From positions 930,001 to 994,000 of the forward strand of contig NZ_QWDC01000002.1 of assembly GCF_003432115.1 (NCBI RefSeq): 64,000 nucleotides of DNA. Reading direction: 5' to 3'. The position numbers were made by a program, and so were the translations under genes. Of the stretch, positions 1-64,000 are shown in pieces. A model generated the notes under the pieces. It saw only the letters and a list, made by a program, of their open reading frames with translations. It was not told where the DNA came from and made no database searches. The stretch is from Mucilaginibacter conchicola. GTDB lineage: Bacteria > Bacteroidota > Bacteroidia > Sphingobacteriales > Sphingobacteriaceae. Within the stretch, counting starts at the first letter, position 1. Every line of letters starts with the position of its first letter.

Positions 1-403
1 AGTGGTCGCGGTACTTAACGTCGCGGCTATCGCGGATGATGGTTTGGCCGGTGCGGCCACGGTAGCTGGCGTATTTGGTACGGTACACATTATCACGTAA
101 CCATGGCTGGCGCTCGTTAACTACTACTTTGTAGCCATTGTAAAGGTTGTAGTTGGCGTAACGGCTTGGTAATGATGTGCGGCGTACCCAGGTGTTGTTT
201 TCATAGTAAACATACTGGTGTGCAGGTACATCGTAATAAGCGCCAACATCCGGCAGGTAGTAATAATCTACATGGTCGTAACCGGTAGGGCCCCAGTCGG
301 GCTGGCTGCCAATGTTAATGCTTAAACTAATTTGTGCTTTCGCTTCTTGTTTGTATGCTATGCAGCCTAAAAATATCGCTGCGGTTAAAATCATCTTTTT
401 CAT
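1..403 (-). CDS. Secreted Tyr-rich hypothetical protein, C-terminus cut by window edge
   Basis: The reading frame is open from an ATG at 403 down to base 1, so about 134 codons are visible and the stop lies outside the window. The N-terminus has a Lys-Lys start, a hydrophobic stretch and an AKA-Q cleavage site near residue 24, a typical signal peptide. The mature part is rich in Tyr, Asn and Arg (for example a DYYYLPD segment near residue 45 and WVRR near residue 70) and has no cysteine. I do not recognise a family. It follows a convergent-free gap after the gene ending at 514 on the same strand and was probably expressed separately. Confidence 0.7.
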   Translation of the reverse strand, partial: MKKMILTAAIFLGCIAYKQEAKAQISLSINIGSQPDWGPTGYDHVDYYYLPDVGAYYDVPAHQYVYYENNTWVRRTSLPSRYANYNLYNGYKVVVNERQPWLRDNVYRTKYASYRGRTGQTIIRDSRDVKYRDH

Positions 404-513
404 ATCTGTAAAGTTTTGTAGATATGACAGTGTTGGCGATAAACAGTTTAGTGTGTAGCGTTGATGTTACAACTGTTATTTTAACATGGGCGGGGCAGAA
501 ACGCCGGATGATT

Positions 514-990
514 TTACTGATTTTTCTTCCTAAGCCAAAAAAAAGCATAGCCACCGCAAGACATTATTACGGTATCCTTTTTCATAAAAATACCAGAGCA
601 CTCATTAAAGCAAGCATATTCACCTTTTGCATCAACAGGCTCGTAAGCCCCCATTTTTGCCAGCTCCGGTTTAGTGTATGCGTATTGAAAACTATAAGAA
701 TAAGCCTCTTCGGCCAGATCAAACTTGTGCATTTGCCATTTATAAAAGTGGCATTGTTTCACAAACTTCGCCTTACTAAAGCTATAGGTGTTGGGCCTGA
801 TACTTAATGTAGATTTTCGGATCTGCTCTGCCTGCTTTGCTGAGAATTTCTGCAATCCACGATAATAGTGTTTTACACAAACCCAATCGCCATACAGCAA
901 ACCGGCAGGGTCTGATTTACTTTGCCCGAACGAAAGATTTGAGAGGAGGCTTAAGAAGAAAATAATTGCTAAGTGGATAGTCGGCTTCAT
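514..990 (-). CDS. Secreted hypothetical protein, 158 aa
   Basis: The first 22 residues form a signal peptide ending near SFG-Q, so the product is exported to the periplasm or outer membrane. The mature protein carries a GDWVCVKHYY segment and four cysteines. The pattern of a short lipocalin-like or META-like domain that begins with a GxW motif is possible but is only a guess. The ATG overlaps the TAA of the upstream protease gene by one base (TAATG), so the two genes are probably translated from one mRNA. No function can be assigned. Confidence 0.7.
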   Translation of the reverse strand: MKPTIHLAIIFFLSLLSNLSFGQSKSDPAGLLYGDWVCVKHYYRGLQKFSAKQAEQIRKSTLSIRPNTYSFSKAKFVKQCHFYKWQMHKFDLAEEAYSYSFQYAYTKPELAKMGAYEPVDAKGEYACFNECSGIFMKKDTVIMSCGGYAFFWLRKKNQ

Positions 991-2726
991 TAATCATTAT
1001 CGTCTTTATCATCCTTTTTACCAGCCATGGCCAGTACAGGTTTGCCAATCACTTTGAAGCTGCCTTCGCCTTTTAGGATAGATGCCAATTGCGTTTTATT
1101 CTGCATGGTTTTCACCGCCTCGGCCAGCTCCCTGTCATACTTAAAGTTAGCTTCATAGCGGCCCTTCTCGTATGCGTAGCGCGATGAGATCTCGTTCTCC
1201 AGCACTTGTTTTATCTCGTCCTTATGCATCTGCAGATCGCTTTGCTTGTTGGCAGCCATCTTGGCTTTTAATGCATCAAACTCGGCCTGGATCTGGCTAA
1301 ACTGCTTTTCTTTTGTAGCCTCTGCTTTAAGGCTGTTCAGCATTTTTTCTGATACAGGGGTATATGTATAATTTTTGCCTTCCAGGTATTTAGTAAAGTC
1401 GGCATAATCGGCATCGGTAAACTTAAATACTTTGGGGTCTATTGCCTGCGGATGGCTGTTACGGTATTTTGTAGCGTAATCAAACACAAACAACTTACTT
1501 ATTAAGGTTGATGTGATGTTGGCAAAGCGCTCCTGTTTCACGGCAATATCAGGGTAGATACCGCTGCCATCGTAAACAGAGCGGCCATTACGGGTTTTAA
1601 ACTCGTGTATTGATGAATCGGCCACTTTAATAACGCTACCATCATCTTTACGGTGGGCGTAATCCAACTCCTGCACGCAACGGCCACTTGGAATGTAGTA
1701 CTTAGCAACAGTTATTTTAACCAGGCTGTTATAAGGCAGGTTAAAGGTTTGCTGTACTAAGCCCTTTCCGTAACTACGCTGACCGATCACTATAGCCCTG
1801 TCCAGATCCTGCAAAGCTCCGGCGGTAATTTCTGAAGCAGATGCCGAGCGGCCATTAACCAAGACAACCAGCGGCAAAGTAGGCTCCATTGGCGTAGCAA
1901 CGGTATTATAGCTAAAGTTTTTTTCTTTTACTTTACCTTTTTGCGATACCACCAGCACATCTTTTTGCACGAAAAGATTCACAATTTTTACAGCTTCCTG
2001 TAATATACCGCCACCATTTGAGCGTAGGTCGAGAATAATACCGTTGGGATTATTTTTCTTGAGGGCAGCAAGCGCGGTGGTCACTTCCTCGGCCGAGTTC
2101 TCTAAAAACTTGTTGAGTTTTATGTAACCCATATTACCGGCTACCATGCCGTAGTAAACTACGTTTGGTTGTTTGATTTCGTCACGTATCAGGCTTTTAG
2201 CAACCGGGGCTTCATTATCGCGTTTCAGCAAGAGTTTTACTGCAGCACCTTTTGAACCTTTAAGCAGGGCGCTTACCTGATCATTAGTTTTGCCGGAAAG
2301 ATCGATATCATTGATCTTCATCAACTGATCGCCCTGGCGTATGTCTGCTTTCTGCGCGGCAAAGCCTTCAAAAATATCCGAGATGAATACTTTGTTATCA
2401 CGAAGGAAAATACTGGCGCCTATACCGCCGTATTGCGTGCTTACGTAATGGAGTTTATAATCCTCAACCTCACTCTCGGGCACAAACTCGGTATAAGGAT
2501 CAAGGCCATCTAACATGGCATCAACTCCCGTTTTCACCAACTTGGCCGAGTTGATATCATCAACATAGTTCAAATTCACCTCTTTATATACCGAGGCAAA
2601 TACATCAAGGTTTTTTGATATCTGGAAGAGATCGTCCTGAAAACTCCATAACCCAAAGGCAAGGCCCAGGGCACCCACAACAAGCGCAGGTTTTTTAAAT
2701 CGATTTAATGCGCGTTCTTCCTTCAT
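990..2726 (-). CDS. C-terminal processing peptidase, S41 family
   Basis: This is a periplasmic or membrane-anchored serine protease of the Prc/CtpA family, which trims C-termini of envelope proteins. An N-terminal hydrophobic segment (residues about 13-28) anchors or exports it. A PDZ domain follows (about 90-175, with the GIGASIF and GDQLMKIN segments), then the S41 catalytic domain. The Ser-Lys dyad is visible: the middle Ser of SASAS (Ser296) and Lys321 in the YGKGLVQQ motif, with the 25-residue spacing found in Prc. The last 180 residues are a charged helical region usual in Bacteroidetes members. The stop overlaps the next ATG, so it heads a two-gene unit with the 158-aa secreted protein. 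Confidence 0.93.
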   Translation of the reverse strand: MKEERALNRFKKPALVVGALGLAFGLWSFQDDLFQISKNLDVFASVYKEVNLNYVDDINSAKLVKTGVDAMLDGLDPYTEFVPESEVEDYKLHYVSTQYGGIGASIFLRDNKVFISDIFEGFAAQKADIRQGDQLMKINDIDLSGKTNDQVSALLKGSKGAAVKLLLKRDNEAPVAKSLIRDEIKQPNVVYYGMVAGNMGYIKLNKFLENSAEEVTTALAALKKNNPNGIILDLRSNGGGILQEAVKIVNLFVQKDVLVVSQKGKVKEKNFSYNTVATPMEPTLPLVVLVNGRSASASEITAGALQDLDRAIVIGQRSYGKGLVQQTFNLPYNSLVKITVAKYYIPSGRCVQELDYAHRKDDGSVIKVADSSIHEFKTRNGRSVYDGSGIYPDIAVKQERFANITSTLISKLFVFDYATKYRNSHPQAIDPKVFKFTDADYADFTKYLEGKNYTYTPVSEKMLNSLKAEATKEKQFSQIQAEFDALKAKMAANKQSDLQMHKDEIKQVLENEISSRYAYEKGRYEANFKYDRELAEAVKTMQNKTQLASILKGEGSFKVIGKPVLAMAGKKDDKDDND

Positions 2727-2786
2727 CGGTAAGCACTTGAACTATAAATATATAAAAGCCTGCCGACTTTTTACTATAAACTGTTT

Positions 2787-3002
2787 TTACAGCCTGTTAG
2801 TATCAATATTTACAAGCGCTTTTTTCAGTGTAAAAACCACGTATTCCCTGTTGCGGTTCACCAATTCGGCAATACGGGTAATCAGTTGGTCTTCCTGCCC
2901 TGCGGTGTATTGTAATTCTTCGTCGGTAAGGTGGTTGTATTTACGCTGAAGTTTTATTTTAACACGTTTCCAGTCCTTATCGCTAATTGTAATCTCTGCC
3001 AT
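2787..3002 (-). CDS. CsbD/YjbJ-like small stress protein, 71 aa
   Basis: A small soluble charged protein. It shows the CsbD-like pattern: a Trp near residue 12 followed by a basic helix (VKIKLQRKY), the LTDEELQY turn, the GQEDQLI segment and a final helix with REYV. CsbD-family proteins are general-stress proteins of unknown biochemical role. The ATG at 3002 is preceded by an AT-rich stretch with no Shine-Dalgarno sequence, as is usual in this phylum. It lies 60 bases upstream of the protease gene on the same strand and may be co-transcribed. Confidence 0.6.
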   Translation of the reverse strand: MAEITISDKDWKRVKIKLQRKYNHLTDEELQYTAGQEDQLITRIAELVNRNREYVVFTLKKALVNIDTNRL

Positions 3003-3192
3003 AAAAAGAATTTATTGAAGCAAAAATATAAAAAACACAGCGTTAAACGTTTAAGATGATGCAGCGTGTTAAACTTTTAACACAAAAGCGCATCGAAACA
3101 GTTTATTAACAGCCAATTATACCCCTGTTTGTCTTTAAAATAAACCAATTGATAGTAAGGGGCGTATGCGGTAAAACTAAAAACAGACAACT

Positions 3193-3780
3193 ATGAAAAA
3201 GTACCTTTTAAGTTTTGCTATAATTTTAGCAGCAGCGTTTAGCGCCAAAGCCCAGTTCTCGCTGGGAGCAAAGGCGGGCGTTAACTTCTCAAAAATTAAT
3301 GCCGATAATGTAAGTGAATCATCAGTAACGGGTTACCAGGTGGGTGCATTTGCACGCTTTGGCCATAACCTTTACTTACAGCCCGAGCTTTACCTGGGCA
3401 GCAGCGGCGGTAAATTTGATTTTAACAACAACGGGACTACAACCACCACCAACGGCAAAGTAACTTTTACCTCGCTTAACCTGCCGTTGTTAATTGGTAA
3501 AGGTTTTGGTGGTGATAACCTCAATTTCAGGATAATGGCCGGCCCTGTTTACAGCTATGTGCTTGATAAAAATCAAAGCTTTAGCGACAATGTGAGTGGC
3601 GCGTATAATGATTTTGGCGATTACAAGAAAAGTACCTTAGGCTTCCAGGCCGGTGCCGGTGTTGATATTGGTCACATCACGGCCGATTTCAGGTACGAGG
3701 GCGGCCTCACCAAAATAAACCAGAACTTTGGCCAGCGCCAAAACCTTTGGGCACTTAGCGTAGGCTTTAAGTTCTTCTAA
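3193..3780 (+). CDS. Outer-membrane beta-barrel protein (porin family), 195 aa
   Basis: A signal peptide (residues 1-21, ending AKA-Q) is followed by alternating amphipathic strands and a C-terminal aromatic residue (GFKFF), the usual signature of an outer-membrane barrel. The opening FSLGAKAGVNFSKI is typical of the PF13568-type outer-membrane beta-barrel family of Bacteroidetes. Predicted length fits an eight-stranded barrel. The ligand is unknown. It is a single gene that ends at a strong hairpin terminator at 3810-3841. Confidence 0.88.
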   Translation: MKKYLLSFAIILAAAFSAKAQFSLGAKAGVNFSKINADNVSESSVTGYQVGAFARFGHNLYLQPELYLGSSGGKFDFNNNGTTTTTNGKVTFTSLNLPLLIGKGFGGDNLNFRIMAGPVYSYVLDKNQSFSDNVSGAYNDFGDYKKSTLGFQAGAGVDIGHITADFRYEGGLTKINQNFGQRQNLWALSVGFKFF

Positions 3781-3809
3781 AAACGGATCTGTGTTTTATT
3801 GTATAATGA

Positions 3810-3841
3810 GCAAAGCCGCGGCATGTATGCCGCGGCTTTGC
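3810..3841 (+). terminator. Hairpin terminator after the barrel gene
   Basis: A perfect 15-bp GC-rich inverted repeat with a 2-base centre lies 30 bases after the stop at 3780. The run of T after it is short, but stem strength and position support a transcription terminator. Confidence 0.75.
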
Positions 3842-4023
3842 TGTCTTTGGATAATATCGAACACCGAATTCCGATTTAAGAATGATGAAATACACCTTCA
3901 ATATTCATTATTCAACATTTGATGTTCGTTATTATAAATTTTAGAAATTCTATTATAAAAGTAAAGCTCCTGATGGGCAGGAGCCTTTACTAACCAATTA
4001 TAAACCTAAATTATGAGAAGAGC

Positions 4024-4139
4024 TGTAGGAGAAGGGGTCGAACCTTCAAGGAGTGGTTATTCTTATTGCTAAGAGTTTCCCATTATTCTCCGCCACCGGG
4101 ACAAGGAGGTGTGTCTGCCAAAAATTTCACCATCCTACA
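4024..4139 (-). tRNA. Class II tRNA-like RNA, copy 1 (identity undetermined)
   Basis: Read on the minus strand this folds as a tRNA. It has a 7-bp acceptor stem (TGTAGGA with TCCTACA), a Leu-like D arm (GTG...CAC with a 14-nt loop containing GG), and a perfect 5-bp T stem GAAGG/CCTTC with a TTCGACC loop. The anticodon arm is CCTCC-TTGTCCC-GGTGG, which has a central T-T mismatch and would place GUC in the anticodon. The variable region is very long: a GGAG/CTCC stem encloses a second hairpin (CTTA...TAAG). Total length is 116 nt, far above the usual 75-90. No CCA is encoded. The class II body with an Asp-type triplet makes ordinary decoding doubtful. The gene may encode a diverged tRNA or a structured ncRNA. 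Confidence 0.6.
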
Positions 4140-4220
4140 GGATATAAGTCTGAAACCTTTAGTCATTAGCCTGAAGTCGACTTGCGACTCCGGACTTAGT
4201 ACTTAAGACTTAGAACTTGC
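4140..4220. repeat. Degenerate short-repeat spacer between the tRNA-like genes
   Basis: The 80-base spacer is built from imperfect copies of AGTCTGAAG, GACTTAG and CGGACTT words in both orientations. The same word family makes up 35113-35210 inside mqnB. It resembles mobile-looking intergenic repeat DNA, and nothing in it suggests a gene. Confidence 0.5.
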
Positions 4221-4331
4221 TGTTGGGGAAGGGTTCGAACCTTCAAGGAGTAGTTAGCCCGCTTCGGGTTTCCTATGCTCTCCGCCACCGGGACAAGGAG
4301 GTGTGTCTGCCAAAAATTTCACCACCCAACA
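4221..4331 (-). tRNA. Class II tRNA-like RNA, copy 2 (identity undetermined)
   Basis: This has the same architecture as copy 1, 81 bases away. The acceptor stem TGTTGGG/CCCAACA differs from copy 1 at two base pairs, and both partners change together. The inner hairpin of the variable arm is CCCG-AAG-CGGG here and CTTA-GCAA-TAAG-like in copy 1, again with pairing kept. By contrast the stretch from the D arm through the anticodon arm to the GGAG of the variable stem is identical in the two copies. Compensatory change in stems plus an invariant anticodon arm argues that both are functional RNAs. The length is 111 nt. The gene ends 150 bases before the divergent Lrp gene. Confidence 0.6.
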
Positions 4332-4484
4332 ATGTTGTTTTTGTTTAAAGAACGCTTAGCAATTAGCAATCGCTTAATACAAAAGTAAAGGAGCTATCGT
4401 TTTCTTGCAAATATTTCAACAAAATATTTTTATTTTTAGTTTTATTTTAATTAAACTTGTGTATAAATAAAGATATTTGAAATT

Positions 4485-4961
4485 ATGCCTCACAGGAAAC
4501 CTCAAAATTTAGAAATTGATAATCTGGATATTCAGATTTTATCCATTTTAATGAAAAATGCAACTACTCCGTACACCGAGATTGCAAAAGAACTAATCGT
4601 TTCCGGCGGTACCATACACGTGCGCATGAAGAAACTGGAGGAGATGGGCGTTATAAAAGGTGCCAGCCTGGAAGTTAATCCGCAGAAATTAGGGTATGAT
4701 GTTACTGCCTTCCTGGGTATCTTCCTTGAGAAAGGGTCGCAGTATAACGATGCCGTGGCACAATTGAGAAAAATACCTGAGATTGTTGAGCTGCATTACA
4801 CCACCGGCAGCTGGAGCATTTTCGCTAAAATTGTTTGTCATGATACCAACCACCTGCGCGAGGTTTTGAACGAGCAGATCCAAAGCGTATCGGGCATACA
4901 GCGTACCGAAACTTTCATCTCTTTAGAAGAAAGTATTAAACGCCAGATCAGTTTAGATTAA
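4485..4961 (+). CDS. Lrp/AsnC family transcriptional regulator
   Basis: A cytoplasmic DNA-binding protein of 158 aa, the standard Lrp length. The N-terminal winged helix-turn-helix (residues about 12-60, LDIQILSILMKNATTPYTEI onward) is followed by the RAM effector-binding domain (about 75-150, with the GSWSIFAKIVC and IQRTETFISLEE segments). Lrp proteins form octamers and usually respond to amino acids. The neighbours do not show its target. A hairpin terminator lies 24 bases after the stop. The upstream 150 bases to the tRNA-like genes are AT-rich and hold its promoter. Confidence 0.92.
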   Translation: MPHRKPQNLEIDNLDIQILSILMKNATTPYTEIAKELIVSGGTIHVRMKKLEEMGVIKGASLEVNPQKLGYDVTAFLGIFLEKGSQYNDAVAQLRKIPEIVELHYTTGSWSIFAKIVCHDTNHLREVLNEQIQSVSGIQRTETFISLEESIKRQISLD

Positions 4962-4984
4962 GTACTTAGGTTTCCTTTATATAC

Positions 4985-5015
4985 AAAAGCCACAATGTTA
5001 TGCATTGTGGCTTTT
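4985..5015. terminator. Bidirectional hairpin terminator
   Basis: A 13-bp inverted repeat (AAAAGCCACAATG and its complement) with a 5-base loop sits between the convergent Lrp and DtxR-type genes. A/T runs on both sides let it act on both strands. Confidence 0.8.
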
Positions 5016-5027
5016 GCTGTTTTATCA

Positions 5028-5684
5028 TTACATATCAATCAGCAAGCTCTCGCCAAATTTTTGCGATACGGTTTTATGCTCTGCCCCGTCAATACTTATT
5101 ACCAGCGAGTTATCAAACGAGATCTTCTCTATCAATTGAATTTTTGTGCCGATGTTGATACCCAGTTTTTGCAAATACTGTAAAAACTGACTGGTAGTAT
5201 CCTTAACGGCAACTACGCGGCATTGCCCGCCCGTCTTTACATCGGCCAGGGTGGTAGAGTAGCGCTTGGCCATTTTACCGTTAGCTTTTGGGATAGGGTC
5301 GCCATGCGGGTCGTATTCGGGGAAGCCGAGGAATTTATCGAGCCTATCTGCAAGGGTGGCATCTTTAATATGCTCCAGTTCTTCGGCTATGTCATGTATC
5401 TCATCCCAGTGGTAATCCAGCTTCTCCAACAAGAAAACTTCCCACAAGCGATGGCGACGAACGATCATGGTGGCGTCTTTCTGGCCCTGTGCGGTCAGTT
5501 CAACACCTTTCTTCTTGTCATAGTTGATGAGCTGCTTATCCGTAAGCTTACGGATCATATCTACTACCGATGCCGGGTTGTTCCCCAACGATTCGGCTAT
5601 CGCAGTAGGCGTTATCTTTTGCCCTTTATCCTGCCAAAGGCGGTAAATGCATTTTAAGTAGTTCTCTTCTGATAGGGTGATCAT
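5028..5684 (-). CDS. DtxR/MntR family metal-dependent transcriptional regulator
   Basis: A soluble metal-sensing repressor of about 218 aa. From the start chosen here the N-terminal helix-turn-helix covers residues 1-65 (TLSEENYLKCIYRL, then the PTAIAESL recognition region). The dimerisation and metal-binding domain follows, with the RHRLWEVFL and EIHDIAEELEHI motifs that carry His/Glu ligands of the DtxR family. A C-terminal FeoA/SH3-like domain (about 145-218) starts at GGQCRVVAVKD. A longer frame begins at 5705, but the family begins just before the TLSEENYL helix and an upstream TATGTTTG promoter element overlaps the longer start. It faces the TonB receptor gene across a DtxR-like operator, so autoregulation and control of metal uptake are likely. 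Iron versus manganese cannot be decided. Confidence 0.9.
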   Translation of the reverse strand: MITLSEENYLKCIYRLWQDKGQKITPTAIAESLGNNPASVVDMIRKLTDKQLINYDKKKGVELTAQGQKDATMIVRRHRLWEVFLLEKLDYHWDEIHDIAEELEHIKDATLADRLDKFLGFPEYDPHGDPIPKANGKMAKRYSTTLADVKTGGQCRVVAVKDTTSQFLQYLQKLGINIGTKIQLIEKISFDNSLVISIDGAEHKTVSQKFGESLLIDM

Positions 5685-5702
5685 TTTATTTTCCGGCTTA
5701 TA

Positions 5703-5710
5703 CAAACATA
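5703..5710 (-). promoter_or_regulatory. Promoter -7 element of the DtxR-type gene
   Basis: On the minus strand TATGTTTG matches the Bacteroidetes TAnnTTTG -7 consensus, 19 bases upstream of the ATG at 5684. The -33 part is weak and falls near the operator. Confidence 0.55.
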
Positions 5711-5728
5711 AACAATTAGCATCAGTTA

Positions 5729-5760
5729 TAAATAAAATTAGGTGAGACTAATTTTATTTA
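5729..5760. promoter_or_regulatory. DtxR-like operator palindrome
   Basis: A 13-bp perfect inverted repeat around a 6-base centre. Its core TTAGGTGAGACTAA matches 12 of 14 positions of the start of the classical DtxR/IdeR box (TTAGGTTAGCCTAA). It sits midway between the two divergent -7 elements (5703-5710 and 5784-5791), so a bound regulator would cover the -33 region of both promoters. The adjacent gene encodes a DtxR-family protein, which is the likely ligand. Confidence 0.75.
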
Positions 5761-5783
5761 TTCAATTAATAAAATTTAATTTA

Positions 5784-5791
5784 TACGTTTG
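5784..5791 (+). promoter_or_regulatory. Promoter -7 element of the TonB receptor gene
   Basis: TACGTTTG matches TAnnTTTG and lies 17 bases before the ATG at 5808. The -33 region overlaps the right arm of the operator. Confidence 0.55.
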
Positions 5792-5807
5792 TGCAAAATA
5801 CATAACA

Positions 5808-8264
5808 ATGCGTTGCTTAATCACTTGTCTGCTTATATTCACATCATCAACACTTTATGCTCAGCAAGGCGTATTGGCCGGCAAGGTAATATCCGGCGGC
5901 TCATCATTGGCTTATGCCAGCGTTAGTTTACAAGGCACTACGTACGGCACAACAACAGATGGCAATGGCGCATATAAATTAGCACGGATAAAACCCGGCG
6001 ATTATGTTGCAGTATTCTCAAGTATCGGTTACTTCTCGCAGCATATTAAAGTGCATATAACTGCCGATACCCTTGTTCAGAATGCGGAATTGAAAGAAGG
6101 CAGCTCTAAACTGAACGAGGTAGTAATAACCGGCGTATCGCGCGCTACGGAATTGCGCAGCAATCCCGTGCCTATTGCCGTTTTAACCAAAAAAGACATC
6201 GAGCAAAACGTAAACAGCAACATCATTGAAGCCATTACCAAAGGGGTACCCGGCGTAACGGCGGTAACCACCGGGCCAAATATTTCCAAGCCCTTCATCC
6301 GCGGGCTGGGCTACAACCGTGTGCTTACCCTTTATGATGGCATCCGGCAGGAAGGCCAGCAATGGGGCGATGAGCACGGCATTGAGGTTGACCAATACGG
6401 CATGGCCCGCGCCGAGGTAATAAAAGGCCCGGCAAGTTTAACCTATGGGTCGGACGCGCTGGCCGGGGTCATCAACCTGATCCCTTACATCCCCGCAGGG
6501 GAGAATGGCAGGTTGAACGGCGACGTTACTACGGAATATCATACCAATAATGGCCTCATCGCTTCGTCACTTGGTTTGGCTTACAAGCAGAATGATTGGA
6601 AATATGCCTTCAGGGCTACCGGCAAAACAGCACATAACTACCATAACCAAGTGGATGGCTACGTTTACAACACCGCCTACCAGGAATACATATTCTCGGG
6701 CATGGCAAGGGTTGATAAACAATGGGGGTACTCACAATTCAGCGCGGCTGCGTATAACAACAAGCAGGAAATACCTGATGGGAGCAGGGATTCGCTTAGC
6801 CGCAGGTTTACGGTGCAGGTGGCAGAGGGCGATAGGGACGACATCAAGAACCGCCCTTTTGTGCCGAATGAATGGCTAACCTCTTATGGCATGACTCCGC
6901 TGCATCAGCACATCCAACATTACCGCATCTATAACAAAACCGAAGTAAAAGTGGGCGGCGGTATATTTGACGCAGCCCTGGGCTGGCAACAGAGCATCCG
7001 CAGGGAATACAACCACCCCACACAACCGCAGCAGGCAGGGCTTTATGTAACGCTGAATACCATTAATTACGATTTCCGCTTCAGCCCGCAGATATGGCAC
7101 GGCTGGGAAACTTCCTTCGGGGTGAACGGCATTTACCAAAACAACACCAGTAAGAATGCTACCGATTTCCCAATACCCGACTATAATTTGTTTGACATTG
7201 GTGGTTTTGCGTTTGCAAAAAAGAAATTCGGTAAGGTGGATGTATCAGGCGGCATTCGTTATGATACCCGCCACATTAACTGGAACGACTTCTACGTGGG
7301 ACCAAATCCCGCTAACGGTTTTGAACAAAAGGTAGGGGCTGATGATCCTGCAGGGAACCTGCAATTCCCTTCTTTCAGCCATAACTATTATGGCATCTCC
7401 GGCAGTTTAGGCCTCACTTATAACGTAAGCGAACGCGTGCTATTAAAAGCCAATATAGCCCGCGGCTACCGCGCGCCGAACATTACAGAAATTGGCAGTA
7501 ACGGCTTAGATCCCGGAGCACACATTGTTTACCTGGGTAACCGCAATTTTAATCCGGAGTTTAGTTTACAGGAAGATGTGGGATTTATCGCTTATCTGAA
7601 AGATGCCGACCTCGCCCTTGAGGTATTCAATAACAACATCGATAACTACATCTACCAATCGCGGCTGGATGATGAGAACGGCAATCCGGTGATCATTGTG
7701 CCCGGCAATACCACCTACCAGTACCAGCAATCGAAAGCCCGCTTATACGGGGCTGAGTTTACTTTTAACGTGCATCCGCAGGCTACCAATTGGTTTGAGC
7801 TGAGTAATAGCCTTGCTTATGTTATCGGCCTTAATAAAAACGAGAAGCTGATAGAGCAAAGCAATGGGGCCGCCAAATACCTGCCTTTTATTCCACCGTT
7901 CCACTGGCAGTCTGATGTGAAGTTTAAATTGAATGGTAGCTACGGGTTGTTCTCCAAACTATGGCTGCGCACCGGTATAGATCTGTTTGCGGCGCAGAAC
8001 CGCTATTACGCGCTGAATGATACAGAAACACCAACGCCGGGATATACTTTAGTACACGCAGGTGTGGGTGCGAGCATTAAACGAAAATCGGGCAAACCTA
8101 TTTGTGATTTGTTTATACAAGGAGATAACTTGTTTGATGTTGCTTATCAATCCAACCTCAACAGGTTAAAGTATTTCGAGTATTACAATGCATCGCCCAA
8201 CGGCCGCTCGGGAATTTATAATATGGGAAGGAATGTGAGTTTTAAGGTAGTTTTTACGTTGTAA
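5808..8264 (+). CDS. TonB-dependent receptor, probably metal uptake
   Basis: An outer-membrane active-transport receptor of about 818 aa. The start at 5808 gives a clean signal peptide ending YAQ; the frame extends upstream to 5742 but that would cross the promoter. After the signal come a carboxypeptidase-like regulatory domain (about 20-100), a plug domain (about 115-220, with PFIRGLGYNRVLTLYDGIR) and a 22-strand barrel ending in an aromatic-rich C-terminus (FKVVFTL). The plug has GDEHGIEVDQYG, seen in receptors of the iron/haem/zinc type. It faces a DtxR-type regulator and has a DtxR-like box in its promoter, so metal-repressed uptake of a siderophore or metal complex is the best inference. 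Confidence 0.9.
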   Translation: MRCLITCLLIFTSSTLYAQQGVLAGKVISGGSSLAYASVSLQGTTYGTTTDGNGAYKLARIKPGDYVAVFSSIGYFSQHIKVHITADTLVQNAELKEGSSKLNEVVITGVSRATELRSNPVPIAVLTKKDIEQNVNSNIIEAITKGVPGVTAVTTGPNISKPFIRGLGYNRVLTLYDGIRQEGQQWGDEHGIEVDQYGMARAEVIKGPASLTYGSDALAGVINLIPYIPAGENGRLNGDVTTEYHTNNGLIASSLGLAYKQNDWKYAFRATGKTAHNYHNQVDGYVYNTAYQEYIFSGMARVDKQWGYSQFSAAAYNNKQEIPDGSRDSLSRRFTVQVAEGDRDDIKNRPFVPNEWLTSYGMTPLHQHIQHYRIYNKTEVKVGGGIFDAALGWQQSIRREYNHPTQPQQAGLYVTLNTINYDFRFSPQIWHGWETSFGVNGIYQNNTSKNATDFPIPDYNLFDIGGFAFAKKKFGKVDVSGGIRYDTRHINWNDFYVGPNPANGFEQKVGADDPAGNLQFPSFSHNYYGISGSLGLTYNVSERVLLKANIARGYRAPNITEIGSNGLDPGAHIVYLGNRNFNPEFSLQEDVGFIAYLKDADLALEVFNNNIDNYIYQSRLDDENGNPVIIVPGNTTYQYQQSKARLYGAEFTFNVHPQATNWFELSNSLAYVIGLNKNEKLIEQSNGAAKYLPFIPPFHWQSDVKFKLNGSYGLFSKLWLRTGIDLFAAQNRYYALNDTETPTPGYTLVHAGVGASIKRKSGKPICDLFIQGDNLFDVAYQSNLNRLKYFEYYNASPNGRSGIYNMGRNVSFKVVFTL

Positions 8265-8282
8265 AAAGCAATTATCGAATGT

Positions 8283-8368
8283 GTCATTGCGAGCGATAGC
8301 GTGGCAATCTCCTCGCATGTAGATGAACGCGAGAGGATTGCCACGTCGCTGGCGCTCCTCGCAATGAC
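8283..8368. repeat. Palindromic intergenic repeat (CATTGCGAG family), copy 1
   Basis: An imperfect hairpin that begins GTCATTGCGAG and ends CTCGCAATGAC. The inner arms GTGGCAATC and GATTGCCAC also pair. Copies of the family are at 20033-20123 and 28877-28962. It lies between the convergent receptor and infB genes. Confidence 0.85.
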
Positions 8369-8394
8369 ATGGTTTTATACTTTTCTTAAACAAA

Positions 8395-8420
8395 AAAGGA
8401 CGGCTAAATAGCCGTCCTTT
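8395..8420. terminator. Terminator of the rimP-nusA-infB operon
   Basis: A 12-bp perfect stem (AAAGGACGGCTA) with a 2-base loop, A/T flanked, 22 bases after the infB stop. It can act on both strands. Confidence 0.85.
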
Positions 8421-8441
8421 ACTTTTTATCTGTTAACCCGC

Positions 8442-11402
8442 TTACGCCAGTTTACGTTTTACTTCTACGTTTTCGTATGCTTCTACTATGTCGCCTACTT
8501 CAATGTTGTTGTAGTTGGCTATGTTCAAACCACACTCGTAACCTTGCTTAACTTCTTTAACATCGTCTTTGAAACGTTTTAATGAAGCCAGCTCGCCGGT
8601 ATGTACTACCACACCATCGCGGATGATACGGATCTTGCTATTACGGTTGATCTGGCCATCTAACACCATACAACCTGCAATGGTACCCACCTTGCTGATC
8701 TTGAAGGTTTCGCGGATCTCAACGTTAGCAACAATCTTCTCTTCAAATGTTGGTGCAAGCATACCTTCCATCGCCGCTTTGATCTCGTTGATCGCGTCGT
8801 AGATGATAGAGTACAGCCTGATATCGATCTGCTCCTGCTCGGCAAGTTTACGCGCATTTTGTGATGGGCGAACCTGGAAACCGATGATGATCGCATCTGA
8901 TGCTGAAGCCAGCAATACGTCTGACTCTGAGATCTGACCAACTGCTTTTGAGATAATGTTAACCTGTATCTGCTCTGTAGATAGTTTCAGTAATGAATCT
9001 GATAACGCTTCAATTGAACCATCCACGTCACCTTTAACAATAACGTTAAGCTCTTTAAAGTTACCCACAGCCAAACGACGTCCGATCTCATCAAGCGTGA
9101 TGTGTTTCTGCGTACGCAGGCCTTGCTCGCGCTGTAACTGTAAGCGTTTGTTAGCTATCTCGCGTGCTTCCGGTTCGCTGTCAAGTGCGTTGAACCTGTC
9201 GCCCGCTGTTGGCGCGCCCTGCATACCCAATACCTGTACCGGTGTTGATGGGCCTGCAGATTCTACACGCTGGCCACGCTCATTGGTTAATGCTTTAACA
9301 CGGCCGCTGTAGCAACCAGCTAATATAGGGTCGCCCACTTTTAAACGGCCTGCCTGTACCAGTACAGTGGTAACAATACCACGGCCTTTATCTAAGGCAG
9401 CTTCAATTACGGTACCAACGGCACGTTTGTTAGGGTTAGCTTTTAGCTCCAATAACTCGGCCTCAAGCAATACTTTCTCTAACAACAGGTCGATATTTAA
9501 ACCGCTTTTTGCAGATATCTCTTGTGTTTGATATTTACCACCCCATTCTTCAACCAGGATGTTCATGGTTGATAACTGCTCGCGCACTTTATCAGCATTG
9601 GCACCCGGTTTATCAATTTTGTTGAATGCGAAGATGATTGGTGCACCTGCAGCCTGCGCGTGGTTTATAGCCTCTCGGGTTTGTGGCATCACGCTGTCAT
9701 CAGCAGCAATTACGATGATAACAATATCTGTAACCTGCGCACCACGAGCACGCATAGCGGTAAACGCTTCGTGACCCGGTGTATCCAGGAAGGTGATCTT
9801 TCCTTTATTCTCAGGCAGGGTAACCTCGTAAGCACCAATGTGCTGGGTTATACCACCCGCCTCGCCACCAATTACGTTGGTTTTGCGGATAAAGTCAAGC
9901 AATGATGTTTTACCGTGGTCAACGTGGCCCATGATGGTCACGATAGGAGAGCGCGGTATCAAGTCTTCCGGTTCGTCAGGTTGGTCAAGGTTAGCCTCTT
10001 CGTCCTGTGGTTTCACAAACTCAACCTGGTAGCCAAACTCATCAGCAACAATGCTTAGGGTTTCGGCATCCAAACGCTGGTTGATAGACACGAACATACC
10101 AAGGCTCATACAAGTACCGATAATTTGCGTTACCGGAACATCCATCATCGAAGCCAATTCGTTTGCGGTAACAAACTCGGTAACCTTCAATATTTTCGAT
10201 TGAAGTTCCTGCTCCATTGCCAGCTCTTCAGCACTTGCTGCTACGTCATCACGTTTCTGACGACGGAACTTGGCACGCTGTGAGAACTTACCAGACTTAC
10301 CTGCACCACTTAAGCGGGCAAGCGTAGCCTTAATTTGGTCTTGTATATCCTTTTCTGAAGGTTCTTCTTTTGGTGTTGAAGGTGGTGCGTTCCTGTTATT
10401 CCTAAAGTCGGGACGGTTAGGGTTAGCATTGCCACCACCTTGCGGCTGTGGCGGGCGGTTCCTAAAGTCGGGGCGGTTAGGGTTAATAGTGCCACTCAAC
10501 TGTTGTTGCTGGCCACCACCTTCTTTACGTTTACGCTTACGTTTTTGATCGGCAGCGTTATTTTGCGCGTTAGATGAAGATGCTACCGGGCCGCCACGTT
10601 TTGGCTGCTCAACAGGTAGCTGTATCTTACCAATGATCTTAGGACCAGAAAGGCGCTCTGCATTTGCGCGGATAACCTCTGCCTGCTCATCTGCTGCTGC
10701 AGGTATTTCAGCAACCGGTGCACTTGTTACTGGTGTAGCAGTAGCAACCGGCTCCGGTGCTTTCTCGGCAACGGGCTCTGGTTTTGCAACAGGCGCAGCA
10801 GGTGCTTCCGGTGCTTTCTCAGCAACAGGGGCAGCAGGTGCTTCTACTGGCTTTTGTACCTCAGGTGCTTTTTCGGCAACAGGGGCAACAACCGGCTCTG
10901 GTGCTTTCTCAACAACAGGCTCTGGTTTCGGTTCCGGGGTGGCAGGCTTCGCAGCCGGCTTGTTCAAATTATCAAGGTCAATTTTACCAACTACCTTAAC
11001 GCCCGGTAACCCATCGTTACGTTCCTCGGCTTTGGCCTCTTCTGGCTCTGCCGGTTTCGGCTTCTCAGCCGGCGTCGAAGTAAACTGGCCCGCATTTTTG
11101 ATCAATATCTCCTCGTTGTCAAAATCTCGTGAGCGGCCCGCGTTTGCAGGGCGTTGCTCAGGAACCGCAGGGGTTTCCTCTTTTCTGATCTTGCCGATAC
11201 TGATCTGTTTGGCCTCCTCCTTAATAACTTTATCAGCAGCAAATTCCTTCAAAAGCACATCATACATTTCGCCATCTAACTTGGCCATCGGTTGCTTTTC
11301 TACTTTGTAACCTTTGGAGCCAAGAAAGTCGACAATAGTACCCATACCAATGTTGAGTTCTTTTACCGCTTTAATTAATTTTATGGATTTGTCTTCTGAC
11401 AT
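8442..11402 (-). CDS. infB: Translation initiation factor IF-2
   Basis: The GTPase that brings initiator fMet-tRNA to the 30S subunit. An IF2_N helical domain (1-60) is followed by a long disordered linker (about 70-400) rich in Ala, Pro, Glu and Lys. The linker has repeated EKAPEP units and two NPNRPDFRN repeats next to a basic KRKRKRK patch. The G domain follows with [21 protein letters not shown] and SAKSG, then domains II-IV to the C-terminus. At 986 aa it is in the normal range for Bacteroidetes. It is third in the canonical rimP-nusA-infB order and is followed by a strong terminator. Confidence 0.98.
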
Positions 11403-11460
11403 TTATTAAATTTTCTCTCTAATTATCGCAAAAATACGATTTTTAATTTGTTATTCGGTT

Positions 11461-12696
11461 TTATTCAAACTCAGCCTGCAGAATTGATAAAACTTCTTTT
11501 ACCGTCTCTTCTTCTAAGTCGGTACGTTTCACCAATTCGCCTACAGATAGCTGCAGTACTGATTTTGCCGTATCCAAACCAATGCGTTTGAATTCGTCTA
11601 ATATCCAGCTATCAATTTCGTCTGAGAATTCTTCGATGTCCACATCCTCATCGTGCTCATCTGCCTCGCGGTAAACATCAATTTCGTATCCTGTCAATTT
11701 ACCTGCCAGTTTTATGTTATGGCCACCACGGCCGATAGCCAATGATACCTGATCTGGTTTTAAGTAAACTGCAGCGGTTTTTTTCTCGTCATCTAACTTG
11801 ATCGAAGTGATCTTAGCCGGAGACAATGCACGCTGTATGTACAGTTGTACGTTGTTGGTGTAGTTAATTACGTCAATGTTCTCGTTCTTCAACTCACGAA
11901 CGATACCATGGATACGTGAACCTTTCATACCCACACAGGCACCAACAGGGTCAATACGGTCATCATAAGATTCAACGGCAACTTTTGCACGCTCGCCCGG
12001 TTCGCGAACGATCTTTTTGATAGTAATTAAACCATCAAATATCTCCGGTACCTCAAGCTCAAACAAACGCTGCAGGAACTCGGGAGCAGTACGCGAAATG
12101 ATGATCTTAGGATTGCTGTTCATCATATCTACTTTGCTCACAACTGCACGTACGCTGTCTCCCTTTTTGAAGTAATCTGCAGGGATCTGCTCGGTTTTTG
12201 GAAGCAACAATTCGTTACCTTCATCATCCAGTACCAAAGTTTCTTTTTTCCAAACCTGGTAAACCTCGCCGGTAACAATTTCGCCAACGCGGTCTTTGTA
12301 TTTTTTAAAGATCTCGTCTTTCTCCAGCTCCAGAATTTTAGAAACCAGTGTTTGGCGTGCAGCTAAAATTGCACGGCGGCCAAAACTTTCTAAAGTGATC
12401 TGCTCAATAAAGTCGTCACCAACTTCCAGGTCAGGGTCAATTGTGTGTGCTTCTGCCAGTTCAATTTCCAGGTCATCATCCTCGCTAAAACCATCTTCCA
12501 TTACGGTACGTGTGCGCCATATCTCTAAGTCACCATTGTCGGTGTTCACGATAACGTCGCAATTCTCATCTGTGCCGTATTTTTTCCTGATCATGCTTCT
12601 GAAAACGTCTTCCAGTACGCTCATCATGGTTGGGCGGTCAATATTCTTGAAGTCTTTAAACTCCTGAAAAGAATCAATTAAATTAATATTGCTCAT
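11461..12696 (-). CDS. nusA: Transcription termination/antitermination factor NusA
   Basis: Binds RNA polymerase and RNA to control pausing, termination and antitermination. The N-terminal domain (1-130) is followed by an S1 domain (about 135-200), two KH domains (about 235-345, with GACVGMKGSRIHGI and the GRGGHNIKLA loop) and a short C-terminal helical repeat (about 365-411) with the acidic EHDEDVDIEEFSDEID linker before it. The 411-aa length matches Bacteroidetes NusA, which lack the second acidic repeat of E. coli. It lies 9 bases after rimP and 58 before infB on the same strand. Confidence 0.98.
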   Translation of the reverse strand: MSNINLIDSFQEFKDFKNIDRPTMMSVLEDVFRSMIRKKYGTDENCDVIVNTDNGDLEIWRTRTVMEDGFSEDDDLEIELAEAHTIDPDLEVGDDFIEQITLESFGRRAILAARQTLVSKILELEKDEIFKKYKDRVGEIVTGEVYQVWKKETLVLDDEGNELLLPKTEQIPADYFKKGDSVRAVVSKVDMMNSNPKIIISRTAPEFLQRLFELEVPEIFDGLITIKKIVREPGERAKVAVESYDDRIDPVGACVGMKGSRIHGIVRELKNENIDVINYTNNVQLYIQRALSPAKITSIKLDDEKKTAAVYLKPDQVSLAIGRGGHNIKLAGKLTGYEIDVYREADEHDEDVDIEEFSDEIDSWILDEFKRIGLDTAKSVLQLSVGELVKRTDLEEETVKEVLSILQAEFE

Positions 12697-12705
12697 CTTC
12701 TCTTA

Positions 12706-13170
12706 TTACTTGAATGATATTAAAACTTTTGTTTCTGTTATTTTATCAAGCGGGATAGTGCTCTCCACTATCTCTGCTTTTTTACCTTTTTGCTTTATGG
12801 TCTCTTCTATCTGGATAGCCTCATCGCCTGCGGCCAATAGTTTGCCTTCGCGTTTGGTACCGTCATCCATCTTAATGCTCAAGTTACGGCCAATGTTTTT
12901 GGTAAACTGCCTTGTTAGCTTAAGCGGGGCATCAATACCCGGTGATGATACTTCAAGATTGTAGGCATTCTCTATCACGTTCTCTTCCTCGAGATGGAAA
13001 CCTACGTGGCGACTGATAGCTGCGCAATCGGCAATACCTACACCGTTATCACCATCAACCAGGATGATGAGTTTCCCGTTCGAATGCATTTTTACATCAA
13101 CCAGGAAAACGTGTGGTAGTTCCGCAATCTTCTCTTCAACCAGCTCTGTTACTCGCTTTTCAATGTTCAT
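12706..13170 (-). CDS. rimP: Ribosome maturation factor RimP
   Basis: Needed for 30S subunit maturation. The start at 13170 (MNIEKRVTELVEEKI) matches the family; an in-frame extension to 13236 would run through the hairpin upstream and is not supported. The protein has the N-terminal alpha/beta domain (about 1-80, with ISRHVGF) followed by the C-terminal SH3-like domain after the EVSSPGIDAPL motif. The length of 154 aa is normal. It is the first gene of the rimP-nusA-infB operon. Confidence 0.97.
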   Translation of the reverse strand: MNIEKRVTELVEEKIAELPHVFLVDVKMHSNGKLIILVDGDNGVGIADCAAISRHVGFHLEEENVIENAYNLEVSSPGIDAPLKLTRQFTKNIGRNLSIKMDDGTKREGKLLAAGDEAIQIEETIKQKGKKAEIVESTIPLDKITETKVLISFK

Positions 13171-13222
13171 TATCGTTGTGTTTTCGCCCTGTTTTAAGGC
13201 AGGAAAAATTGGTCGATAAAAT

Positions 13223-13251
13223 AAAAGAGGGGACACACTGCCCCCTCTTTT
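13223..13251. terminator. Hairpin terminator upstream of the rimP operon
   Basis: The arms AAAAGAGGGG and CCCCTCTTTT pair with a 9-base loop. It ends the lipoprotein gene (stop at 13300, minus strand) before the rimP operon promoter. T runs are present on both strands. Confidence 0.75.
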
Positions 13252-13299
13252 TTAATTTTCAATGCAAATATAATATGTTTTTACGGATTTTCAAAGCCC

Positions 13300-13722
13300 T
13301 TATGGCTTAAAAATCAAATCAATGTATTTAAGGCTGCCAACATGGGCTTGGCCTTTTATATAATCTGACAGGTGATTGGCGGCATCGGGCCGGTAGTTAC
13401 GCACAAAATAAGTTTTTCCTTTTACGAAAGGCGTATCAGGCGTAAACACCACAACCGAATCCTGCACCCGGTATTTGCCCGGCTGCACAGGCTGGTAGCT
13501 TTTTAGGTCGGTATCTGCCGGCATTTTGTAAACAGCTACCAGGCTTTGCCAAACTGCCGCATTGGTATCTCTTGATATTTCACCAATAACCAGTCTGTCT
13601 AATCCTTTAAATTGTACGGAACGATGATCAGCCGTCACAGATACCGCAACCGTTGAGGTAAGCTTTTGAGGCCTGGAACAGGCGGCGAGTAATAAGATCA
13701 GCAGAAAATAATGTCTTTTCAT
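13300..13722 (-). CDS. Hypothetical lipoprotein, 140 aa
   Basis: The N-terminus MKRHYFLLILLLAAC has a lipobox (LAAC, Cys15), so it is exported and lipidated. The mature part looks like a small beta domain with FKGLDRLVIGEI, the VVFTPDTPFVKGKTYFV segment and a final DLIFKP. I do not recognise a named family. The region FTPDTPFVKGKTYFVRNY resembles Ig-like C-terminal strands of surface lipoproteins, but this is weak. It is 4 bases downstream of the Lrp-type regulator gene and may share its transcript. Confidence 0.75.
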   Translation of the reverse strand: MKRHYFLLILLLAACSRPQKLTSTVAVSVTADHRSVQFKGLDRLVIGEISRDTNAAVWQSLVAVYKMPADTDLKSYQPVQPGKYRVQDSVVVFTPDTPFVKGKTYFVRNYRPDAANHLSDYIKGQAHVGSLKYIDLIFKP

Positions 13723-13726
13723 ATCC

Positions 13727-14203
13727 TTATTTATCTGATTTAGGTACTGGCAAACTCAACCCGCTCTTCACGATATCCATACAGATGGACGATTTAAACC
13801 TTTGAATACCCGGATTATTAAAGAACAACTCGTGCGTTAGGGTTTCATATTCTTTCATATTGTGCACCACCATTATCAGGATAAAATCGGCCTCGCCGGT
13901 TACATAGTAGCACTGTTGTACCTGCGGCGTTTGCTCAAATTTTCGCTTGGTTTTGGTTACCAGTTCTACTTTATCGGTTTCCATTTCTACCTGCACCACA
14001 ATAGTGATGAGCTGGCCCAAATGCTCCGGATCTAACACGGCTATATCCTTTTTGATGACACCCATCTCGCGCATACGCACAATGCGGCGCTGCACTGCAG
14101 GAGCCGAAAGACCGATAGTATTACCTATCTCGCGCTGCGAGGCCATATTATTCACCTGTAGTATTTCCAGAATTTTGTAGTCTAACGGGTCTAAAGCCTC
14201 CAT
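13727..14203 (-). CDS. Lrp/AsnC family transcriptional regulator
   Basis: A second Lrp-family regulator, about 158 aa from the start chosen at 14203 (MEALDPLDYKILEIL), which aligns with the family N-terminus; the frame is open to 14233. The winged helix-turn-helix covers 5-55 (the GLSAPAVQRRIVRM recognition helix), and the RAM domain follows with CYYVTGEADFILIMVV. It is transcribed divergently from an EamA exporter gene only 84 bases away. In this arrangement Lrp-type proteins often control the adjacent amino-acid or metabolite exporter. Confidence 0.92.
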   Translation of the reverse strand: MEALDPLDYKILEILQVNNMASQREIGNTIGLSAPAVQRRIVRMREMGVIKKDIAVLDPEHLGQLITIVVQVEMETDKVELVTKTKRKFEQTPQVQQCYYVTGEADFILIMVVHNMKEYETLTHELFFNNPGIQRFKSSICMDIVKSGLSLPVPKSDK

Positions 14204-14286
14204 TTGGTGTTTTAAAATGAAACAAACTTGCACAAATCAATAAAAATTGAGCAAAAAATGCAAGCTATGCAATTTATTTTTGCGCC

Positions 14287-15207
14287 ATGGCAAATCAAAC
14301 CAACAACAGCAAAGGGATTATAATGGCAATAATAGCCGCAACGCTATGGGGTGTATCCGGCACTTGCGGGCAGTTTTTATTTCAGCAACGCGATATCAGT
14401 GTAGAATGGCTAATGTCTGTACGTATGTTAGGCGCCGGCGGTATATTGTTATTATTTGCTTTAGCCAAAAAGGATAAAGATGTACGCAACATCTGGCTGG
14501 ATAAACCATCGCGCGGCAAACTGCTCATGTTCGGTATCTTCGGGATGCTTACCGTACAATACACCTACTTTGCCGCCATTAAATTTTCAAATGCGGCAAC
14601 CGCAACTATCCTGCAGTTTTCCGCACCGGTAATGATCGCTATTTACCTGGCCATCCGCCATGGGCAGAGATTGGTTAGACAAGAGTACTTCGCTATATTC
14701 TTAGCGGTGTTAGGTACGGTGCTGTTGGTTACGCATGGCAATATCGGTGCTTTAAATATTTCGCCATTGGCTTTTGGTTTGGGCATGGCATCTGCAGTTA
14801 GTCTGGCTACTTATACGCTGTTGCCCGTGCCATTACTAAAAAAATTCAGCGCGGTTAGCGTAATCGGCTGGGGCCTATTTATCGGCGGCATTGCCATATC
14901 ATTAATTAAAGCGCCCTGGAAGCCCGATGGCATCTGGGATATTTATACTTACGGCAACACATTGTTTGTGGTAATCTTCGGCACGCTGTTTCCGTTCTAC
15001 CTTTACCTGCAGGCTGTACACCTTATCGGCGGACAAAAAGCAAGCGTACTTACCTCTGCCGAGCCGCTTTCGGCAACGCTTATTTCAGTTGCCCTGTTAG
15101 GTTTATCTTTTAAGCTGATGGATTGGGTAGGAGCATTGCTGATCATTGCTACGGTGTTTATCCTTTCGATGAAGAAAGTGGCGGCAGAAATTCAGCAGGA
15201 AGCTTAA
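14287..15207 (+). CDS. EamA/DMT family transporter
   Basis: An inner-membrane exporter of the drug/metabolite transporter superfamily, 306 aa with ten predicted membrane helices in two EamA halves (about 12-145 and 160-295). The second half keeps the family pattern of a conserved Pro/Glu helix end (TSAEPLSATLISVALL). Substrate is not evident. Members of this RhaT/YicL branch export amino acids or related metabolites. The divergent Lrp-type gene supports an amino-acid-linked role. It ends at a hairpin terminator. Confidence 0.9.
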   Translation: MANQTNNSKGIIMAIIAATLWGVSGTCGQFLFQQRDISVEWLMSVRMLGAGGILLLFALAKKDKDVRNIWLDKPSRGKLLMFGIFGMLTVQYTYFAAIKFSNAATATILQFSAPVMIAIYLAIRHGQRLVRQEYFAIFLAVLGTVLLVTHGNIGALNISPLAFGLGMASAVSLATYTLLPVPLLKKFSAVSVIGWGLFIGGIAISLIKAPWKPDGIWDIYTYGNTLFVVIFGTLFPFYLYLQAVHLIGGQKASVLTSAEPLSATLISVALLGLSFKLMDWVGALLIIATVFILSMKKVAAEIQQEA

Positions 15208-15230
15208 ATTTCGTTCGCATATTGAATTAA

Positions 15231-15257
15231 AAAAGCCGCAATGTTCTTGCGGCTTTT
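15231..15257. terminator. Bidirectional terminator between EamA and S9 peptidase genes
   Basis: An 11-bp stem AAAAGCCGCAA with a 5-base loop and T run, 24 bases after the EamA stop and 6 bases from the convergent peptidase stop. Confidence 0.85.
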
Positions 15258-15262
15258 TTGTT

Positions 15263-17629
15263 TTATTTTCCTTTTAGTGTTTCTTCAAACAGCTTGTAGA
15301 TGCGTTTATATTCATCTGTCCAGCTGCTTGGCTCTTCAAATCCGTGGTCTTCAACCGGGAATGGGGCAAGCTCCCAGTTCTCTTTATGAAGTTCGATCAA
15401 TCGCTGGCTCAGGCGCACAATATCCTGGAAGTTTACGTTTTGATCAACCATACCATGGCACATCAGCAGGCGGCCTTTTAAACCGTCTGCAAAATAAATA
15501 GGCGAGCTTTGGCGATAGGCTTTCTCATCATTATAAGGCTCGTTCAGGATGTTTGAGGTGTAACCGTGGTTGTAATGCGCCCAATCTGTTACAGAACGTA
15601 ATGCCGCTCCGGCTGCAAAAACATCGGGCTTGGTGAACATGGCCATGAGCGTCATGAAGCCGCCGTACGAGCCGCCGTACATACCAATGTGTTTGGCATT
15701 AACGCCATATTTTTCAACCAGAAGTTTTGCGCCATCTACCTGGTCGTCCAGATCGGCGCCACCCATGTGGCGGTAAATGCCGGTACGGATATCTCGGCCA
15801 TAGCCCGAGCTGGCGGTATAGTCAATATCCATTACTACATAACCGTTATCTGCCAGCATGTTGTTAAACATATACTCGCGGAAATAACTGCTCCACCAGT
15901 AATGTACGTTTTGCAGGTAGCCGGCACCATGCACAAATATTACGGCAGGTTTAGCCGGGTCAGCATTTTTAGGCACATAAACACGTGCATAGATATCTTT
16001 GCCGATTCGGTTCTTAAAACTGATCACTTCCGGTTCGCGCCATTGGTAAGAGTTAAACTCGGGTGTGGTTGAACGGGTAACCTGCGTTGCCTGCGCGCCC
16101 GGCTTGTTGGACTGCACATAAAGTTCCCATGGTTTGTTTGAATACGAATAGCGGATAGCCAGCCATTTCTCATCGGGCGATAGCGTTACCTCGTTACCGC
16201 CTTTCATGGTGGTAAGTTTAACAGGTTCGCCACCTGTAACCGGGATCCTGTAAAAATTGGTAATGCCGGGGTGTTCAATATTTGCGGTAAAGTAAAACGT
16301 CTTTTTGTCGTTTGATAGCTGCAGCGTTTGCACTTCCCATTTGCCTGATGTGAGTTGCTTTTTTGAGCCGCTCGCCACATCAGCCAGGTAAAGGTGCGAG
16401 TAGCCGCTGGCTTCGCTTTGGTAATAGAAATGGGTATTATCCGTAAACCCTAAACTGCTATTGCCGAACCAGGCACCTGTGCCCGGGCCGCCTATCCAGG
16501 CATCATCGTGCTGGCGATCGAGCAGGATTAGTTTGCCGGTTTCGGCGTTCAGTTTCATCAGCCAGCGGTCTTTGTTGTCCTGTGCATCCACATTTACAAC
16601 GGCGTATTTGCCGTCGGGACTCCAGTAGGGGCCAATAATATCTACTTTACGCTCTGCATTGGCTTTTTTCATGGCAGCCAGTTCTTTAGGGTAATCCTTG
16701 TAGAAATCAGGGATGTCTTTTATCCCCGGGATATCTTTAGTGATCACTTTATAAACGCTATCGCGTTTGGTATCAAAAATAAACAGCTCGTACGATTGCT
16801 GGGGCGCACCTACTTTTGTACGGTTCGGGATATCCTCTGTAAAGCCCGATGAGGTTACGTAGTTGGGAACAATGCCATTTTTTGCGCCTTCGGCAGCCTG
16901 GCTTAAGCGGTAAGTGATATACCTGCCATCCGGACTAACCTGCTGAAAGTTTACGCGTTTATCGCCAATGGCTATCTCTTTCAGTTTATCGCCTTTTAAC
17001 TCAGCCCGTTCTATTGAATCAAGCTTTTTCTCTTTCGCTTCTTTCTTAATGATATCGAATAATTCCAGCTGCTGTTTCTTTAGCCAGGCGGCCTGTTCGT
17101 TATCTTTTGCCGGCTTTTTATCGCTCGTATTTTTAACAAAATTGGTGAGCTGTGCCAATTCACCCTTTGCCAGTTTTAGGCAGTACAAATTATTCTCGCG
17201 GGTAAAAATGATAGCCGTTTCATCAGTATTAAATGATGGTGCGCTTTCGCGATCGGTGGTGTTGGTAAGCAGTGTAGCTTTATTGGTAGATAGTTGGTAA
17301 AGATAAATATCGCCATCTTTTTCAAATACTTCAAGCGTGTGCGCACGGTTCCATTTGCCATCGCCGGGCATATCGCGGCGCTCATCCAAATTTACTTTTT
17401 GCGGTTTGGTATTGGTTGGGGTAATGGCGTATAGGGCGCTCCGTTCCGCTTTCTCAGGGTTCCAGTCGAAATATATTTTTTTGCTGTCGGCGCTCCAGTT
17501 TATGTTTGTGGGTGAGGTACCCATCCATTTTGGGTCGCGCATTATTTTTTCAACGGTGAGCTGGCCAAGGTTCTGGGCCATTGCGCCTGCCGAAAATAAA
17601 ACAAACGACAGGGTAAAGATCTTTTTCAT
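15263..17629 (-). CDS. S9 family serine peptidase (prolyl oligopeptidase/DPP type)
   Basis: A secreted peptidase of 788 aa. A signal peptide (1-18, ending AMAQ) is followed by a WD40-like beta-propeller (about 30-520, with PDGKYA and SPDEKWLAIRYS repeats) and the alpha/beta hydrolase catalytic domain (about 540-788). The catalytic triad is visible: Ser in GGSYGG, Asp in CHGMVDQNV and His in VEDHGFEEP. Family members cleave short peptides in the periplasm. The highly charged insertion KKQQLELFDIIKKEAKEKK near residue 190 is a feature of the Bacteroidetes branch. Single gene with its own promoter region upstream. Confidence 0.93.
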   Translation of the reverse strand: MKKIFTLSFVLFSAGAMAQNLGQLTVEKIMRDPKWMGTSPTNINWSADSKKIYFDWNPEKAERSALYAITPTNTKPQKVNLDERRDMPGDGKWNRAHTLEVFEKDGDIYLYQLSTNKATLLTNTTDRESAPSFNTDETAIIFTRENNLYCLKLAKGELAQLTNFVKNTSDKKPAKDNEQAAWLKKQQLELFDIIKKEAKEKKLDSIERAELKGDKLKEIAIGDKRVNFQQVSPDGRYITYRLSQAAEGAKNGIVPNYVTSSGFTEDIPNRTKVGAPQQSYELFIFDTKRDSVYKVITKDIPGIKDIPDFYKDYPKELAAMKKANAERKVDIIGPYWSPDGKYAVVNVDAQDNKDRWLMKLNAETGKLILLDRQHDDAWIGGPGTGAWFGNSSLGFTDNTHFYYQSEASGYSHLYLADVASGSKKQLTSGKWEVQTLQLSNDKKTFYFTANIEHPGITNFYRIPVTGGEPVKLTTMKGGNEVTLSPDEKWLAIRYSYSNKPWELYVQSNKPGAQATQVTRSTTPEFNSYQWREPEVISFKNRIGKDIYARVYVPKNADPAKPAVIFVHGAGYLQNVHYWWSSYFREYMFNNMLADNGYVVMDIDYTASSGYGRDIRTGIYRHMGGADLDDQVDGAKLLVEKYGVNAKHIGMYGGSYGGFMTLMAMFTKPDVFAAGAALRSVTDWAHYNHGYTSNILNEPYNDEKAYRQSSPIYFADGLKGRLLMCHGMVDQNVNFQDIVRLSQRLIELHKENWELAPFPVEDHGFEEPSSWTDEYKRIYKLFEETLKGK

Positions 17630-17700
17630 GTGCGTGAGTTAGTCGCTGCAATTTACCACTTTAGCGAAGATTACTATTTTTATCCCATCAATTGTTACAA

Positions 17701-18222
17701 ATGGAGTTTAACGGACAAGGTTTTAAGCTTCGCCCATGGCGGATGGATGATGCAAAAGCATTACAAAAACATGCGGATAACCCCAATGTGAGCGCCTGCC
17801 TGCTTAACCGTTTCCCGTACCCGTACTCTATTGTTGATGCTGAAGAGTTTCTGGAACACATTACCACCAAAACACCTGTAACCACATTTGCTATTGAGGT
17901 TAACGGCGAAGCCATAGGCGGCATAGGGCTGGAAATTCGACAAGATGTTTACCGCTACTCGCCGCTCATCGGCTACTGGCTAAGCGAACAGCACTGGGGC
18001 AAAGGCATCACGGCCGAAGCCGTAAAACTGCTTACCGATTATGCTTTTACTAAGCTTGAGGCAATATGTGTACAAGCTTTTGTTTTTAGCGAAAACCCAA
18101 GATCTATGCGGGTGCTGGAAAAAGCGGGATACATTAAACAAGGCATTATCCAACAATCTGTTATTAAACGCGGCTTTGTGATGGATGAGCATGTTTATAC
18201 GGCTTATCCGCCTGAAAAATAA
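17701..18222 (+). CDS. GNAT family N-acetyltransferase (RimJ/RimL type)
   Basis: A cytoplasmic acetyl-CoA-dependent acyltransferase of 173 aa from the ATG at 17701; a TTG 9 bases upstream is less likely. It opens with a FKLRPWRMDDAKALQKH segment typical of Acetyltransf_3 proteins. The acetyl-CoA loop is GYWLSEQHWGKGITAEAV, followed by RVLEKAGYIKQGI. Members acetylate protein N-termini, amino groups of antibiotics or small amines. The substrate here is unknown. It is divergent from the S9 peptidase gene and convergent with the phosphatase gene. Confidence 0.9.
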   Translation: MEFNGQGFKLRPWRMDDAKALQKHADNPNVSACLLNRFPYPYSIVDAEEFLEHITTKTPVTTFAIEVNGEAIGGIGLEIRQDVYRYSPLIGYWLSEQHWGKGITAEAVKLLTDYAFTKLEAICVQAFVFSENPRSMRVLEKAGYIKQGIIQQSVIKRGFVMDEHVYTAYPPEK

Positions 18223-18223
18223 A

Positions 18224-18251
18224 AAAGGCCGCAGAGTTAACTACAGCCTTT
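18224..18251. terminator. Weak bidirectional terminator
   Basis: AAAGGC pairs with GCCTTT around a 16-base interior that itself contains GAGTTAACT. It lies between the convergent GNAT and phosphatase genes. Confidence 0.5.
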
Positions 18252-18269
18252 AATCAATCTGACAATTTC

Positions 18270-19928
18270 TTATTTAAGCACTTCGCCAATGGCGGTACCA
18301 ACATTGCCGTTTGGTGCCTGTATGTGCAGCAGTTGTGCAACGGTTGGCGCAATATCTGTCATGTGTGTTTCGCGGGTAAGGCTGCCGTGCTTAACGCCCC
18401 AGCCCATAAATACCAGCGGGATGTGTGCATCATAAGGGTTCCAGGTGCCGTGTGTGGTGCCTGTTTGGCCGTGGCCGCTGTACCATCCCGGTTTTAGAAC
18501 TATCTGGATAGTACCGCTGTGCTCCGGATTGTAACCATTCTGGATACGTTCTTTTAACGCAGCAGGGATGTTGGCTTCCTGCACACGCTGCATATCAACA
18601 GCGTAAGCAATCTCCGGCTGGGTCATCAGGTATTGGATCACATCAAACTTAATTCCGTCTTCGCTTACTTTTTGCTTGCGGATCTCTGCATAATTAAAGT
18701 TTACCTGGTAGTTATTAAAGCTTAACACACCTTTTTTAACACCGTATTTATCCTCTATCATTTTATTGATATTGGCCATAACCGGGCTATCGTTCCAGAT
18801 GCCCGCAGGCACTTTATGGTCTATCAGGAAGTTGGCATTGTGTGCAGCACCATGGTCGGCAGTAAGGAAAACGGTGTAATTGCCTTTGCCTACTTTGCCA
18901 TCCAAATAAGTAAAGAAAGCTGCAAGATCTTTATCCAAACGCAGATAAGTATCCTCGGCTTCAACAGAGTTTGGACCAAACTGATGGCCTACATAATCGG
19001 TAGAAGAAAGGCTTACTGCCAAAAAATCTGTCACTACGTTCTTACCCAGATTTTCGCCTTCAACAGCAGCGCGCGCAAGGTCAAGCGTCATGCTGTTACC
19101 GTAAGGGGTAGAGCGGATCAAACCTGCATTGCCTTTATAAAGCGTTGATGTTTTTACAGGGAAGGTTGGTGCTTCGGCGCCGCTGAATTTACCTTCGTGG
19201 CGCGGGCTGTTATCCGGCTCGCTTTGTACGTAGGTGTTAATAGGATACAAGGTATTCCAATCCATGTTCAAATATTTCTCGGCAGGTTTACCTGCGTTGA
19301 AGGTTTTAACCCATGCAGGCAGGTCGGTCATGTAATATGTGCTGCTTATCCAGCTGCCGTTGGCATCATCAAACCAGTAAGCTGCATTTGCAGCGTGACC
19401 GGCAGGCAAAATACCACCACGGTCTTTCAATGCAATACCGATAACTTTTGAACGGAAGTTTGTAGCAAACTTTAACTCATCTGTAACCGTACTTGCCAGC
19501 ATATTGCGCGGCGACATTTTGCCCGCTTTTGATGTGCTGCCTACCGCAACAACGGTACTATCGTCAGTACAATAAACAGATTTACCGGTTGCCTGGATAA
19601 TAAAATCATTGCCCGCAATACCATGGATAGATGGTACCGAACCGGTATAGATACAGGTATGGCCGGCAGCCGTTACCGTAGGTATGTAAGGTATCAGCGT
19701 GTTCTCGCAGGTAAAACCTTCATTAAGCATGCGCTTAAAGCCACCCGTTTGGTAGCGGTCGTAATAACGGTATAAATAATCCCAGCGCATTTGGTCTACC
19801 ACCAGGCCTACAACAAGTTTTGGGCGCGGCAATGCTGCCGACGGGGTTACGGTTGCTTTTTTTGTTTGTGCCGATGAGCTGAAGATGGCTGCGGCTAATC
19901 CTAACGAAAGCAGTATTTTTCTCTTCAT
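18270..19928 (-). CDS. PafA-like alkaline phosphatase family protein
   Basis: A periplasmic metal-dependent phosphatase of about 552 aa with a signal peptide ending SSAQ; the ATG at 19928 (MKRKILL) is preferred over one two codons upstream. It belongs to the phosphodiesterase/nucleotide pyrophosphatase fold. Visible elements are the metal Asp in VVDQMRWDYLYRY, the Thr nucleophile region PTVTAAGHTCIYTG, GNDF with an Asn typical of PafA, the LTADHGAAHN metal motif and the late HGTWNP His. PafA enzymes of Bacteroidetes release phosphate from monoesters independent of phosphate starvation. No regulatory site was recognised. Confidence 0.9.
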   Translation of the reverse strand: MKRKILLSLGLAAAIFSSSAQTKKATVTPSAALPRPKLVVGLVVDQMRWDYLYRYYDRYQTGGFKRMLNEGFTCENTLIPYIPTVTAAGHTCIYTGSVPSIHGIAGNDFIIQATGKSVYCTDDSTVVAVGSTSKAGKMSPRNMLASTVTDELKFATNFRSKVIGIALKDRGGILPAGHAANAAYWFDDANGSWISSTYYMTDLPAWVKTFNAGKPAEKYLNMDWNTLYPINTYVQSEPDNSPRHEGKFSGAEAPTFPVKTSTLYKGNAGLIRSTPYGNSMTLDLARAAVEGENLGKNVVTDFLAVSLSSTDYVGHQFGPNSVEAEDTYLRLDKDLAAFFTYLDGKVGKGNYTVFLTADHGAAHNANFLIDHKVPAGIWNDSPVMANINKMIEDKYGVKKGVLSFNNYQVNFNYAEIRKQKVSEDGIKFDVIQYLMTQPEIAYAVDMQRVQEANIPAALKERIQNGYNPEHSGTIQIVLKPGWYSGHGQTGTTHGTWNPYDAHIPLVFMGWGVKHGSLTRETHMTDIAPTVAQLLHIQAPNGNVGTAIGEVLK

Positions 19929-20032
19929 AAACATAAGTGTGGGTAAAAGGCAAATATCAGGTTTTGTGTATACAAACAGTGTGATATTTATGTTATAATG
20001 GTGTTACAAAAGAGGGGGGAGATCCTATTTAC

Positions 20033-20123
20033 GTCATTGCGAGCGATAGCGTGGCAATCCTCGATCTACAGAGCCGCTCTGTAAGTAGGGGATTGCCACG
20101 TCGCTATCACTCCTCGCAATGAC
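20033..20123. repeat. Palindromic intergenic repeat (CATTGCGAG family), copy 2
   Basis: The outer ends GTCATTGCGAGCGATAGCG and CTCGCAATGAC and the inner GTGGCAATC/GATTGCCAC arms match copy 1 at 8283-8368. The central loop differs (it contains ACAGAGCCGCTCTGT, itself a hairpin). Confidence 0.85.
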
Positions 20124-20145
20124 GTGATTAGCAAATCGTAATTTT

Positions 20146-21234
20146 TTACTCCAAAAATGTCAGCAAGGCGTGCTGGCTGGCGGTGTGGATATCGCGCCAA
20201 ACGCGGTTCAACTCTGTATCCGGCGAGGCGGCAAGCAATCCGCAGTAGGGGTACAATTCGTCAACCGTTTCACGGGCTATGCGGGCCAGGATACGGCTGG
20301 TGCGGCTAACATCTTTCAGATATTTTTCATTCGTAATATCATCCCATGATTTATCCACAGCATCAAAGAAGGCCGAACGCGCAGCATTCAATAATATAAT
20401 TGCTGATTCGCGGGCTTCCATCATTAGTTCGGCATTAGCTTCGCTTACGCGGCGCAGGTTGGTGGCTTTAAACTCAAATGCCTCTTTGCACAGGTCCACA
20501 AAGTTTACGGCCATCCCGGATAGGTTGGCTGCAAGCGTAGCTTCTGCTAATTGCAGAAAAGGATAGTTGTAGATCGGTTCGTCAATAAACGCCGCATCGG
20601 GCACTATCTCAAAAGTGCGATTTTTATGTACGTGAACATTCCTGATGCTGTACGCATCGCTGCCTGTAGCCACCATACCCATATACTTCCAGCCGCTTTG
20701 GAGTTGCACATCGGCTTTATCCAAAACGAATGAGCGGATAAGCGGCGAGCCGTCAACAGTCAACGGATTTCCTGCGGCATCTACAATACGGCAATTAATG
20801 GTGATATGCGTGGCATGATGCACTCCGCTGGCGTATTTCCAGCTGCCGTTGATGATATAGCCACCGCCCTGTTCGGTAGCAGTACCGGTATCGGCACCGC
20901 TGCCTGCAAGGCAGGCTTTTTTATCTTTGAAGATCTGTTGCGCAACCTCGGGCACAATAAAGCCCCCGAAAAAACCGGCTCCGCTGCAAAGCGTTACCGT
21001 CCACCCTAAACTACCGTCGGCCCAGCTTAAGGCTTCTTCTGTTTTGACGAGTTGAGGAAGCGAAAATTGCATACCGCCGTAAACTTGCGGCACCAGCATA
21101 TTGAACCATTGCTGCTGATAAACCAACTCCAGTTGCCTGGGATGAAGTTTGCCCAACGCCTCGGCCCCGGGTGCGTGCTCTCTTATTATTTTTATCCAAT
21201 CGGACTCTAATAATTCTGAAGGATGATGGATCAT
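20146..21234 (-). CDS. Acyl-CoA dehydrogenase-fold flavoprotein, likely monooxygenase type
   Basis: A soluble protein of 362 aa with the acyl-CoA dehydrogenase fold: N-terminal helical domain (1-110), beta domain (about 115-225, with GGGYIINGSWKYASG as the flavin-side strand) and a C-terminal four-helix domain. The usual catalytic Glu region is not visible and the end, RVWRDIHTASQHAL, resembles flavin-dependent monooxygenases such as HsaA or DszC. It is the third gene of the TPP-riboswitch operon; its ATG overlaps the TGA of the permease gene (ATGA). Context therefore points to oxidation of a thiamin-related or pyrimidine compound, which is inference. No such gene is part of the classical thiamin pathway. 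Confidence 0.8.
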   Translation of the reverse strand: MIHHPSELLESDWIKIIREHAPGAEALGKLHPRQLELVYQQQWFNMLVPQVYGGMQFSLPQLVKTEEALSWADGSLGWTVTLCSGAGFFGGFIVPEVAQQIFKDKKACLAGSGADTGTATEQGGGYIINGSWKYASGVHHATHITINCRIVDAAGNPLTVDGSPLIRSFVLDKADVQLQSGWKYMGMVATGSDAYSIRNVHVHKNRTFEIVPDAAFIDEPIYNYPFLQLAEATLAANLSGMAVNFVDLCKEAFEFKATNLRRVSEANAELMMEARESAIILLNAARSAFFDAVDKSWDDITNEKYLKDVSRTSRILARIARETVDELYPYCGLLAASPDTELNRVWRDIHTASQHALLTFLE

Positions 21235-21836
21235 GCCCGTTCTCCTTTCGCAATTTTACGCCAATCGAGGTAGCCAAAAATGGCTACGATGAACAGTATA
21301 AGCGTTAATACCGAAGCCATCACCAGATGTTTATGGAACAGCAGCGGAATTGCAAACAGGTTACTCACATTCAGCAGCAGCCAATTCTCTACCTTGCGCC
21401 TTGCCAGCAGCCACATTCCCGCCCAAGCAGTTGATGACACCCAGGCATCCATTATAGGCACGGTTGACGGCGTGTACTTGGTGAGTAGCAGATAAAGCAC
21501 ACCCCAGCCAACAAATGAAATGAGCAGGGTAACTATCCACTCCTGTCGCGAAGCAAAGCTTACTTTCACCTGCGGTTGGTCGCGTTTTTTTACCCAGTGG
21601 TACCAGCCGTAAGCGCTCATTACTACGTAGTAAACGTTCAGCAAACTTTCGGCAAAAAGGTGAGCGTGCAGAAATATGTAAATCCATAACAAAGTGGCGG
21701 CTATACCTGTTGGGTACAGCCCCACTTTGTTGGCCCGCGCAAGCAGCACTTCGGCTACACCCAATATCACAGCCAGCCACTCTAATGCCGAAGTAGCTTT
21801 AACCTGTTCTATAAATAAATGTGCCCAGTTCTCCAT
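21231..21836 (-). CDS. pnuC: PnuC/PnuT family transporter, probably thiamin uptake
   Basis: An inner-membrane protein of 201 aa with about seven hydrophobic segments, of the PnuC family that carries vitamin substrates by facilitated diffusion. Motifs include GLYPTGIAATLLWIYIF, YYVVMSAYGWYHW and the C-terminal WLLLNVSNLFAIPL. The family transports nicotinamide riboside, but members placed after a TPP riboswitch and a TonB receptor (named PnuT) carry thiamin. Here it is 3 bases downstream of the receptor gene and under the TPP riboswitch at 24355-24541, so thiamin is the likely substrate. The C-terminus overlaps the monooxygenase-like gene by 4 bases. Confidence 0.9.
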   Translation of the reverse strand: MENWAHLFIEQVKATSALEWLAVILGVAEVLLARANKVGLYPTGIAATLLWIYIFLHAHLFAESLLNVYYVVMSAYGWYHWVKKRDQPQVKVSFASRQEWIVTLLISFVGWGVLYLLLTKYTPSTVPIMDAWVSSTAWAGMWLLARRKVENWLLLNVSNLFAIPLLFHKHLVMASVLTLILFIVAIFGYLDWRKIAKGERA

Positions 21837-21839
21837 CGC

Positions 21840-24284
21840 TTAAAAACTTACGGTTACTGATGTCATGAAGTTCCTTTTTGCCTGTGCAAAAAAGTAGTTG
21901 TAGTTAACCACTTGTCCGCCCTCAATATCAGGGTAGGTTGCGCCGTTGGCTTCGTATTCTTTATTAAAAATGTTGTTCACCTGCACGCCCAGCGCTATGT
22001 TTTTAACATGCTTAACCGCAAAATTGTAACGCACACGCAGGTCGCTCACAAAATAGCTTTTCAGCAGGCGGTCGCGTACAAAGCGGTTATCGCCGGTGGC
22101 CGTTAAGCCTGCAGGGTTGGTGTTCATGGTATTATCCAGGTACTGGCTGCTGATGTATTTGTTAAGCAAAGCGATCTCGCCGCCTTTTACCGGTGCATAG
22201 GCTATTTCGCCTGATGCAATGAACGATGGCGAGTAAGCAATATCCGTCTTCTTCAAAAATATTGGCACGCGAGTATCATCGTCATAATTTTTAAGCAGCT
22301 GCGTATAGTTTTTGATCTTGTTGGTGCTTATAGTTGCTGTCGCAGCAATACTCAGTTGTTTTGTTGCCTGTACGCGGCCGTCAAATTCAATACCCGCACG
22401 GTAGCTGTCATCTACGTTAACGCGGGCCGGCGAGCCAACATCGTTCAACGCTCCTGTTAATATCAACTGATTTTTATACAGCATATAAAACAGATTGATG
22501 CCGCCTTTGAAAACATCGCCTGCGGTACGGTAACCCGCTTCAAAATCATGCAGGGTTTCGGGTTTTGGCCGGCTGTTTGGGCTCGAGTTGGTATAATCAT
22601 CGCGATTGGGCTCGTGGTTACCTACGGCGTATGATGCGTAAACATTGCTGTTCTCGTTAAACACATAAGTAATACCCGCTTTAGGGTTAAAGAAATTAAG
22701 CGTAGCATTTTGCTGAACATTATTCAGGTTCCTGTCATACCCCAGGAATGAGTAATAAATACGGCGGTATTGCATATCAGCATTTAATATTACATCGCCT
22801 AAACGCCACTCGCCACGGGTAAAAATGTTGAAATCAGTCTTCTTGGCATCGTCGCGATAGTATTGATAATTTGGACCAACCCCGATACCTTGTTCTGAAT
22901 AAATAATATTACCGTAGTGCGCGCCTTTGTACTCGTTGTAAGCACCGCCGAGGGTAAAATTCAGATTAGTTTGCGGGTTATATTTCAAAGCATAAGTAAC
23001 GCCATAGAAATAATTATCCAACCAGCGGCGGCGGGCTAAATTAGTAGTACTGATGGTATCAGTGCCGTAATTAACCGGCTTCAAACCATAGTTTGATACA
23101 GAGTCGTTTTTCTTGTATTCCTCATAATAGCCTTTACCTCGGGTATAGTGCAAGGCACCGCTAAACGATACCTTGTCTGACAGTTTATGATCATACAATA
23201 ACTGGTAATGGTTCTGCAGGTAATCATCCACCTGGTCGGCATAGCGTTTGCCGCCGTCCATCATGCCCAGTTCGTTATAAGTTCGGTGGTTTGGGATAGT
23301 GTTATCGCCAATGATATAATCAGGGATACCATTCCAAGCCTGGAAGGTGCGCTCTTTGCCCGAGAAGATATTTGCGCGCAAAGTATTGTTCTTTCCGTAG
23401 TAAGCACCACTCACAAAGTACGATTTAAGGTTTGATGATGCGTCGTCGATATAACCGTCAGAGGTGATCTGCGATAACCTGCCATCTACAGCAAACTTGC
23501 CACCCATTAAGCCGGTGCCAAAGTTGAGCGTGTTCTTAAATGTATTGAACGAGCCTGCCGAGCTGCTGATATCGGCATAACCGGTATCGCGGCGGGTGGT
23601 GGTTTGGATGTTTATACTCCCGCCAAATGCACCGGCGCCGTTGGTTGATGTACCCACACCGCGCTGCACCTGGATGTTATTCACAGATGATGCAATATCC
23701 GGCAGATCTACAAAGAACGAACCCTGGCTTTCCGAATCGTTATACGGGATGCCGTTAATGGTTACGTTCACCCGGCTGGCATCGCTGCCGCGGATACGGA
23801 TACCTGTGTAGCCCACGCCCGCACCGGCATCAGATGTCACCACTACTGATGGTGTTTGGTTAAGCAGGTAAGGCAGATCCTGGCCAAAGTTGTTCTTCTG
23901 CAGGTCTTTTTTGCTAAGGTTGGTAAATGCCGTAGGCGATGTTTTGTTGGCACGAGTTGCGGTAACGGTTACTTCCTCGGTAGTGAAAACATTGTTGGTT
24001 AGTACAAAATTGAGCGTCTGGTTTCCGTTCAGCGTAATGCTTTTGGTAGCCAACTGAAAGCCAATAAAACTGGCTTTTACAGCATAAGTTCCCGCAGGCA
24101 GGTTGCTGATGGTGTAGCTACCGCGGCCATCAGTTTGTGTGTTAATGTTTGGGTTGGTAATAGAAACGGTAGCGTTAGCCAAAGCCTCGCCGGATTGATC
24201 GGTAATTTTCCCTGTGATGGAAAATTGGGCTGATGCCACAACAGGCAACAGCAGGGCCGCAAGGGCCACAAATAAGTTTTTCAA
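21840..24284 (-). CDS. TonB-dependent receptor, probably thiamin uptake
   Basis: An outer-membrane receptor of about 814 aa. There is no ATG near the N-terminus: a TTG at 24284 gives an ideal signal peptide (KNLFVALAALLLPVVASAQ), whereas a GTG at 24320 would add 12 unlikely residues. A carboxypeptidase-like domain (about 20-95) is followed by the plug (about 110-220, with GYTGIRIRGSDASRVNVTIN) and the barrel ending in FMTSVTVSF. It is first in an operon with a PnuC-type permease and lies directly behind a TPP riboswitch. This matches the outer-membrane receptor plus permease thiamin uptake arrangement described for Bacteroidetes (omr1-pnuT). Repression by thiamin pyrophosphate is expected. 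Confidence 0.9.
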   Translation of the reverse strand: MKNLFVALAALLLPVVASAQFSITGKITDQSGEALANATVSITNPNINTQTDGRGSYTISNLPAGTYAVKASFIGFQLATKSITLNGNQTLNFVLTNNVFTTEEVTVTATRANKTSPTAFTNLSKKDLQKNNFGQDLPYLLNQTPSVVVTSDAGAGVGYTGIRIRGSDASRVNVTINGIPYNDSESQGSFFVDLPDIASSVNNIQVQRGVGTSTNGAGAFGGSINIQTTTRRDTGYADISSSAGSFNTFKNTLNFGTGLMGGKFAVDGRLSQITSDGYIDDASSNLKSYFVSGAYYGKNNTLRANIFSGKERTFQAWNGIPDYIIGDNTIPNHRTYNELGMMDGGKRYADQVDDYLQNHYQLLYDHKLSDKVSFSGALHYTRGKGYYEEYKKNDSVSNYGLKPVNYGTDTISTTNLARRRWLDNYFYGVTYALKYNPQTNLNFTLGGAYNEYKGAHYGNIIYSEQGIGVGPNYQYYRDDAKKTDFNIFTRGEWRLGDVILNADMQYRRIYYSFLGYDRNLNNVQQNATLNFFNPKAGITYVFNENSNVYASYAVGNHEPNRDDYTNSSPNSRPKPETLHDFEAGYRTAGDVFKGGINLFYMLYKNQLILTGALNDVGSPARVNVDDSYRAGIEFDGRVQATKQLSIAATATISTNKIKNYTQLLKNYDDDTRVPIFLKKTDIAYSPSFIASGEIAYAPVKGGEIALLNKYISSQYLDNTMNTNPAGLTATGDNRFVRDRLLKSYFVSDLRVRYNFAVKHVKNIALGVQVNNIFNKEYEANGATYPDIEGGQVVNYNYFFAQAKRNFMTSVTVSF

Positions 24285-24354
24285 AATGTGTTGAACAATA
24301 AAATTAGTTAAACTAACCACAGCCAGGGTAAAGCTGCAGCATAATTAACTTTTT

Positions 24355-24541
24355 ACCTCTCCCTACGCCGGCATTACCCGGATCAGGTGTCGCCCCCCGG
24401 CCCCCTAAAGGGGGAGCAGGAGAACCCTAAGTCGACTTTAGAGTTTTTATTGCTCCCCTTCAGGGGGTCCGGGGGATCATGGGTATGATCTCAGCCTGTC
24501 TTTCAGTTTGATTTTACTCAAAGCAAGGCACCCCTTGAGAA
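24355..24541 (-). promoter_or_regulatory. TPP riboswitch (THI element) with an inserted hairpin
   Basis: On the minus strand the conserved aptamer blocks occur in order: GGGGTGCC, a P3-type hairpin, GCTGAGATCATACCC, then ACCTGATCCGGGTAATGCC and GGCGTAGGGA. These are the TPP-binding core. Between the ACCC block and the ACCTGATC block lies an extra 84-base palindromic repeat (24392-24475). The RNA starts close to 24545, from a good promoter at 24552-24581. The leader after the aptamer (24321-24353) has a GGTAAA...TTTACC pairing that could be the expression platform. It controls the receptor-permease-monooxygenase operon. Confidence 0.93.
24392..24475. repeat. Palindromic repeat inserted in the TPP aptamer
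   Basis: The ends are imperfect inverted repeats of about 25 bases (CCCCCCGGCCCCCTAAAGGG against the complement of CCCTTCAGGGGGTCCGGGGG), with an AT-richer centre. Related CCCCCTAAAGGGGG-type DNA occurs at 34444-34540 and 36384-36491 in intergenic positions, so this is a dispersed element, not aptamer sequence. Confidence 0.75.
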
Positions 24542-24551
24542 TATTAATGCG

Positions 24552-24581
24552 CAAATATAGCTTTTGATTTTTTAAATGCAA
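24552..24581 (-). promoter_or_regulatory. Promoter of the TPP-riboswitch operon
   Basis: On the minus strand TTG is followed after exactly 19 bases by TATATTTG, a full match to the Bacteroidetes -33/-7 promoter pattern. The expected start is a few bases before the first aptamer block. Confidence 0.8.
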
Positions 24582-24649
24582 GCGAATGCCTGTCGAAGCG
24601 CATTATCAACGTTTCTGCAAACTGCGAACCGGCTACTGCCGACTGAAAA

Positions 24650-25672
24650 TCACGGGAACTTGTACAGCACACCCAGCGATAAGCCTTCGGTGCCCTGGAT
24701 ATCATTGATACCTGTGTTTTTATCAAACAACAAGGTACCATTGATAGATACGTTGATGAGTCGGTTAACCTTAGCCGCTAATACTGCATCTAAACGGTGG
24801 CGGGTGTAACTCAATGGCTGGCCGTAAGGCACAAACATCTCATAACGGGTGTTAAGGTGCATGTTTTGTGCAATGTCTTTATCAAAAATGGCTACTGCCT
24901 GGAATGCGATATCGGTACGGACGTTTTTCCCTTTTTTAACACCGTAAGCTTCTAATTGGTCTTGCGCGTAAACCTTTTCGTCTAACACAAAAGTTTGACG
25001 GGCGGTACCGGTACCTAAACGCAGATCGAAGTATGATACAGGCTTATACTCAAAACCGATTGACTCAGTGAGGTAACCGGGAGCCATGAAGTTAGAGATC
25101 TGGGTAGGCGCAACCGCCGGGTTAGCATCATAATTGTAACCCTTATCAAATTGCGACTCGAAACTCAACGACCCGAAGAAGAACCAGTGTTTTGCCATCT
25201 GCGTAGCAAACTTGTTATCCCAAAAAATACGGTCGTTTGTTTTGCGCGATCCTAAGCCTTTGCTTTTTGATTTACCGTACTGCAGGTTCAGTTCAGATAT
25301 GTAACTGAACGGTGCTTTGTTATACTCGGTATGGTAAATAAAGTTTGATCCGATAGCGATAGATGATACACCACCCGCTGAGTAATTGTTGGTAAACGCG
25401 GCCTGGTTAAAATTTAACCCAAAGGTGATGGCTTTGCGCCAGTAGCTCACTTTATAATCCAACATGGTAACCGGTATTAGTTCCTGCCTTATCTCCAAAG
25501 GGGTTGGCGGTACCGGGATGGCATTCTTTTTTGTGTTGATGCGGTATTTGTTAAGTAGAGCGGTGTCTATCTTAACGGTATCTTTTTTTGCAACCGAGTC
25601 GGTAGTTTGGGCTGATGCCCCGATAGCAAAAGTGAATGACAGTAAAAAAAGCTTAATACCGGTTTTCAACAT
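24650..25672 (-). CDS. DUF3078 domain-containing outer-membrane protein
   Basis: A secreted protein of about 340 aa with signal peptide ending GASAQ; the ATG at 25672 is preferred over a TTG six codons upstream. After a Pro/Asp linker (about 25-60) a predicted beta-barrel starts with WRKAITFGLNFNQAAFTNNYSAGG, the hallmark opening of DUF3078 proteins, and strands continue to the aromatic end LGVLYKFP. Function is unknown; the family is confined to Bacteroidetes and is thought to be outer-membrane. It is a single gene upstream of the riboswitch operon on the same strand. Confidence 0.85.
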   Translation of the reverse strand: MLKTGIKLFLLSFTFAIGASAQTTDSVAKKDTVKIDTALLNKYRINTKKNAIPVPPTPLEIRQELIPVTMLDYKVSYWRKAITFGLNFNQAAFTNNYSAGGVSSIAIGSNFIYHTEYNKAPFSYISELNLQYGKSKSKGLGSRKTNDRIFWDNKFATQMAKHWFFFGSLSFESQFDKGYNYDANPAVAPTQISNFMAPGYLTESIGFEYKPVSYFDLRLGTGTARQTFVLDEKVYAQDQLEAYGVKKGKNVRTDIAFQAVAIFDKDIAQNMHLNTRYEMFVPYGQPLSYTRHRLDAVLAAKVNRLINVSINGTLLFDKNTGINDIQGTEGLSLGVLYKFP

Positions 25673-25759
25673 GCCACAAATAAAAAGCAAAAATCTCTTA
25701 TTTCATTGCATTAATTAAAAATACCTTAGAAATGTGCAGAATTTGCGTGCGTTAAAGAA

Positions 25760-26506
25760 TCAGTTTACATCCAATTTTATCTCGGGCAGGGGAGCAACCT
25801 CGTATGATCGCGGCCTGCGCAGGTAGCGCTTAAGGTTGGTGCGGATGTAAGAGATAAACTCATAGTCGCCGGCAGTGGTTACCAGGTAATAACCGGGGCG
25901 GTATTTCTGCATAAAATCGGTAAGCTTTGGCTCTTCCAGGTGGGTAATGCCCTGTACAAATGCTTTGTTAAACCGGTAGTCTATCACCTTTTGCTTATAC
26001 TCGGCATCAATTATCCCTCTCAGTTTCTCGGCATTGCGGCCACTTTTGCTGAAGGCATTATATAAAGCATCAATACTTAAACCAACCCCGCCGCTGCCCA
26101 AACTTAACAGATCGGCATTAGCCGTGGAGCCGTATATTTTACTGTATTCCTGCTTGGTTTTCTCCAGTTGCTTCTCAGGCGTTGTGTTCTTTCCTTTTAC
26201 GGTAACTTCCATCAGCTGTATGGCTACAGGCTTAAGGTAAACCGCCATTGATTCGTAATTGTTAACAGTAATGGTATCGCCAAAATGCTCGGTTTGTACA
26301 AACGCGAGCCTATCGCCGGGTTTGGCCTGTATCTCAAACTCGCCCTTAAAAGTATTGTAAACAGATTTGCCCGATGTGAGGTTGGTAACACTTACCCTTG
26401 CTATACGGGCATTGCTGTTTTTATCAAATACTATCCCGCTTACCGTGCTTTGCGCAAAGCCGGTAAAGCATAGCATTAAAAAAACAGAGGTAAGCCATAA
26501 CTTCAT
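25760..26506 (-). CDS. Carboxypeptidase-like regulatory domain protein, secreted
   Basis: A protein of about 248 aa from the ATG at 26506 (MKLWLTSVF), which gives a signal peptide ending GFAQ; the frame extends further up without support. Residues about 20-95 form a carboxypeptidase D regulatory-like domain (VSGIVFDKNSNARIARVSVT, then FEIQAKPGDRLAF), the same domain that fronts TonB receptors. The remainder is helical with a GSGGVGLSIDALYNAFSKSG segment. It is not a receptor because no plug or barrel follows. Its role is unknown; a periplasmic binding or scaffold function is plausible. Confidence 0.8.
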   Translation of the reverse strand: MKLWLTSVFLMLCFTGFAQSTVSGIVFDKNSNARIARVSVTNLTSGKSVYNTFKGEFEIQAKPGDRLAFVQTEHFGDTITVNNYESMAVYLKPVAIQLMEVTVKGKNTTPEKQLEKTKQEYSKIYGSTANADLLSLGSGGVGLSIDALYNAFSKSGRNAEKLRGIIDAEYKQKVIDYRFNKAFVQGITHLEEPKLTDFMQKYRPGYYLVTTAGDYEFISYIRTNLKRYLRRPRSYEVAPLPEIKLDVN

Positions 26507-26568
26507 TTGGGATCTTAAAGTTACAGTTTTGCTGCGCGATGAATTATTCTTTAACAATCTTTAACACA

Positions 26569-27399
26569 CTATTTCACTACAACCAGTTTCTGGCCAATTT
26601 TTATGCCGGCATCAGGCAGTCTGTTCAGTTCCCTAAGGTCGTCAACAGTGATACCAAAACGTTTGGATATGTTGTATAGTGTGTCGCCCTGTTTAACGGT
26701 GTAAATTTTATCGTCGGGCGGGGTTTTGGTAATGCTGTCTTGCTGTGGCGTATTCGCGTTATCGCTTATTTCGGCCAGTACGCGGTCTTCACGTTTTATT
26801 TTGGCTACCTCTCCCTCAGCACGATCATACTGATCAAGCTGGTATTTAGTGATGATATTGAGCAGCAATTGCGGATATTTTGGGTTGGTGGCGTAACCAC
26901 AAGCTTTTAAACCGTAAGCCCAGCCTTTATAGTCGTTTTTATTCAGCTCAAAAAGGCGGGCGTAATTTTTCTTCTTTAAAAAGGTAGAGTGATCGCGGAA
27001 TGATTCTTCAGGATTTGAGTAAACACGAAAACAATCGTTCTCGTTATCATCGTTCTTATAGTAGCTTTCGCCTGTCCAGCCGCTGCCGCATTTTATACCG
27101 AAGTGGTTATTGGCAAACTTCGCCAGGTCACTGTTGCCGGCGCCGCTCTCAAACAAACCTTGTGCAAGCGTAATACTTGCCGGTATGCCGTAGGCATTCA
27201 TCTCCTCAATGGCTATGCCTTTAAACTGCTCAATATACTCAAGCGATGTGAGATCTTTATGCGCGGCAATACTTGCGCGGTTGCGCTTTTGAATGGCTTG
27301 ATTGTTTTTACGGGCTTTGCTGCTGCTTATGGTGCCTTTTTTGGCAGAACATGATGTAAAACAGAAAGCAGCAATTAACAGGATAAGAAGTCTACGCAT
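26569..27399 (-). CDS. Glucosaminidase lipoprotein with LysM domain
   Basis: A peptidoglycan hydrolase of 276 aa. The lipobox FTSC (Cys17) marks a lipoprotein. The glucosaminidase (FlgJ/LytD-type) domain covers about 50-200: AYGIPASITLAQGLFESGAGNS contains the likely catalytic Glu, and NHFGIKCGSGW and GWAYGLKACGYATNP follow. A linker then leads to one C-terminal LysM domain (about 232-275, YTVKQGDTLYNISKRFG) that binds peptidoglycan. The next gene upstream on the same strand encodes a paralogue without LysM, so the pair is likely an old tandem duplication. The gene ends 12 bases before the regulatory-domain protein gene region. Confidence 0.92.
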   Translation of the reverse strand: MRRLLILLIAAFCFTSCSAKKGTISSSKARKNNQAIQKRNRASIAAHKDLTSLEYIEQFKGIAIEEMNAYGIPASITLAQGLFESGAGNSDLAKFANNHFGIKCGSGWTGESYYKNDDNENDCFRVYSNPEESFRDHSTFLKKKNYARLFELNKNDYKGWAYGLKACGYATNPKYPQLLLNIITKYQLDQYDRAEGEVAKIKREDRVLAEISDNANTPQQDSITKTPPDDKIYTVKQGDTLYNISKRFGITVDDLRELNRLPDAGIKIGQKLVVVK

Positions 27400-27447
27400 G
27401 AGTTTGCTTATAGCTGAGCCAAACTTAAGGTTTTAAATCGCAAAAAA

Positions 27448-28005
27448 TTAATTGCTTGCTAATTCGGGTTTTTTAGTAGCTGTCGAGTCCGGGTTTGGAT
27501 CATCATCATAATCATCAAGGCTGTATCTTTTGATGATGTTTACCACTTGCGATGCCCAGGTACGGCTACTGCAGTAACCACTGCGCTGAATGCCCTTAGC
27601 CCAGCCCTTGTAATCGTACTGCGTAAACTTATCAGCCAGGTGGCTAAACTGTTTACGCTCAGTCATGATGCGGGCGAAATCTTTAAAAGAATCCATCACG
27701 CTGTCGTATTTTTTATATGATGTACGTACCTTTTTGTTGCCTTTATAGTACACGGCACCACCGCCGCCTTTTACACCAAACTGGTTATTCAAATTTTTGG
27801 CAATTGCGCTTTTTCCGCTTGCACTCTCGTGCATGGCCACTCCAAGAATGATGCTTGCCGGTACGCCGGTCTCATGCATAATACGAATGGCATTATCTTT
27901 GAACTTATCAATATAAGATTGTGGAGCACTTTGAGCTGAAGCAGCTGATGTTGATGCAATTAATGCTGAAACTGAAAGAAGAGCAATAGTTAAGAGTTTC
28001 TTCAT
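27448..28005 (-). CDS. Secreted glucosaminidase, paralogue of the neighbouring gene
   Basis: An exported peptidoglycan hydrolase of 185 aa with a signal peptide ending ASAQ. It contains only the glucosaminidase domain (about 28-165): TGVPASIILGVAMHESASGKS with the candidate catalytic Glu, NQFGVKGGGG, and YKGWAKGIQRSGYCSSRTWAS. It shares order and motifs with the lipoprotein at 26569-27399 but lacks the lipobox and LysM domain. Its stop is 49 bases from that gene, so the two probably share a transcript. The flagellar function of FlgJ is not relevant, as nothing flagellar is seen. Confidence 0.9.
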   Translation of the reverse strand: MKKLLTIALLSVSALIASTSAASAQSAPQSYIDKFKDNAIRIMHETGVPASIILGVAMHESASGKSAIAKNLNNQFGVKGGGGAVYYKGNKKVRTSYKKYDSVMDSFKDFARIMTERKQFSHLADKFTQYDYKGWAKGIQRSGYCSSRTWASQVVNIIKRYSLDDYDDDPNPDSTATKKPELASN

Positions 28006-28008
28006 AAT

Positions 28009-28650
28009 TTACTTTTTTCTGATGAGCAATAGTCCATCGCGCACTGGTAGAATTAATTTTTCAACCTGTGTGTTAACAGCTATCTGTTCATTTAGTTTGC
28101 GAAAGCTCTCGGTATCGGCGTCCTTTTGGGTTTCGTCGTACACCTTTCCTTTCCACAAAACGTTATCAATTATTATTAACCCTCCGGGTCTTAACTTATC
28201 AAGTACTAACTCAAAGTACTTAAAATTATTTCGTTTATCCGCATCGATAAACACAATATCAAAGTTATTTTCTTGAAAATCAGCCAATACGGCCTCTGCA
28301 GGGCCAATATGCAGCTTGATTTTTTTATCCACATTTGTTTGTTCAAAGTGTGAATTGAGCATTTCCTCGTACTCGGCATTCACCTCAATGGTATGCAAAA
28401 TGCCACCCTCAACCAATCCTTCGGCTAAACAAATAGCCGAGTAACCGGTAAAGGTCCCTATTTCTAAAATAAGCTTAGGCTGCATCATTTTGCTGAGCAT
28501 GCTCAGCACCCGGCCCTGATAATGACCTGACAGCATATTAGCTTTCAGCATCTTCAGATGAGTATCCCGATTTATCTTTTGCAACCCCACCGGCTCGGGG
28601 TCGCAATGGTTATCAAGGTAGCCTTGCAAGGCCGCGTCAAGAATTTCCAT
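28009..28650 (-). CDS. Class I SAM-dependent O-methyltransferase
   Basis: A soluble enzyme of 213 aa of the caffeoyl-CoA/catechol O-methyltransferase family. The SAM motif is ILEIGTFTGYSAICLA, followed by the acidic IEVNAEY strand and the metal-binding VFIDADKRNNFKYFE and IIDNVLWKGKV segments. The metal Asp-Asp-Asn set used for divalent-ion-dependent methyl transfer to a catechol-like hydroxyl is present. The natural acceptor is unknown. It stops 3 bases from the glucosaminidase start, so it probably leads that transcript. Confidence 0.93.
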   Translation of the reverse strand: MEILDAALQGYLDNHCDPEPVGLQKINRDTHLKMLKANMLSGHYQGRVLSMLSKMMQPKLILEIGTFTGYSAICLAEGLVEGGILHTIEVNAEYEEMLNSHFEQTNVDKKIKLHIGPAEAVLADFQENNFDIVFIDADKRNNFKYFELVLDKLRPGGLIIIDNVLWKGKVYDETQKDADTESFRKLNEQIAVNTQVEKLILPVRDGLLLIRKK

Positions 28651-28734
28651 GGCGGCAAAGGTAAGAATTTTATTTTTAATGGGATTTTACGATGGATAAA
28701 GTGTTGTTTTACAATATTATATAGGTATTTAGAT

Positions 28735-28819
28735 GGGCGTTCCCCTTCGGGTCGGGCTATACACTCATACGCGCACGGGCATTAGGCGCATGGCCGGTAT
28801 CCGTTGCTATCCCTAACGC
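28735..28819. repeat. GGGCGTT...AACGC intergenic repeat
   Basis: Begins GGGCGTTCCCCTTCGGGTCGG and ends CTATCCCTAACGC, so the outer ends are roughly inverted. The centre is CG-rich and unlike the genes around. This element type is common between genes in related Bacteroidetes, from memory. It is followed by a further GC-rich stretch to 28876 with no gene. Confidence 0.55.
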
Positions 28820-28876
28820 GTGGCGGCTGTTATAACAGCACACGCGGCACGCGTGCGCCAGCGAAAAATATAAAAC

Positions 28877-28962
28877 CGCGTCATTGCGAGGTACGAAGCA
28901 ATCTCTTTAGGACAAGCGGCTCTGTACAGCTCGGAGATTGCTTCGTACCTCGCAATGACGCG
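28877..28962. repeat. Palindromic intergenic repeat (CATTGCGAG family), copy 3
   Basis: Perfect 29-bp terminal inverted repeats starting CGCGTCATTGCGAGGTACG enclose a 28-base loop. The outer ends match copies 1 and 2, the inner arms differ. Confidence 0.85.
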
Positions 28963-28975
28963 CGGGTGAAGGAAA

Positions 28976-30322
28976 TCAGCGGTCTATGAAGTTAAGTACC
29001 GTCTCATTAAACACCTTCGGTATCTCTACAGGTGCGTAGTGCGTTGCACCTTTAAATATCACAAGTTTTGCCTTGGGGATGGCATCCGCAATGGCGCGGG
29101 TGTGTTTCTCCAGTATCAGATCGTCCTGGCCGGCCAGTACCAATACCGGCGATTTAATTTTGCGGACATCATCAAACGTCAGGTGCGGTTCTTCTAACAG
29201 CATGGTAAAAAGGCGGGCCTGCATTTTTGCTTTGGGCTGGTTAGAGAGTTTGTAGGTTGCCAATTGTGCCTTTACCTGTTCAAGCACTTTATCGGGCAGG
29301 GCCTCATTGGTAGGGAACAGGTTGGCACCCATTACAGCCAGCTTATTTACATACGAAGGATATTTTATGGCCATTATCAACCCCGTATTACCGCCATCGC
29401 TCCAGCCAAGGATGTTTGTCTTTTTGATGTGGAGCGAATCAAGCAGTTGTTTCATATCATCGGCAAACAGGTCGTAGCTGAGCGGGCCGGTGGTTTCATC
29501 GGTGCTTTTGCCCTGGCCGCGGGTATCTACCGCAATCACCTTATATTTTCTAGCCAGGTCTTTTATCTGAAAATTAAAGGCATAAATTTCCTGGCTGTTG
29601 CCATGCAGCAAAAGCAGCGGCTCGCCTTTTCCGTAGGTCTCATAATAAAGCGTGGCATCTTTCAATTTTACCGTGCCCGATGCTGCTTTGTTATACCCGT
29701 AAGCAATGGCGTTGGGGTCATAGTCGGGTTTGGTTTTAGCTTTAGAGATATCATCACCATCTATCAAGATCTGTGCATCATCAACCCAAAGTTTGCCAGC
29801 ACCTTTTAATATGGCCGCCACCGAAATGTTTTGCGCGTACTGTGGGATGTTGAATTTAAGAGAATACTGTTTCCAGTCGCCGGTGCCATTTATCTTCTGG
29901 CCCTGCATTGAGCGGAAGTCTAACACATTCCCTCTAATATCATCAGCGCGTATCAGCAGGCCCATAAAATCTTCAACTCCTTCAAACTTTAGCCATGCTT
30001 TAAACTCTAATTGTTTGCCCGCATACTTTGCCGGGATAACCTGCTTTATGCTCATAAAAGAGCGGGCATCCGTAGATTTGGTTTGCTCTATTAATAAGGA
30101 GTATTTACCCCCATGCTTCTCTTTTGTGTCGGTGTCGTATTTATAATCGTCTTTATATATTGTTTCGTGGAAGAATATCTCCCAGTTATCGGGCAACGAC
30201 CTGCCGGCAGATACTCTTTCAAAATCAAGATTATAACCGGCATCCGGCGTAGCCGTATTGGTTTGCGCAAATAGTTGTGCCGATAATAATAGGGAAGCTG
30301 TTAAGGTGATAAGGCTTTTCAT
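28976..30322 (-). CDS. Alpha/beta hydrolase with N-terminal beta-sandwich domain
   Basis: A secreted hydrolase of 448 aa; the signal peptide ends LFAQ. Residues about 25-185 form a jelly-roll-like domain (AYNLDF-type opening, LEFKAWLKFEGV, KLWVDDAQILIDG) similar to carbohydrate-binding-like modules. The alpha/beta hydrolase domain covers about 205-448: LLLLHGNSQEIYAF oxyanion strand, GWSDGG nucleophile elbow, LAGQDDLIL with the acid, and GATHYAP with the catalytic His. Substrate is unknown. It is a single gene between repeat DNA and a small membrane protein gene. Confidence 0.9.
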   Translation of the reverse strand: MKSLITLTASLLLSAQLFAQTNTATPDAGYNLDFERVSAGRSLPDNWEIFFHETIYKDDYKYDTDTKEKHGGKYSLLIEQTKSTDARSFMSIKQVIPAKYAGKQLEFKAWLKFEGVEDFMGLLIRADDIRGNVLDFRSMQGQKINGTGDWKQYSLKFNIPQYAQNISVAAILKGAGKLWVDDAQILIDGDDISKAKTKPDYDPNAIAYGYNKAASGTVKLKDATLYYETYGKGEPLLLLHGNSQEIYAFNFQIKDLARKYKVIAVDTRGQGKSTDETTGPLSYDLFADDMKQLLDSLHIKKTNILGWSDGGNTGLIMAIKYPSYVNKLAVMGANLFPTNEALPDKVLEQVKAQLATYKLSNQPKAKMQARLFTMLLEEPHLTFDDVRKIKSPVLVLAGQDDLILEKHTRAIADAIPKAKLVIFKGATHYAPVEIPKVFNETVLNFIDR

Positions 30323-30404
30323 GGGTATAAATAGTATTTTACCAAAACTATTTATTTAGCCTTTGCATTCACAAGTACGTTAACAAATTTTAACAGATGC
30401 TTTG

Positions 30405-30809
30405 CTATTTGCGGGCAGCTAAAGTATCGGGGTATATCCTGTTACATTCAAAAGGGATACTCACAACTTCTCCTTTTCTTTTAATGGTTATGGTGTATTC
30501 GCCTTTGTTTTTGATAATGGTATCGCCTTTACGAAACTTATCGAAGTTTTTAGAGATCCACTTGCTACCATCTTTAACATCTGTTGATTGGTGTGTATAA
30601 AGATCCGTCCCAAAAAAATAGGCAAAAATGTGGTCGTCGCTCTTATGGGATAATATCAAATGGCATTCGTAATCGTCTCTAAATCCTTTTGCATAATCAT
30701 CACAAGAAAACTTTGGCTCCCTGCTAATAAAATACAATGCGATAAACACTATTGGCGCAACGGCCAATGCCCTTATCTGTGCCTCATATCGTTCATAAAA
30801 CTCTTTCAA
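30405..30809 (-). CDS. Hypothetical membrane-anchored protein, 134 aa
   Basis: The N-terminus is a short cytoplasmic tail (KEFYERYEAQIRA), then one transmembrane segment (about 15-30, LAVAPIVFIALYFI), then an external domain with two cysteines (SCDDYAKGFRDDYEC). The domain is a small beta-type fold with KGDTIIKNKGEYTITIKRKGEV. I do not recognise a family. It starts 1 base after the ruvX stop (30811) on the same strand, so it is co-transcribed, but a functional link to RuvX is unlikely. Confidence 0.7.
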   Translation of the reverse strand: MKEFYERYEAQIRALAVAPIVFIALYFISREPKFSCDDYAKGFRDDYECHLILSHKSDDHIFAYFFGTDLYTHQSTDVKDGSKWISKNFDKFRKGDTIIKNKGEYTITIKRKGEVVSIPFECNRIYPDTLAARK

Positions 30810-30810
30810 C

Positions 30811-31221
30811 TTAAAAACCTTTACTCATCCAGCTTTGCAGCAATATCACTGCCGATACCGTATCTACCAGCTCTTTACTCTGCCTTGCTTTTTTGCCCAT
30901 TCCACTTTGGGCAATGGCTGCCGATGCCATTTTTGAAGTAAAGCGTTCATCCAGCATTTCAATGGGAACCTCGGGGAAGGTCTTCTTCAGCAAATTCACA
31001 AAACCCCTTACATGTATGGCCGATTGTGATGGCGTATTATCCATCTGCTTGGGTTCGCCCACTATAAATCGCTCCACCTGTTCGGTTTGCAGGTATTTCT
31101 TCAGGTAATCAATAATATGCATAGGGTGTATGGTATCCAATCCCGTTGCTATGATCTGCATAGGGTCGGTAACGGCAATGCCGATACGCTTTGTACCGTA
31201 GTCGAAAGCCATGATCCTCAT
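30811..31221 (-). CDS. ruvX: Pre-16S rRNA nuclease / Holliday junction resolvase-like RuvX (YqgF)
   Basis: A soluble RNase H-fold nuclease of 136 aa, the usual size. The first Asp is in MAFDYGTKRIGIAVTD, the acidic strand includes FIVGEPKQMD, and the final part DERFTSKMASAA and VDTVSAVILLQ holds the remaining carboxylates. YqgF matures the 5' end of 16S rRNA; the older name reflects similarity to resolvases. It is divergent from holB across a gap containing a large inverted repeat. Confidence 0.95.
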   Translation of the reverse strand: MRIMAFDYGTKRIGIAVTDPMQIIATGLDTIHPMHIIDYLKKYLQTEQVERFIVGEPKQMDNTPSQSAIHVRGFVNLLKKTFPEVPIEMLDERFTSKMASAAIAQSGMGKKARQSKELVDTVSAVILLQSWMSKGF

Positions 31222-31229
31222 AGCTTCGC

Positions 31230-31346
31230 AGATTTTAGATGTGAGATATGAGATATGAGATAAACTACCATTTCAATTGAATCTTTGCGCCAAAGATACG
31301 GTAAACGCCCCGCGGTCTCAAATCTCATATCTCACATCTAAAATCT
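31230..31346. repeat. Perfect 25-bp inverted repeat pair in the ruvX-holB gap
   Basis: AGATTTTAGATGTGAGATAT and five more bases at 31230-31254 are exactly complementary to 31322-31346, with 67 bases between. The arms are AT-rich and made of GATATGAGA-type words. The element fills almost the whole divergent promoter region, so it may be a MITE-like insertion or a cruciform regulatory structure. Confidence 0.8.
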
Positions 31347-31365
31347 ATTCGTTACCTTGCACCAA

Positions 31366-32511
31366 ATGCAGTTTAAAGAGATCATAGGGCAGCAAGAGGT
31401 AAAGCAAAGGTTGATCAATTCGGTAGCCGAGAACAGGGTGAGTCATGCCCAGTTGTTTTTGGGGCCCGAGGGGTCGGGTTCTTTGGCTTTGGCAGTGGCC
31501 TATGCACAGTATCTATCGTGCGAGGATAAACAGCCCGATGATTCTTGCGGGGTTTGTTCATCGTGCCGCAAATACCAGAAACTGATGCATCCCGATCTGC
31601 ATTTTTCATACCCTTTCTTCGCGAAGCATAAGGATGATAACGCACTTACTTTTATTGAACAATGGCGCGAAGCTTTTACGGCTAACCCATACCTAAGCCT
31701 CGACTTGTGGCGCGGATATCTGGACGCCGAGAACAAGCAAGCTAACATCAATATTGCCGAGTGCCACCAGATCATCAAGAAACTCAGCTTTAAACCATTT
31801 GAATCGGTTTACAAGATCCTGATCCTTTGGTTGCCCGAGTATCTGGATAAAGAGGGTAATGCTTTACTTAAAGTAATTGAAGAGCCTCAGCCGAATACAT
31901 TATTCTTATTGGTGGCGCAAAATCAGGATCAGATACTGAACACCATCCTGTCGCGTACGCAACTGGTTAAAATTCCTTGTTTAAATTATGAGGATATCAA
32001 AACCGAGATGCTTACCCGCCATCATCAAACAGAAACAGCAGCTTCAGAAATAGCCTACCTCGCCAATGGCAACATGACCGAAGCCTTGGGCATGCTGCAA
32101 CAAGATACCAAAAGCTATCACGAACTTTTTGTGCAGTGGCTGCGCCTGTGTGTAAGCAACAAAGGCCTCGAGGTGCTGAGCTTTGTAGACCAGGCCGCCA
32201 AGATGGGGCGTGAGAACCAAAAGAATTTTATCAGATACGGAATAAGTTTCCTTCGGGAATGCTGCCTTTTACGTGCAGGTGCGGAGCGAATTGTGAAACT
32301 GCCCGAGCATGAAATGGAAATGGCCAAAAAAATGTCGGGCGTTATCAGTTTGGGTATGGCTCAGGCGGTGATCAGCGAGCTTGAAACGGCGCATTACCAT
32401 ATAGAAAGGAATGCAAACCCTAAAATCTTGTTTTTAGACGTATCTTTACAGATTATAAAAATATTACATTTGAAAATTGTCCCCGAGGGGAATCACTATA
32501 TACCGAACTAA
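31366..32511 (+). CDS. holB: DNA polymerase III subunit delta'
   Basis: The clamp-loader subunit that opens the sliding clamp with delta and tau/gamma. From the ATG at 31366 (MQFKEIIGQQEVKQRL) it has about 381 aa; a TTG three codons earlier is less likely. The P-loop is degenerate (GPEGSGSLALA, no Lys), as expected for delta', which does not bind ATP. A four-Cys zinc module lies at about residues 52-67 (SCEDK...CGVCSSC), followed by HPDLH and the IEEPQPNTLFLLVA sensor region. The C-terminal collar domain follows. It is 2 bases from the PSP1 gene and probably in one operon with it and gldH. Confidence 0.93.
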   Translation: MQFKEIIGQQEVKQRLINSVAENRVSHAQLFLGPEGSGSLALAVAYAQYLSCEDKQPDDSCGVCSSCRKYQKLMHPDLHFSYPFFAKHKDDNALTFIEQWREAFTANPYLSLDLWRGYLDAENKQANINIAECHQIIKKLSFKPFESVYKILILWLPEYLDKEGNALLKVIEEPQPNTLFLLVAQNQDQILNTILSRTQLVKIPCLNYEDIKTEMLTRHHQTETAASEIAYLANGNMTEALGMLQQDTKSYHELFVQWLRLCVSNKGLEVLSFVDQAAKMGRENQKNFIRYGISFLRECCLLRAGAERIVKLPEHEMEMAKKMSGVISLGMAQAVISELETAHYHIERNANPKILFLDVSLQIIKILHLKIVPEGNHYIPN

Positions 32512-32513
32512 TT

Positions 32514-33965
32514 ATGGGATGCGGAAGTTGCTCATCCGGCGGATGTACGCCGGCAGGCTGCAAAAGTAATGGCTCATGCCTTACTAATGGTTGCGCCAAA
32601 CTTGATGTACACGATTGGCTGTCGCACATGGACATGCCAACTAACTATAAGCCATTTTCGATCATCGAAGTAAGATTTAAAGGATCGAGAAAGGAATTTT
32701 TTCATAACAACGATAATATCTACCTGGAGAACGGCGACCTGGTTGCCGTAGAGACCACTACAGGTGGGTATGATATCGGCCACGTTTCGATAACCGGCGA
32801 ACTGGTGCGTATGCAAATGCACAAACGCCATGTTAAAGAAGCTGATGTTGTTAAAAAGATCTATCGCCGTGCTACGCCTGCCGATGTAGATAAGTGGAAA
32901 GCTGCCAAAGATCTGGAGTGGGAAACCATGCACAAATCGCGCACGCTGGCGCTTAACCTCAACTTATCAATGAAGATAAGTGATGTGGATTACCAGGGCG
33001 ATAAAACCAAAGCCACCTTTTATTATACGGCCGAAGGCCGCGTTGATTTCAGGGAACTGATCAAGAAAATGGCCGAGGCTTTCCGCATCCGTATCGAGAT
33101 GCGCCAGATAGGTATGCGCCAGGAAGCAAGCCGTTTGGGCGGTATTGGCTCATGCGGTCGCGAGCTTTGCTGCAGTACCTGGTTAACCGATTTTAAAACG
33201 GTTTCTACCGCTGCCGCACGTTACCAAAATCTATCTTTAAATACCCTTAAGCTTGCGGGCCAGTGTGGCAAATTAAAATGCTGCCTCAACTACGAGCTGG
33301 ATACTTATATGGACGCGCTGAAACACATCCCCGATAATGTAAATGTGTTAAAGACCCAAAACGGTGATGCCCGCCTGCAAAAAACCGACATCTTTAAACG
33401 CATGATGTGGTTCAGTTTCCCTGGTGCCGAATCATGGATCCCGCTGCCTATTAAACGTGTTAAAGAGATACAAGCGTTAAATAAAGAGGGCGTACTGGTT
33501 GAAGACCTTGGGCAGGTAGTTGAGGTAGAAACCAAACCGGCAAAAGTGCTTGATTACGAGAACGTTGTTGGCCAGGATAGCCTTACCCGTTTGGATGAGC
33601 GCCGCAACAAGAACAAGCAAAAACAGAAAAGCCGCGATAACAACCGCCGTGGCGGCGACCAGCAGGCTAAACGCTCTGAAAATAATAACAATAACCGCCA
33701 GCAAAACCAACCTCGCCCGGAAGGCAAACAGCAGGGTGGCGAAGGGGGTAACCGTCCGCAACAGCAACAAAATAACAGGCCAAACCGCCCGCAGCAGCCG
33801 CAACAAGCTCAGGGAGAACGCGCCGAAGGCGCTCAAAACGCAGGCCCAAAAACGGAAGGCAGCGGCAACAATAACCGCAACCGTAACAGAAGGCACCGTG
33901 GTAACCGCGGTGGTGGCGGTAATCAGGAACGTGGCAACAGTGCACCACCTCAAAATCCGCAGTAA
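32514..33965 (+). CDS. PSP1 domain protein (RicT-like) with N/Q/R-rich tail
   Basis: A cytoplasmic protein of 483 aa. The Cys/Gly-rich start (MGCGSCSSGGCTPAGC) precedes a PSP1-type domain (about 40-290, with GRELCCSTWLTDF and AGQCGKLKCCLNYEL, whose cysteines bind iron-sulfur or zinc in RicT). From about residue 360 the protein is a low-complexity tail rich in Asn, Gln, Arg and Gly with RGG-like motifs (GNRGGGGNQER), a likely RNA-binding disordered region. RicT of Bacillus works with RicA and RicF in RNA processing; neither partner is visible here. It is immediately after holB and 3 bases before gldH, an arrangement usual in Bacteroidetes. Confidence 0.9.
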   Translation: MGCGSCSSGGCTPAGCKSNGSCLTNGCAKLDVHDWLSHMDMPTNYKPFSIIEVRFKGSRKEFFHNNDNIYLENGDLVAVETTTGGYDIGHVSITGELVRMQMHKRHVKEADVVKKIYRRATPADVDKWKAAKDLEWETMHKSRTLALNLNLSMKISDVDYQGDKTKATFYYTAEGRVDFRELIKKMAEAFRIRIEMRQIGMRQEASRLGGIGSCGRELCCSTWLTDFKTVSTAAARYQNLSLNTLKLAGQCGKLKCCLNYELDTYMDALKHIPDNVNVLKTQNGDARLQKTDIFKRMMWFSFPGAESWIPLPIKRVKEIQALNKEGVLVEDLGQVVEVETKPAKVLDYENVVGQDSLTRLDERRNKNKQKQKSRDNNRRGGDQQAKRSENNNNNRQQNQPRPEGKQQGGEGGNRPQQQQNNRPNRPQQPQQAQGERAEGAQNAGPKTEGSGNNNRNRNRRHRGNRGGGGNQERGNSAPPQNPQ

Positions 33966-33968
33966 TAT

Positions 33969-34442
33969 ATGGTAAGGTTAAGAGCTTTATTATTGGGGTT
34001 AATGGTAGCGGCAATTGCCCAGGGTTGTTCAGATCCTACAAGGGTGATGGACGATAATACCGAGATTGCCAACCACAACTGGTCGTACGTTAACAGGGTT
34101 AAGTATGATGTTGATATTGCTGATAACAACATCCCGTATAACCTGTATTTTAATGTGCGGGTAACGGGTAACTACCGCTATTCAAACATGTTTGCACTGG
34201 TAAAAATGACCTCGCCGGGCAAGAAAACACTGGTTACCCGTTACGAGTTTAAGCTGGCCAAACCCGATGGCGAGTGGCTGGGCAGCGGTACCGGTAATAT
34301 GTATAGCTACCAGATCCCTATCCGCAAAGCATACAAATTCCCGACGGCGGGCAAGTGGCATTTTGAGATAGAACAGAACATGCGCGATAACCCTTTGCAT
34401 GAGGTTACTGATGCCGGTTTGAGGGTAGAGAAAGCACAATAG
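33969..34442 (+). CDS. gldH: Gliding motility lipoprotein GldH
   Basis: A lipoprotein of 157 aa. Residues 1-19 form a signal sequence with a lipobox (AQGC). The mature part has the GldH pattern NWSYVNRVKYDVDI, LYFNVRVTGNYRYSNMF and a late GTGNMYSYQIPI. GldH is needed for gliding in Flavobacterium but is present in many non-gliding relatives. It ends the holB-PSP1-gldH transcript. Downstream DNA to 34574 is repeat-like. Confidence 0.9.
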   Translation: MVRLRALLLGLMVAAIAQGCSDPTRVMDDNTEIANHNWSYVNRVKYDVDIADNNIPYNLYFNVRVTGNYRYSNMFALVKMTSPGKKTLVTRYEFKLAKPDGEWLGSGTGNMYSYQIPIRKAYKFPTAGKWHFEIEQNMRDNPLHEVTDAGLRVEKAQ

Positions 34443-34443
34443 G

Positions 34444-34540
34444 CCTCTCCCCAACCCCTCTCCGAGGGAGAGGGGCTATAAAAAAGACTTAGTAAAAAGT
34501 CTCCCCTGTCGGGGGAGATTTAGAGGGGGCTTCACCGCCT
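34444..34540. repeat. CCCCTCTCC / GGGGGAG palindromic intergenic repeat
   Basis: Nested hairpins: CCCCTCTCCGAGGGAGAGGGG, an AT spacer with AAAGACTTAG/TAAAAAGTC, then CTCCCCTGTCGGGGGAG and a final AGAGGGGGC. It belongs to the same dispersed C-run/G-run family as the insert in the TPP riboswitch. It lies between convergent gldH and mqnB. Confidence 0.6.
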
Positions 34541-34574
34541 AAGTGTTCACGCGCATGAACACCCTGAACACTTA

Positions 34575-35237
34575 TCACATTATGCTAAGCGCATCCAACA
34601 ATTTTATGGCTATCTCATTAAGGTTTTTAATAGCCGGGCCTATTTGCCAGGCATCGCGGTTGCGTTTCTCCACGTAATTGGAAACGGATCGTACCTGGAT
34701 GCATGCTACTTTGGCCTCGGAACAGGCGTAGAAGAAGGCCGCTCCTTCCATACTTTCTATCTGGATTTTTAAACGTTGCTGTAATTTTTGGATAGACGCT
34801 TCATTTCCGTGGACAGTGTTCACCGTTACTGCCGAACATTTTTTAAGGCCCAGGTCAACCAGTTCTTCCAACGGTTTAGTTGCGCCGAAGGCGCTTTTCC
34901 CAAAGCCCATTTCTGCTATCGGCAAAAATTTTTCGTCGTCTTCGGCACCCAGTTCGGCAAGGTTATCTTCGGTTATCTCCACAACATCACCCAGGGCAAT
35001 ATTACGGTCGAAACTGCCGGCAATACCCAGGTTTATGGCCAGGTCATATTGGTTTGTGGCCAGTTCGCGGCCAAGGGCATAGGCTGTTGCTACCATACCT
35101 ACGCCGGTTATTAGGAGTCTGAAGTCGTTAGTTCTAAGTCTGGAGTCTGAATCTCCACTTTCGGACTTAAGCCTTCGGACTTCGGACTTAAGACTTTCAA
35201 CTTCAAACTCCGTAGCTGCTACAAACAATACCCGCAT
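34575..35237 (-). CDS. mqnB: Futalosine hydrolase MqnB
   Basis: A nucleosidase of the menaquinone futalosine pathway that releases hypoxanthine from futalosine. From the ATG at 35237 (MRVLFVAATEFEV) it has about 220 aa; the frame extends upstream without support. Motifs of the PNP/MTAN fold are GVGMVATAYALG, NLGIAGSF, ESMEGAAFFYAC and RSVSNYVEKRNRDAW. The segment at about residues 10-42 (SLKSEVRRLKSES...SRLRTNDF) is unlike other MqnB and is encoded by a dispersed repeat. It is divergent from the PTPS gene. Confidence 0.92.
   Translation of the reverse strand: MRVLFVAATEFEVESLKSEVRRLKSESGDSDSRLRTNDFRLLITGVGMVATAYALGRELATNQYDLAINLGIAGSFDRNIALGDVVEITEDNLAELGAEDDEKFLPIAEMGFGKSAFGATKPLEELVDLGLKKCSAVTVNTVHGNEASIQKLQQRLKIQIESMEGAAFFYACSEAKVACIQVRSVSNYVEKRNRDAWQIGPAIKNLNEIAIKLLDALSIM
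35113..35210. repeat. Short-word repeat inside mqnB
   Basis: A string of GGAGTCTGAA, GACTTAAG, CGGACTT and AGTCGTT words in both orientations. The same words form the spacer at 4140-4220. Here it lies inside the mqnB reading frame and is translated without a stop. Confidence 0.7.
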
Positions 35238-35289
35238 AAGCTCTATTTTTTGAAAGCTAAGATAAAACAACTCGCCTGTTTTTGTTTTG

Positions 35290-35297
35290 TATATTTG
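35290..35297 (+). promoter_or_regulatory. Promoter -7 element before the PTPS gene
   Basis: TATATTTG matches the TAnnTTTG consensus 15 bases before the ATG at 35312. No good -33 TTG was found. Confidence 0.5.
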
Positions 35298-35311
35298 CAC
35301 CATTAAAAGTT

Positions 35312-35731
35312 ATGATGATACATATTACGCGCAAGGAACATTTTAACGCGGCACACCGTATGTACCGCGAGGAGTGGAGCGCCGAGAAAAACTTTGAGGT
35401 TTTTGGCAAATGCGCAAACCCTAACTGGCACGGCCATAACTACAACCTTTTTGTAACTGTAAAAGGTGAAGTTACCCATGCTACCGGTTACCTTATTGAC
35501 CTTAAAGATCTGAAACAGATCATTAACGAATACGTGATAGAAAAGCTGGATCATAAGAACATCAATAAAGATGTGGAGTTTATGGCCGGCAAAATGGCTT
35601 CGACAGAATTACTGACAATTGAAATTTTCAACCAGTTAAAAGGCCCTATTGAAGCACACGAAGGCGTATTTTTGCATTCTGTAAGATTATTTGAAACCGA
35701 AAATAATTCTGCCGAGTACTTTGGCGAGTAA
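35312..35731 (+). CDS. queD: 6-pyruvoyl-tetrahydropterin synthase / QueD family protein
   Basis: A small soluble enzyme of about 139 aa that acts on 7,8-dihydroneopterin triphosphate. Zinc ligands are His in AAHRMY and the pair in WHGHNYNL; the catalytic Cys is in FGKCANPNWHGHNY. The DHKNINKDV and HEGVFLHSVRLFETE segments follow. Two ATGs at 35312 and 35315 are possible starts; the frame extends up to 35282 without an ATG. The GKCANPN form resembles eukaryotic-type PTPS more than E. coli QueD. The next gene is folE, which makes its substrate, so the pair forms a pterin or queuosine-precursor module. Confidence 0.85.
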   Translation: MMIHITRKEHFNAAHRMYREEWSAEKNFEVFGKCANPNWHGHNYNLFVTVKGEVTHATGYLIDLKDLKQIINEYVIEKLDHKNINKDVEFMAGKMASTELLTIEIFNQLKGPIEAHEGVFLHSVRLFETENNSAEYFGE

Positions 35732-35741
35732 ACCTTTATAG

Positions 35742-36383
35742 ATGATCGACGACGACGACAACATTCCTGACAGGGACGCGGGCATAAACGGTTACCAAAA
35801 AGTTGACCGTTACAATCCCGAACTGATCCAAAACCTATCGGGCCATTACCACGAAGTTTTAAAACAAATTGGCGAGGACCCAAACCGCGAAGGTTTACTT
35901 AAAACGCCCGAGCGTGTAGCAAAAGCTATGCTTTACCTTACCCATGGCTATGATTCGGATGCTAAAGAGATCCTTAACTCGGCCATGTTTAAGGAAGAGT
36001 ACAGCCAAATGGTGATTGTTAAAGACATTGAAGTATATTCGATGTGTGAGCACCACATGTTGCCATTTTTTGGAAAAGCGCATATTGCCTACATACCGAA
36101 CGGTTATGTAGTTGGCCTAAGCAAAATACCGCGTATAGTTGATGTTTTTGCCCGCAGATTGCAGGTGCAGGAGCGTTTAACCAACGAGATACGCGATTGT
36201 ATACAGGAAACGCTTAACCCTATCGGGGTAGGTGTGGTAATAGAGTGCCGCCACCTTTGCATGAGCATGCGCGGTGTACAAAAGCAAAACTCGGTAACTA
36301 CCACATCGGCATTTACCGGCGAGTTTTTGAAAGAAAAAACCAGGACAGAATTTTTAAACTTGATCTCATCACGATTGAGTTAA
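35742..36383 (+). CDS. folE: GTP cyclohydrolase I
   Basis: Converts GTP to 7,8-dihydroneopterin triphosphate, the entry to folate and queuosine synthesis. It has 213 aa with the full family core: [16 protein letters not shown], the zinc ligands in MCEHHMLPF and [10 protein letters not shown], and [20 protein letters not shown]. An acidic disordered start ([10 protein letters not shown]) is a lineage feature. It lies 10 bases after the PTPS gene and both are probably co-transcribed. Confidence 0.97.
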
Positions 36384-36491
36384 TAGCCCCCCAACCTCCG
36401 CCAGCTGGCGGAGAAGCAGGAGCTATTTATTTATATATCAATTACTAAACATATACACTTATTCCCCCTTTAGGGGGTTAGGGGGCAACTT
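36384..36491. repeat. CCCCCAACC... GGGGGTTAGGGGG intergenic repeat
   Basis: Starts CCCCCCAACCTCCGCCAGC, with CTGGCGGAG completing an inner hairpin, and ends with CCCCCTTTAGGGGGTTAGG. It joins folE to fabD and belongs to the same C-run/G-run family as 24392-24475. Confidence 0.6.
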
Positions 36492-37379
36492 ATGAAAGCA
36501 TACATCTTCCCTGGGCAGGGTGCCCAGTTTCTGGGAATGGGCAAAGACCTTTACGAACAAAGCGGACAGGCCCGCGAATTATTTGAAAAAGCGAACGAAA
36601 TTTTAGGGTTCCGCATTACTGATGTAATGTTTGAGGGTACCGAAGAAGATCTTAAACAAACCAATGTAACCCAGCCGGCTATATTCCTGCACTCGGTAAT
36701 ATTGGCTAAAGTATTGGGCAGCGATTTCCAGCCGGATATGGTTGCAGGCCACTCTTTAGGTGAGTTCTCTGCTTTGGTAGCATCGGGCGCTTTATCGTTC
36801 GAAGATGGTTTACGCCTGGTAGCTGCACGTGCAAACGCTATGCAAAAAGCGTGTGAGATACAACCGGGTACCATGGCAGCTATTTTAGCTTTGGATGATT
36901 TTACGGTTGAAGATATCTGCCAGCAATTAACTGATGTGGTTGTACCGGCAAATTATAACTGCCCTGGCCAGCTGGTTATATCGGGCACGGTTGCCGGTAT
37001 TGATGCAGCTTGCGAAAAAATGACCGCGGCAGGCGCAAAACGCGCTATGAAACTTAACGTAGGTGGTGCTTTCCATTCACCATTAATGGAAGCTGCACGT
37101 GTTGAGCTGGAGCAAGCTATTGTGAATACAGCATTTAGCAAACCGGTTTGCCCTATCTACCAAAACATTGATGCAAAAGCTTATACCAATGTTGAGCAGA
37201 TAAAACATAATTTGATTGCACAATTGACCGGCCCGGTACGCTGGACGCAAACCGTTGAGCACATGCTTGAAGATGGCGCAACATCATTTACTGAAGTTGG
37301 CCCCGGCAAAGTATTGCAAGGACTTGTTAAAAAGGTAAACCGCGAGGTTGCTACTGCAAGCGCAGCCATCCAGGAATAA
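36492..37379 (+). CDS. fabD: Malonyl-CoA:ACP transacylase
   Basis: Loads malonyl groups on acyl-carrier protein in fatty-acid synthesis. It is 295 aa, the usual length. The GQGAQFLGMG start, the nucleophile Ser in GHSLGE (about residue 90), the Arg in LVAARANAMQ and the His of GGAFHSPLM are present. It stands apart from other fab genes in the window and ends at a strong terminator. Confidence 0.97.
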   Translation: MKAYIFPGQGAQFLGMGKDLYEQSGQARELFEKANEILGFRITDVMFEGTEEDLKQTNVTQPAIFLHSVILAKVLGSDFQPDMVAGHSLGEFSALVASGALSFEDGLRLVAARANAMQKACEIQPGTMAAILALDDFTVEDICQQLTDVVVPANYNCPGQLVISGTVAGIDAACEKMTAAGAKRAMKLNVGGAFHSPLMEAARVELEQAIVNTAFSKPVCPIYQNIDAKAYTNVEQIKHNLIAQLTGPVRWTQTVEHMLEDGATSFTEVGPGKVLQGLVKKVNREVATASAAIQE

Positions 37380-37389
37380 TACATTACAT

Positions 37390-37414
37390 AAAGCCGCCCT
37401 TTTTGGGTGGCTTT
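37390..37414 (+). terminator. Terminator after fabD
   Basis: A 10-bp stem AAAGCCGCCC with a TTTTT loop and a following A/T run, 11 bases after the stop. Confidence 0.85.
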
Positions 37415-37446
37415 ATTTTTATACTACCTATTAGATACAAAAATAA

Positions 37447-40400
37447 TTGTCAACCGCCGGAAAAATACGGGTACTGTTAGCCTTATTGTTTGCCAGTTTA
37501 CTGTTTACAGCACTGGCTATAGAAAGCACGTACACGCCGGCCAACAATTTGGTGCAAACGGCACGCCTGCTCGAAAATAATCTCCATAAAAAAGAAACGC
37601 TTGTTTATAACTTCCTAACCAGTAAGCAAGCTTTTGAGGAGATAAAGAATTTACGTAATACCCCTAAAAAAGGCCTCAATTTTATCCAGGATTATACCAT
37701 GAAACGTGGTATATGGGCACTGGTATACAAAAACGGGAAACTTAATTTTTGGTCGGGTGCTAAGGTTATCCCGCCGAAGGCGGTCCAAAGGATAAAAGAA
37801 GGCTGTTCTTTTATAAAACAACCAAATGGTTATTACGAAGCTATCCGTAAAACCGATGGTGAAACAGTGGTTATATTTTTTATCCCTGTAAGAAACAGCT
37901 ATCCTTTCGGAAACGAATATCTGCGCAACGTTTTTGCAAAAGATCTCACCACCGATCAAAATGTAGAAATTGCCGATTTTACTGATAAAGAAGTATACGC
38001 CGTGCATGATGTTAATGGCGTTTACCTATTCTCTTTAAAACTCACAAAAGGTGTAAATCATCGTTTCTTTAACCTTGTTGTTGGTTTTTGGGTATTGGCA
38101 ATTATCAGCTTATGCATACTTATCCAAAACATTACGCAATATCTTGCTCGTAAGTGGGTGTATGCTTCCTTCTTGTTCCTTGCCGGTTCTTTGATCATCA
38201 TCAGGATAATAAACCTGTTTTTAGGTATACCGGTATTTACCGAACAATTATCATTATTTAGCCCCCAGTTATATGCATCATCACCCGTATTCCGTTCCCT
38301 GGGCGATTTTTGTATCAATATCCTGTGCTTATGCTGGTTCTTTGCATTTGCTTACACCCAGCGCAACCGGTTGGTGAAAAAAAAGCCGGGAAAAATTTTA
38401 AGCTACGTTATCCTGGCAGCCATATTGGGCATACTCATATTTATCTCAAACGAGCTTTTAAGGATATTCTACGGCCTGGTAATTAACTCTAAGATAAGTT
38501 TCGATGTAAATAACATCCTTAATTTATCTGGCTTTAGTTATTTAGGTGTACTGATGCTTTGTTTCAGTTTCCTGATGTTCTTTCTGCTAAGCGAGATATC
38601 GCTTACTATTTGTTTTGAACTTGCTATTCCAACCTCGCAGCAGGCTATTATTTTTATTAGTGCAATTGCTATTGTAACCGCAGTCACCACTTTTTACTGG
38701 GAGTTTAGCATGTACAATATTTTGTGGATGTTTATTATACTGATAAGGGGTTACGCTTATGAGTATGAGAACCGGCGGTTTACCTCGATGACCTTTATAT
38801 GGGTAATACTAATATGTACCATTATATCGGCCATAAAGCTTAACCATTTTGAACAGGTTAGGGAAGAAGGTGTAAGAAAAGTACTGATCCAAAAACTGGA
38901 GATGCCTGATGATGCTATAGCTGATGGCATCTTCAAAAAAATAGAAAAAGACCTAAGTAAAGATTCGTTACTGGTATCGTACTTTAAAAGTACCGACCGA
39001 AGCGATGATTACCTGGAAACCCGCTTAAAGAAAACATATTTTGACCAATACCTTTCTAAATATGATTTTAAGGTACATGGATACGATACCAATGGTTCGC
39101 CTATATCGGTAGAAAAAAACTACTCGCTTGATGTTTTCAAGGATATGGTGGTTTACAGTTCATACAAAGTATCTGATTACTTCTACCGGGAGAACGAATC
39201 GTTCGGTTTCCAAAGCTACTTTGCCATTTTACCGGTATTCGATAATGACAATAACCTGGGTACGGTTGTTATTGAACTAAAGTCTAAACCTCTTTTGATT
39301 CCCGGTTCATTCCCCGATCTGTTGATAGATAAGCAGGTAAAAGGAAATAGCGATGATTTTAAAGGTTATTCTTTTGCTTTTTATGCTGATAACCGCCTGG
39401 TAACGCAAAGCGGTAATTACGTTTACAGCGTACGTAATAATGAGTTTAAAGGAAAACTGCATGATTATACCACGCAAACATCTGAAGGTACCAACAACGC
39501 TTTAGCCAGTAGGTTTACCACATATAACCACCTGCTGTACAAGCAAAGCGAACGTAACCTTATTGTAGTTACACAAGAAAACAATGCGCTTTTATCAAAT
39601 ATAACGGCCATAACTTTTTTCTTTGTTATCCTGCTTTTATTTGGTACGCTGGTAATTTTGGTAAGGTTGTTATGGATAAGAGTAAGGATATTAACGGTTA
39701 ACAATAACCGCATTAAATGGGGCTTTAAAATAAGCCTCGATAAGATCTTATACCGTACGCGTATACAATTCTCTATGATATTTGCCGTAGTAATTACGCT
39801 GATATTGGTGGGTATAATCACTTTTGTATCTATCAGTTCGCAGTTTCAAACACAGCAGGAGAAGCTGATACGATCAAAAATTTTACAAATAGCAACGGCT
39901 TTTGAGGTGGGCCCGCTGGTTGATCGTTTAAATTACGATAATGAACAGGCGAGGGTAGCCTTTGATAATTTGGCCGGCAACTACTCTGCCGACCTTAGCT
40001 TATTTGATTTGAACGGCAAATTATTGTTAACCACGCAACCTAAAATTTATGATTATGGTTTGCTTTGCCGCCAAATGAACGGCAGGGCATTTATTGCTTT
40101 AAATGGTCAGCAAAAATCTGAAGTTTTAAGTGATGAAAAGATAGGTTTACTATCGTATAAAGCTGCTTATACACCCATCCGCAATGTTAGGCACGAAACC
40201 ATTGCTTACCTGCAGTTACCCTACTTTGCCAACCAGGCCGATTATACAGAGCGTATAGGCTCATTGCTTAACATCATGATAAACGTTTATGCCCTGGTAT
40301 TTATAGCCATTGGTTTGTTTGCGGTGATCATAGCAAGGCAAATAACAGCGCCGCTAAACTTTATCCAATACAACTTAAGTAAAACCATTTACGGTAAAAA

Positions 40401-41184
40401 GAACGAGCCTATTAAATGGGACCGCGATGATGAGATAGGGGCACTGATAAAAGAATATAACAACATGATTGCTGCGCTTGAACAAAGCGCTATAAAACTG
40501 GCACAGTCTGAACGTGAGAGCGCCTGGCGTGAAATGGCTAAGCAGGTAGCCCACGAGATCAAAAACCCTCTAACGCCGCTTAAACTTGGCTTACAGTTGC
40601 TTGATAAATCATGGAAGGATAAAGACCCTAAGTTTGACCAGAAATTTGAGCGTTTCAGCAAATCATTTGTTGAGCAGATAGAAAGCCTTTCATCCATTGC
40701 ATCTGAGTTCTCGGCTTTTGCTAAGATGCCTGATACCAGGATAGAGCGGATGAATATTTTTGATATCCTTAACCAGGCGGTAACCATCTTTAAACAAATG
40801 GACAATGTACTGATCACCTATAAATGGCCCGAAACACCATTTAACGTTGATGCCGACCGCGACCAGCTGTTACGTTGTTTTAACAACCTGCTTAAAAACG
40901 CTATAGAGGCTACGCCTGAGGACAGGAAATGTGAGATAGAGATCAATTACCTCATCACGACAAAAAACATCCTTTTAACTATTAAAGATAACGGCAGCGG
41001 CATACCTGAGAATATGCGCGAGAAAATATTTGAGCCAAACTTTACTACCAAAAGTTCCGGTACAGGCCTTGGTTTGGCCTTTGTTAAAAACTCAATAGAA
41101 AATGCCAACGGAAAGGTTTGGTTTGATACCGCTATTGATGCAGGTACTACTTTCTATCTTAGTTTTCCAATAGCAGCCGTTTAA
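37447..41184 (+). CDS. Large multi-sensor NtrY-like histidine kinase, TTG start
   Basis: A membrane sensor kinase of 1245 aa. An in-frame TAA just before 37447 and absence of an upstream ATG make TTG the likely start. Residues 8-25 form the first anchor, then an external domain to about 205, a block of about eight helices (to about 460), a second external domain (about 465-715), a helix, a cytoplasmic link, another helix, a third external domain (about 800-940), a helix and a HAMP-like region (about 965-1020). The kinase core has the phospho-acceptor His1036 in VAHEIKNPL, the N box NNLLKNAIEA, DNGSGIPE and GTGLGLAF. No response regulator is adjacent, so it is an orphan or works with a distant partner. 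Confidence 0.9.
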   Translation: MSTAGKIRVLLALLFASLLFTALAIESTYTPANNLVQTARLLENNLHKKETLVYNFLTSKQAFEEIKNLRNTPKKGLNFIQDYTMKRGIWALVYKNGKLNFWSGAKVIPPKAVQRIKEGCSFIKQPNGYYEAIRKTDGETVVIFFIPVRNSYPFGNEYLRNVFAKDLTTDQNVEIADFTDKEVYAVHDVNGVYLFSLKLTKGVNHRFFNLVVGFWVLAIISLCILIQNITQYLARKWVYASFLFLAGSLIIIRIINLFLGIPVFTEQLSLFSPQLYASSPVFRSLGDFCINILCLCWFFAFAYTQRNRLVKKKPGKILSYVILAAILGILIFISNELLRIFYGLVINSKISFDVNNILNLSGFSYLGVLMLCFSFLMFFLLSEISLTICFELAIPTSQQAIIFISAIAIVTAVTTFYWEFSMYNILWMFIILIRGYAYEYENRRFTSMTFIWVILICTIISAIKLNHFEQVREEGVRKVLIQKLEMPDDAIADGIFKKIEKDLSKDSLLVSYFKSTDRSDDYLETRLKKTYFDQYLSKYDFKVHGYDTNGSPISVEKNYSLDVFKDMVVYSSYKVSDYFYRENESFGFQSYFAILPVFDNDNNLGTVVIELKSKPLLIPGSFPDLLIDKQVKGNSDDFKGYSFAFYADNRLVTQSGNYVYSVRNNEFKGKLHDYTTQTSEGTNNALASRFTTYNHLLYKQSERNLIVVTQENNALLSNITAITFFFVILLLFGTLVILVRLLWIRVRILTVNNNRIKWGFKISLDKILYRTRIQFSMIFAVVITLILVGIITFVSISSQFQTQQEKLIRSKILQIATAFEVGPLVDRLNYDNEQARVAFDNLAGNYSADLSLFDLNGKLLLTTQPKIYDYGLLCRQMNGRAFIALNGQQKSEVLSDEKIGLLSYKAAYTPIRNVRHETIAYLQLPYFANQADYTERIGSLLNIMINVYALVFIAIGLFAVIIARQITAPLNFIQYNLSKTIYGKKNEPIKWDRDDEIGALIKEYNNMIAALEQSAIKLAQSERESAWREMAKQVAHEIKNPLTPLKLGLQLLDKSWKDKDPKFDQKFERFSKSFVEQIESLSSIASEFSAFAKMPDTRIERMNIFDILNQAVTIFKQMDNVLITYKWPETPFNVDADRDQLLRCFNNLLKNAIEATPEDRKCEIEINYLITTKNILLTIKDNGSGIPENMREKIFEPNFTTKSSGTGLGLAFVKNSIENANGKVWFDTAIDAGTTFYLSFPIAAV

Positions 41185-41247
41185 GGCTCTCATTTGCTAT
41201 TATCAGTACCAAGATACCTATCCGTTGGCATTAATGTCTTACAGGGC

Positions 41248-42240
41248 TTATAAACCCAATTTAGCTGATATCTCCAGCATACGCTCTATCGGCTTTACAG
41301 CTTCTTTAATGATATGCGCAGGTACCTCAACCTCGGGCATTTCATTTTTTAAGCACAGGTAAAGTTTCTCCAGTGTATTGCGTTTCATGTGCGGGCAATC
41401 GTTACATGCACAAAGGTTATTTGGCGGCGCCGGGATAAATACTTTATCAGGATTATCCTTTTCCATCTGGTGCATAATACCCGATTCTGTAGCTACGATA
41501 AATTCCTTAGCGGGGCTGTTAGTAGCGTACTTCAGTATACCGGTAGTAGAGCCTATGTAATCGGCCAGTTCCAGTATCACTTCCTCACACTCCGGGTGGG
41601 CCAGTATCTTGGCATCAGGATGGCGTTCTTTAAGCTTAGTGATCTTTTCACGGCTAAATATCTCGTGCACCATGCAGGCACCGTTCCATAGTACCAGGTC
41701 GCGGCCTGTTTTTTTGGCTACCCATGCGCCAAGGTTTCTATCGGGCCCAAAGATGATCTTTTGGTCTTTTGGTAAGCTTTCTACAATCTGTACCGCGTTG
41801 CTCGAGGTACATACGATGTCGCTTAAAGCTTTCAGTTCTGCTGTACAATTTACGTAGGTAATTACCAGGTGGTCAGGGTATTGCTCTTTAAATTTCCTGA
41901 ACAAATGCGGCGGGCAGCTATCAGCCAGTGAGCAGCCTGCTTTCAGATCCGGTAGCAGAACTTTCTTATCGGGTGATAATATTTTTGCTGTTTCGGCCAT
42001 GAAGTGTACACCGGCAAAAACAATGATATCGGCATCTGTTTTAGCAGCCTGTTGCGAAAGGCCAAGGCTATCGCCAATATAATCGGCAATATCCTGTATA
42101 TCTCCTTCCTGGTAATAATGGGCCAGTATAACAGCATTTTTTTCTTTTTTGAGTTTATCTATTTCCGCAAAAAGATCAAGCGTCGGGTCGATGTATTCGT
42201 CGGCAAATCCTTTCACATTTATTTCTTCGAAGGTATTCAT
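41248..42240 (-). CDS. nadA: Quinolinate synthase A
   Basis: Condenses iminoaspartate with dihydroxyacetone phosphate to quinolinate in NAD synthesis; a 4Fe-4S enzyme. From the ATG at 42240 (MNTFEEINV) it has about 330 aa. Motifs are [22 protein letters not shown], the Cys in VNCTAE, HPEC and the final CNDCPHMK cysteines, and the [13 protein letters not shown] loop. It is divergent from nadB, the enzyme that makes its substrate, across a 395-base AT-rich gap. Confidence 0.97.
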
Positions 42241-42252
42241 TCCACAAATCAA

Positions 42253-42647
42253 TTAATAATAGCTTCTTTTTATATTAAAATAAAACTATTGTTTGTTAAG
42301 GTGTTAGTTATGTTAAAAAGTCGGGATACGAATTAGCTAAAAAGTTGTTTTTCCATTGTTATTAACAATTTTAAACGTCTTTATATTTTTTATCTAATTG
42401 ATTTTTAAATCCATATCGTAAACAACTTTTTGTTTAAATACTTATTTGTTAATAATTATCGGTGTGTAAAATTGTTGATTTCGTTGTGAAACTGTCTTAT
42501 AAATTGCTCAAAAGATCTGTCGAAATCTCAAAAAATCGGGGTTATCCACAGTCAATACTTTTTCTGATTTTTTTCCTACACAAATTTAACACGTTTTACC
42601 CCGCTTATTAACATAAAACCTAATTTTACACAATACATATACAAAGC
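42253..42647. other. AT-rich divergent gap between nadA and nadB; weak candidate for an origin
   Basis: The gap holds the two divergent promoters. It also has an exact DnaA box TTATCCACA at 42542-42550 and two single-mismatch forms of the box (TGTGTAAAA at 42463-42471, TTTTACACA at 42624-42632), next to about 250 bases of very AT-rich sequence with several TTAATAATT-type runs. Gene polarity does not switch here, and a DnaA box can occur by chance, so an origin is only a possibility, strengthened by the parS sites 6 kb away. Confidence 0.3.
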
Positions 42648-44240
42648 ATGACCAGAAATGTTGATTTCCTTGTTGTCGGATCGGGTATAGCCGGATTGAG
42701 TTTTGCACTTAAAGCTGCAAAGCACGGTAAGGTTCTGATAGTTACAAAAGCTAACGAGGACGAAAGCAATACTAAATACGCCCAGGGTGGTGTTGCAGTA
42801 GTTGTGGATAAAAAAGAAGATTCGTTTGAAAAGCATATAAATGACACCTTAATTGCCGGGGATGGCCTCTGCGACCCCGAAGTTGTTAGGGCTGTTGTTA
42901 CCGAAGGCCCGGAGAGAATTAACGAAATAATAGACTACGGTACTAATTTCGATAAGACAAACGATGGCATTTATGACCTGGCAAAAGAGGGCGGCCACTC
43001 TGAGTTTCGAGTACTGCATTATAAGGATATAACCGGCTTTGAAATAGAGCGTGCTTTATTAGAAGAGATCCACCGCGAACCTAATATTGAAATACTGACA
43101 CATTACTTTGCAGTAGACCTGATAACCCAACACCATTTAGGTGAGTTTGTGGATAAGTCTACCGAGGATATTAAATGTTACGGTATTTATGCTTTCAACA
43201 CAGAAACTAATCATGTTGAAAAGATACTTTCAAAGATAACCGTAATGGCATCTGGTGGTGCGGGGCATATTTACTCTGTTACTACTAACCCTGTTATTGC
43301 TACCGGTGATGGTGTGGCCATGGTTTACCGTGCAAAAGGTAAAGTAAGGAATATGGAGTTTATCCAGTTCCATCCAACGGCTTTATATAATCCGGGCGAA
43401 TATCCATCTTTCCTTATATCAGAGGCGGTACGTGGTTTCGGGGGTATATTAAAACGTACTAATGGTGAAGAGTTTATGCAGGAGTATGACCCGCGTAAGT
43501 CGTTAGCACCAAGAGATATTGTAGCACGTGCTATTGATGCTGAGATAAAAAAATCGGGTGAGGATTATGTTTATCTTGATGTAAGGCATAAAAAGAAGAA
43601 GGATATCCTGCAGCATTTCCCTAATATCTACGCCAAATGTTTAGATATGGGTATAGATATGACCCGCGATATGATACCTGTTGCACCTGCGTGCCATTAT
43701 ATGTGTGGTGGTGTACTGGTAGATCATCAGGGCCGTTCGTCTATTAACCGCTTGTATGCTTGTGGCGAGTGTTCATCAACAGGACTGCATGGTGCTAACC
43801 GTTTGGCTTCTAATTCATTATTAGAAGCATTGGTTTTTGCCCATCGTATATATAAGGATGCGGTTGTTGATTTCTCTAACATAGTAGTACCGGATAACAT
43901 ACCGGATTGGGACGAGAAAGGTGTGCAGTTGTCAGACGAAGATATCCTGGTTACACACAACATCCGTGAGATGCAAAAGCTGATGAATGACTATGTAGGT
44001 ATCGTCCGTTCAGATTTCAGACTGGAGCGGGCCATGCGCCGCCTGCGTTTATTATATGAAGAAACTGAGGAGTTTTATAAACGAACTAAACTATCCGTTA
44101 AACTTTGTGAGTTGCGTAACCTGATACAAGTATCGTACATCGTAGTAAAATCGGCCATGATGCGTAAAGAAAGCAGGGGTTTGCATTATACTACGGACTA
44201 CCCTGCACATCAAGAAGTTTTAGAAGATACGGTGTTTTAG
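42648..44240 (+). CDS. nadB: L-aspartate oxidase
   Basis: A FAD enzyme that oxidises L-aspartate to iminoaspartate for quinolinate synthesis. It has 530 aa. The FAD motif is LVVGSGIAGLSFAL; the signature EFRVLHYKDITGFEIERAL, MEFIQFHPTALYNPGEYP and HYMCGGVLVDHQGRSS with the GECSSTGLHGANRLASNSLLE stretch mark the flavin site and active site. It is divergent from nadA, forming a NAD synthesis pair. Confidence 0.97.
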   Translation: MTRNVDFLVVGSGIAGLSFALKAAKHGKVLIVTKANEDESNTKYAQGGVAVVVDKKEDSFEKHINDTLIAGDGLCDPEVVRAVVTEGPERINEIIDYGTNFDKTNDGIYDLAKEGGHSEFRVLHYKDITGFEIERALLEEIHREPNIEILTHYFAVDLITQHHLGEFVDKSTEDIKCYGIYAFNTETNHVEKILSKITVMASGGAGHIYSVTTNPVIATGDGVAMVYRAKGKVRNMEFIQFHPTALYNPGEYPSFLISEAVRGFGGILKRTNGEEFMQEYDPRKSLAPRDIVARAIDAEIKKSGEDYVYLDVRHKKKKDILQHFPNIYAKCLDMGIDMTRDMIPVAPACHYMCGGVLVDHQGRSSINRLYACGECSSTGLHGANRLASNSLLEALVFAHRIYKDAVVDFSNIVVPDNIPDWDEKGVQLSDEDILVTHNIREMQKLMNDYVGIVRSDFRLERAMRRLRLLYEETEEFYKRTKLSVKLCELRNLIQVSYIVVKSAMMRKESRGLHYTTDYPAHQEVLEDTVF

Positions 44241-44249
44241 CACATTGAA

Positions 44250-44657
44250 CTATTTTAGCTTGGCCCAATTTATTGACCGCGTTAAAACTATCGAGACAGG
44301 CTTTTCTTTATTTTTAAGTTTACCATCTCTACGGTAGCGAAACGGGTCAAAGTAGATACCGTCATTATACATGTATATGATGTAACTCTTTAAGTTTTGA
44401 GGTCCTATGAACTTAATCGACAAGTGTCCCGGTTTTACTAAGAGTTGATTAGTGTAGTACGATTTGGCTAATATATCTTTTATTAATCTCAAGCTTTGTT
44501 GATTGACGATCCATTTTTTATTGTTATTTGAATCATGAATTTCAATTGCTGTTACGTCTGTTAAATCTATAAATGATTTAACACTCATTTTATCGTCTTG
44601 CCCAAATAAGTTGTAAGGACTTGCGATAAGAAGGAGAAAAAAAAATGGTCTTAACAC
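44250..44657 (-). CDS. Secreted hypothetical protein, GTG start
   Basis: The frame is open to 44777, but that would make a peptide from the tRNA-Gly gene (44675-44747), so the real start is later. A GTG at 44657 gives a typical signal peptide (LRPFFFLLLIASPYNLFGQ). The mature part of about 115 aa is basic and beta-rich, with IDLTDVTAIEIHDSNNNKKW and YYTNQLLVKPGHLSIKF. No family is recognised. It stands alone between nadB and the tRNA. Confidence 0.65.
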   Translation of the reverse strand: MLRPFFFLLLIASPYNLFGQDDKMSVKSFIDLTDVTAIEIHDSNNNKKWIVNQQSLRLIKDILAKSYYTNQLLVKPGHLSIKFIGPQNLKSYIIYMYNDGIYFDPFRYRRDGKLKNKEKPVSIVLTRSINWAKLK

Positions 44658-44674
44658 ATTAATATTTGTATTTG

Positions 44675-44747
44675 AGCGAAAAACGGGGTTCGAACCCGCG
44701 GCCTTCAGTTTGGGAAACTGATGCTCTACCAGCTGAGCTATTTTCGC
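44675..44747 (-). tRNA. tRNA-Gly(CCC)
   Basis: A complete cloverleaf on the minus strand: 7-bp acceptor GCGAAAA/TTTTCGC, D arm GCTC...GAGC, anticodon stem TCAGT/ACTGA with loop TTCCCAA (anticodon CCC), T loop TTCGAAC. Length is 73 nt without encoded CCA. Confidence 0.95.
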
Positions 44748-44810
44748 TTGTATCATCAAACATAATAATTTATTCACTCATTCACTCATTCAAAAATCAC
44801 TCATTAAAAT

Positions 44811-45323
44811 ATGCCTGTTATACTACCTGTAAAAGATAAATCGCCCCAGATTGGTAAAGATTCGTTTATTGCGCCTAATGCTACTATAGTGGGCGATGTG
44901 GTAATGGGCGATAATTGCTCCGTTTGGTTCAATGCCGTTATCCGTGGTGATGTACATTACATCAAGATAGGTAACAATACCAATATCCAGGATAATGCTT
45001 GCATCCACGCTACGTATTTAAAAGCGCCAACTAATATAGGTAACAATGTTTCAATCGGTCATAACGCCATTGTACATGGTTGTACATTAAAGGATAATGT
45101 TTTAATAGGCATGGGGGCCATTGTAATGGACGATGCTGTGGTAGAGGAGTATGTGATCATCGGCGCAGGTTCTGTTGTATTAGAACGCACCGTATGCGAA
45201 TCGGGCTATTTATACGCCGGTTCTCCCGCTAAAAAAATAAAGCCCCTTACTGATGAGCAAAGGGCTTTATTAGATAAGTTGCCGAATAATTATATCATGT
45301 ATTCGGGCTGGTTTAAAGAGTAA
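44811..45323 (+). CDS. Gamma-carbonic anhydrase family protein
   Basis: A soluble protein of 170 aa with a left-handed beta-helix of hexapeptide repeats (residues about 15-135). The metal-site pattern is present: IQDNACIHAT and SIGHNAIVHGC provide the zinc histidines. It belongs to the YrdA/CaiE/PaaY branch, where carbonic anhydrase activity is not always shown. Its stop overlaps the convergent Ig-like lipoprotein gene by 11 bases. The promoter side (44769-44808) has short TCACTCATT repeats. Confidence 0.9.
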   Translation: MPVILPVKDKSPQIGKDSFIAPNATIVGDVVMGDNCSVWFNAVIRGDVHYIKIGNNTNIQDNACIHATYLKAPTNIGNNVSIGHNAIVHGCTLKDNVLIGMGAIVMDDAVVEEYVIIGAGSVVLERTVCESGYLYAGSPAKKIKPLTDEQRALLDKLPNNYIMYSGWFKE

Positions 45324-46953
45324 CCTGTTCTTGAGGGATGGCCAAAGGTTCTTCCGATTCCCAGTTGGGCCTCAGCGTAAGTTCCTTATCATAAAGCCAT
45401 ATATTCTCTGGCTGTTGTTGTTGCTTTACATTACCACTATCCCAACGGCCATTCTTGTTATTATCATAAACCACTCTTATACGGTATTTACCGGTTAGGT
45501 AGTTTTTATAGATTATAGAGGTGCTGCTGGTTATAGGGTCGCTTCTTAATAAGTTCTTTTGGTCATCCAATAACTCAACTACATAACTTTTATCAGGCTC
45601 CGGAACGGTTACTTTTAAAGTAAGCTGACTATAATTTTCTTGTTTATCACCTTCAAAGTTAACCCCTGCACGTTTGTTTTTATCGCCATAAATATCTGTA
45701 AAAGCATCTTCATTTAAAGTGAGCTGATATTTGCGCCCCGGCCTGAAACGGTATTTTAAATAGACCGTACGGGTTGATGCGGTATCTTTTGTAATTGTAA
45801 AGTTTTGTATAGTTGTCGAATCTTCTTTAAGGATCATCAAGCCCTGTTCGTATGAGGCTATAGGCAGGTTAGCAGTTATAGATAGATCCATTCCCGGTTT
45901 AAGCCTGTTGTCTCTGTTTATGCCGTACTTAAAACCTAAATTACGGGTAAACGATTCTTTCTTTTGCTTGCGCTGATAAATAGTATCTAAAACTTTATTA
46001 TTATCAAAAACAGCTACACTTATCGAATCCCAATCCATATTTTTCATATAAACTGTGGCAGTATCTTTGGTCTTGGCTATTTCTACTATTTTTTGATCAT
46101 TTAATGCAGGCGGATAAATTATTTTAACCGAAGGACTGGCCAGGCGTTTGTTGAAGTTTAGCGCTAATACTCCATCTGTACCAAACTTTTTTTCAACCCT
46201 GAATTTGTTTGGTATCTGCTGGAAGAGTGCGAGGCGGATATTGCTCGAATCTTTAGTAAGTACTATAGGTTTTTTTGAGAAAGCGATCAATTCCTTATCG
46301 TTATCGAATATCTTATTCGGGCTGGCTTCCTTTAACGCGTAAATGCGATAAGTACCTTCATGTAAGTTGTTAAGAGAAAAGTTACCGGATGAATCTGTTG
46401 TTGCAAATATGCTTGGTTTCTTTTTGCCAAACAGCAACGAGTCTTGGCTTATAGGGAAGATCATTACTGTAGCATCTTTCTCTCTCTCTTGTGTGGTGCT
46501 GTTGATCACCGAACCCGACATGCTCAAAGAATCAATATGCGGACCGGTGGAAAATACGTAAGTAAAGTTTTTTAGCACATTGCTTTCATTTACATCCTGT
46601 ATTGCCTTACCAAAATTGATAACGTAAGTTGTATTTTTTTGCAGCGTGTCTTTAAATTTGATTTGAAGTGTTCTTCGATTGGCATTATACTCCGGTGCTT
46701 TCTCCGGGGTAGGGCTCATGGTAATTTCCTGGTAAGTGTTGGTGAGTTTAAAAAATTCATCAAACTCAAGATTAACTTCTTTTGCATTAAAATTTCTGGT
46801 CATGTTGGCCGGTGTTGCTTTCAGCAATTTGGGCGGGGTAAGGTCACGCGGGCCACCCTGAGGTTTTTGAATAGCCGCGCAACCAAAAATGATCAAAATG
46901 GCTATCACAAGCGAAAGATTTTTTGCAAAAAAGGCAGGTTTTTGATTTAACAT
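45313..46953 (-). CDS. Ig-like domain surface lipoprotein
   Basis: An exported lipoprotein of 546 aa with a lipobox in LIIFGC (Cys25). Directly after comes the GGPRDLTPPKLLKATP motif of the SbsA-type Ig-like domain (about 35-135), common in Bacteroidetes cell-surface lipoproteins, followed by a carboxypeptidase-like or SdrD-B-like segment (about 155-235, DSSGNFSLNNLHEGTYRIYALKE). A second pair of beta domains follows (about 330-440) and ends with EGTYRIRVVYDNNKNGRWDSG. Function is unknown; it is probably structural on the outer membrane. The C-terminal codons overlap the convergent carbonic anhydrase gene. Confidence 0.85.
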   Translation of the reverse strand: MLNQKPAFFAKNLSLVIAILIIFGCAAIQKPQGGPRDLTPPKLLKATPANMTRNFNAKEVNLEFDEFFKLTNTYQEITMSPTPEKAPEYNANRRTLQIKFKDTLQKNTTYVINFGKAIQDVNESNVLKNFTYVFSTGPHIDSLSMSGSVINSTTQEREKDATVMIFPISQDSLLFGKKKPSIFATTDSSGNFSLNNLHEGTYRIYALKEASPNKIFDNDKELIAFSKKPIVLTKDSSNIRLALFQQIPNKFRVEKKFGTDGVLALNFNKRLASPSVKIIYPPALNDQKIVEIAKTKDTATVYMKNMDWDSISVAVFDNNKVLDTIYQRKQKKESFTRNLGFKYGINRDNRLKPGMDLSITANLPIASYEQGLMILKEDSTTIQNFTITKDTASTRTVYLKYRFRPGRKYQLTLNEDAFTDIYGDKNKRAGVNFEGDKQENYSQLTLKVTVPEPDKSYVVELLDDQKNLLRSDPITSSTSIIYKNYLTGKYRIRVVYDNNKNGRWDSGNVKQQQQPENIWLYDKELTLRPNWESEEPLAIPQEQVTL

Positions 46954-47068
46954 ATATTTTAAGCCCTATAAGCGATTTTTATGTTTTTATGAACGCCAAT
47001 ATTAAAAAAGTAAAATAATGGCTTAAAATTAATATTTTATAATTATCTGTAAATCAATAATTTATGCT

Positions 47069-48931
47069 CTATCGCGATACATGCACCATCAAAACCGACA
47101 CATCTGACGGAGAAACGCCCGAGATACGAGATGCCTGGCCTAAAGTACGTGGCTTTATTCTACTCAGTTTTTCACGAGCCTCTTTTGATAGCGAACCCAA
47201 TTGACTATAATCAAAATTTGGATTGATCTCACGGTCTTCCATTTTTTTCATCTTGTCAACTATCTCCATCTCTTTGATAAAGTAACTCTCGTATTTGATT
47301 TTTATTTCAGCCTGCTCAATAGTTTCTTTATCATATTTTGATAACAGCTCTTGTAATGAATTATCTGCGGCTTTCAGCTCATCAAAGCCTACCTGTGGGC
47401 GGCTTAATAAATTGAAAAGCTTTGTGTTTTGAGGGATGGCTGAAGTACCGTTCTCTTCCAGTATGGCATTTACTTTACTGGGCTCAATACTTTTAGCTTT
47501 TGTGAAAGCTACTATATCGTCAGAGTTTTTGATCTTGGCATTCACTTTCTCCAGTCGTTCATCATTGATCAAACCCAGCTCATGGCCAATAGGACTTAAC
47601 CTGATATCGGCATTATCCTGGCGAAGTAACAGTCGGTGTTCGGCCCTTGAAGTGAACATACGATAAGGTTCTTCTGTGCCTTTTGTTACCAGGTCATCTA
47701 TCAATACACCTATGTATGACTCTGATCTTTTCAATATCAGTTCATGTTTATCGTTGATCTTTTGATGCGCATTGATGCCCGCAATGAAACCCTGAGACGC
47801 TGCCTCTTCATAACCGGTAGTACCATTTATCTGGCCGGCAAAATACAGGTTGCTGATCTGTTTGGTTTCAAGCGTTAAACTTAGCTGCGTAGGGGGGAAG
47901 AAATCGTACTCTATGGCATAACCAGGCCGGAACATTTTGGCGGTCTCAAATCCCGGTATTTGGGTCAAAGCACGGTACTGTACATCTTCAGGTAACGAGG
48001 TTGAGAAACCATTTACATAGATCTCAACTGTATTTAATCCTTCAGGTTCTACAAAGATCTGGTGCCTGTCGCGCTCTGCAAAACGGTTGATCTTGTCTTC
48101 AATGGATGGGCAATACCGTGGGCCTAAACCTTTGATACGGCCGGTAAACATTGGTGATTTTTCAAAGCCTTCTTTCAGTGTTTCGTGCACATTGCTGTTG
48201 GTATAAGTTATCCAGCAGCAGCGTTGCTCCTCTATACCCTGTACATCGGTGTAAGAGAATTTGCCCCTGACAGTATCGCCCCATTGTTCTTCCATCAACG
48301 AGTAATTAAGGCTGCGCCCATCTACACGGGGTGGAGTACCGGTCTTCATACGGCCTGCTTCAAAGCCCAAGGTTACCAGTTGTTCGGTAAGGCCTGTAGC
48401 AGCTTTTTCACCTGTTCTGCCACCGCCAAATTTCTTCTCACCAATATGGATAATCCCATTCAAAAAAGTACCATTGGTAAGTACAACTGCATCGGCCTCT
48501 ATCTCTACACCTATAGAAGTTTTTACGCCTGCAACAGTATTATTCTTTATTAAAAGAGAAGTTACTGTATCCTGCCACATGTCAACATTAGGGGTACGTT
48601 CAAGGGCTAAACGCCACTCTTCAGCAAAGCGCATGCGGTCGCTTTGGGCACGTGGGCTCCACATAGCCGGGCCTTTAGACTGGTTCAGCATCCTGAACTG
48701 GATAGACGTTTTATCGGTGATAATACCCGAGTATCCACCCAAAGCATCTACCTCGCGCACTATCTGTCCTTTAGCCACACCACCCATTGCAGGGTTACAA
48801 CTCATCTGTGCAATGGTGCCCATATTCATGGTAATAAGCAACACAGATGAACCTAAATTGGCAGCAGCAGCAGCAGCTTCACAGCCCGCATGACCCGCAC
48901 CAACTACAATAACATTATACTTCTTAAACAT
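47069..48931 (-). CDS. mnmG: tRNA uridine-34 carboxymethylaminomethyl synthase MnmG
   Basis: With MnmE it modifies the wobble uridine of several tRNAs. It has 620 aa. The FAD motif is [12 protein letters not shown]; the family blocks [39 protein letters not shown] and [16 protein letters not shown] are present, and the C-terminal domain ends [12 protein letters not shown]-like. It is flanked by a parS-like site 11 bases before its start. In many bacteria mnmG is adjacent to the chromosome origin. Confidence 0.98.
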
Positions 48932-48941
48932 ATTAATGGTG

Positions 48942-48959
48942 ATGTTCCACGTGGAACAT
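48942..48959. promoter_or_regulatory. parS-like ParB binding site 1
   Basis: ATGTTCCACGTGGAACAT is an 18-bp perfect palindrome. It fits the bacterial parS consensus (TGTTTCACGTGAAACA) with one symmetric substitution. It lies 11 bases upstream of the mnmG ATG, inside its promoter or leader. Confidence 0.85.
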
Positions 48960-48970
48960 TCTTTAAAATA

Positions 48971-49216
48971 TCAATTAGATGTTCCACGTGGAACATTGAA
49001 AAACGAGTACAATCCAAATGCTGCCCATATACCTTCAAGTACAACAAAAGGATAAAATTCTATTAAATAAGAGGAGTAGCCACATATAGCCGCCCCTATA
49101 AAATTCATAGCCGAATAAACCCTGCTCTGTGTGTTTAGTACCTTAAAAAGGTTAAACACAAAGGCCGCTAACAGGATAGTTACCCCAACAGATGCAATGA
49201 TATCAGACTGTTTCAT
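48971..49216 (-). CDS. CBU_0592-like small membrane protein, 81 aa
   Basis: A small inner-membrane protein with three hydrophobic helices (about 7-22, 35-52, 55-75), matching the CBU_0592-like family: start Q-S-DIIASVGVTILL, middle NFIGAAICGYSSYLI, and VLEGIWAAFGLYS. The family function is unknown. Its last codons are made from a parS site: NVPRGT near the end is encoded by 48979-48996. The gene is 9 bases upstream of the ABC-F stop on the same strand. Confidence 0.8.
   Translation of the reverse strand: MKQSDIIASVGVTILLAAFVFNLFKVLNTQSRVYSAMNFIGAAICGYSSYLIEFYPFVVLEGIWAAFGLYSFFNVPRGTSN
48979..48996. promoter_or_regulatory. parS-like ParB binding site 2
   Basis: A second identical 18-bp palindrome, 37 bases from site 1 start to start. 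It overlaps the 3' end of the small membrane protein gene and is translated as part of NVPRGT. Confidence 0.85.
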
Positions 49217-49225
49217 GCCGTGTTA

Positions 49226-51097
49226 TTAAGCTTCTTTTAGTTCTGATAATTCCATCCAGCGCATAGTCTTCTCCTCAAGTTGGGCGTCAAGTTTGTCTAA
49301 CAGATCTGTTGTATCAGACAAGGTTTTTGCGTCAATCCCAGTTTTGTTGAGGGCCTCGCTTGCTCTTGCTTTTTTATCTTCCAGTTCTGCTATTTCTTTT
49401 TCCAGCCCCTCTAATTCTTTCTCTTCTTTAAAAGATAGTTTACTCTTTTTAGCCTGCGGCGCAGGAGTAGGGGCTGTAACAGGCGCCGGTTTCTTAGCCT
49501 GTTGTTTGCTTTCTTCCAGCTCAGTCCTATATGATGAATAGTTACCGTTGAAGATCCTTACATGGCCACCCGGTTCCATAATGAATAATTGCTCGGCCAT
49601 TTTATCCAACAGATAACGGTCGTGCGATACCAACATCAGGATGCCGGGGTAGGTCATCAGGAACTCTTCCAGAACGTTGAGTGTGTCAATGTCCAGATCG
49701 TTGGTTGGCTCATCCAATATCAGGAAATTGGGGTTCTTCATCAAGATCTTCATCAGATGAAGGCGTTTCTTTTCACCACCACTCAGCTTAGCCACCATGC
49801 CATATTGCTTGGCAGGGGGGAATAAGAACAAGGTGAGCAGGGCTGAGGCCGAAATGGTTTTACCATCGGCCATGGTAATAAATTCAGCAACGTTCTTTAC
49901 TATATCAATCACCCGGTCGTCATCCTTAAAGGTTAAACCAGCCTGGTTAAAGTAACCCATCACAGTAGTTTCACCGGTATCAATCTTACCGCTATCGGGT
50001 TGAAGATTGCCTGTGATAAGGTTAAGAAGGGTTGATTTACCGCTACCGTTCTTTCCGGCCAAACCTATACGGTCGCCTTTTTTAAAGGTGTAAGTAAAAT
50101 CGTTTACAAAAGTGTTGCCACTGAAACCTTTGGTTACATCATGCAACTCCATTATTTTGTTACCCTGTCGGGCGGTTTTAACGCTCAGCTCAACATTTTG
50201 CTTTGGCCCACCATTTTTGGTTTTGGCTTCCAGATCATAAAACGCATCAATACGCGATTTAGATTTGGTACCCCTTGCTTTTGGTTGCCTGCGCATCCAC
50301 TCCAGCTCTTTACGCAGCAGGTTGCTATTCTTCTGGAACGATGCCTCATCTGCGGCTTCGCGCTCGGCTTTCTTCTCCAGGTAATAAGCATAGTTGCCGG
50401 CGTAGGGGATGATCTTGCCTTTATCAATCTCCAAAATTTCGTTACAAACGTTATCCAGGAAATACCTGTCGTGTGTAACCATCAAGATGGTTTTGCTGCC
50501 CTCTGTCAATAGTTTCTCCAGCCACTCAATAGTATCAATATCAAGGTGGTTGGTTGGCTCATCTAAAACATAAAGTTCAGGGTCTTCAATTAAAAGTTTA
50601 GCTAAAGCCAAACGTTTCTTCTGCCCGCCCGATAATGTGGTTATCTGCTGATTAAGGTGATGTATATCAAGTCGGCCTAAAATGGTTTTGATCTTGTACT
50701 CATACTCCCAGGCATCTATCTCGCTCAGCTCTTCCATCACTTTATTAAGAGCATCCATATTGTCCGGATCGTTCTCTAATAACTCTTCGTACTTGCGGAT
50801 GGCTTGCTGCTGTTTGTTATCAGCATGGAAAATATAATCGCTGATGGTAAGCGCTCCTTTAAAATCAGGATCTTGCTCAAGATAACCAACGTTAAGTTCT
50901 TTGGCTTGTGCTACTTTACCTTCGGTTGGCTTAAGCGATCCTGAAAGTATTTTTAGCAGCGTGCTTTTTCCGGCACCGTTAACACCCACAAGGGCAACAC
51001 GGCGCCCACGGTTAATACCAACGGTTACATTTTTAAATAACCAGTTATCATGAAAAGAATGGCCCAAATTTTCGGCCGATATAAAAGATGCGCTCAC
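49226..51097 (-). CDS. ABC-F family ATPase (Uup-like)
   Basis: A soluble protein of 623 aa with two nucleotide-binding domains and no membrane region. Walker A motifs GVNGAGKST and GKNGSGKST, signatures LSGGQKKR and LSGGEKKR, and Walker B LDEPTNHLD and LDEPTNDLD are present. The inter-domain linker is long. A C-terminal coiled coil (about 545-620, EKELEGLEKEIAELEDKK) is typical of Uup. The family acts on ribosomes or DNA branch structures. The start is a GTG that overlaps the TGA of the preceding gene (GTGA), so translation is coupled. Confidence 0.93.
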   Translation of the reverse strand: MSASFISAENLGHSFHDNWLFKNVTVGINRGRRVALVGVNGAGKSTLLKILSGSLKPTEGKVAQAKELNVGYLEQDPDFKGALTISDYIFHADNKQQQAIRKYEELLENDPDNMDALNKVMEELSEIDAWEYEYKIKTILGRLDIHHLNQQITTLSGGQKKRLALAKLLIEDPELYVLDEPTNHLDIDTIEWLEKLLTEGSKTILMVTHDRYFLDNVCNEILEIDKGKIIPYAGNYAYYLEKKAEREAADEASFQKNSNLLRKELEWMRRQPKARGTKSKSRIDAFYDLEAKTKNGGPKQNVELSVKTARQGNKIMELHDVTKGFSGNTFVNDFTYTFKKGDRIGLAGKNGSGKSTLLNLITGNLQPDSGKIDTGETTVMGYFNQAGLTFKDDDRVIDIVKNVAEFITMADGKTISASALLTLFLFPPAKQYGMVAKLSGGEKKRLHLMKILMKNPNFLILDEPTNDLDIDTLNVLEEFLMTYPGILMLVSHDRYLLDKMAEQLFIMEPGGHVRIFNGNYSSYRTELEESKQQAKKPAPVTAPTPAPQAKKSKLSFKEEKELEGLEKEIAELEDKKARASEALNKTGIDAKTLSDTTDLLDKLDAQLEEKTMRWMELSELKEA

Positions 51098-51750
51098 TTT
51101 ATCTGTTTGATTTTATCTGTTGTATGTATAAATGTGCCCTCGGCATCATCTAAAGAAAGTTTGTACATGGCCCATGCCAATTGCGGGGCTTTAATGCTTT
51201 GGTATTTCTTTAAACCGCCTACCAACAGCGGATCTATTACTTTAAATATCCCGTTAATGATAGTTTCGGCTAATCGCTTCTCCTTACGCTCACCTACCAG
51301 CATCGATGGTTCATAGATATGCAGCACAGGTATGCCTACCTTTTCCACATCATCTTCTACTTCGCCTTTTAGCTTTAAGTAGCTGTTAGATGCGTTTTTA
51401 TTAGCACCTACCGCACTTATAAGGTGAAATTGTTTAACACCGTTCTGCTTAGCTAATTGCGCAAGCTTAACGGGGTAATCATGGTCTATTTTGCGATACT
51501 CGGCTTTATCCGGCGTTTGCCCTTTGGTTGTGCCCAGGCAGCTGAATATTGCATGGCCTGTAATGGCGGCTGCATAATTATCCAAGTCATCGAAATCAAT
51601 AACCAACTGCGCCAGCTTAGGGTGACTAAGGGGAAGCTCGCGCCTCACCAGCACCAACACCTCGCTATACTGCGCTTTCTGCAGCAGAATATCTAACAAT
51701 TTGCTGCCTATTAAACCGCTTGCACCGGCAATTATTGCTTTATATGCCAT
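51094..51750 (-). CDS. NAD(P)-binding atypical short-chain dehydrogenase (TIP30-like)
   Basis: A soluble Rossmann-fold protein of about 218 aa from the ATG at 51750 (MAYKAIIAGASGLIGS); the frame extends seven codons further. The dinucleotide motif GASGLIGS, FSCLGTTKG and a KYQSIKAPQLAWAMY end match the HTATIP2/YbjT-like branch. Substrate is unknown. It is translationally coupled to the ABC-F gene downstream (GTGA overlap). Confidence 0.85.
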   Translation of the reverse strand: MAYKAIIAGASGLIGSKLLDILLQKAQYSEVLVLVRRELPLSHPKLAQLVIDFDDLDNYAAAITGHAIFSCLGTTKGQTPDKAEYRKIDHDYPVKLAQLAKQNGVKQFHLISAVGANKNASNSYLKLKGEVEDDVEKVGIPVLHIYEPSMLVGERKEKRLAETIINGIFKVIDPLLVGGLKKYQSIKAPQLAWAMYKLSLDDAEGTFIHTTDKIKQIK

Positions 51751-51771
51751 AGTACCTGTATTAACCGGCAA

Positions 51772-52066
51772 AATTACGCATAATTATATTGTAGATTGAT
51801 AATTGTGTGTTTAAACATTTATTAATTTACTTTGGTGTTTCTTATCATAATAGCCCTAAAGAAAATCAGCGATTTGATACAGATTTCCGTTTTTAAACAA
51901 AACAGAAATATCAGGTGTTTAGCAAATACTATCCTTCGGGATTTTAAACAATAGTAGACCGTCAATTTATCATATAGATACCGGTGCGCCAGCCTAATGC
52001 GCAATAATATTCGGCCTTGTGAAACATTTGACAAACAATTTGTTTATACCTGCAAGTATTTAACTT
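51772..52066. other. 295-base intergenic region, no gene seen
   Basis: It separates divergent genes and must hold the promoters of the dehydrogenase and Mla operons. Apart from AT-richness and a TTTGACAAACAATTTG stretch at about 52027-52042 I see no motif. An open frame at 51822-52034 on the minus strand has no family features. Confidence 0.5.
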
Positions 52067-52843
52067 ATGGCAGAACAGGCAGTTACAGGATATAAAAAGT
52101 GGCTGGAAGGCGTTGGCGATCAGGGCGTTTTCTTTTCCGGCTTTTTCCGCAACTTATTTAGGGGTGGGTTTGAGTGGTCGGAGTTTGTGCGGCAATGTTA
52201 TGAGATAGGCTACCGCTCCATGATGCTGGTGGGTATTACCTCGTTTATTATGGGCTTGGTGCTCATCCTTCAGCTACGGCCGTCATTATTAGAGTTAGGG
52301 GCAGAGAGTATGCTGCCTAAAACGCTGGCTGTATCTTTTGTACGCGAAATAGGGCCGGTAATCATTGCCATTATTTGTGCCGGTAAGGTAGCCTCTGGTA
52401 TTGGTGCAGAGCTGGGCAGCATGAAGGTTACCGAGCAGATAGATGCCATGGAAGTATCGGGCGCTAACCCACTGCAATATCTTGTGGTTACACGAGTGCT
52501 GGCTACTGCGTTTATGGTGCCGCTGTTAACCTTGATAGGTGATGCCATAGGCCTTGCCGGCGGTTTTCTGGCTCTCAATTTTACCGACGATATTTCTTTT
52601 AAACTATACTTCACTAAATGTATATCGGCATTAGAGTTTATGGATCTGCTGCCTGCAGTGGTAAAGACCGTGTTTTTTGGCTTCGCGATAGGTTTTGTGG
52701 GATGCTATAAAGGATATAACTCCAATAAAGGCACTGAAAGTGTGGGCCTTGCAGCTAACTCTGCCGTAGTAACCGCTTCACTTTGGATCTTTGTTATTGA
52801 TGCTATTGCCGTACAGATCACCAGCATTTTATTCTACAGATAG
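52067..52843 (+). CDS. mlaE: MlaE/YrbE family ABC permease
   Basis: The inner-membrane subunit of an Mla-type phospholipid transporter, 258 aa with about five helices. MlaE motifs are MLVGITSFIMGLVLILQLRPSL, LGSMKVTEQIDAMEVSGANPLQYL (the coupling helix) and FGFAIGFVGCYKGY. It is first in a three-gene operon with the ATPase and the MCE protein. It starts the operon after a 295-base gap. Confidence 0.95.
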   Translation: MAEQAVTGYKKWLEGVGDQGVFFSGFFRNLFRGGFEWSEFVRQCYEIGYRSMMLVGITSFIMGLVLILQLRPSLLELGAESMLPKTLAVSFVREIGPVIIAIICAGKVASGIGAELGSMKVTEQIDAMEVSGANPLQYLVVTRVLATAFMVPLLTLIGDAIGLAGGFLALNFTDDISFKLYFTKCISALEFMDLLPAVVKTVFFGFAIGFVGCYKGYNSNKGTESVGLAANSAVVTASLWIFVIDAIAVQITSILFYR

Positions 52844-53629
52844 ATGGAAACAGCAGAGAAACATATTGAACAAAGAAAGCCTGCTGATAAGAACGAGATA
52901 GTGGTGGATATTGACCATATTTCAAAATCTTTCGATACTAAGAATGTGTTGAGGGATATCAACCTGAAATTGAAGCGCGGGGAGAATGTGGTGGTGCTGG
53001 GCAAATCAGGTCAGGGTAAATCGGTTACTATCCAATGTATTGTTGGCTTGCTTACGCCTGATAACGGTACGGTAAAAGTTTTTGGTGAGGATGTATCTCA
53101 AATGAATGAACTACAGCTTAAAGAGCTGCGTACCAAAATCGGTTTCCTGTTCCAGAGCGGTGCTTTATATGATTCCATGACCGTGCGCGATAACATGGAA
53201 TTCCCGCTTACGAGAATAAAAAGGTTGACCGATCAAAACGAAATAGACCAGAAGGTAGAAGAAGTATTGGATGGCGTAGGATTGATAGATGCTATTGATA
53301 AAATGCCATCAGATCTATCCGGCGGGATGCGCAAACGCGCCGGCCTTGCCCGTACACTGATCATGCAGCCCGAAATTATGCTGTATGATGAACCAACTAC
53401 AGGATTAGACCCCATCACCTCGCGCGAGATAAGTGAGCTGATATTGCACATGCAACAGAAGTACAAAACATCATCCATCATTATTACCCATGATATGGAA
53501 TGCGCACGCATTACTGCCGACAGGATAGTGATCATGAACGATGGAGAATACATAGCCGAAGGCTCATACGAGGAGCTGGAAAAATCGGACGACGAATTTA
53601 TAAGATCATTTTTTAACCAAACCAAATGA
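52844..53629 (+). CDS. mlaF: Mla-type ABC transporter ATPase (MlaF family)
   Basis: The ATPase of the lipid transporter, 261 aa. Walker A GKSGQGKSV, signature LSGGMRKRAGLARTL, Walker B LYDEPTTGLD and the switch His in IITHDM are visible. An N-terminal charged extension of about 20 residues precedes the family core. The ATG follows the permease stop with no gap (TAGATG) and the stop overlaps the next ATG (ATGA), so translation is coupled throughout the operon. Confidence 0.95.
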   Translation: METAEKHIEQRKPADKNEIVVDIDHISKSFDTKNVLRDINLKLKRGENVVVLGKSGQGKSVTIQCIVGLLTPDNGTVKVFGEDVSQMNELQLKELRTKIGFLFQSGALYDSMTVRDNMEFPLTRIKRLTDQNEIDQKVEEVLDGVGLIDAIDKMPSDLSGGMRKRAGLARTLIMQPEIMLYDEPTTGLDPITSREISELILHMQQKYKTSSIIITHDMECARITADRIVIMNDGEYIAEGSYEELEKSDDEFIRSFFNQTK

Positions 53630-54429
53630 AAACTACATCATCCCAAAAAGTAAAAATTGGTATTTTCACCATTATTGGGTTGTTAGTACTATTCCTGGCG
53701 GTGTTTTACATCGGCAATCAGAAAAGCATGTTCAGTTCTACATTCCGTGTTTACGGGATGTTTAAGAACGTGAGCGGGCTAACGGTGGGCAACAACGTAC
53801 GCTTTGCGGGTATAAATGTAGGCGTAGTTGAGGCCATTAACATTGTAAACGATAGCTCGGTACGGGTTGACCTTACGCTGAATAATACCGTGAAAAAATT
53901 CATTAAAACCGATTGCAAACTCAGCATAGGCAGCGATGGGTTGATGGGGGATAAGCTTGTGGTAATTGCACCCGGCGGCATTACCAGCACCACTGAGGTA
54001 AATAACGGGGATAAACTTACCGGCATTAATCCTGTTGATGTGGATAAGGTGATCAACAAGCTTACTAAGATAGCCGATAACGCAGAAAAGATAACCGAAG
54101 GGCTATCTGCCATTGTTAACAAGGTAAACAGCGGAAAAGGCAGCATTGGGCGCTTATTGAACAACGAGCAAATAGCCAAAGACCTTGAAGGTACTGTTAA
54201 ACAGGCCCAAACCACCATGAAGGGTGTACATGCCACAACAGCAACGCTAAACGAAGACCTGAAGGCTGCCCAGCATAATTTCTTACTGAGGGGCTTTTTT
54301 AAGAAGAAAGAGAAAGCCAAAAAGGATTCGTTAGAAAAGATACAGAAGGCGAAACAAAAGGCCCAGGAAGACAAGGAAAAGGCCGCTAAAGAAGCTAAGG
54401 AGAAGGCAGAGAAGAAAGGGGATAATTAA
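53626..54429 (+). CDS. mlaD: MCE/MlaD domain protein
   Basis: The periplasmic lipid-binding subunit, 267 aa, anchored by one N-terminal helix (about 9-28). The MCE domain follows (about 38-118, YGMFKNVSGLTVGNNVRFAGINVG). A helical region (about 140-215) and a very basic, Lys/Glu/Ala-rich coiled tail (about 220-267, KAKQKAQEDKEKAAKEAKEK) complete it. MlaD of E. coli forms a hexameric ring; the long coiled tail is usual in Bacteroidetes. No MlaB, MlaC or MlaA gene is adjacent. Confidence 0.93.
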   Translation: MKTTSSQKVKIGIFTIIGLLVLFLAVFYIGNQKSMFSSTFRVYGMFKNVSGLTVGNNVRFAGINVGVVEAINIVNDSSVRVDLTLNNTVKKFIKTDCKLSIGSDGLMGDKLVVIAPGGITSTTEVNNGDKLTGINPVDVDKVINKLTKIADNAEKITEGLSAIVNKVNSGKGSIGRLLNNEQIAKDLEGTVKQAQTTMKGVHATTATLNEDLKAAQHNFLLRGFFKKKEKAKKDSLEKIQKAKQKAQEDKEKAAKEAKEKAEKKGDN

Positions 54430-54505
54430 CACATCGCGCTTCCATAGCGTCATGCTGAACTTGTTTCAGCATCCCACATGCTATTGCCGCGCGTTATAAC
54501 CTAAC

Positions 54506-54632
54506 ATGTCATTTCGAACGAAGTACGAGGAGAGATCTTCTACTTGCGATACTTACGATTGCTTATTTTTCGTAGAAGATTTCTCGTAGCCCCTGCGCAC
54601 ATGCCCGGCCTTCTGCTCGCTCGAAATAACAT
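54506..54632. repeat. ATGTCATTTCGAACG... palindromic intergenic repeat
   Basis: Ends are imperfect inverted repeats (ATGTCATTTCGAACG and the complement of CTCGAAATAACAT). Inner arms AGATCTTCTAC and GTAGAAGATTTCT also pair. A separate ATGCTGAACTTGTTTCAGCAT hairpin precedes it at about 54451-54471. It lies between mlaD and the convergent glutathione peroxidase gene. Confidence 0.7.
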
Positions 54633-54645
54633 AGTTTGAAAAACA

Positions 54646-54672
54646 AAAAAGGGAGCGTTAAGCTCCCTTTTT
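54646..54672. terminator. Terminator of glutathione peroxidase gene
   Basis: A perfect 11-bp stem AAAAAGGGAGC with a 5-base loop, 3 bases after the stop at 54676 on the minus strand. Confidence 0.85.
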
Positions 54673-54675
54673 CAA

Positions 54676-55191
54676 TTATAATTCTTTAGTTATCTCTTCT
54701 GATAACGGCTTAACAGCAGAGCGGTAGCGGTGTATCAGCTTGCCGTTCTCGTCGATAAGGAATTTCTCAAAATTCCATTTGATCTCGCCGGTAAAATCAG
54801 GGTTTGGCTCAGCAGTAAGGTATTTGAAAATAGGGGCGATATCATCACCTTTTACACTTACTTTTTCGCTAAGCGGGAACGTTACGCCGAAGTTTTTCTG
54901 GCAAAACTCTTTTACATCGGTGTTAGTGCCAGGTTCCTGGCCGCCAAAGTTATTTGCAGGGAAACCAACTACAACAACTTTGTCTTTGTATTGATCTGCA
55001 AGTTTTTGTAATTCAGCATATTGAGGAGTAAATCCGCATTTTGAAGCTGTGTTAACGATCAATAATTTTTTGCCTTTGTATTTAGATAAAGAGAAGTCTT
55101 TACCGTCGATGTTTTTAAGTTTAAAGGTATAAACTGTAGATGGGGCAGATGTAACGAACATCATTGCCAGTATCAATGCAAATGCTTTCAT
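54676..55191 (-). CDS. Glutathione peroxidase family protein, exported
   Basis: A peroxiredoxin-like protein of 171 aa with an N-terminal hydrophobic leader (1-16), so probably periplasmic. The peroxidatic Cys is in NTASKCGFTPQYAEL. The usual WNF site is KWNFEKFLID. The second motif is VGFPANNFGGQEPGTN, where the typical family has FPCNQFG, so a Cys and a Gln of the common pattern are replaced by Ala and Asn; this form is frequent in Bacteroidetes. FCQKNFGVTFP supplies the resolving Cys candidate. The reducing partner is likely thioredoxin, not glutathione (inference). Confidence 0.92.
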   Translation of the reverse strand: MKAFALILAMMFVTSAPSTVYTFKLKNIDGKDFSLSKYKGKKLLIVNTASKCGFTPQYAELQKLADQYKDKVVVVGFPANNFGGQEPGTNTDVKEFCQKNFGVTFPLSEKVSVKGDDIAPIFKYLTAEPNPDFTGEIKWNFEKFLIDENGKLIHRYRSAVKPLSEEITKEL

Positions 55192-55240
55192 GTTCTGTGA
55201 CTAATTGGAGATGAATAATTTAGTGCGATAAATGTAGGGA

Positions 55241-55666
55241 TTAAAAACCTCTTTTATCCAAATAGAAATCTTCTTTAGATGTCATTTTTTGCTTATCAGC
55301 AGCCGATTTATCCTTGTATCCCAGTAAATGCAAAGCACCATGTATAATAACACGGTGCAACTCATGCGTTTCGGTAACGTTAAACTTTGCAGCGTTCTCG
55401 AGAATGCGATCTATCGAAATAAAGATATCGCTCACGATGATGCCTTCTTCTTCCGAGTTATCAAAAGTCACGATATCGGTGTAGGTATCGTGATCAAGGT
55501 ACTGCTGATTTATTTTCAGCAGGTAATCGTCAGAACAAAAAATGTAGTTCAGCTCGCGCAGCTTGTATCCTTCGGCCTCAATGGTATCTTTTAACCATTT
55601 ACGAACCGCTGTTTTATTCTTTAGCTTGTAGGCAATATCCTCTTCAAAAAAACTAATTGCGGGCAT
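55241..55666 (-). CDS. ybeY: rRNA maturation RNase YbeY
   Basis: An endoribonuclease for 16S rRNA 3' end processing, 141 aa. The zinc motif is HGALHLLGYKDKS: the first two histidines are kept, the third ligand position has KDK in place of the DH of E. coli. Early motifs are LNYIFCSDDYLLKINQQYLDHDTYTDIVTF. Its ATG overlaps the TAA of the ATP-binding protein gene upstream by one base, so they are coupled. Confidence 0.92.
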   Translation of the reverse strand: MPAISFFEEDIAYKLKNKTAVRKWLKDTIEAEGYKLRELNYIFCSDDYLLKINQQYLDHDTYTDIVTFDNSEEEGIIVSDIFISIDRILENAAKFNVTETHELHRVIIHGALHLLGYKDKSAADKQKMTSKEDFYLDKRGF

Positions 55667-56091
55667 TATATCTTAAAGTGAAGTTCAACCTCGTTGCCTG
55701 ATGCATTATAGGCACACTGGTCTGCAAGATGTTTTAAAATGAACACGCCACGGCCGGTAAGTTCTTCCAGCCTATCGGCAGCTGTAGGATCAGGCAGATT
55801 GTTGTAATCAAAGCCCGGGCCTTCGTCTGCAATGGTCCAAACCATGCGGCGGCCATCAACTTCTACGTTAACAAAAACAGTTTTATTTTCGTCCTGCTTG
55901 TTGCCGTGTAAAATAGCGTTCATTACCGCCTCGTTAAGGCAGGTCATCATATTGGCAAAAGTATCCTCGCTCACCTGGTATTTGTCAGCAACTTCTTCTA
56001 TCAAAGCCTCAAGCTGTGTTATGCTTTCAACCTTTGATGGCAGCTGTAATGTGTAAAGCTCCCCTGCTGCGTGAACATTTGCCTGTTCCAT
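55666..56091 (-). CDS. RsbW-like ATP-binding anti-sigma factor homologue
   Basis: A soluble HATPase of about 141 aa from the ATG at 56091 (MEQANVHAAGELYTLQLP). The N box is CLNEAVMNAILHGNK, and the G boxes are IADEGPGFD and RGVFILKHLAD. It resembles SpoIIAB/RsbW serine kinases that bind sigma factors, but no anti-anti-sigma partner is nearby. The start follows the DUF4175 TGA within two bases, and its stop overlaps ybeY, so all three genes form one tightly packed operon. Confidence 0.9.
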   Translation of the reverse strand: MEQANVHAAGELYTLQLPSKVESITQLEALIEEVADKYQVSEDTFANMMTCLNEAVMNAILHGNKQDENKTVFVNVEVDGRRMVWTIADEGPGFDYNNLPDPTAADRLEELTGRGVFILKHLADQCAYNASGNEVELHFKI

Positions 56092-56092
56092 A

Positions 56093-59000
56093 TCATTTTG
56101 CATTAAGTTGATCAAAGTAGTGTTTAATTTTTTGTTTATAGTATAAATTAAGAGCCGGAGGGGCGGTCCTTAATCTTTCGGTTTGTTTAGCTTTTACAGC
56201 TTCATAATTCTGCAAAGCCTTAATATAGCCCGGCGGCAGGTCTTTCCCCGCTTTACTCTCCCGCTTCTGGTCCTGCTCGCGTTCCTGCTCAGCCTTTTCG
56301 GCCTCAAGCAACCTGGTTTGTATCTGTTGCTGGCGCTTCAAAGCATCGTCAGTTATTTTCTTGTTTACGAGATCGTTCTCGGTTTGTTCCATTTCTTTTG
56401 AAATTTTATCCAAATTACCGAGACCGTTCCTGCCGTCTTTATTGTTTTCACGATTTAGCTGCTGCAATGATTGCCTTATCATCTGTTGCTGGCGCGCCAT
56501 CTTCGCAAACTGCTCACTCATACCGTTTTGCCCACTTTTACCGGGCTGTGGCTGGTTGCCTTCTTTTTGCATTTGCTCGCGCGCCTGCTGCATATTTTTG
56601 TTCAACTGTTGCTGCATTTTGCTCAACTGTTGTAATGATTGTTGGTTACCCTTGCCTTTACCGCTTTTGCTCTTCTGTTTTTGCAATTGATCAAGCGCTT
56701 CGCTCAACATCAGTGCCAGGTTGTTCATGGATGTCATGGCAAATTGTTGATTGCGGCCGGCTTCGGCTGTACGGCGCTCGCCCATATCGTCCAAAGCTTT
56801 GTCAATATGCTCATTTATTCCCGTAATTTCTTTATTAACGGAAGATTGTATCTGTGGTATACGCCGGCTTAAAGAATAAAGGCTATCCTCTGCCGTTTTT
56901 AAATTGTCTTTAACGTCTTTTTGTTTTTGGGCAAGGGCCGTATAGTTCGGGTCCTGCGGACTTATACCCCTCAACGATTGCATAATTTTCTCCTGATTGA
57001 AAGAACTATTTACCAACGATTTTAATAACTCGCGCAGTTGGCGGGTATCCACAGCATTATTGCTTTCCTGGCCTTCAGCATCGTCTTCCTGCATTTTTTG
57101 CGCCATCTGCTGCATTTTTTGCGCGGCCCCCTGTTGAGATTCTGATGCCTTTTGGCGATTGTTATTTTTTAAATTCTCGGCACCCTGTTGCATATCCTTA
57201 CTGATCTCCTGCTGCTCGGCCTGCGGGTTTTTAAAGTTCTGTTTGTTGCCGGTTTGCTCGTTAGTTTTCTGCAAATCATTTAGCTGTTTTTTAATATCAT
57301 CAAACTGCTGATTCAGTTTTTGCTGCTGCTGAAGATCCTGCGCGTTATTGCCCGCCTTTTTTGTTTGCTCGGATAGCTTCTGCTGCTCACTTGCCAGCTG
57401 GTTCAGTTGATTTACCGTTTGATTTACTTTCTGTTCAAAATCCAATTTTTTGTACAGCTCCAATATGCGATCCAGCTCTTTTTTTAGCGATTTGTTATCC
57501 ATTTGCATTTTAGAAAGCTCATCGCGGGTACCATCTTTCTGGTTTTCCTGCAGCATTTTTTGAAGATTCTCCAACATCTGCTGGGTTTTTTCATCGAGTA
57601 CATTTTTAAACAGATCCTCAATCTGCTTCTGCATATCCATCAACTCCTGTGTTTGCTGCTGGTTTTCCTGGCGGTTGTACAGGTTCTTTTTGTTATCGGC
57701 TTGGATCTCTTTTACCAGCCCGTCCAGATCCTTCTTTTTCTGCAGCAGTTCCTCAACCTGTTTCTTTTCATCGAATGACAGGTTATTCTTCTCCAGGAAA
57801 TTTTCATTCAGCTTTTGAGCTGATTTTTCTATTTGCCCAGCCAGTTTAACTGCCGATTGCATTTTTTGCTTAACGGCTTGCGTACCGGCATTTAGCTGCT
57901 CTGCCATGGCGGCAGCATCTGGCATGTTGAGTGTGCGTTCAGGGGTACGGGCTGTTTTTGGGCCACTCACGCCATCGTTATCTGCCACTTCAAAAAAGTA
58001 GGTAACCGGTTCGCCGGCTTTTACACGCAGGTCTTTAATGTTCCAGAAATAAAAAAAGCCTGCTTCTGTTGCGTTTAAAGATGCTTTTACCGGAATGCGT
58101 TTTAGCGCGTTTGCCTTATCTCCAACGCGGTAGCAAAAGTTTAGTGACGAAAAGCCGTGGTCGTCAGCTACCTGTCCGTTAAAATAAAAAGCCTTTATAC
58201 TTACCGAGTCGGGCTTTTCCTCAACCTGTATAGATGGTGCTTCATCGGCCACCACGTTAATCTTATATCCCGCCGAATCCAACGTATTCACACTTGCATT
58301 TATAGGAGTAAGGGAATAGGTTGATGGTTTAATTATTCGCTCTGAATGGGTAAAAGTATTATCGGCCTGTTCCTGTAATTCGGTCTTCTTACCCCCAATA
58401 TTGAACGCCAGCCCGGATGCATTTTGCGTAAAAAACTTCCAGTTAACAACTGTTCCTGCGGGGATAGTGATATCGCCTGCGTTAGATATAGTTTCTTTTT
58501 GCTTGTGCAGATAAGCAGGATAGGTAATCTCAGCATCAAAATGAAGCAATACCGGTTTTAAGCCCACTTTTATTTCATAAGGAATAGAAGAGAAACCGTT
58601 GCCCGATAATCTAAAGGTTACACTCTTTTGCAGATTATTGAACGTATAATGAAACCGGCTGATGCTTTCTTTATCCAGCTTAAAGGTGGTATTGCCTGTT
58701 TCAACGTAGACATCATTAGGCAGTTTATCGCCACTTAGTTTTATGTCGAGCTTTAGATCCTGACCCTGAACTGCAGAAAGACTCCGGTTCAATACCTCGA
58801 ACTGAAAAGGAGCTTTTGGCGCAAAATATTTATTGTGATGGATAAGCCTGTTGGTACTATCTGTTAATACCGACGGCGCCGCAAAAGCTATCACACAAAT
58901 AACAGCCGCAGGTGGGATAACCCACTTGAGGTATTTATTGTTCTCACGGATGTTCACCGCCGATGGAAAGCTTACCGGTCGCAAAGTTTCGATTCGCTGA

Positions 59001-59407
59001 TTAATGCTGGCTTCCAATAACTCGCGATGCTCGGGCTGTTCAACCGCCTGGCGTTTAAGCTGCAGGGTGTTAAGCAATTTATCGTTAACATCAGAAAAAT
59101 GTTTACCGATAATCTCCGCGGCCTCGTCATGGTTAAGCGTTTTACCCAAACGCAGCATAGCCAGCATGGGTGGCACCACCAACCAAACCAATAAAGCCAG
59201 GTTAAGCAGGATAAACAGGTAAAAAAGAATGGTACGCGGAACGGTATTAAAATTGCCGAAATATTCAGACAGCGTGATAACGATATACCCCGTAAACAAG
59301 CCCGACGCCAAAAACAACAACCCGCGCAGCAGATTATTGTAATGGTATTTGCGTATAAAAACGTTGATCTTCTCCAGGAGCAGATCGTAATTTTCAGCAG
59401 GGGTCAT
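56093..59407 (-). CDS. DUF4175 domain protein, large membrane protein with coiled coils
   Basis: A protein of 1104 aa. Two transmembrane helices near the N-terminus (about 30-48 and 62-82) and a third (about 152-170) precede a large external region of beta domains (about 185-490) and a long helical Gln/Lys/Asn-rich coiled coil (about 500-1104, with QQQ-rich runs). DUF4175 family members are common in Bacteroidetes and have no known function; the architecture suggests an envelope scaffold. It leads the operon that ends in ybeY. Confidence 0.88.
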   Translation of the reverse strand: MTPAENYDLLLEKINVFIRKYHYNNLLRGLLFLASGLFTGYIVITLSEYFGNFNTVPRTILFYLFILLNLALLVWLVVPPMLAMLRLGKTLNHDEAAEIIGKHFSDVNDKLLNTLQLKRQAVEQPEHRELLEASINQRIETLRPVSFPSAVNIRENNKYLKWVIPPAAVICVIAFAAPSVLTDSTNRLIHHNKYFAPKAPFQFEVLNRSLSAVQGQDLKLDIKLSGDKLPNDVYVETGNTTFKLDKESISRFHYTFNNLQKSVTFRLSGNGFSSIPYEIKVGLKPVLLHFDAEITYPAYLHKQKETISNAGDITIPAGTVVNWKFFTQNASGLAFNIGGKKTELQEQADNTFTHSERIIKPSTYSLTPINASVNTLDSAGYKINVVADEAPSIQVEEKPDSVSIKAFYFNGQVADDHGFSSLNFCYRVGDKANALKRIPVKASLNATEAGFFYFWNIKDLRVKAGEPVTYFFEVADNDGVSGPKTARTPERTLNMPDAAAMAEQLNAGTQAVKQKMQSAVKLAGQIEKSAQKLNENFLEKNNLSFDEKKQVEELLQKKKDLDGLVKEIQADNKKNLYNRQENQQQTQELMDMQKQIEDLFKNVLDEKTQQMLENLQKMLQENQKDGTRDELSKMQMDNKSLKKELDRILELYKKLDFEQKVNQTVNQLNQLASEQQKLSEQTKKAGNNAQDLQQQQKLNQQFDDIKKQLNDLQKTNEQTGNKQNFKNPQAEQQEISKDMQQGAENLKNNNRQKASESQQGAAQKMQQMAQKMQEDDAEGQESNNAVDTRQLRELLKSLVNSSFNQEKIMQSLRGISPQDPNYTALAQKQKDVKDNLKTAEDSLYSLSRRIPQIQSSVNKEITGINEHIDKALDDMGERRTAEAGRNQQFAMTSMNNLALMLSEALDQLQKQKSKSGKGKGNQQSLQQLSKMQQQLNKNMQQAREQMQKEGNQPQPGKSGQNGMSEQFAKMARQQQMIRQSLQQLNRENNKDGRNGLGNLDKISKEMEQTENDLVNKKITDDALKRQQQIQTRLLEAEKAEQEREQDQKRESKAGKDLPPGYIKALQNYEAVKAKQTERLRTAPPALNLYYKQKIKHYFDQLNAK

Positions 59408-59496
59408 GTACCGCTCAGTATATTGTTTGCCTAATGAAACGAAAATAAAGTATAAATTAATATCTCTGTGCCATATTCTACTGAAATATTAGTGTT

Positions 59497-59516
59497 ATGT
59501 AATTTAATAATTACAT
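59497..59516. promoter_or_regulatory. Possible operator palindrome before the MFS gene
   Basis: ATGTAATT-TAAT-AATTACAT is an 8-bp inverted repeat with a 4-base centre, 46 bases upstream of the MFS start, in the divergent gap. Size and form fit a TetR- or MarR-type operator, but no such regulator gene is adjacent. Confidence 0.4.
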
Positions 59517-59562
59517 GCTTTAAAAAAACAATTGTGTTCTGCATTTTGTCGTTGATTTAGTA

Positions 59563-60825
59563 ATGGACATCAGTACTTTCAGAGCCTTCCGCAGTCGTAA
59601 CTACCGCCTATATTTTGCCGGCCAATCTATATCCCTAATTGGCACCTGGATGCAGAAAACAGCTGTAAGTTGGGTTATTTATACGCTAACGCATTCAACC
59701 TTTATGTTGGGACTAACGCTGTTTGCCAGCCAGTTCCCATCATTTATGCTTTCGCTTTTTGGCGGAGTAGTATCTGATAGGTATAACCGTTTCCGTGTTT
59801 TACTCTCCACGCAGGTGGCATCTATGATACAGGCTACTTTGCTTGCGGTACTTATACTGTTTAAACATTATGCTGTTTGGGAAATATTAACGCTGAGTGT
59901 CATCCTTGGTGCTATCAACGCTTTTGATGTACCGGCCCGCCAATCCCTGGTTTATGAAATGATAGAGGATAAGCAAGACCTGCCCAATGCGCTGGCCTTA
60001 AATTCATCAATGGTAAACCTCTCGCGGTTGATAGGCCCTGCCATTGCCGGTTTTGTACTGGAGACTTGGGGCGATGGCTTTTGCTTTGTGCTTAATGCCG
60101 TAAGTTTTATTGCTGTGTTAGGATCTTTATTGATGATGCGCCTGCCAAAATATGTGAAGCAGGTACACAATAAGAATGTTTTCGGCGAATTGAAAGAGGG
60201 GCTTTCCTATCTCAAAAGAACACCTTCTATATCCTTCGTGATCATGATGCTCGGGCTGATAAGTCTGCTGGTTTTGCCGTTCAGTACATTGATACCGTAT
60301 TATGCCCGCGAGGTTTTTAAAGGTAATGCCACCACCTTTGGGGTTATTGATAGCGTGATAGGTTTGGGTGCATTTAGCGGTGCCATTTTCCTGGCTTCGT
60401 TAAAGGCAGGGAGCAATTTGAAAAAGATACTCAGCATTAACACGCTGATATTTGGAATAGGGCTGGTGCTTTTCTCTCACGAGAATACGTATTGGCTGGC
60501 TTTGGTTTTTGCCACTATTGCCGGTTTCGGGATGATGTCGCAGATCACCATCAGCAATACATTGATACAAACCAGCGTTGAGCCGGCCATGCGCGGCAGG
60601 GTGATCAGCTTTTATGCTATGGCCTTTTTTGGCCTGCAGCCGGTGGGTGGTTTGTTGGTAGGTTCGGTATCTAAATGGATAGGCGCACCCGATACCATTT
60701 TGTTTGAAGGCATTGCCGCCCTTGGCATAGGCCTGTTGCACATGCGCTATCTGCGTAAAGAGAAATTGAAACAAAAAGATAACGTAATGGCGGTTGAAGA
60801 GCAACATTTGCAAACAGTTAACTAA
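59563..60825 (+). CDS. MFS transporter (MFS_3 / EntS type)
   Basis: An inner-membrane proton-driven exporter of 420 aa with about twelve helices. The start FRAFRSRNYRLYFAGQSISLIGTWMQ and the loop GGVVSDRYNRFRVL mark the transmembrane-secretion-effector branch (MFS_3), with PARQSLVYEMI and RLIGPAIAGFV. Members export siderophores or drugs. The substrate is unknown. MgtC follows 12 bases later and may be co-transcribed. Confidence 0.92.
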   Translation: MDISTFRAFRSRNYRLYFAGQSISLIGTWMQKTAVSWVIYTLTHSTFMLGLTLFASQFPSFMLSLFGGVVSDRYNRFRVLLSTQVASMIQATLLAVLILFKHYAVWEILTLSVILGAINAFDVPARQSLVYEMIEDKQDLPNALALNSSMVNLSRLIGPAIAGFVLETWGDGFCFVLNAVSFIAVLGSLLMMRLPKYVKQVHNKNVFGELKEGLSYLKRTPSISFVIMMLGLISLLVLPFSTLIPYYAREVFKGNATTFGVIDSVIGLGAFSGAIFLASLKAGSNLKKILSINTLIFGIGLVLFSHENTYWLALVFATIAGFGMMSQITISNTLIQTSVEPAMRGRVISFYAMAFFGLQPVGGLLVGSVSKWIGAPDTILFEGIAALGIGLLHMRYLRKEKLKQKDNVMAVEEQHLQTVN

Positions 60826-60837
60826 ATTAGCTAAACG

Positions 60838-61521
60838 ATGATAGCGTTAACCGATATACTGATACGCCTTGGCCTTGCTGCCTTACTGGGCAGCATAGTT
60901 GGCCTGGAGCGCCAGCGACATGATTGGGCTGCCGGCCTGCGTACCCACATGCTGGTTTGTGTTGGCTCGGCACTGGCCATGATCGTATCTATGGATGGCT
61001 TTGGTGATGTTATCAACAAGCCGGGCGTTGGTCTTGATCCTTCGCGCGTGGCCGCGCAGGTGATCAGCGGGATAGGTTTCCTTGGCGCCGGCACCATCTT
61101 GTTCATGAAGAGCGAAATAGTAAAGGGCCTTACCACAGCTGCAGGTTTGTGGACGGTTGCCGCCATTGGTTTAGCCGTTGGCGGTGGTCTTTATATTCCG
61201 GCTGCTGCAACTACACTTATCGTATTTATTATCCTTGCAGCCATAAAACCTATCGAACGCAAAATATTTGACCGTAATAAATATACAGCTATTAACCTGG
61301 AGGCGGGTAAAAGCCAGGTAGATATAAAAACAGTTCAGGAGATATTAGGCAAACACCTCATCGGCATAAAAGAGGTAAGGATCACATCGCCTGATAATGA
61401 TACCGACCGCATTCGTATCGCTATCCAGAAAACATCATCAAAAGACCCGGAATCATTAGCTGTATTGCAGGATCTGCAAAAGCTGAACGGCGTTAACGTA
61501 GTGGAGTTTGTAACGCAATAA
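60838..61521 (+). CDS. MgtC/SapB family protein
   Basis: A membrane protein of 227 aa. Four to five helices cover about 5-130; the MgtC signature LGSIVGLERQRHDWAAGLRTHMLVCVGSAL and GIGFLGAGTILF are present. A C-terminal soluble ACT-like domain follows (about 150-227). MgtC regulates the F1Fo ATPase or magnesium homeostasis in other bacteria; the role here is unknown. It follows the MFS gene closely. Confidence 0.93.
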   Translation: MIALTDILIRLGLAALLGSIVGLERQRHDWAAGLRTHMLVCVGSALAMIVSMDGFGDVINKPGVGLDPSRVAAQVISGIGFLGAGTILFMKSEIVKGLTTAAGLWTVAAIGLAVGGGLYIPAAATTLIVFIILAAIKPIERKIFDRNKYTAINLEAGKSQVDIKTVQEILGKHLIGIKEVRITSPDNDTDRIRIAIQKTSSKDPESLAVLQDLQKLNGVNVVEFVTQ

Positions 61522-61708
61522 CAAACGCCATAGATAACCTAACTGCATAAATTGTAGCCTGAGTGGTAAATGAAATCTTTCTATCTTATAACTGCCGCGG
61601 CTACTATTTTTTATTAAACGCATTCAAAATAAAACAAGTAGGCGATGATGCTTCTAACGCGAATTGATTTTTTGAAGCAGGGTATTATATTTACAGCGTT
61701 ATTTCTCT

Positions 61709-61782
61709 CGGGATGTAGCGTAGCCCGGTATCGCGCCAGCATGGGGTGCTGGAGGTCGTAGGTTCAAATCCTGCCATCCCGA
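61709..61782 (+). tRNA. tRNA-Pro(GGG)
   Basis: Cloverleaf: acceptor CGGGATG/CATCCCG, anticodon stem CCAGC/GCTGG with loop ATGGGGT (anticodon GGG), T loop TTCAAAT. Length is 74 nt without encoded CCA. The surrounding 320-base gap (61522-61841) contains nothing else except a terminator. Confidence 0.95.
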
Positions 61783-61805
61783 CTTGTAATTTATCCATCA
61801 ATGAA

Positions 61806-61840
61806 AAAAGAGGCCCTTTATTAAATAAAGGGCCTCTTTT
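61806..61840. terminator. Terminator between tRNA-Pro and the ricin-type lipoprotein gene
   Basis: A 17-bp stem AAAAGAGGCCCTTTATT with a one-base centre, next to the stop at 61842. It serves both strands. Confidence 0.85.
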
Positions 61841-61841
61841 T

Positions 61842-63566
61842 TTACAGCCCGGCAGCTGAATAAGGTATCCTAACCGCTTTTACCTGGTAGTAATAAGGAT
61901 CGGTTTTGTTGTTAGTACAAGGATTACCGCATGAGCCTATATAGTTTAAGCAATAGGTTACCAGCAATTCGTTATGGCTATTGTTAAACTGTGGGTGTAT
62001 GTTGGTTACATAATGATTGCACAGCACACCGTTTATCTTATCAGATATAGCATACATTTTTTTCCTGGCGGTGAACGGACCAGTTGGGCTGGTAGAGGTT
62101 GAAATGTAAAGGTTATGCGGATCGGCAGGATTTGGGCATCCATAGCCAAAATCCATCTCAACCAGTACATATTTGCCGTTTACGTATGATACGCTGTTAT
62201 TGGCCAATACACTTTTACTGCTGCCACCATTGGTTCCTAATTGAGCGGCGCCATCTGTTGATGGCGAAGATACCCAGGCGCTGCCGTTCCAAAATTGCCA
62301 GGTAAATGGTGTACCGGTTGCAAAGCGTGCCACATACAGGTATTTGCCGCCAAAAGCATCAGAAAGGTTTCCATAAGCATACACATAACCGTCGCTGGGT
62401 TTTACCATACCGGTAGGATAATCGATAGCTGTTTGATCAGACAGTCCCGGCACTGTGTGGCGTACCGCTGTCCCCCAGTCTACGCCACCGGTATTTTCGG
62501 TAAAATCATAAATAACTGTTTTGTTATTAGAGCCACCACCTTCGTGCGCGTACATATAAACGTGGTTGCCTATTTCAACCCCTACGCCCGGCCAGGTATA
62601 CGTGCCCCCATGGTCGGAAGGGTTTGGGCTTGGCAGTATCTCATATTTATAAGTAGAGTTATGGGTAATAAGGTTGGTGGTTTGTGCCGGGTCCCAGCTG
62701 TGGCTGGCCGGTTGGATAAGCGCTGAATTACGTACATCAAAAAACTGGATGGTATTACCGCCATAACAAGGGAATGTACCATCAGTAGCATTCCATGTAC
62801 CAATGTTATCGGTATAAGTATCCTCGCCTATCCACAGCACTTTGCCATTGTTGGCGCCGTAACTAAGTGGTATACTGCTGCCCTGATCAAAAGCTATAGA
62901 CCCGGAGCGACGCCTGAAAAACTGTACCACCTCGTCATCACGATAGGCTTCTGCCGGGATACTGTTAAACGTCCAGTATTGGCTATTGTTATTTATAAGG
63001 GCGGCCTGGCTTATAGGTGCGCCATTATTTGCCGATGAGCCTGCGTTGGTAAGTACCAGCCCATTATTATTTTGTATATAATAATTATTGCTTGTGCCTA
63101 TTTGGTGTAAATACCATACCTGGCTGGGGAAATTGTTAGCATGATCCATAAACAATTGTGTGCCGCTGGTATTATCAGGTGCTTCAAGGTACATGCCGTT
63201 GGCAACGTTGCGTATTTTAAAAGGCGTGGTCCCTGTTATCGAACCCGTGTTTTGCTGTATGAGGTACCATTTCTGGTTTTGTGATGTACCGGGGCCAAAA
63301 TCAAGCCCTGCATATTGCTGTACATTTTTTGGGTTACTTTGGGCAAACATCAATGATGCATCGCCATTTACTTCGAGTACTTTGTTTGATGCAACATTAA
63401 CCAGCATAAAACAACCGTAGGCCGTGGGCGAACTTGCTGCGTTAACTGCTTTAACAGCGCCGGTTGAACCCGTTTTGTTTGCGGCACTATTTTTTACGTC
63501 GTTTTTGTTGCAGGCAAATGCAAGCAACAGGCCCGATAAAAGGCTGAGGGTAAATACTCTTCTCAT
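61842..63566 (-). CDS. Ricin-type lectin lipoprotein with beta-propeller-like C-terminal domain
   Basis: An exported lipoprotein of 574 aa with a lipobox in LLAFAC (Cys19). A Ser/Ala linker leads to a ricin-type beta-trefoil (about 45-200) with three QxW-like repeats (SQNQKWYLIQ, FPSQVWYLHQ, NNSQYWTFNS). The C-terminal domain (about 210-570) has repeated YVNGKYVLVEMDFGY and TGPFTARKKMY segments, like DUF4185/DUF5005-type or glycoside-hydrolase family 43-like five-bladed propellers. Such proteins bind or act on sugars at the cell surface. Two operator-like sites lie in its promoter (63615-63649). No sugar-utilisation partners are adjacent. Confidence 0.75.
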   Translation of the reverse strand: MRRVFTLSLLSGLLLAFACNKNDVKNSAANKTGSTGAVKAVNAASSPTAYGCFMLVNVASNKVLEVNGDASLMFAQSNPKNVQQYAGLDFGPGTSQNQKWYLIQQNTGSITGTTPFKIRNVANGMYLEAPDNTSGTQLFMDHANNFPSQVWYLHQIGTSNNYYIQNNNGLVLTNAGSSANNGAPISQAALINNNSQYWTFNSIPAEAYRDDEVVQFFRRRSGSIAFDQGSSIPLSYGANNGKVLWIGEDTYTDNIGTWNATDGTFPCYGGNTIQFFDVRNSALIQPASHSWDPAQTTNLITHNSTYKYEILPSPNPSDHGGTYTWPGVGVEIGNHVYMYAHEGGGSNNKTVIYDFTENTGGVDWGTAVRHTVPGLSDQTAIDYPTGMVKPSDGYVYAYGNLSDAFGGKYLYVARFATGTPFTWQFWNGSAWVSSPSTDGAAQLGTNGGSSKSVLANNSVSYVNGKYVLVEMDFGYGCPNPADPHNLYISTSTSPTGPFTARKKMYAISDKINGVLCNHYVTNIHPQFNNSHNELLVTYCLNYIGSCGNPCTNNKTDPYYYQVKAVRIPYSAAGL

Positions 63567-63614
63567 ACTGTGTTTATTTTAGGTGTAGTATTGGTTTACC
63601 TAAAGTTAAACACA

Positions 63615-63649
63615 CTAAATCAATTTAGCAAAATATTAAATCGGTTTAG
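63615..63649. promoter_or_regulatory. Tandem operator-like palindromes, 21 bp apart
   Basis: CTAAATCAATTTAG (63615-63628) and TTAAATCGGTTTAG (63636-63649) share the TAAATC...TTTAG pattern and are centred exactly 21 bases apart, two DNA turns. They lie 49-83 bases upstream of the lipoprotein start. The pattern fits LacI-family operators. Confidence 0.55.
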
Positions 63650-63680
63650 TATAATTATTTATTAAATAATATGAAATAAA

Positions 63681-63707
63681 AAAGGCCTTCCCGCAGGGAA
63701 GGCCTTT
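63681..63707. terminator. Terminator after the OmpA-family gene
   Basis: A 12-bp stem AAAGGCCTTCCC with a GCA loop, 21 bases after the OmpA-family stop on the minus strand, A-rich 5' side giving a T run on that strand. Confidence 0.85.
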
Positions 63708-63727
63708 GTATAGGCTGTTTAATCAGG

Positions 63728-64000
63728 TTATTGTTTAGCCGGTTGGTTTTCAGGTGCTTTACCTATCAGGTCCATAAACTGATCAAGTTTTGGTGTAATA
63801 ATGATCTGTGTACGTCTGTTTTGGGCTTTACCGTTTGGCGTGTTATTATCGGCAATTGGGTTGTATTCACCACGGCCACCCGCGGTTAAACGTTTAGGAT
63901 CAACCTGGTAATTAGTTTGTAATGCCATAACAACAGATGATGCCCTTAAAGCACTTAAATCCCAGTTGTTACGGATGTTTTTCTGCGAGATAGGCACATT
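63728..64000 (-). CDS. OmpA family protein, C-terminal part
   Basis: The gene runs off the right edge; only about the last 90 codons are seen. They form the end of an OmpA-like peptidoglycan-binding domain: LSALRASSVVMALQ, YQVDPKRLTAGGRGEYNPIADN and NRRTQIIITPK, where the Arg pair and the preceding Asp-Asn binding loop match the family. The upstream part probably has a coiled or barrel domain. The protein anchors the outer membrane to peptidoglycan or forms a motor stator of the MotB type; this cannot be decided. Confidence 0.85.
   Translation of the reverse strand, partial: NVPISQKNIRNNWDLSALRASSVVMALQTNYQVDPKRLTAGGRGEYNPIADNNTPNGKAQNRRTQIIITPKLDQFMDLIGKAPENQPAKQ

Follow-up and report, generated by a model that had tools for sequence, protein, structure and literature searches.

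We describe a family of tRNA-like RNAs, represented by two gene copies in Mucilaginibacter conchicola, whose members share a conserved fold and conserved identity determinants, commonly adjoin a divergently oriented asnC-type gene, and co-occur with the gene for GatB. We propose, with a probability of roughly 0.6, that this pair of RNAs is a dedicated non-decoding adaptor for tRNA-dependent asparagine synthesis, which AspRS would charge with aspartate, GatCAB would amidate, and an AsnC-type regulator would control.

Both tRNA-dependent asparagine synthesis and non-decoding tRNAs are already known, and we know of no dedicated RNA for the former. In the open-access literature we found no description of the present RNA family, which may be described elsewhere. 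The non-decoding tRNAs of Firmicutes, namely the peptidoglycan tRNA-Gly and tRNA-Other, are kept for jobs outside decoding; compared with the family presented here they belong to another lineage, carry another amino acid and have no giant variable arm. As set out in PMC4206432, asparagine is made on tRNA-Asn by a non-discriminating AspRS together with GatCAB in Deinococcus, Thermus, Staphylococcus aureus, Bdellovibrio and Legionella. The 2014 survey reported in that article counts 68 genera with GatCAB, GlnRS and AsnRS, 18 of which, including some Bacteroidetes, are without asparagine synthetase, and it suggested that asparagine is synthesized on tRNA-Asn (PMC4206432).

Results

The two RNAs in the window

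The window, i.e., the whole stretch of 64,000 nucleotides that was analysed (contig NZ_QWDC01000002.1, positions 930,001 to 994,000), contains two tRNA-like RNAs on its minus strand, both of which form complete cloverleafs and carry G at position 73. The promoter-proximal copy A, which is supported by covariation, occupies positions 4221..4331 (111 nt; 132.9 bits against the covariance model R1 and 112.1 bits against the broader model R2), with the discriminator G at 4220 and the anticodon GUC at 4294..4292 in its sequence. The distal copy B occupies positions 4024..4139 (116 nt; 128 bits against R1), with the discriminator G at 4023 and the anticodon GUC at 4102..4100. The gap between the copies is 81 nt, and a DNA search counts two copies of the RNA in the source genome. 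The acceptor stems (TGTTGGG/CCCAACA and TGTAGGA/TCCTACA) are unlike at pairs 4-69 and 7-66 with pairing complete in both, and the inner hairpins of the variable arms are unlike in sequence. Between the two copies no base differs from the D arm through the anticodon arm, a segment that includes the anticodon loop TTGTCCC, which gives the anticodon GUC, and a T-T mismatch in the anticodon stem.

Several of these features had been pointed out in an original prediction made from the letters of the window, which described a tRNA-like pair of 116 and 111 nt set 81 bases apart, two differing acceptor pairs with full pairing kept, unlike inner hairpins in the variable arms, and a D-arm-to-anticodon-arm segment, T-T mismatch included, that the copies share letter for letter. 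All of them hold on the minus strand, and so does the Asp anticodon on a class II body, where the anticodon is GUC, the D arm is Leu-like and the variable arm is long. A possible anti-Shine-Dalgarno role was considered for CACCTCCTT, a sequence in the window copies that we take to be that of the 16S 3' end; it was rejected because other families keep the stem via CCAGC/GCTGG and CCCGC/GCGGG.

Detection by tRNA finders and folding

ARAGORN called neither copy, and at the gathering cut-offs of Rfam the window yields just its two ordinary tRNAs, with copies A and B absent; the standard Leu or Ser tRNA that would have spoken against the original prediction was returned by neither program. When the Rfam threshold is relaxed, copy B reaches 26.3 bits against RF00005 (cut-off 29) and copy A is unlisted, and among the 12 distant members scanned against RF00005 three pass (L239, 40.3 bits; L238, 38.9 bits; L240, 31.5 bits). 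Folding of the single sequences with exact ends gave z values of -0.28 and -0.02, no better than shuffles (0.79 and 0.67 with ends one or two bases off), and the lowest-energy folds contain the acceptor and T arms without the anticodon arm of the cloverleaf. The case for the cloverleaf is consequently built on comparison, which yields a 7-bp acceptor stem, a D arm with GG, a 5-bp anticodon stem, a variable arm, and a 5-bp T arm with a TTCRA loop.

The ordinary tRNAs of the source genome give 43 matches over the RF00005 cut-off and form a near-complete set, which includes tRNA-Asp(GUC), tRNA-Asn(GUU) and five Leu isoacceptors. The idea that the RNAs supply a missing tRNA was rejected on account of this near-complete set and its tRNA-Asp(GUC). 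Four genes for tRNA-Cys(GCA) are present in it as well (G000, C1:1201148-1201217, C1:1201237-1201307, C1:1440767-1440837 and C10:251575-251645); their bodies have diverged, and two of the genes score low (46.8 and 45.5 bits).

Distribution of the family

Homologues, on whose existence the original prediction hinged, occur throughout the genus. Matches were found in 142 of 149 Mucilaginibacter genomes and in all 117 of good quality (completeness of 90% or more, contamination of 5% or less). An exact 32-nt core of the RNA is present in 94 stretches of public genomes, mostly titled Mucilaginibacter; a few titles say only Bacteroidetes and one says Pararcticibacter. We gathered 110 distinct complete copies (6 incomplete copies were dropped) and picked 34 references, 33 of which were aligned, L041:3-127 being left out (125 nt, with a longer arm). 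R1 is the covariance model built from this 33-sequence alignment. With this model, strong matches, at E of 1e-20 or lower, turn up in at least 14 of the 25 genera of Sphingobacteriaceae; among 295 Bacteroidia genomes, at least 50, representing at least 19 families, have a long-armed match of no less than 105 nt. Weaker R1 matches of 79-90 nt, which judging by their length are ordinary class II tRNAs, were excluded from membership. The broader model R2 splits 80 chosen genomes cleanly, with 44 matching at E 1.2e-19 or better and 36 having nothing better than 1.1e-11.

In one genome (G152) five copies of the RNA stand in tandem at a spacing of 150 nt (L273 201-916), with further copies elsewhere in that genome. 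Family members are also found in two viral contigs, namely L339 (positions 2753-2904; IMG/VR contig IMGVR_UViG_3300022750_000005) and L340 (positions 1691-1842; IMGVR_UViG_3300023103_000009), with 80 and 80.7 bits against R2. In both, A1-U72 replaces U1-A72 and the insert with UUGACCAC is present. An Erf-like ssDNA annealing protein is among the products of L339, which suggests that a member of the family is carried by a phage. The exact 32-nt core has no match in viral contigs, and a similarity search of plasmid and phage records gave no match.

Covariation and conserved positions

In the alignment of the 33 close relatives, which was made from sequence only, 10 of the 31 pairs change on both sides. 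The class-wide alignment, A3, comprises 52 members from 47 of 58 sources (E up to 1e-12), near-copies and the weak members L219, L270 and L272 being omitted. Here both bases change in 21 of the 31 pairs, and 97.8% of cells are paired, compared with 52-60% in a control where the partner is slid by 1-3 columns; since the members were fitted to the model's structure when they were aligned, these figures lean towards that structure. The compensatory change that had been read from the two window copies is borne out by both counts, and the wide family proposed as a check at the outset does exist across Bacteroidia, its members having covarying stems and a conserved anticodon loop.

Members in A3 are 107-195 nt long with a long variable arm, and their acceptor and T arms have 7 and 5 pairs, neither 8/4 nor 9/3. 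Three elements are invariant among the 52 class-wide members, namely U1-A72, G2-C71 and G73 (52/52 each), and the anticodon with position 38 is nearly so (G34 51/52, U35 52/52, C36 52/52, C38 51/52). Position 33 is U in 43 of the 52, G in 6 and C in 3; at position 37 pyrimidines (47 members) far outnumber purines (5). At position 10 the counts are G 20, A 24 and U 8 (G in 33/33 close relatives), and pair 11-24 is U11-A24 in 46 members, C-G in 5 and U-G in 1, with A72 in all 52. The T-T mismatch of the anticodon stem is kept in 33/33 close relatives; class-wide, 17 of 52 have no standard pair at this place and 35 have one. Two loose patterns mark the variable arm, AAA on the 5' side (50/52) and a motif resembling CUAA on the 3' side (51/52). 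An insert with UUGACCAC occurs in 17/52, chiefly in long members, and a nearly invariant stretch of GGGUUGACCAC is found in the long variable arms of 15/52 (e.g., L255, L258 and L269).

One RNA (L256 201-315) has the anticodon CUC instead of GUC, i.e., C34. Its genome, G625, is the only AsnA-bearing RNA-positive genome among the 80 chosen, and the substitution looks like decay, in a single case.

Determinants for AspRS and GatCAB

The determinants of bacterial tRNA-Asp listed in PMC9976931 are G73, G10, G34, U35, C36 and C38; the article describes G1-C72 and G2-C71 as strictly conserved in bacterial tRNA-Asp and calls G1-C72 crucial. According to the same source, U1-A72 confers amidation on Asp-tRNA-Asn, and amidation of tRNA-Asp is blocked by G1-C72 and U20a (PMC9976931). 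The RNA family carries G73, G34, U35, C36 and C38 of the AspRS set, and in G73, GUC, C38 and G2-C71 it is like bacterial tRNA-Asp. It departs from tRNA-Asp in having U1-A72 (52/52) in the place of G1-C72, G10 in 20/52, a mostly pyrimidine position 37, a giant variable arm and a Leu-like D arm. The element associated with GatCAB, U1-A72, is present in 52/52, the two virus-borne copies having A1-U72. In the source genome tRNA-Asp has G1-C72 and tRNA-Asn has U1-A72, so that the RNA unites an Asp-type anticodon loop with an Asn-type end. Judged by these letters, the conserved positions fit AspRS plus GatCAB, and the giant variable arm may hinder either enzyme.

Co-occurrence with GatB

If the RNA needs GatCAB, genomes that bear it must have GatCAB. 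We compared 80 genomes (44 RNA-positive and 36 RNA-negative) that were hand-picked by RNA status and quality rather than drawn at random. The set was fixed ahead of any look-up of GatB or the other genes; members or doubtful members left out of it include G320, G526, G535, G558, G598 and G717. The presence of GatCAB was scored by GatB only (TIGR00133). GatB is present in 44/44 RNA-positive genomes versus 19/36 RNA-negative ones.

As genomes that lack GlnRS need GatCAB in any case, the sharper test lies within the GlnRS-bearing genomes (49 of the 80 over the cut-off), in which GatB is dispensable for Gln-tRNA. AsnRS is over its cut-off in 79 of the 80 genomes, so GatCAB is likewise dispensable for the Asn-tRNA of translation. 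Among the GlnRS-bearing genomes, GatB is found in 31/31 RNA-positive versus 1/18 RNA-negative genomes (Fisher 2.8e-12, kinship ignored). The GlnRS-negative rest have it throughout (13/13 RNA-positive and 18/18 RNA-negative), G588 being counted here with a fragmentary GlnRS match of 173 bits. On the GlnRS tree, the RNA and GatB each change 6 times; well supported branches provide 5 independent pairs, each of which either goes in the predicted direction or is a tie. The sign test on these pairs gives p of 0.0625 to 0.125, where 0.05 is unreachable with 5 pairs. Within one genus, G211 has both the RNA and GatB and G168 has neither, with GlnRS in both; a second same-genus contrast, G626 (RNA and GatB) versus G457 (neither), also involves a difference in GlnRS.

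The lone exception to the rule is G453, which has GlnRS and GatB and in which R2 saw no RNA. This genome encodes a 1106-aa frame (L334 2804-6124) where GatB (TIGR00133, 359 bits) is fused to AspRS; the AspRS part is complete and bacterial (TIGR00459, 647 bits), and a gatA-like gene stands directly before the fused frame. The fusion thus itself ties GatB to aspartate. Another genome, G473, shows no AsnRS over the cut-off (best E 1.4e-27), no GatB and no RNA; it is a draft of about 460 contigs at 97% completeness, in which a gene may have been missed.

Promoter, terminator and AsnC neighbour

The RNA pair would be transcribed from a likely promoter at 4380..4410 on the minus strand, TTG-N20-TAnnTTTG (TTGCAAGAAAACGATAGCTCCTTTACTTTTG), which is presumably of the Bacteroidota type. 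The pattern recurs upstream of relatives: 28 of 41 loci have TTG N17-24 TAnnTTTG in the 170 bases that precede the RNA, compared with a mean of 1.3 and a maximum of 6 in 200 Markov-resampled controls and with 2 for the opposite strand. An A/T-rich inverted repeat, AATATTT-CAACA-AAATATT (4410..4428), sits at the upstream element of the promoter and is a candidate operator, and several relatives have similar A/T-rich stretches upstream of the RNA. Downstream of copy B there is an intrinsic-terminator-like hairpin of 10 pairs with a T-rich tail (3963..3987, minus strand); the scan for the terminator pattern found 1 versus a mean of 0.4 in shuffles.

Divergent from the RNAs, a gene on the plus strand (4485..4961) encodes an AsnC-type transcription regulator (Pfam AsnC_trans_reg and HTH_AsnC-type). 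Its NCBIfam scores are 181 bits for NF008384 AsnC, under the cut-off of 227, and 57 bits for Lrp, and its best PDB match is E. coli AsnC (2cg4, E 3.4e-39). An AsnC-type gene adjoins the RNA, upstream and divergent, in 28 of 41 RNA loci from 15 families, and the next commonest neighbour family in an all-against-all comparison accounts for 6/41 loci. By eye, nothing common was seen around the 13 loci that lack AsnC, and an AsnC homologue is absent from the four AsnA-bearing stretches that were read (L331, L332, L333 and L336). The E. coli genes asnC and asnA diverge from one another, just as the regulator gene here diverges from the gene that it adjoins; the partner here is an RNA gene, however, and not asparagine synthetase A. 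Since AsnC is divergent in both arrangements, the RNA occupies the place of the asparagine synthetase gene. AsnC of E. coli activates asnA, and asparagine lessens this activation, as stated in PMC8707732.

Asparagine synthetases

AsnA is present in 3 of the 80 genomes and an AsnB-superfamily gene over the cut-off in 69, including 37 of the 44 RNA-positive ones, so that the RNA route is often just one candidate for making asparagine. The seven RNA-positive genomes with neither AsnA nor AsnB over the cut-off (G152, which is the genome with tandem copies, G165, G172, G211, G443, G677 and G723) do have GatB and AsnRS; weaker AsnB-like matches among them are those of G677 (E 1.9e-64) and G723 (E 6.3e-51). 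Both synthetases are likewise missing over the cut-off in 3 of the 36 RNA-negative genomes (G153, G158 and G504). The 11 genomes lacking AsnB over the cut-off were named from best E-values, in agreement with the tally of 69/80.

In the source genome AsnA was not found, and there are three AsnB matches, the best of which, at 259 bits, falls short of the 499 required for AsnB proper. This best AsnB-like gene sits in a polysaccharide-type cluster with glycosyltransferase-like and transporter-like genes. Genomes like G152 have two matches with a best E of 9e-14, which suggests that the other two matches of the source genome may be distant amidotransferases.

Discussion

Proposed function

We propose that AspRS would read the GUC anticodon, C38 and G73 and load the RNA with aspartate, that GatCAB would read U1-A72 and amidate the aspartate to asparagine, and that the asparagine would then be set free or passed on outside the ribosome. 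Release is the weakest step, for which slow hydrolysis, a deacylase or a transfer may be envisaged. The divergent AsnC would sense asparagine and control the RNA promoter, as AsnC does with asnA in E. coli.

An RNA with the anticodon GUC that bears asparagine would be harmful if it took part in decoding. U33 and a purine at position 37 are near-universal in decoding elongator tRNAs. Because U33, purine 37 and the modest variable arm of decoding tRNAs are relaxed or lost in the family, we infer a use outside the ribosome; all three departures (a looser position 33, a pyrimidine at 37, a giant variable arm) would fit an RNA that is kept off it. Of the options offered in the original prediction, a non-decoding structured RNA is probably right, but the fit to AspRS plus GatCAB had not been considered there.

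The proposed pathway is like the tRNA-Asn route described in PMC4206432 in that a U1-A72 RNA would be loaded with aspartate and amidated by GatCAB. As presented in that source, the tRNA-Asn route likewise occurs in genomes with AsnRS, some of them with GlnRS, and explains the retention of GatCAB. The two differ in the carrier, which in the tRNA-Asn route is the decoding tRNA-Asn(GUU), with a relaxed AspRS, whereas here it would be a separate RNA of class II shape with a GUC loop. With an AspRS-type GUC loop on a separate RNA, relaxation of AspRS would not be needed.

Alternative explanations

Asp- or Asn-RNA could be made as proposed and serve instead as a donor for a non-ribosomal product, i.e., in modification of the envelope, of lipids or of peptides. 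Non-decoding tRNAs elsewhere feed peptidoglycan bridges, and such a donor would share the same determinants, the same link to GatB and a loop that looks non-decoding. No transferase gene recurs beside the RNA in the 41 loci, however, and the control by AsnC, if real, points to the free asparagine pool, which leaves the donor role unlikely. We also think it improbable that the RNA is regulatory, a tRNA mimic controlled by AsnC which would bind AspRS and GatCAB or report on how active they are, and whose purpose would not be charging. The giant structured variable arm with its conserved inner motifs and the AsnC neighbour would suit a mimic. Against this, the acceptor end, G73 and U1-A72 are kept in 52/52 members, which suggests that the 3' end is used, and GatB accompanies the RNA in 44/44 genomes.

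We consider it very unlikely that, as the original prediction had suggested, SerRS or LeuRS charges the RNA; G73, A72 and U11-A24 disfavour such a class II tRNA, which might be akin to the serine allo-tRNAs with GUC. The RNA does resemble bacterial tRNA-Leu in the pattern of its D arm, the long variable arm and the two unpaired bases before the T stem; it is unlike tRNA-Leu in G73, in GUC and in its length of 107-195 nt versus 81-86 nt for the Leu tRNAs of the source genome. The bacterial Leu set in PMC9976931 lists A73, at odds with G73 in 52/52, and the Ser set lists C72 and C11-G24, at odds with A72 in 52/52 and U11-A24 in 46/52. G73 together with a long arm is said to be read by SerRS, and GUC is a common anticodon of allo-tRNAs (PMC7609411), which are odd class II tRNAs as well. 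Allo-tRNAs, as portrayed there, are charged by SerRS and have acceptor and T arms of 8/4 or 9/3 pairs, in contrast to the 7/5 arms found here, and the RNA is without C72 and mostly without C11-G24. Charging by SerRS or LeuRS would also leave the fixed GUC, C38, U1-A72, the link to GatB and the AsnC neighbour unexplained.

That the RNA is an elongator which reads Asp codons with Asp or Asn, i.e., for programmed missense, would account for the anticodon GUC and is highly unlikely: the source genome has an ordinary tRNA-Asp(GUC) within a near-complete tRNA set, position 33 is not U in 9/52 members and position 37 is not a purine in 47/52. The doubt expressed at the outset that this is an ordinary elongator is therefore well founded, U33 occurring in only 43/52 and purine 37 in only 5/52. 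A degraded, functionless tRNA pair, which could explain the silence of ARAGORN and single-sequence folds no better than shuffles, can be practically dismissed in view of matches in 117/117 good genomes of the genus, strong covariation, and loop positions that are nearly invariant class-wide.

Conclusions

The RNA of the source genome escapes both ARAGORN and the Rfam cut-off. On the balance of the sequence comparisons, we judge it somewhat more probable than the contrary that a chimeric tRNA, with an Asp-type loop, an Asn/Gln-type first pair and a giant arm, acts as an RNA cofactor of asparagine biosynthesis under AsnC feedback in much of Bacteroidia. If this is true, the gene controlled by AsnC would be an RNA gene in the place of an asparagine synthetase gene, and the RNA would explain why GatCAB is retained in many Bacteroidota that have both GlnRS and AsnRS. 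It would also mean that an RNA serves these bacteria as a carrier for making an amino acid, apart from the genetic code.
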